Shown: positions 1 to 8,596 of the stretch, one piece after another | How positions within the stretch are numbered: the first letter of the stretch is position 1 | Layout of the letters: each line of letters opens with the position of its first letter | Assembly (NCBI GenBank): GCA_005877535.1 | Contig: VBOM01000223.1 | Location: 1-8,596 of the forward strand | DNA from: Nitrospirota bacterium | GTDB lineage: Bacteria; Nitrospirota; Nitrospiria; Nitrospirales; Nitrospiraceae | Length of the DNA: 8,596 nucleotides | Direction of reading: 5' to 3' | Position numbers and translations under genes: made by a program | The notes under the pieces: model-generated | Database searches by the model: none | Told to the model about the DNA's origin: nothing | The model's input: only the letters and a program-made list of their open reading frames with translations

Positions 1-386
1 GTCAATTCCCCGTAAACTTTATGTAAATTGTTTGTCGAACGGGGTGTTAGGGTTGTACTGGTTTGGAAATGAGCCAGGCGTTTCTTTCCGTCTCACGTTG
101 GAGCGGGATAAGTTGTGCCTACACCAGCTTTCCTTTTGAGCGCAGCGTTCTGTGGCGTTGAGGAGGAGCTGACTGCCTTATTGTTGCTGGTGGTCAGCGT
201 GGCGGCATTCTGGCATTTGTTGTAACCGTTGGTGGACTCGCCGCAAGATCAGATAATTTAACATGATACTCTATAGATACTTATAGATCATACTTAAACA
301 ATCACATCATCCACCCATTCGTATCATTGTTGTATAGATGCAGGGTCTGTTACCGTGCAGCCTCGATCACACGAACGGGAGCAGAT
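1..386. other. Non-coding left flank with AT-rich segment
   Basis: I see no convincing gene here. A frame open from position 2 to a stop at 128-130 could be the tail of a gene outside the window, but it has no recognisable content. A 36-codon frame from GTG 115 to TAA 223-225 has a GGAG about 11 bases upstream and would encode a hydrophobic C-terminal half (leucine/valine-rich), so a tiny membrane peptide is possible but unproven. Positions 8-13 (CCCCGT) and 39-44 (ACGGGG) can pair around a 25-base loop. From about 250 to 300 the sequence becomes very AT-rich and probably holds the promoter of the gene starting at 387. Confidence 0.4.
258..294 (+). promoter_or_regulatory. AT-rich promoter candidate with partial dyad
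   Basis: TTAACA at 258-263 and TATAGA at 282-287 are spaced 18 bases apart, a plausible -35/-10 pair. Positions 270-287 also form an imperfect palindrome (TCTATA ... TATAGA, 14 of 18 positions symmetric), which could be an operator overlapping the promoter. The only downstream gene is the small one at 387. This rests on consensus matching only. Confidence 0.3.
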
Positions 387-626
387 GTGACAGCCGTCGA
401 TAGTCTCATGCTGGATGCGAAGCAAGCGATCATGGATGCGCATCATCGCCGTTTTCAAACCCTCCACCAGGAAGGGCGATGGGAGGAGGCTCTGCAACAA
501 ATTCATGTCATCCTGATCTGTGCAACAGACCTCCTTAATGAGTCATTCCAAGTCCTTGACGAAGCTCTTAAGACTCACAACCATACCCCTACCGACCACT
601 CCACTCATCCTCCTACAACCAGGTAG
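387..626 (+). CDS. Small helical protein of unknown function
   Basis: This frame encodes 79 residues from GTG 387. I chose that start because GGGAG at 377-381 sits five bases upstream; an ATG at 327 in the same frame has no visible ribosome binding site, and ATG 408 is a further alternative. The protein is almost wholly helical: an Ala/His/Gln/Glu-rich segment over residues 8-37 (RRFQTLHQEGRWEEAL, TPR-helix-like), then a second hydrophobic helix (residues 38-60), and a Thr/His/Pro-rich tail. There is no signal peptide or catalytic motif. It stands alone and is followed directly by a hairpin at 626-655. I do not recognise the family. The GRWEEAL stretch resembles a tetratricopeptide helix, which suggests a protein-binding role, by inference only. 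Confidence 0.6.
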   Translation: MTAVDSLMLDAKQAIMDAHHRRFQTLHQEGRWEEALQQIHVILICATDLLNESFQVLDEALKTHNHTPTDHSTHPPTTR

Positions 627-660
627 TGAGTGAGCGTGGCATCGTGCTCACTCGCATCTT
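626..660 (+). terminator. Hairpin directly after the stop codon
   Basis: GTGAGTGAGC (626-635) pairs with GCTCACTCGC (646-655), ten pairs including one T-G, around a ten-base loop. It begins at the last base of the stop codon of the gene at 387-626. Only a weak ATCTT follows, so it may act as an inefficient terminator or as 3'-end protection. Confidence 0.45.
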
Positions 661-793
661 GGGAAGATACTCCGCGCCGACGTCATATGATAGGGATCTG
701 GCCGGTCTTGCGCACCTACGTTTGATAGCTTCCTACGCAGTTGTTAGGTTTTCGGCGACCTATGCGATAGCCCGTGCGCACCCATCTCATTCT

Positions 794-832
794 GGCTGGC
801 GTAGCTCAATGGCAGAGCAGCAGTTTTGTAAA
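794..832 (+). pseudogene. tRNA-Thr 5'-half duplicate
   Basis: These 39 bases match 3605-3643, the start of the intact tRNA-Thr(UGU) gene, at 38 of 39 positions (A at 822 versus G at 3633). The copy includes the acceptor 5' strand GCTGGCG, the whole D-arm, the 5' anticodon stem and the TTTTGTAA loop with anticodon TGT. Homology ends abruptly after the anticodon loop: the 3' anticodon strand, T-arm and CCA end are missing. There is no recognisable promoter at the right distance upstream. A stem-loop with a T-run follows 20 bases later. It cannot make a functional tRNA. It looks like the scar of recombination inside the anticodon loop, a common crossover point for tyrosine integrases, or of a segmental duplication. 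Confidence 0.85.
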
Positions 833-852
833 TCTGACCGAGACGAAAGGCC

Positions 853-885
853 CCTTGGAATCCTCTATGGTTTCAAGGTTTTTTT
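853..885 (+). terminator. Rho-independent terminator
   Basis: CCTTGGAA (853-860) pairs with TTTCAAGG (871-878), with one G-T pair and a ten-base loop, and is followed by seven Ts (879-885). This is a textbook intrinsic terminator on the plus strand. The nearest upstream element is the tRNA half-copy at 794-832, so any transcript of that copy would end here as a short RNA of about 90 bases. Confidence 0.75.
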
Positions 886-1108
886 GTGATCTCATAGGGT
901 GACGGAGGGTGGCAGAAGGTAGTATAAAGCCCCGTCAGGCACAACGATGGACACAACATTCCTCCTTGGTCGCGCAGCACCAGCGCCCGTTCGGGACAAC
1001 CGGGGGAAGCCAACACTCAGCGGATGTTTGGGCTTGCGTCCCCGTAAGAGCATGTACCTCTGACGCATTCCCTATGGTGGCTATCCCAATCTGTCTCTAT
1101 AACACGAT
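886..1108. other. Intergenic, no convincing gene
   Basis: On the plus strand a 38-codon frame (ATG 947 to TGA 1061-1063) lacks a good ribosome binding site. On the minus strand AAGGAGG at about 970-976 precedes a GTG that opens only a 20-codon frame ending near 897. Neither can be called a gene from the sequence alone. The region is simply the downstream flank of the zinc-ribbon gene. Confidence 0.35.
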
Positions 1109-1297
1109 TTATCCCGCATCATCGCTTCCCGTCCACGGACAGTCATCGCACATGGCCAACCCATTGATCCCCTGCAGGGCAATGGAACCGCAATGAGGAC
1201 AATGCGGAACTATTTTCATCAAATCTTCTAGCTCTCTCATCAAGGCTGGTTCGAACTCTCTCATCCAGACTGAGTCAGTGCCTGGTAATTTCTTCAT
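1109..1297 (-). CDS. Small zinc-ribbon protein
   Basis: The product is 62 residues long and starts at ATG 1297-1295, with AGAAGG upstream at a normal distance. The N-terminal half (residues 11-30) is a charged helix. The C-terminal half carries two CxxC knuckles, C33-P-H-C36 and C50-D-D-C53, separated by 13 residues, the layout of a rubredoxin/zinc-ribbon fold that binds one Zn or Fe. Such small proteins often act as nucleic-acid or protein adaptors, but no partner is visible here. It is the last of three small minus-strand genes (1109-2925), each with its own ribosome binding site and wide spacing, so they probably do not form one operon. Function unknown. Confidence 0.65.
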   Translation of the reverse strand: MKKLPGTDSVWMREFEPALMRELEDLMKIVPHCPHCGSIALQGINGLAMCDDCPWTGSDDAG

Positions 1298-1639
1298 GAT
1301 CTACCTTCTTGTAAGGCTTATGAGAAGGATCGACCCCGCCCTCAGAGGAAGTCAATTATATATATTAAGGTCGTCGGAGACCGAGCAACTAAGGGGCACC
1401 CTTGGTTAAAGGGCGCGCTTTGCCTCGTCCTGCTGCCCGCGACGTACAGGCCTCGTGAGCCTGGCGCGACACATACCACTAGTTCCCCTTTCGGGCCTTG
1501 CCCCGTCGTTCGCATCGCTCCTCCAATATGCCTCACTGCGAGGCCCCATGCCCTTATCGATTCGCCCCAACCGTCGCTTTCTTGTGCAATGTGCCGTCAC
1601 GTACCTCGCAGAGGATCTGGGATTCAGTCAACCTGCGTT
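1298..1639. other. Structured intergenic region with hairpins
   Basis: There is no gene here that I can support. A very stable stem-loop lies at 1387-1407: AACTAAGGG pairs with CCCTTGGTT, nine pairs (one T-G) around a three-base GCA loop. It is followed by the near-palindrome AAAGGGCGCGCTTT (1408-1421) and a smaller hairpin, CAGGC/GCCTG (1447-1463). Positions 1496-1593 hold copy A of a diverged repeat described separately. Overlapping frames on both strands across this region lack ribosome binding sites and give low-complexity Arg/Ser-rich translations. Confidence 0.5.
1496..1593 (+). repeat. Dispersed ~98 bp repeat, copy A
   Basis: This segment aligns over its whole length with 2584-2681, at roughly 75-80 percent identity by hand alignment with one or two single-base gaps. 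Shared blocks include CCGTCGTT, the run around CAATA-GCC, CCCATGCC, TCGATT and GCAATGTG. It lies about 45 bases downstream of the stop codon of the minus-strand gene 1640-2020. In the plus reading direction after ATG 1548 the peptide keeps the pattern MP-SI-P--RF--QC but has Arg where copy B has Cys, so a metal-binding function, if any, is lost in this copy. Confidence 0.65.
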
Positions 1640-2020
1640 TTAGCCTACCCGGAGTGCTTCAGCTCGGCGCCGAACCTCTTCGGCCTTTTGCGATTGTCCG
1701 AGGTTGTCGTAGAGTGAGGCGATATTCGCATGCAAGTGCGACAAGAGTTGTCCCAACTGTGCTTCCTGTGCAATCACATTCGCTTCGAGCGCCAGTTTCT
1801 TTTCTTCACTCCGTCGGAAACGCTCCTCAAGCCGCTGCACGAGTTGGATCCAGCCTTTGACCTTGCCGGAATCCAACTCAGGGAGGGGCGGCAAGGCTTC
1901 ACCGCGATCGAGAGATTTTTCAGTTTGATTGATCCATTTGATGAAGACGAGAAAATCACCAAGCGTAATTTGAAGTGCGGATGAGGCGCCATCTTCTTCT
2001 TCGATCACCAGGTCTTCCAT
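1640..2020 (-). CDS. Helical TPR-like small protein, unknown function
   Basis: The product is 126 residues long, starting at ATG 2020-2018 with AAGGAG five bases upstream (an excellent site). The N-terminus is acidic (residues 2-10, EDLVIEEED), followed by a hydrophobic helix (residues 17-30), a Pro-rich linker (42-50) and a long amphipathic helical stretch (55-122) rich in Glu, Arg and Leu. Residues 95-122 match the tetratricopeptide pattern (ANIASLYDNLGQSQKAEEVRRRA), so a single TPR or coiled-coil interaction surface is likely. There is no signal peptide, so it is presumably cytoplasmic. A copy of the dispersed repeat follows its 3' end. I do not recognise a named family. Confidence 0.75.
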   Translation of the reverse strand: MEDLVIEEEDGASSALQITLGDFLVFIKWINQTEKSLDRGEALPPLPELDSGKVKGWIQLVQRLEERFRRSEEKKLALEANVIAQEAQLGQLLSHLHANIASLYDNLGQSQKAEEVRRRAEALRVG

Positions 2021-2042
2021 TACAACTCCTTGTGAAGCAAAT

Positions 2043-2463
2043 TAATTCGAGTAGTGTGCGGCAGACGAACGAAATACTTCTGCCAAATTGCCGTTGAAGC
2101 TTTCTGTTACCGGCCTCTGAAAAGCGAACAACGCGCCGAGATCAAAACGAGCCACCTCCTTTCCATTCCATGTATGGTTTTTGACGAGAACCTGAGAGCA
2201 GGTCCAAGAGTGGGCACCCCATAGGCTACACCCAGTGGCCTCGGAGTCGAACAGCGTATGTCACTGCACCATCAGGCAGGGCCCAGCGGAGCGTCGCCTA
2301 GAATTTATTAGTCGTCGGTTGTCATGTTTATCATGACATCGGTTCGTAGGTGTGACGTATAGCCGAGTCGTGCTCGAAGCCCTATCGACACACTTAGTAT
2401 TTTTCTGTCGAATCGATACAAGCAGCATTATCATAATTTGTACGACAGAGGCGGGAGAGGGGT
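2043..2463. other. Intergenic region with perfect dyad
   Basis: This gap has no well-supported gene. On the minus strand AAGGAG at about 2156-2161 directly abuts GTG 2155-2153, which opens a 37-codon frame ending at TAA 2042-2044. The frame reads like protein and stays open upstream to about 2260, but the spacing between site and start is wrong, so it may be a degraded gene. TGTCATG (2320-2326) and CATGACA (2332-2338) form a perfect seven-base inverted repeat around TTTAT, which looks like a regulator binding site rather than a terminator because no T-run follows. Confidence 0.4.
2320..2338. promoter_or_regulatory. Perfect inverted repeat, possible operator
   Basis: TGTCATG and CATGACA are separated by five bases, so the half-site centres lie 12 bases apart, close to one helical turn and suited to a dimeric regulator. 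AT-rich DNA flanks it. No regulator gene is nearby and the target gene is unclear. Confidence 0.35.
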
Positions 2464-2583
2464 GTGTTGCGAACAACTGTTAGCTCACCGGACTTGAGGG
2501 AATATAGACCGCACATGGACGGACTGGAGTATCGGCGGCGGCTGGCGCTTCGATTGAAGCGACCTCAGAGGCTCGGTTGTGAC

Positions 2584-2681
2584 CCTTGAGCCGTCGTTGC
2601 ATCCCCCCTACAATACGCCCCCTGAGAGACCCCCCATGCCGTTCTCGATTTGTCCCTACTGTCGTTTTCCGATGCAATGTG
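2584..2681 (+). repeat. Dispersed ~98 bp repeat, copy B
   Basis: This is the partner of 1496-1593. It ends about 35 bases beyond the stop codon of the minus-strand gene 2716-2925, the same placement as copy A relative to its gene. On the plus strand ATG 2636 opens a 22-codon frame to TGA 2702-2704 with a CPYC knuckle and a further QCG, like one half of a zinc ribbon. No ribosome binding site precedes it. A hairpin, CGCTTC/GAAGCG with a GATT loop (2546-2561), lies just upstream. A 41-codon plus-strand frame (GTG 2464 to TGA 2587-2589) preceded by GGGAG overlaps the left end, but I do not consider it established. Confidence 0.6.
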
Positions 2682-2715
2682 GGAGGGAAGTTGGCGACCA
2701 TTGATCGTGTTGGCG

Positions 2716-2925
2716 CTAGGGTAAGTTGTTGGTGTTGTGTGGCGTGTCTCTTAGCGAGACTTCTTCTTCATCGTTCTCCTCCAAGGTATTCTCGATGGCT
2801 TCTAACTCTGCTATCGTCTGCGAGAGGCGTTCTTTCTGCTCCCCGTCTATACTCTCCATAAGGTCTTCCAATAAGGCCAGCGCGTTACTCATTGTTCTGC
2901 GGATCTGTGCCTGTGCGCTCATCAT
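2716..2925 (-). CDS. Small acidic coiled-coil protein
   Basis: The product is 69 residues from ATG 2925-2923, chosen because AAGAGG lies eight bases upstream. A second ATG follows immediately, and the frame stays open to an ATG at 2970, but the extra residues have no ribosome binding site. Residues 5-55 form a continuous amphipathic helix with heptad-like Leu/Ile spacing (LALLEDLMESI ... LSQTIAELEAIENTLEEN), predicting a coiled coil. An acidic patch and a polar tail rich in Asn and Thr follow. There is no signal peptide or enzyme motif. It is probably a small oligomerising cytoplasmic protein. Family not recognised. Confidence 0.65.
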   Translation of the reverse strand: MMSAQAQIRRTMSNALALLEDLMESIDGEQKERLSQTIAELEAIENTLEENDEEEVSLRDTPHNTNNLP

Positions 2926-3212
2926 GGCTCGAACCTCTTTGGTTGTGGGGTGGTGGGCATGGCGCACCACAATGATGATAGGCCCAAGGCGTGGCTGCTG
3001 CCCACCCTACAGAGGAGTGGGTTCGATATGGCACACAGACTCCCCTAGACAGGAACCGTACAGTTCTGGGGGTCTCCCAGCGGCCATTGCAGAATAGCCC
3101 CAAGACTATCCCCCCTCCGAACTACTTCCTTCTGGTCTTTCGCCCCACGCCCCGTGCGCTATTCTTCTCACAAAGCTGGCGTTCACAGGCTGAATTGCAA
3201 GGAGGCGTCATC

Positions 3213-3443
3213 ATGACCAATCTACGCGCGCTTGTCGGAGCAGGCTTTCTGCTTGCCGTCATGGGGATCGTTGTTTCAGTCCCGCTTGGTTGGACCATTA
3301 TCCTCGGTATTGGCGAGGCCTATCCAGAGAAGATCATCAAGGGCCGACCCTACCAGTGGAACGATCAGTTGGTGCCGAAGAAGATTCTTCCGCGAACCAC
3401 ATATGGGCAGATCGGGTACAAGATTGAGCCGAAGCAGAAGTAA
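3213..3443 (+). CDS. Small membrane protein with one helix
   Basis: The product is 76 residues long, starting at ATG 3213 with AAGGAGG nine bases before it. The frame is open further upstream, but that part is low-complexity and has no better start. Residues 7-33 form one long hydrophobic segment (VGAGFLLAVMGIVVSVPLGW then TIILGIG), a membrane anchor or uncleaved signal. Residues 34-76 are polar and basic (KIIKGRPYQWNDQLVPKK), ending in KIEPKQK. A short N-terminus followed by the helix suggests an anchored protein whose tail lies on one face of the membrane. A GC-rich inverted repeat (CCGCC/GGCGG, around 3478-3495) follows, without a T-run. Function unknown. Confidence 0.75.
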   Translation: MTNLRALVGAGFLLAVMGIVVSVPLGWTIILGIGEAYPEKIIKGRPYQWNDQLVPKKILPRTTYGQIGYKIEPKQK

Positions 3444-3567
3444 CCTTATCTAGAAGGGGGCTGATCCTTTGCCGGCGCCGCCGTGGGAATGGCGGAGGAG
3501 GTAGACGAACGGGCTCTTGAGGGACTTTTGGCGAAGAGCCTTCTGGGCACACTCCCCTCCGCGTCGG

Positions 3568-3597
3568 TTGACATCGTCCACGTAAGTGGGTGATATT
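3568..3597 (+). promoter_or_regulatory. Sigma-70 promoter of tRNA-Thr
   Basis: A perfect TTGACA (3568-3573) is spaced 18 bases from GATATT (3592-3597, four of six consensus matches). Transcription would begin around 3604-3606, right at the tRNA 5' end. No comparable element lies upstream of the truncated copy at 794. Confidence 0.65.
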
Positions 3598-3605
3598 CCT
3601 CGAAG

Positions 3606-3680
3606 GCTGGCGTAGCTCAATGGCAGAGCAGCGGTTTTGTAAACCGCAGGTTGGAGGTTCAATTCCTCTCGCCAGCTCCA
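3606..3680 (+). tRNA. tRNA-Thr (anticodon UGU)
   Basis: The 75-base gene folds fully. Acceptor stem GCTGGCG (3606-3612) pairs with CGCCAGC (3670-3676), seven perfect pairs, followed by discriminator T and an encoded CCA (3678-3680). The D-arm is GCTC/GAGC. The anticodon stem GCGGT/ACCGC encloses loop TTTGTAA, giving anticodon TGT, which reads ACA threonine codons. The T-arm is GGAGG-TTCAATT-CCTCT with one G-T pair. A U discriminator is allowed for bacterial threonine tRNAs. The 5' half is duplicated at 794-832. Downstream sequence holds a repeat and a decayed PIN gene, consistent with this tRNA being an integration target. Confidence 0.96.
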
Positions 3681-3713
3681 CAGTTTCAGCATTTTGTTGA
3701 TTCCTAAAACATA

Positions 3714-3734
3714 AAAGGTAACGCCAAAGGTAAC
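3714..3734 (+). repeat. Short direct repeat AAAGGTAAC downstream of tRNA
   Basis: AAAGGTAAC occurs at 3714-3722 and again at 3726-3734, a 12-base period, 34 bases past the tRNA CCA end. In the frame of the PIN gene it would read KVTPKVT. Short tandem repeats next to a tRNA 3' end are what one expects of integrase arm-binding or attachment sequence, but that reading is inference. Confidence 0.4.
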
Positions 3735-3750
3735 ACGAGGAGAGCCCCCC

Positions 3751-4682
3751 ATTTCTGACAGCCAACCCGCCTCCTCCTCCCCTCCTTCGGTACGCGTCGA
3801 GGTGAACCCCACTGACCCTGATGGTATTGTCCATATACGGTATGACGACACACGACCGCCCCGAGTCTTCTTCGATACCAATGTCATTCTCGGGTTAGGC
3901 GATGCAGGCGAAGCCGCGCTCCGCCGCTTAAAAGCCGAGCGCTGGTTTCGTTTTCGTTTCTCTACGTTGAACTTTGTCGAATTGCTGTCCCACCTTGGCG
4001 ATGTACCCACGAAAGAAACCGCCAACCCTTTTGAGAAATACCGCGCGGCATTCCGGCGTGTCTATAACCTCTTTGATGGCGTGTTGCCATCCGCCGAATC
4101 CGTGCTCATGCACGGTGTCGGACTTAAGGAGTACACAGGAAAGATGTGGGTCGTCGATGCGGCGGCATTGAGTACCAGGTCAAGGTGATCGCACAAGCGG
4201 ACTCGCTCGGGGATGTGTTGACGGCGGGCATAAACCCCGCCCATTATAAAAAGTTGCGAGCGATAGACGCCACGTCGTTTCTCGGGGTCGTGGCCGACGC
4301 GCGAAACACGATCGCAGATCCCGTCAAGGACTTGGAAGCTGGCGGGCGCCTACTCCGACGCTTCTACGGTTACTTGATTTTTCGAGCGAGCAACGAGGCG
4401 ATCCTTTTTGGAAAACTACCTGACGACCAACAACTCGCTGTGATCGCGTTTTTCGAACAGGCGGGCGGCAAGATGTTCGTGAGCCACTTTGTGAAAGTGC
4501 TTATTCGGATGATATGTGACGGCGCGAAAGATGACGCCAACGATTTCTATGACATGCTGCAACTACTTTTGCTGGCAGACACTAATCTTCTATTTGTGAC
4601 CGATGACCGACCATTTTTTCAATACTATGTGGGGGCTGAGCACCACCGCATAGTCCGATGGCAAAGATTCAAAGACAGCTAA
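3751..4682 (+). pseudogene. PIN-domain ribonuclease-like gene, frameshifted
   Basis: Two overlapping frames together encode one protein of about 300 residues. The first (open through 3751-4188, clear from GTG 3802) carries RVFFDTNVIL, the first acidic strand of a PIN domain (Asp25 counted from GTG 3802), and the STLNFVELL segment with Glu60. The second (ending at TAA 4680-4682) carries NDFYDMLQLLLLADTNLLFV and TDDRPFF, the remaining acidic residues. The frame breaks at about 4165-4171; one extra G there would restore Asp-Ala-Ala-Ala-Leu-Glu-Tyr. PIN proteins are Mg/Mn-dependent RNases, often toxins, but no antitoxin gene is adjacent and the protein is longer than VapC. GAGGAG (3737-3742) lies eight bases before ATT 3751, so the original start was probably there. 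It is a pseudogene unless the shift is a sequencing error. Confidence 0.75.
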
Positions 4683-4750
4683 TACACGATCAGTGGAGCG
4701 CCGTTTAAATCTGGTTAGGATTTGGTGATCCTGGAGGCAGGTGGGTTCCC
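4683..4750. other. Short spacer with hairpin
   Basis: GGTGGG pairs with CTCACC (about 4740-4755) around a TTCC loop just after the PIN gene. There is no T-run, so it is at best a weak terminator for that gene. Confidence 0.3.
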
Positions 4751-4822
4751 TCACCGCCCCGCCTGAAACGACACGTCGTACGCGTACAATTTCATCGAAC
4801 TGGCCGGGTTCCTAGGTCTCAC
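4751..4822 (-). pseudogene. Fragment of a paralogue of the 5492-5768 gene
   Basis: In the minus strand 23 codons from GTG 4822 to TGA 4753-4751 include RNPASSMKLYAYDVS, matching RNPASPINRGAYDVP of the gene at 5492-5768 in the same frame. At DNA level 4769-4813 and 5679-5723 match at 35 of 45 positions without gaps. The N-terminal extension and the rest of the protein are absent, so this is an orphan piece of a second gene copy, not a working gene. It sits just downstream of a terminator on the same strand. Confidence 0.5.
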
Positions 4823-4830
4823 GACAAAAC

Positions 4831-4862
4831 AAAGGCCCGGTTCCTTTCGGAGCCGAGCCTTT
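4831..4862 (-). terminator. Strong bidirectional hairpin terminator
   Basis: AAAGGC-CCGGTTCC (4831-4844) pairs with GGAGCCGA-GCCTTT (4849-4862) around a TTTC loop: fourteen positions with one mismatch and one G-T pair. On the minus strand the stem is followed by GTTTTGT, so it would end transcripts coming from the operon and remnant frame to its right. On the plus strand only TTTACTT follows, giving weaker termination of PIN gene readthrough. The stop codon of the frame 4861-5028 overlaps its edge. Confidence 0.7.
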
Positions 4863-5028
4863 ACTTCATTAGCACGAGGAGGACACCCATCGCGCAGTAT
4901 GAAGCAAGGTCAGCATCCCGCACCTTTGGGCTACTGCGGACCTTGGAAACACCCTTGCGTTGTGCCCCCTGGCTCTGGCTGCGGTGACGATCCAAAACCC
5001 CCTCGCCTCGTTTATAGATCATGCCCAT
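4861..5028 (-). pseudogene. Possible tyrosine recombinase N-terminal remnant
   Basis: A 55-codon frame starts at ATG 5028-5026 with AAGGAAGG about seven bases upstream. Its first residues, MGMIYKRGEG, are like the opening of many phage-type integrases (M-G-x-I-Y-K-R-G followed by an aromatic W-I/W-W strand). In the frame as it stands the sequence then becomes Arg/Ser/Gln-rich and unlike integrases. Removing one G from the GGGGG run would continue as GFWIV, closer to the expected strand, before homology is lost. The catalytic domain is absent. A 12-base direct repeat, CCCATCGCGCAG (4886-4897 and 5024-5035), brackets it. The integrase reading is an inference from about ten residues; otherwise it is an unknown short frame. 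Confidence 0.35.
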
Positions 5029-5129
5029 CGCGCAGCCTTCCTTTTCATCGTGCACGCTGGTTGGGGTGGTTGCATATCATAGAAAAGAGCGTGCTAGGCA
5101 CATCGTCGTCACTGGCCTATGGAGAAACT

Positions 5130-5153
5130 CTACGCCAAGCTGGCAATCATCAT
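5130..5153 (-). other. Strong ribosome binding site with 7-codon frame
   Basis: AAGGAGGG (5158-5165, minus strand) precedes a double ATG (5153-5151 and 5150-5148), but the frame ends after MMIASLA at TAG 5132-5130. It lies about 65 bases downstream of the stop of 5219-5476, where a third operon gene would be expected. It could be a leader peptide or the start of a gene whose body has been lost. Confidence 0.35.
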
Positions 5154-5218
5154 TCAGCCCTCCTTTTGATCCTGGCCCCCAGTCCGCTCGGTGCTTTTAC
5201 TCACATAGATCGCGGCGC

Positions 5219-5476
5219 TCATGGCTCAGCCCCTTTCTCTTGCGGCGTCATGTTGATTTGTTTTGAGATCGTATCGAGATGCTCGACCACACGGTCGACA
5301 GCGGTGATCAAGACATAGACGGCCAACAGACCGAACCAGACCACAGCGATGAAGATCAAACCTAAGAGCATTTGCGGGCTGATCTCGATGTGACTCAGTC
5401 CGTATCCCATCCCCCCGATGATGGGAATCTGAACCAGCAAGAACAGGCCAGCGCTCCGAGTCGGTCGGTGAACCAT
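5219..5476 (-). CDS. Small membrane protein with two helices
   Basis: The product is 85 residues long, starting at ATG 5476-5474 with AAGGAGG six bases upstream. Two hydrophobic segments are clear: residues 9-27 (LFLLVQIPIIGGMGYG) and 36-59 (MLLGLIFIAVVWFGLLAVYV). A polar amphipathic tail (60-85, DRVVEHLDTISKQINM) ends in KGAEP. The basic N-terminus (HRPTR) predicts both ends on the cytoplasmic side as a hairpin. The gene begins 15 bases after the stop of the upstream gene 5492-5768, so the two are very probably co-transcribed. The hairpin at 4831-4862 is the first strong terminator downstream. There is no recognised family; the size and form recall small holin-like or envelope accessory proteins, but nothing proves that. 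Confidence 0.8.
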   Translation of the reverse strand: MVHRPTRSAGLFLLVQIPIIGGMGYGLSHIEISPQMLLGLIFIAVVWFGLLAVYVLITAVDRVVEHLDTISKQINMTPQEKGAEP

Positions 5477-5491
5477 GACGGTCCTCCTTTC

Positions 5492-5768
5492 TTATTCGGC
5501 ACACGATTCCTTGTACGTGTGCCATCCTACCAACTCCGCCACCGAGACCTCCAACATCTTGAGAGTGTCACGTGCGGCTCCCCCGACCACTCCTGCCGCA
5601 GCGGTTCGGCGGCCACGACGGGCACCGGCCCCAGATCCGTTCGGCCTGATCGTCGAGAGCCAGTCGGACCGGCGCGACCGGCACGTCATACGCGCCCCGG
5701 TTAATCGGACTCGCCGGGTTCCTCGAGTCGGCCGCATTCATCGGATTAAATGGATTGTCCTTCGTCAT
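5492..5768 (-). CDS. Unknown small protein, apparently frameshifted
   Basis: ATG 5768-5766 has GGGAGAG upstream and opens MTKDNPFNPMNAADSRNPAS and on through GAYDVPVAPVRLALDDQAERIW. As it stands this frame ends at 5568 (66 residues) with an unnatural Cys/Arg/Pro tail. The neighbouring frame continues to TAA at 5492 with a well-formed ending (AAAGVVGGAARDTLKMLEVS, then VAELVGWHTYKESCAE) that stops just before the next gene's ribosome binding site. Dropping one G from the GGGG run near 5630 would join them into a protein of about 91 residues with an Ala/Gly-rich middle helix. The N-terminal frame is supported by a diverged copy at 4751-4822. It is the first gene of an operon with 5219-5476. Either a recent mutation or a homopolymer sequencing error explains the break. 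Function unknown. Confidence 0.55.
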
Positions 5769-5843
5769 GGAACTCTCCCCCACTACCGCTTGGATTTCCA
5801 CCACTCCCACGGCGGCCCCGGCCGCGTATCAGCCGTGTGGTTC

Positions 5844-5872
5844 TTGACAGAATTTCCCGAAGCGATGATAGT
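5844..5872 (+). promoter_or_regulatory. Sigma-70 promoter of the peptidase gene
   Basis: TTGACA (5844-5849), a 17-base spacer and GATAGT (5867-5872, four of six matches) form a good housekeeping promoter. Transcription would start near 5879, giving an untranslated leader of about 85 bases before ATG 5963. Confidence 0.6.
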
Positions 5873-5962
5873 GCCTGGGACTTTGGCTCAACAGGAATCA
5901 GAATCCTTTGAGTAAGAGGCTGGCGCTAATCTGTTGAATGCAGAATGTAGGAGAGGAAACCA

Positions 5963-7141
5963 ATGAAAAATAAAATGGTGGTATTCGGAGTCGGACTATT
6001 TCTTGCTTTGCTGGTACCAGTCAACTTGACTATGGCAACGGAGGTTAAATTACATATTGCCCCGGTGTTTCAGGAACGCCCTAGTTGGTGTTGGGCAGCC
6101 GTTGGCGAGATGGTCTTCAAATACTATTACGTTCCCGCTGCTCATCGAACAGACTATCAGTGTGGGATCGTACAGGGTCGAAACCTTTGCATGGGAATAC
6201 CGAATTGCGTTCCATGTGATCTCTCAGCTGGTGATGCAGCCACCATGGTTAACATGCTTGAACAGTATCCTTTACTGGCTACACCGGGCGGTACGGCTGG
6301 AGATATTGCGCTTACAGCTCAATCGAAGAGCGGAAGCCTTTCTGAGGTAGAAGTGAAAAAGGAGCTAGATGAGGGCCGTCCTATTATTGTTGGAATTTCA
6401 CCGCCTGGGTTCAAGGTAGATGGCACACCTCAACATATGGCCCTCATAGTTGGCTATGATGATAGCTCCGACGACTTGATGCTAACCGTGAATGATCCTT
6501 TCCCCTACGAAGACATGCGTTTTCTCTGGATAGGGAATGCGTATCTAAGCGCGCGCGCATCAGGAGGAAGTGATGGCGAATATGAGATCGGTTATGAAGC
6601 ATTTCGGTTAAGGCTAAAGTGGACCCAGACAATTTACCGAATTACCTGTACAGGCCATGGTTGTCCATCCGACAACCACCAAGTAGCCGATGGCTCCGCT
6701 GGGAAAGACGACCGTGATGTGACTCAAACCGTTCTAATGGCATCCTCTGGTGATTTCAAAACTTTAAGAACAGGACATAAAGCTGTCGATGCTGATAGCG
6801 GTACAACATGGCAGTCAAAAGTTACCTTTCCCGGTGCTAAGCAGTGCCTAGTGAGGGACAAAGACGATTATAATGGAGCCAGGTGGAGTTGCATATTCAG
6901 ATTTGCAGACAGGTCGGAAGCCGACAAATCGGTAGAGGATATAGTTAACCGATTGCGCAACAGCTTACCTCATGGTTGGATCGGGAAGGATCTTAATGAG
7001 GACTCTGACACCGAGTCTTATACCAAGACAGACAAGTTTTCTGCATATAAACCTGGAAATGACTCGCTTATCAGAGTTTACTTAACTGACACCAAGAAGG
7101 ATGGGCGGGTCAAGATTTATCTTTCCGTGGATAATAATTAG
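5963..7141 (+). CDS. Exported papain-like cysteine peptidase (C70/C39-like)
   Basis: The product is 392 residues long; ATG 5963 follows AGGAGAGG at good spacing. Residues 1-25 are a signal peptide (KNKM, hydrophobic core, probable cut after TMA25), so the protein acts in the periplasm or outside the cell. Residues 28-220 form a papain-like fold: Gln37 (oxyanion hole), Cys43 within SWCWAAVGEM, His158 in QHMALIVGYD and Asn177-Asp178 in VNDPFP, the order seen in AvrRpt2-type C70 and C39-like peptidases. Cysteines 67, 76, 82 and 85 may form disulfides. Residues 228-392 are an additional domain with four cysteines (229, 234, 295, 310) that I cannot assign. No ABC transporter or bacteriocin precursor is nearby, so a peptide-maturation role is not supported. 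Its base composition looks more AT-rich than the flanking genes, suggesting acquisition by transfer. The target protein is unknown. Confidence 0.85.
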   Translation: MKNKMVVFGVGLFLALLVPVNLTMATEVKLHIAPVFQERPSWCWAAVGEMVFKYYYVPAAHRTDYQCGIVQGRNLCMGIPNCVPCDLSAGDAATMVNMLEQYPLLATPGGTAGDIALTAQSKSGSLSEVEVKKELDEGRPIIVGISPPGFKVDGTPQHMALIVGYDDSSDDLMLTVNDPFPYEDMRFLWIGNAYLSARASGGSDGEYEIGYEAFRLRLKWTQTIYRITCTGHGCPSDNHQVADGSAGKDDRDVTQTVLMASSGDFKTLRTGHKAVDADSGTTWQSKVTFPGAKQCLVRDKDDYNGARWSCIFRFADRSEADKSVEDIVNRLRNSLPHGWIGKDLNEDSDTESYTKTDKFSAYKPGNDSLIRVYLTDTKKDGRVKIYLSVDNN

Positions 7142-7364
7142 TGTTCTGTCTAAGGCGATGACAGGATCGCCCCTCCGTCACCGACATCGTCTCCCCTGGT
7201 ATATACAAGCAAAATCCGGAGCCAATCAAAGACGGCTGGTGGTATCGGAGGTATGCGCCGAAAAATACGGTGCTGATGCGTGGGTGGTTCGAATCTGCTG
7301 AGTCGTCAGGCACGAGGACGAATGTCTGATTCCGTTGATCCTCACCGCGAAGGGAAATACTGGC
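7142..7364. other. Spacer between convergent genes
   Basis: This gap separates the 3' ends of the peptidase and regulator genes. GGCGAT (7154-7159) pairs with ATCGCC (7166-7171) around a six-base loop, 13 bases after the peptidase stop codon, without a T-run. No gene is evident. A GGTTCGAATC at 7286-7295 resembles a tRNA T-loop, but no tRNA can be folded around it. Confidence 0.45.
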
Positions 7365-8596
7365 CTAACGTTCGGCTTCCGTGAGATCGCCCTCCTCTTC
7401 CAGCTCTTCAAGATCGGCTTCCGCTTTGGCCTTTAGTGTTGAGGGGTGAAGACCATATTTTTTGAGCATTTTGTAGAAGTCTGCCCGATAGCGTCCTGCA
7501 AATTGGGCGGCGCGTGAGATATTGCCGCCGGTGAGTTGCAGTACATTCTTGAGATAGGTTTTCTCAAACTCTTCCTTTGCTTCAGTCAGTGGCTTGAGCG
7601 GCGCTTCCGGTGATGTGCCCATAGAGGGTAAGAGGTCCGGCGTAATCATGTCTTGGCGCGTCATGACGGCGGCCTTTTCTACGACATTTTCCAATTCTCG
7701 GACATTTCCCGGCCAGGGGTGCGTGACCAGCCGATTGAGGGCGGCCGGTGTAAAGCCGCGCAAGCTTTTATTCGCTCGCTTCGCACTCGAGATCAGGAAC
7801 TGTTGGGCCAACAAGGGAATATCATCTCGGCGTTCACGAAGCGGTGGGATAAACAGTGGGACGACAGAGATGCGGTAGTACAGATCGTTCCGGAATGACC
7901 CGTTTTTGACCGCTTCGCCGAGGTCCTTATTGGTCGCGGCGATTATCCGTACATCGATCTTCGTCGAGATTTCTGAGCCCACTTCCCGGACTTCCCTTTC
8001 CTGCACGGCCCGCAGCAGTTTGACCTGCATCGAAAGCGGTATTTCGCCAATCTCGTCAAGAAATAGTGTGCCGCCGTTGGCGCTTTGAAACAGGCCTCGC
8101 TTGGCACCATGGGCGCTGGTAAACGCGCCGCGCACATGTCCGAAGAGTTCAGACTCAAAGAGCGTTTCGGGAATGGCCGCGCAATTGAGGGCGACAAACG
8201 GTCCTTTACTCCGTCGGCTGTTCGAATGGATCACGCGTGCGAACACTTCTTTGCCGGTCCCGGTTTCTCCAAAGAGGAGAATGGTCGCGTCCGAGTCCGC
8301 CACCTGCACCACCTGTTGGAGTATGCGCTGCATCGCAGGACTTCGTGCGACGATGTTTTCCATGCCGTACAATTCGTTGACGAGAGACTTGAGCCGCTGG
8401 ATCTCTCCTCTCATCCGCTGCGGAGAAAGCCCTTCTTCGATCTTGGCCTTCAGTTCCTGGTCATCGAACGGTTTGGTGAGATATCCGACGGCCCCCCGCT
8501 GCATGGCTTCCACGGCATTGGGGATGCTGCCGTGGGCCGTCAGGATGATAACCGGAAGGCCTGGATGAATCCGTAGCAGTTCCTCCGTCACATCTA
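7365..8596 (-). CDS. Sigma-54-dependent response regulator, GlrR-like (5' end cut)
   Basis: The C-terminal ~410 residues of an NtrC-family activator are present; the gene runs off the right edge, so the phosphorylated Asp of the receiver lies outside. Counting from GTG 8591, residues 1-55 are the end of the receiver domain, with conserved Thr18 (ILTAHG) and Lys40 (YLTKPF). Residues 78-315 are the AAA+ domain: Walker A GETGTGKE (108-115), sigma-54 contact loop GAFTSA (155-160), Walker B GTLFLDE (174-180), AATN (218-221), arginine finger region FRNDLYYR (233-240) and WPGNVREL (293-300). Residues 340-382 form a Fis-type helix-turn-helix (GGNISRAAQFAGRYRADFYK) whose form closely recalls GlrR/QseF. 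When phosphorylated by a partner histidine kinase it would drive open-complex formation by sigma-54 RNA polymerase. The kinase gene is not in view. An acidic tail (EADLEELEEEGD) ends the protein. Confidence 0.95.
   Translation of the reverse strand, partial: DVTEELLRIHPGLPVIILTAHGSIPNAVEAMQRGAVGYLTKPFDDQELKAKIEEGLSPQRMRGEIQRLKSLVNELYGMENIVARSPAMQRILQQVVQVADSDATILLFGETGTGKEVFARVIHSNSRRSKGPFVALNCAAIPETLFESELFGHVRGAFTSAHGAKRGLFQSANGGTLFLDEIGEIPLSMQVKLLRAVQEREVREVGSEISTKIDVRIIAATNKDLGEAVKNGSFRNDLYYRISVVPLFIPPLRERRDDIPLLAQQFLISSAKRANKSLRGFTPAALNRLVTHPWPGNVRELENVVEKAAVMTRQDMITPDLLPSMGTSPEAPLKPLTEAKEEFEKTYLKNVLQLTGGNISRAAQFAGRYRADFYKMLKKYGLHPSTLKAKAEADLEELEEEGDLTEAER

Follow-up and report, generated by a model that had tools for sequence, protein, structure and literature searches.

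tRNA genes are classic docking sites of mobile DNA, and in the usual account, the host retains its own promoter when an element integrates. Most tyrosine integrases follow the classical mode of integration into the 3' half of the tRNA gene, and the Tycheposons described by Hackl et al. in 2023 are said to be tRNA-associated elements with tyrosine recombinases. Elements of this kind are on record elsewhere as well (PMC10872708). The opposite, 5'-half geometry is unusual, as a preliminary description of the locus considered here had remarked: in Islander, 159 of 3919 islands have a 5' tRNA fragment, and tandem arrays at one tRNA gene are known as well, with 125 arrays of two or more (PMC4383910). 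The 5'-fragment islands of Islander resemble our locus in that a tRNA gene stands intact at one end, with a displaced 5' fragment of like orientation farther upstream, and in the tyrosine integrase and the anticodon-loop class of crossover; the main text of the Islander paper contains neither the word promoter nor the word terminator and describes no promoter in the integrase tail (PMC4383910).

Other described systems match parts of this arrangement. In archaeal elements with integrases of the pTN3/TKV4 type, integration likewise separates the rebuilt tRNA gene from its former promoter, and expression then comes from the element; there, however, the integrase gene contains the attachment site and is split upon integration, whereas here the integrase frame ends before the tRNA gene and stays whole (PMC8371274, PMC5495485). 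Promoter exchange of the pTN3 type has been called "seldomly encountered in bacteria" (PMC8371274). Integration of ICEKp1 at tRNA-Asn also rewires the transcription units of the tRNA and the integrase, but as a mirror image, with the ICE taking the host tRNA promoter for int and displacing the tRNA terminator (PMC13023037). In tRNA-dependent lysogeny, the loss at the host tRNA locus is made good by the phage, although this is done with a complete tRNA gene of the phage's own and without rebuilding the one in the host (PMC10865867); this model was ruled out for the present locus, where the tRNA gene is rebuilt. What is already known, then, comprises the 5'-fragment islands and, in archaeal pTN3-type elements, the exchange of promoters (PMC8371274, PMC5495485). 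New here are a predicted promoter in the integrase tail, an abandoned half capped by a predicted terminator, and, within one lineage, a likely layering of replacements at individual tRNA genes; no precedent for this variant was found in the titles and abstract beginnings of the literature searched, which came largely from outside the subscription journals.

The tRNA-Thr locus and its empty site

The stretch of DNA analyzed (the window; 8,596 nt) is contig C33 of a Nitrospira genome. Positions 794-832 copy the 5' half of an intact tRNA-Thr gene at 3605-3643, with 38 of the 39 bases identical by direct comparison and the sole difference, A822 versus G3633, falling in the anticodon stem. The tRNA proper occupies 3606-3680, so the match consists of 38 tRNA bases and one preceding base; under a uniform base composition, so good a match has a chance expectation of ~7e-18 per window. 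The similarity ends at A832, one base 3' of the anticodon loop, and 24 of the 26 same-genus matches listed for positions 740-860 (the window's own genome being left out) also stop at 831-832, the other two extending farther because they have the sequence after the fragment in common. The copied half and the end of homology just past the anticodon loop had both been recognized in the preliminary description, which proposed that a tyrosine integrase had crossed over within the loop; the end of homology at this place in several tRNA genes speaks for that proposal, although the exact base of exchange is hidden within the 38-nt shared stretch.

The order of features along the forward strand suggests how the locus was assembled. 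Positions 700-793 correspond to the native (ancestral) upstream region of tRNA-Thr, recognizable by a genus-conserved block, CAGTTGTTAGGTTTTCG, and by identity with relatives. Next comes the abandoned 5' half of tRNA-Thr(TGT) (795-832), with one substitution at position 822, which constitutes the left attachment junction. The inserted element (833-3643; 2.8 kb), which has lost most of its integrase, includes at its end the new, element-supplied 5' half (3606-3643), and this adjoins the host 3' half (3644-3680) to give the restored, intact tRNA-Thr(TGT) (3606-3680), of which no other copy was found in the genome, which is 79.8% complete. On the opposite strand, positions 7365-8594 encode a response regulator, NtrC-like by eye, a host neighbor that is found downstream of tRNA-Thr in relatives and was matched 3' of the tRNA in five of them (L037, L039, L044, L046, and L049).

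If the element had been inserted, relatives lacking it should have the two flanks joined, and this was what had been suggested for positions 794-832 and 3644-3680. A joined sequence made of window positions 700-832 and 3644-3680 was compared with 10 native loci (from 15 native genomes), and it aligned in one piece across the junction in all 10, best in G017 (91.9% over 149 nt), G027 (88.3% over 162 nt), and G024 (86.9% over 168 nt). By contrast, the filled right flank (3481-3680) matches the native loci only from the tRNA, or two bases earlier, onward, and the filled left flank only as far as position 832, with 89% identity between positions 722-832 and G017. The uninterrupted alignment of the joined flanks therefore argues that the 2.8 kb between the two copies, 833-3643, is an inserted element, as had been supposed, and one that supplied tRNA-Thr with a new 5' half. 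We put at roughly 0.9 the probability that tRNA-Thr(UGU) originally began with the half now seen as the fragment, and that this was split off by a 2.8-kb, likely integrase-mediated insertion, whose own front half and predicted promoter rebuild the gene. The comparison directly shows an empty site, an upstream region that is native at the fragment but foreign at the intact gene, a remnant of the integrase, and complete relatives at several tRNA genes. All of this evidence is comparative and comes largely from metagenome-assembled genomes.

From half to half, the window element measures 2811 bp, inside the 2-200 kb range of Islander, and the 5' fragment stands upstream of the intact tRNA gene in the same orientation, the arrangement by which Islander recognizes its 5'-fragment islands. 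None of the 4 reading frames tested within the element scored above the curated Pfam cut-off, and no PF00589 match is present on the contig, so that by itself the window would fail the Islander integrase filter; the element is read as a decayed copy, and relatives with complete elements do carry an integrase. An 80% repeat links positions 1544-1593 and 2632-2681 within the element, and similar sequence is found in L034, L038, and L043, in the last of these just upstream of the right end. Beyond the tRNA gene, positions 3681-3760 resemble the end of a second, classical element, with repeats AAAGGTAACGCCAAAGGTAAC. Two overlapping reading frames at 3802-4682 (128 and 178 aa), neither with a Pfam match, have the appearance of a single gene interrupted by a frameshift, and positions 5963-7141 encode a 392-aa protein with a match to C39/C70-type papain-like peptidases and, by eye, a signal-like N-terminus.

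Integrase tail and predicted promoter

In relatives, the integrase gene (PF00589) lies directly upstream of the restored tRNA gene on the same strand, whereas the window's own copy is reduced to its last 16 codons; a search for an integrase in related elements had been recommended in the preliminary description. This remnant (3543-3593, forward strand) reads LGTLPSASVDIVHVSG followed by a stop codon, to be compared with LGTLPSPSVDIAHVSR in the integrase of G031:C200, and was recognized by DNA identity: positions 3544-3680 match G006 at 95.6% and the end of the integrase locus in G031 at 93.4%. At G031:C200 (L035:7761-9978), a tandem pair of integrase genes precedes the restored tRNA-Thr, only the second abutting the tRNA. 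The distance from the integrase stop codon to the tRNA is 31 nt at tRNA-Thr of G029, 15 nt at tRNA-Thr of both G031 and G006, 18 nt at tRNA-Arg(CCT) of G030, and 15 and 13 nt at tRNA-Met of G029 and G020, respectively. Among the 34 distinct right ends of this geometry (hereinafter 5'-type) with a readable stop codon, 32 have distances of 13-32 nt, one of 5 nt, and one of -7 nt, an overlap. In five cases the integrase frame is complete (364-373 aa) and unsplit, with its end 13-31 nt short of the tRNA, which rules out a suicidal integrase of the pTN3 type.

The preliminary description suggested that the insertion might have restored the tRNA gene with a new 5' half and its own promoter, and a promoter is indeed predicted for the restored gene at positions 3568-3597 (forward strand), with TTGACA, a 17-nt spacer, and TGATAT; none of 200 shuffles scored as high. 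The predicted -10 element overlaps the integrase stop codon TGA (3591-3593), and the scan's own best -10 in the window is GATATT at a spacing of 18 nt. The scan was of the sigma-70 type, and a right end was taken to pass if no more than 10 of 200 shuffles were as good. All 11 distinct tRNA-Thr right ends passed, with at most 4 of 200 shuffles scoring as good in each, as did 4 of 8 at tRNA-Arg(CCT) and 1 of 2 at tRNA-Met, compared with none of 12 at tRNA-Arg(TCT) and none of the 3 other 5'-type right ends. Overall, 16 of 36 distinct 5'-type right ends passed versus 1 of 16 right ends of the classical geometry (3'-type), so that a promoter in the integrase tail is not a general feature of 5'-type ends. 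Promoter activity at the restored tRNA is given here as a prediction.

A putative IHF-like site, TAAGTGGGTGATA, with one mismatch to YAANNNNTTGAWW, lies at positions 3583-3595 (forward strand); the consensus was relaxed after looking at the data. With this consensus, a motif with no more than one mismatch was found in 30 of 36 5'-type ends (1.6 expected from shuffles), mostly 21-25 nt before the tRNA, and in 7 of 16 3'-type ends (1.1 expected).

Abandoned halves and complete elements

The abandoned half in the window is followed on the same strand by a terminator-like hairpin and T run (853-885; stems at 853-862 and 869-878, T run at 879-885), and none of 60 shuffles was as good. The left end belongs to a family whose sites are tRNA-Thr, tRNA-Met, tRNA-Arg, and one degenerate site, so that insertions at these three kinds of tRNA gene have a left-end module in common. 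In all eight copies of this family, the hairpin stands directly 3' of the half, and the terminator scan beats 60 of 60 shuffles in each, the G026 copy being weak. Across the 8 homologous left ends, the 12-bp helix is paired in 94.7% of cells, with 3 pairs changed on both sides, values reached by 3 of 500 shuffles. The terminator was not significant in any of the 7 left ends of other families, among the 15 left ends tested. We infer that, in the window's family, the terminator acts as an insulator against the abandoned promoter. The abandoned halves themselves are in various states of decay, with one mutation in the window, heavy decay in G006, and decay of the Arg half in G004; when the native gene of the window is rejoined in silico, ARAGORN still calls it tRNA-Thr despite the mutation.

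The conserved helix could also be taken to mean that the half and its terminator form a small RNA gene under selection that the element carries, perhaps as a decoy or regulator, with the swap of tRNA halves being secondary. The double-sided changes directly 3' of the half throughout this one family are what such a gene might display, and by layout, the attP would place promoter, half, and terminator in one short unit. This reading is improbable, although it fares better than the other alternatives considered below: the halves of the window, G006, and G004 have decayed, the left ends of the other families have no significant terminator, and the need to insulate the element's genes from a strong tRNA promoter would be a simple explanation for the hairpin.

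Complete relatives support the interpretation of the fragment as the left end of an insertion. Seven elements at tRNA-Thr, tRNA-Met, and tRNA-Arg have a mismatch-free 5' half of 37-42 nt at the far end, namely, those at tRNA-Thr in G171 (6.9 kb) and G240 (27.5 kb), at tRNA-Arg(TCT) in G032 (19.3 kb), at tRNA-Arg(CCT) in G194 (7.1 kb) and G057 (11.0 kb), and at tRNA-Met in G029 (15.6 kb) and G020 (14.8 kb). A search of 20 upstream stretches, 5 of which ended early at contig ends, yielded the 5' copy for 5, of which 4 lay in the first stretches and that of G240 was found after a second 20 kb had been added upstream of 7 right ends; at four further loci searched, no 5' half was seen.

The attP of lambda-type heterobivalent tyrosine integrases consists of arm sites, an IHF site, and a core, and putative counterparts of the arm sites can be read from the sequences of these elements. 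In the window, the direct repeats AGGCACA and GGACACA, 12 nt apart (937-955, forward strand), are placed comparably to the GGGCACA pairs of the tRNA-Met elements, and one copy of a GGGCACA pair is left on the right side (3545-3551, forward strand). By inspection of six of these elements and the window, paired repeats on both sides are clear in 4 of the 7 (G032, G057, and the two Met elements), weaker by eye in G171 and G194, and partial in the window; in G032, for instance, GAGAACACGCCGGGAACAC occurs at +169 and -72. These pairs look like integrase arm sites.

The cargo hints at the nature of some of the elements. The G032 element encodes a Zot-family protein and a replication initiation protein; in filamentous phages, Zot is the assembly ATPase. 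In the G020 Met element, one protein weakly matches primase and AAA families and another weakly matches terminase; its length of ~15 kb is satellite-like. Two exact-pattern scans of viral contigs for an attP-like half joined to the left end gave no matches, and neither an excised circle nor an attP came to light. When viral contigs were scanned for integrases, 9 and 3 loci were obtained, of which 3 of the 12 have an opposite-strand tRNA at the integrase end and none has a free attP; the viral locus nearest to integrase family A (L239, 71%) loses similarity at the integrase stop codon.

Together, these features would fit the following mechanism. On the circular element, the attP may be laid out as the integrase tail with arm-like repeats, the IHF-like site, the promoter, and the tRNA 5' half, followed by the core, a hairpin or terminator, and the second pair of arms. 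A tyrosine integrase would cross over in the anticodon loop of the tRNA gene, and integration would pass the element's promoter to the tRNA, while the host promoter would be left with only a half-tRNA to transcribe, closed off by the terminator in the family of the window. Later insertions could in turn orphan the promoter of an earlier element.

Target geometry and likely serial replacement

A tree of 57 integrases, obtained from 72 candidate loci after short rows, rows with stops, and duplicates had been dropped, contains two well-separated families, A and B, with both geometries in each (26 5'-type members, 18 3'-type members, and 13 without a tRNA). The distribution of the 5' and 3' labels requires at least 6 changes. 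One of the 5'-type members, L161, comes from a Desulfosarcina assembly and thus places the arrangement outside Nitrospira as well. The classical 3'-half integration that related integrases in both families carry out resembles the arrangement described here in that the integrase adjoins the rebuilt tRNA gene, but differs in the opposite orientation of the tRNA, in the retention of the host promoter, and in that the 3' half is supplied. The geometry probably flips easily, given that the anticodon arm is nearly symmetric and related integrases use the 3'-half orientation.

In a survey of eight genus genomes chosen for their tRNA-Thr insertions, 86 of 104 PF00589 matches were examined, of which 34 had no tRNA nearby, 33 were 3'-type, 10 were 5'-type (-7 to 31 nt), 8 were a recombinase beside tRNA-Val, and one was an integrase 70 nt from a tRNA. 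The initial 19 assignments to the 5' type were reduced to 10 by removing the eight tRNA-Val cases, a recombinase that we take to be Xer from its presence in each genome, and the 70-nt case. The 10:33 ratio of 5' to 3' is biased upward by the choice of genomes, and the search was wider for the 3' type (-90 to 300 nt) than for the 5' type (-10 to 150 nt). Some tRNA genes have an integrase on each side, one in the 5' and one in the 3' geometry: G031:C89 (L079, L265), G008:C148 (L261, L291), and G006:C255 (L080, L305, the 5'-side integrase being 70 nt away), the tRNA being Arg-TCT twice and Thr-CGT once. The window's genome has two further sites that are likely 5'-type: at G000:C386 (L242), an integrase overlaps the first bases of tRNA-Pro(TGG), with no 5' half of tRNA-Pro found on that contig, and at G000:C15 (L245), integrase pieces precede tRNA-Arg(TCT).

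Since classical elements also target tRNA-Thr, as attested by seven relatives with two or three 3'-half copies, the window might instead hold a classical 3'-side insertion, the 5' fragment being a by-product of later rearrangement; an antisense frame leaving the 3' end of the tRNA, which by eye resembles a decayed classical integrase tail, could be cited in its favor. Such a history is hardly probable, because the joined-flank test fits insertion on the 5' side, the window's genome yielded one tRNA-Thr 3' half only in a search allowing up to 3 mismatches, and the possible classical remnant is on the other side of the gene. Equally hard to credit is a tandem duplication of tRNA-Thr followed by deletion of the 3' half of the first copy, with no integrase involved: it would account for two same-orientation copies 2.8 kb apart in a window without an integrase gene, but the native region precedes the fragment, an integrase tail precedes the intact copy, the sequence that follows the fragment also follows the 5' halves of other tRNA genes, and native relatives hold one tRNA at the empty site.

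The reading preferred here, an insertion that exchanged the front half of the tRNA gene, can be followed across the genus. In the loci used, 23 of 32 genus genomes gave a tRNA-Thr 5' half. In fifteen of the 23, the native upstream block precedes an intact gene, CAGTTGTTAGGTTTTCG occurring with no mismatch in 11, one in 2, and 4-5 in 2 of them, and six have an intact gene with the element upstream region, among them G030, in which no abandoned half was seen. The other two (G008 and G025) have the native block and a half only, the 3' half of G008 lying on a short contig stretch and G025 having none. An insertion at tRNA-Thr is thus present in 8 of the 23 genomes with data, and, judging from the relatives, the promoter swap at tRNA-Thr and other tRNA genes has likely been repeated. 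In G006, G031, and G029, a half lies downstream of a promoter that itself belongs to an element, so that a later insertion likely displaced an earlier one, and these superseded promoters are likely products of serial replacement. In G029, the orphan Thr half with the element promoter is on C25 at ~156.5 kb (L040) and the intact gene on C37 at 182.6 kb (L039), which suggests a rearrangement or an assembly break.

The loss of the integrase and the stem mutation in the abandoned half make it likely that the window's host now depends on the promoter and half of the element. The acceptance of the rejoined native gene by ARAGORN counts against such dependence and lowers the odds of the broadest reading of these data, to which we give somewhat less than an even chance: that phage- and satellite-like elements in Nitrospira repeatedly replace the 5' half and promoter of single-copy tRNA genes, the new promoter being part of the 3' coding end of their integrase, that a terminator insulates the promoter left behind, and that the elements turn permanent once the native half mutates, so that essential tRNAs would run on layered integrase tails.

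For annotation, the right ends described here provide a rule: where an integrase frame and a tRNA gene share a strand and the frame ends ~35 nt or less from the 5' end of the tRNA, an element's right end may be suspected, with a 5' half-tRNA as its left end. In contrast to the usual account of tRNA genes as docking sites, the promoter here would change hands, and do so repeatedly, and related integrases act in both orientations. These loci may therefore serve as a natural series in which to study the flipping of target orientation within an integrase family, the extent of promoter change that an essential tRNA gene tolerates, and the way in which a mobile element becomes indispensable.
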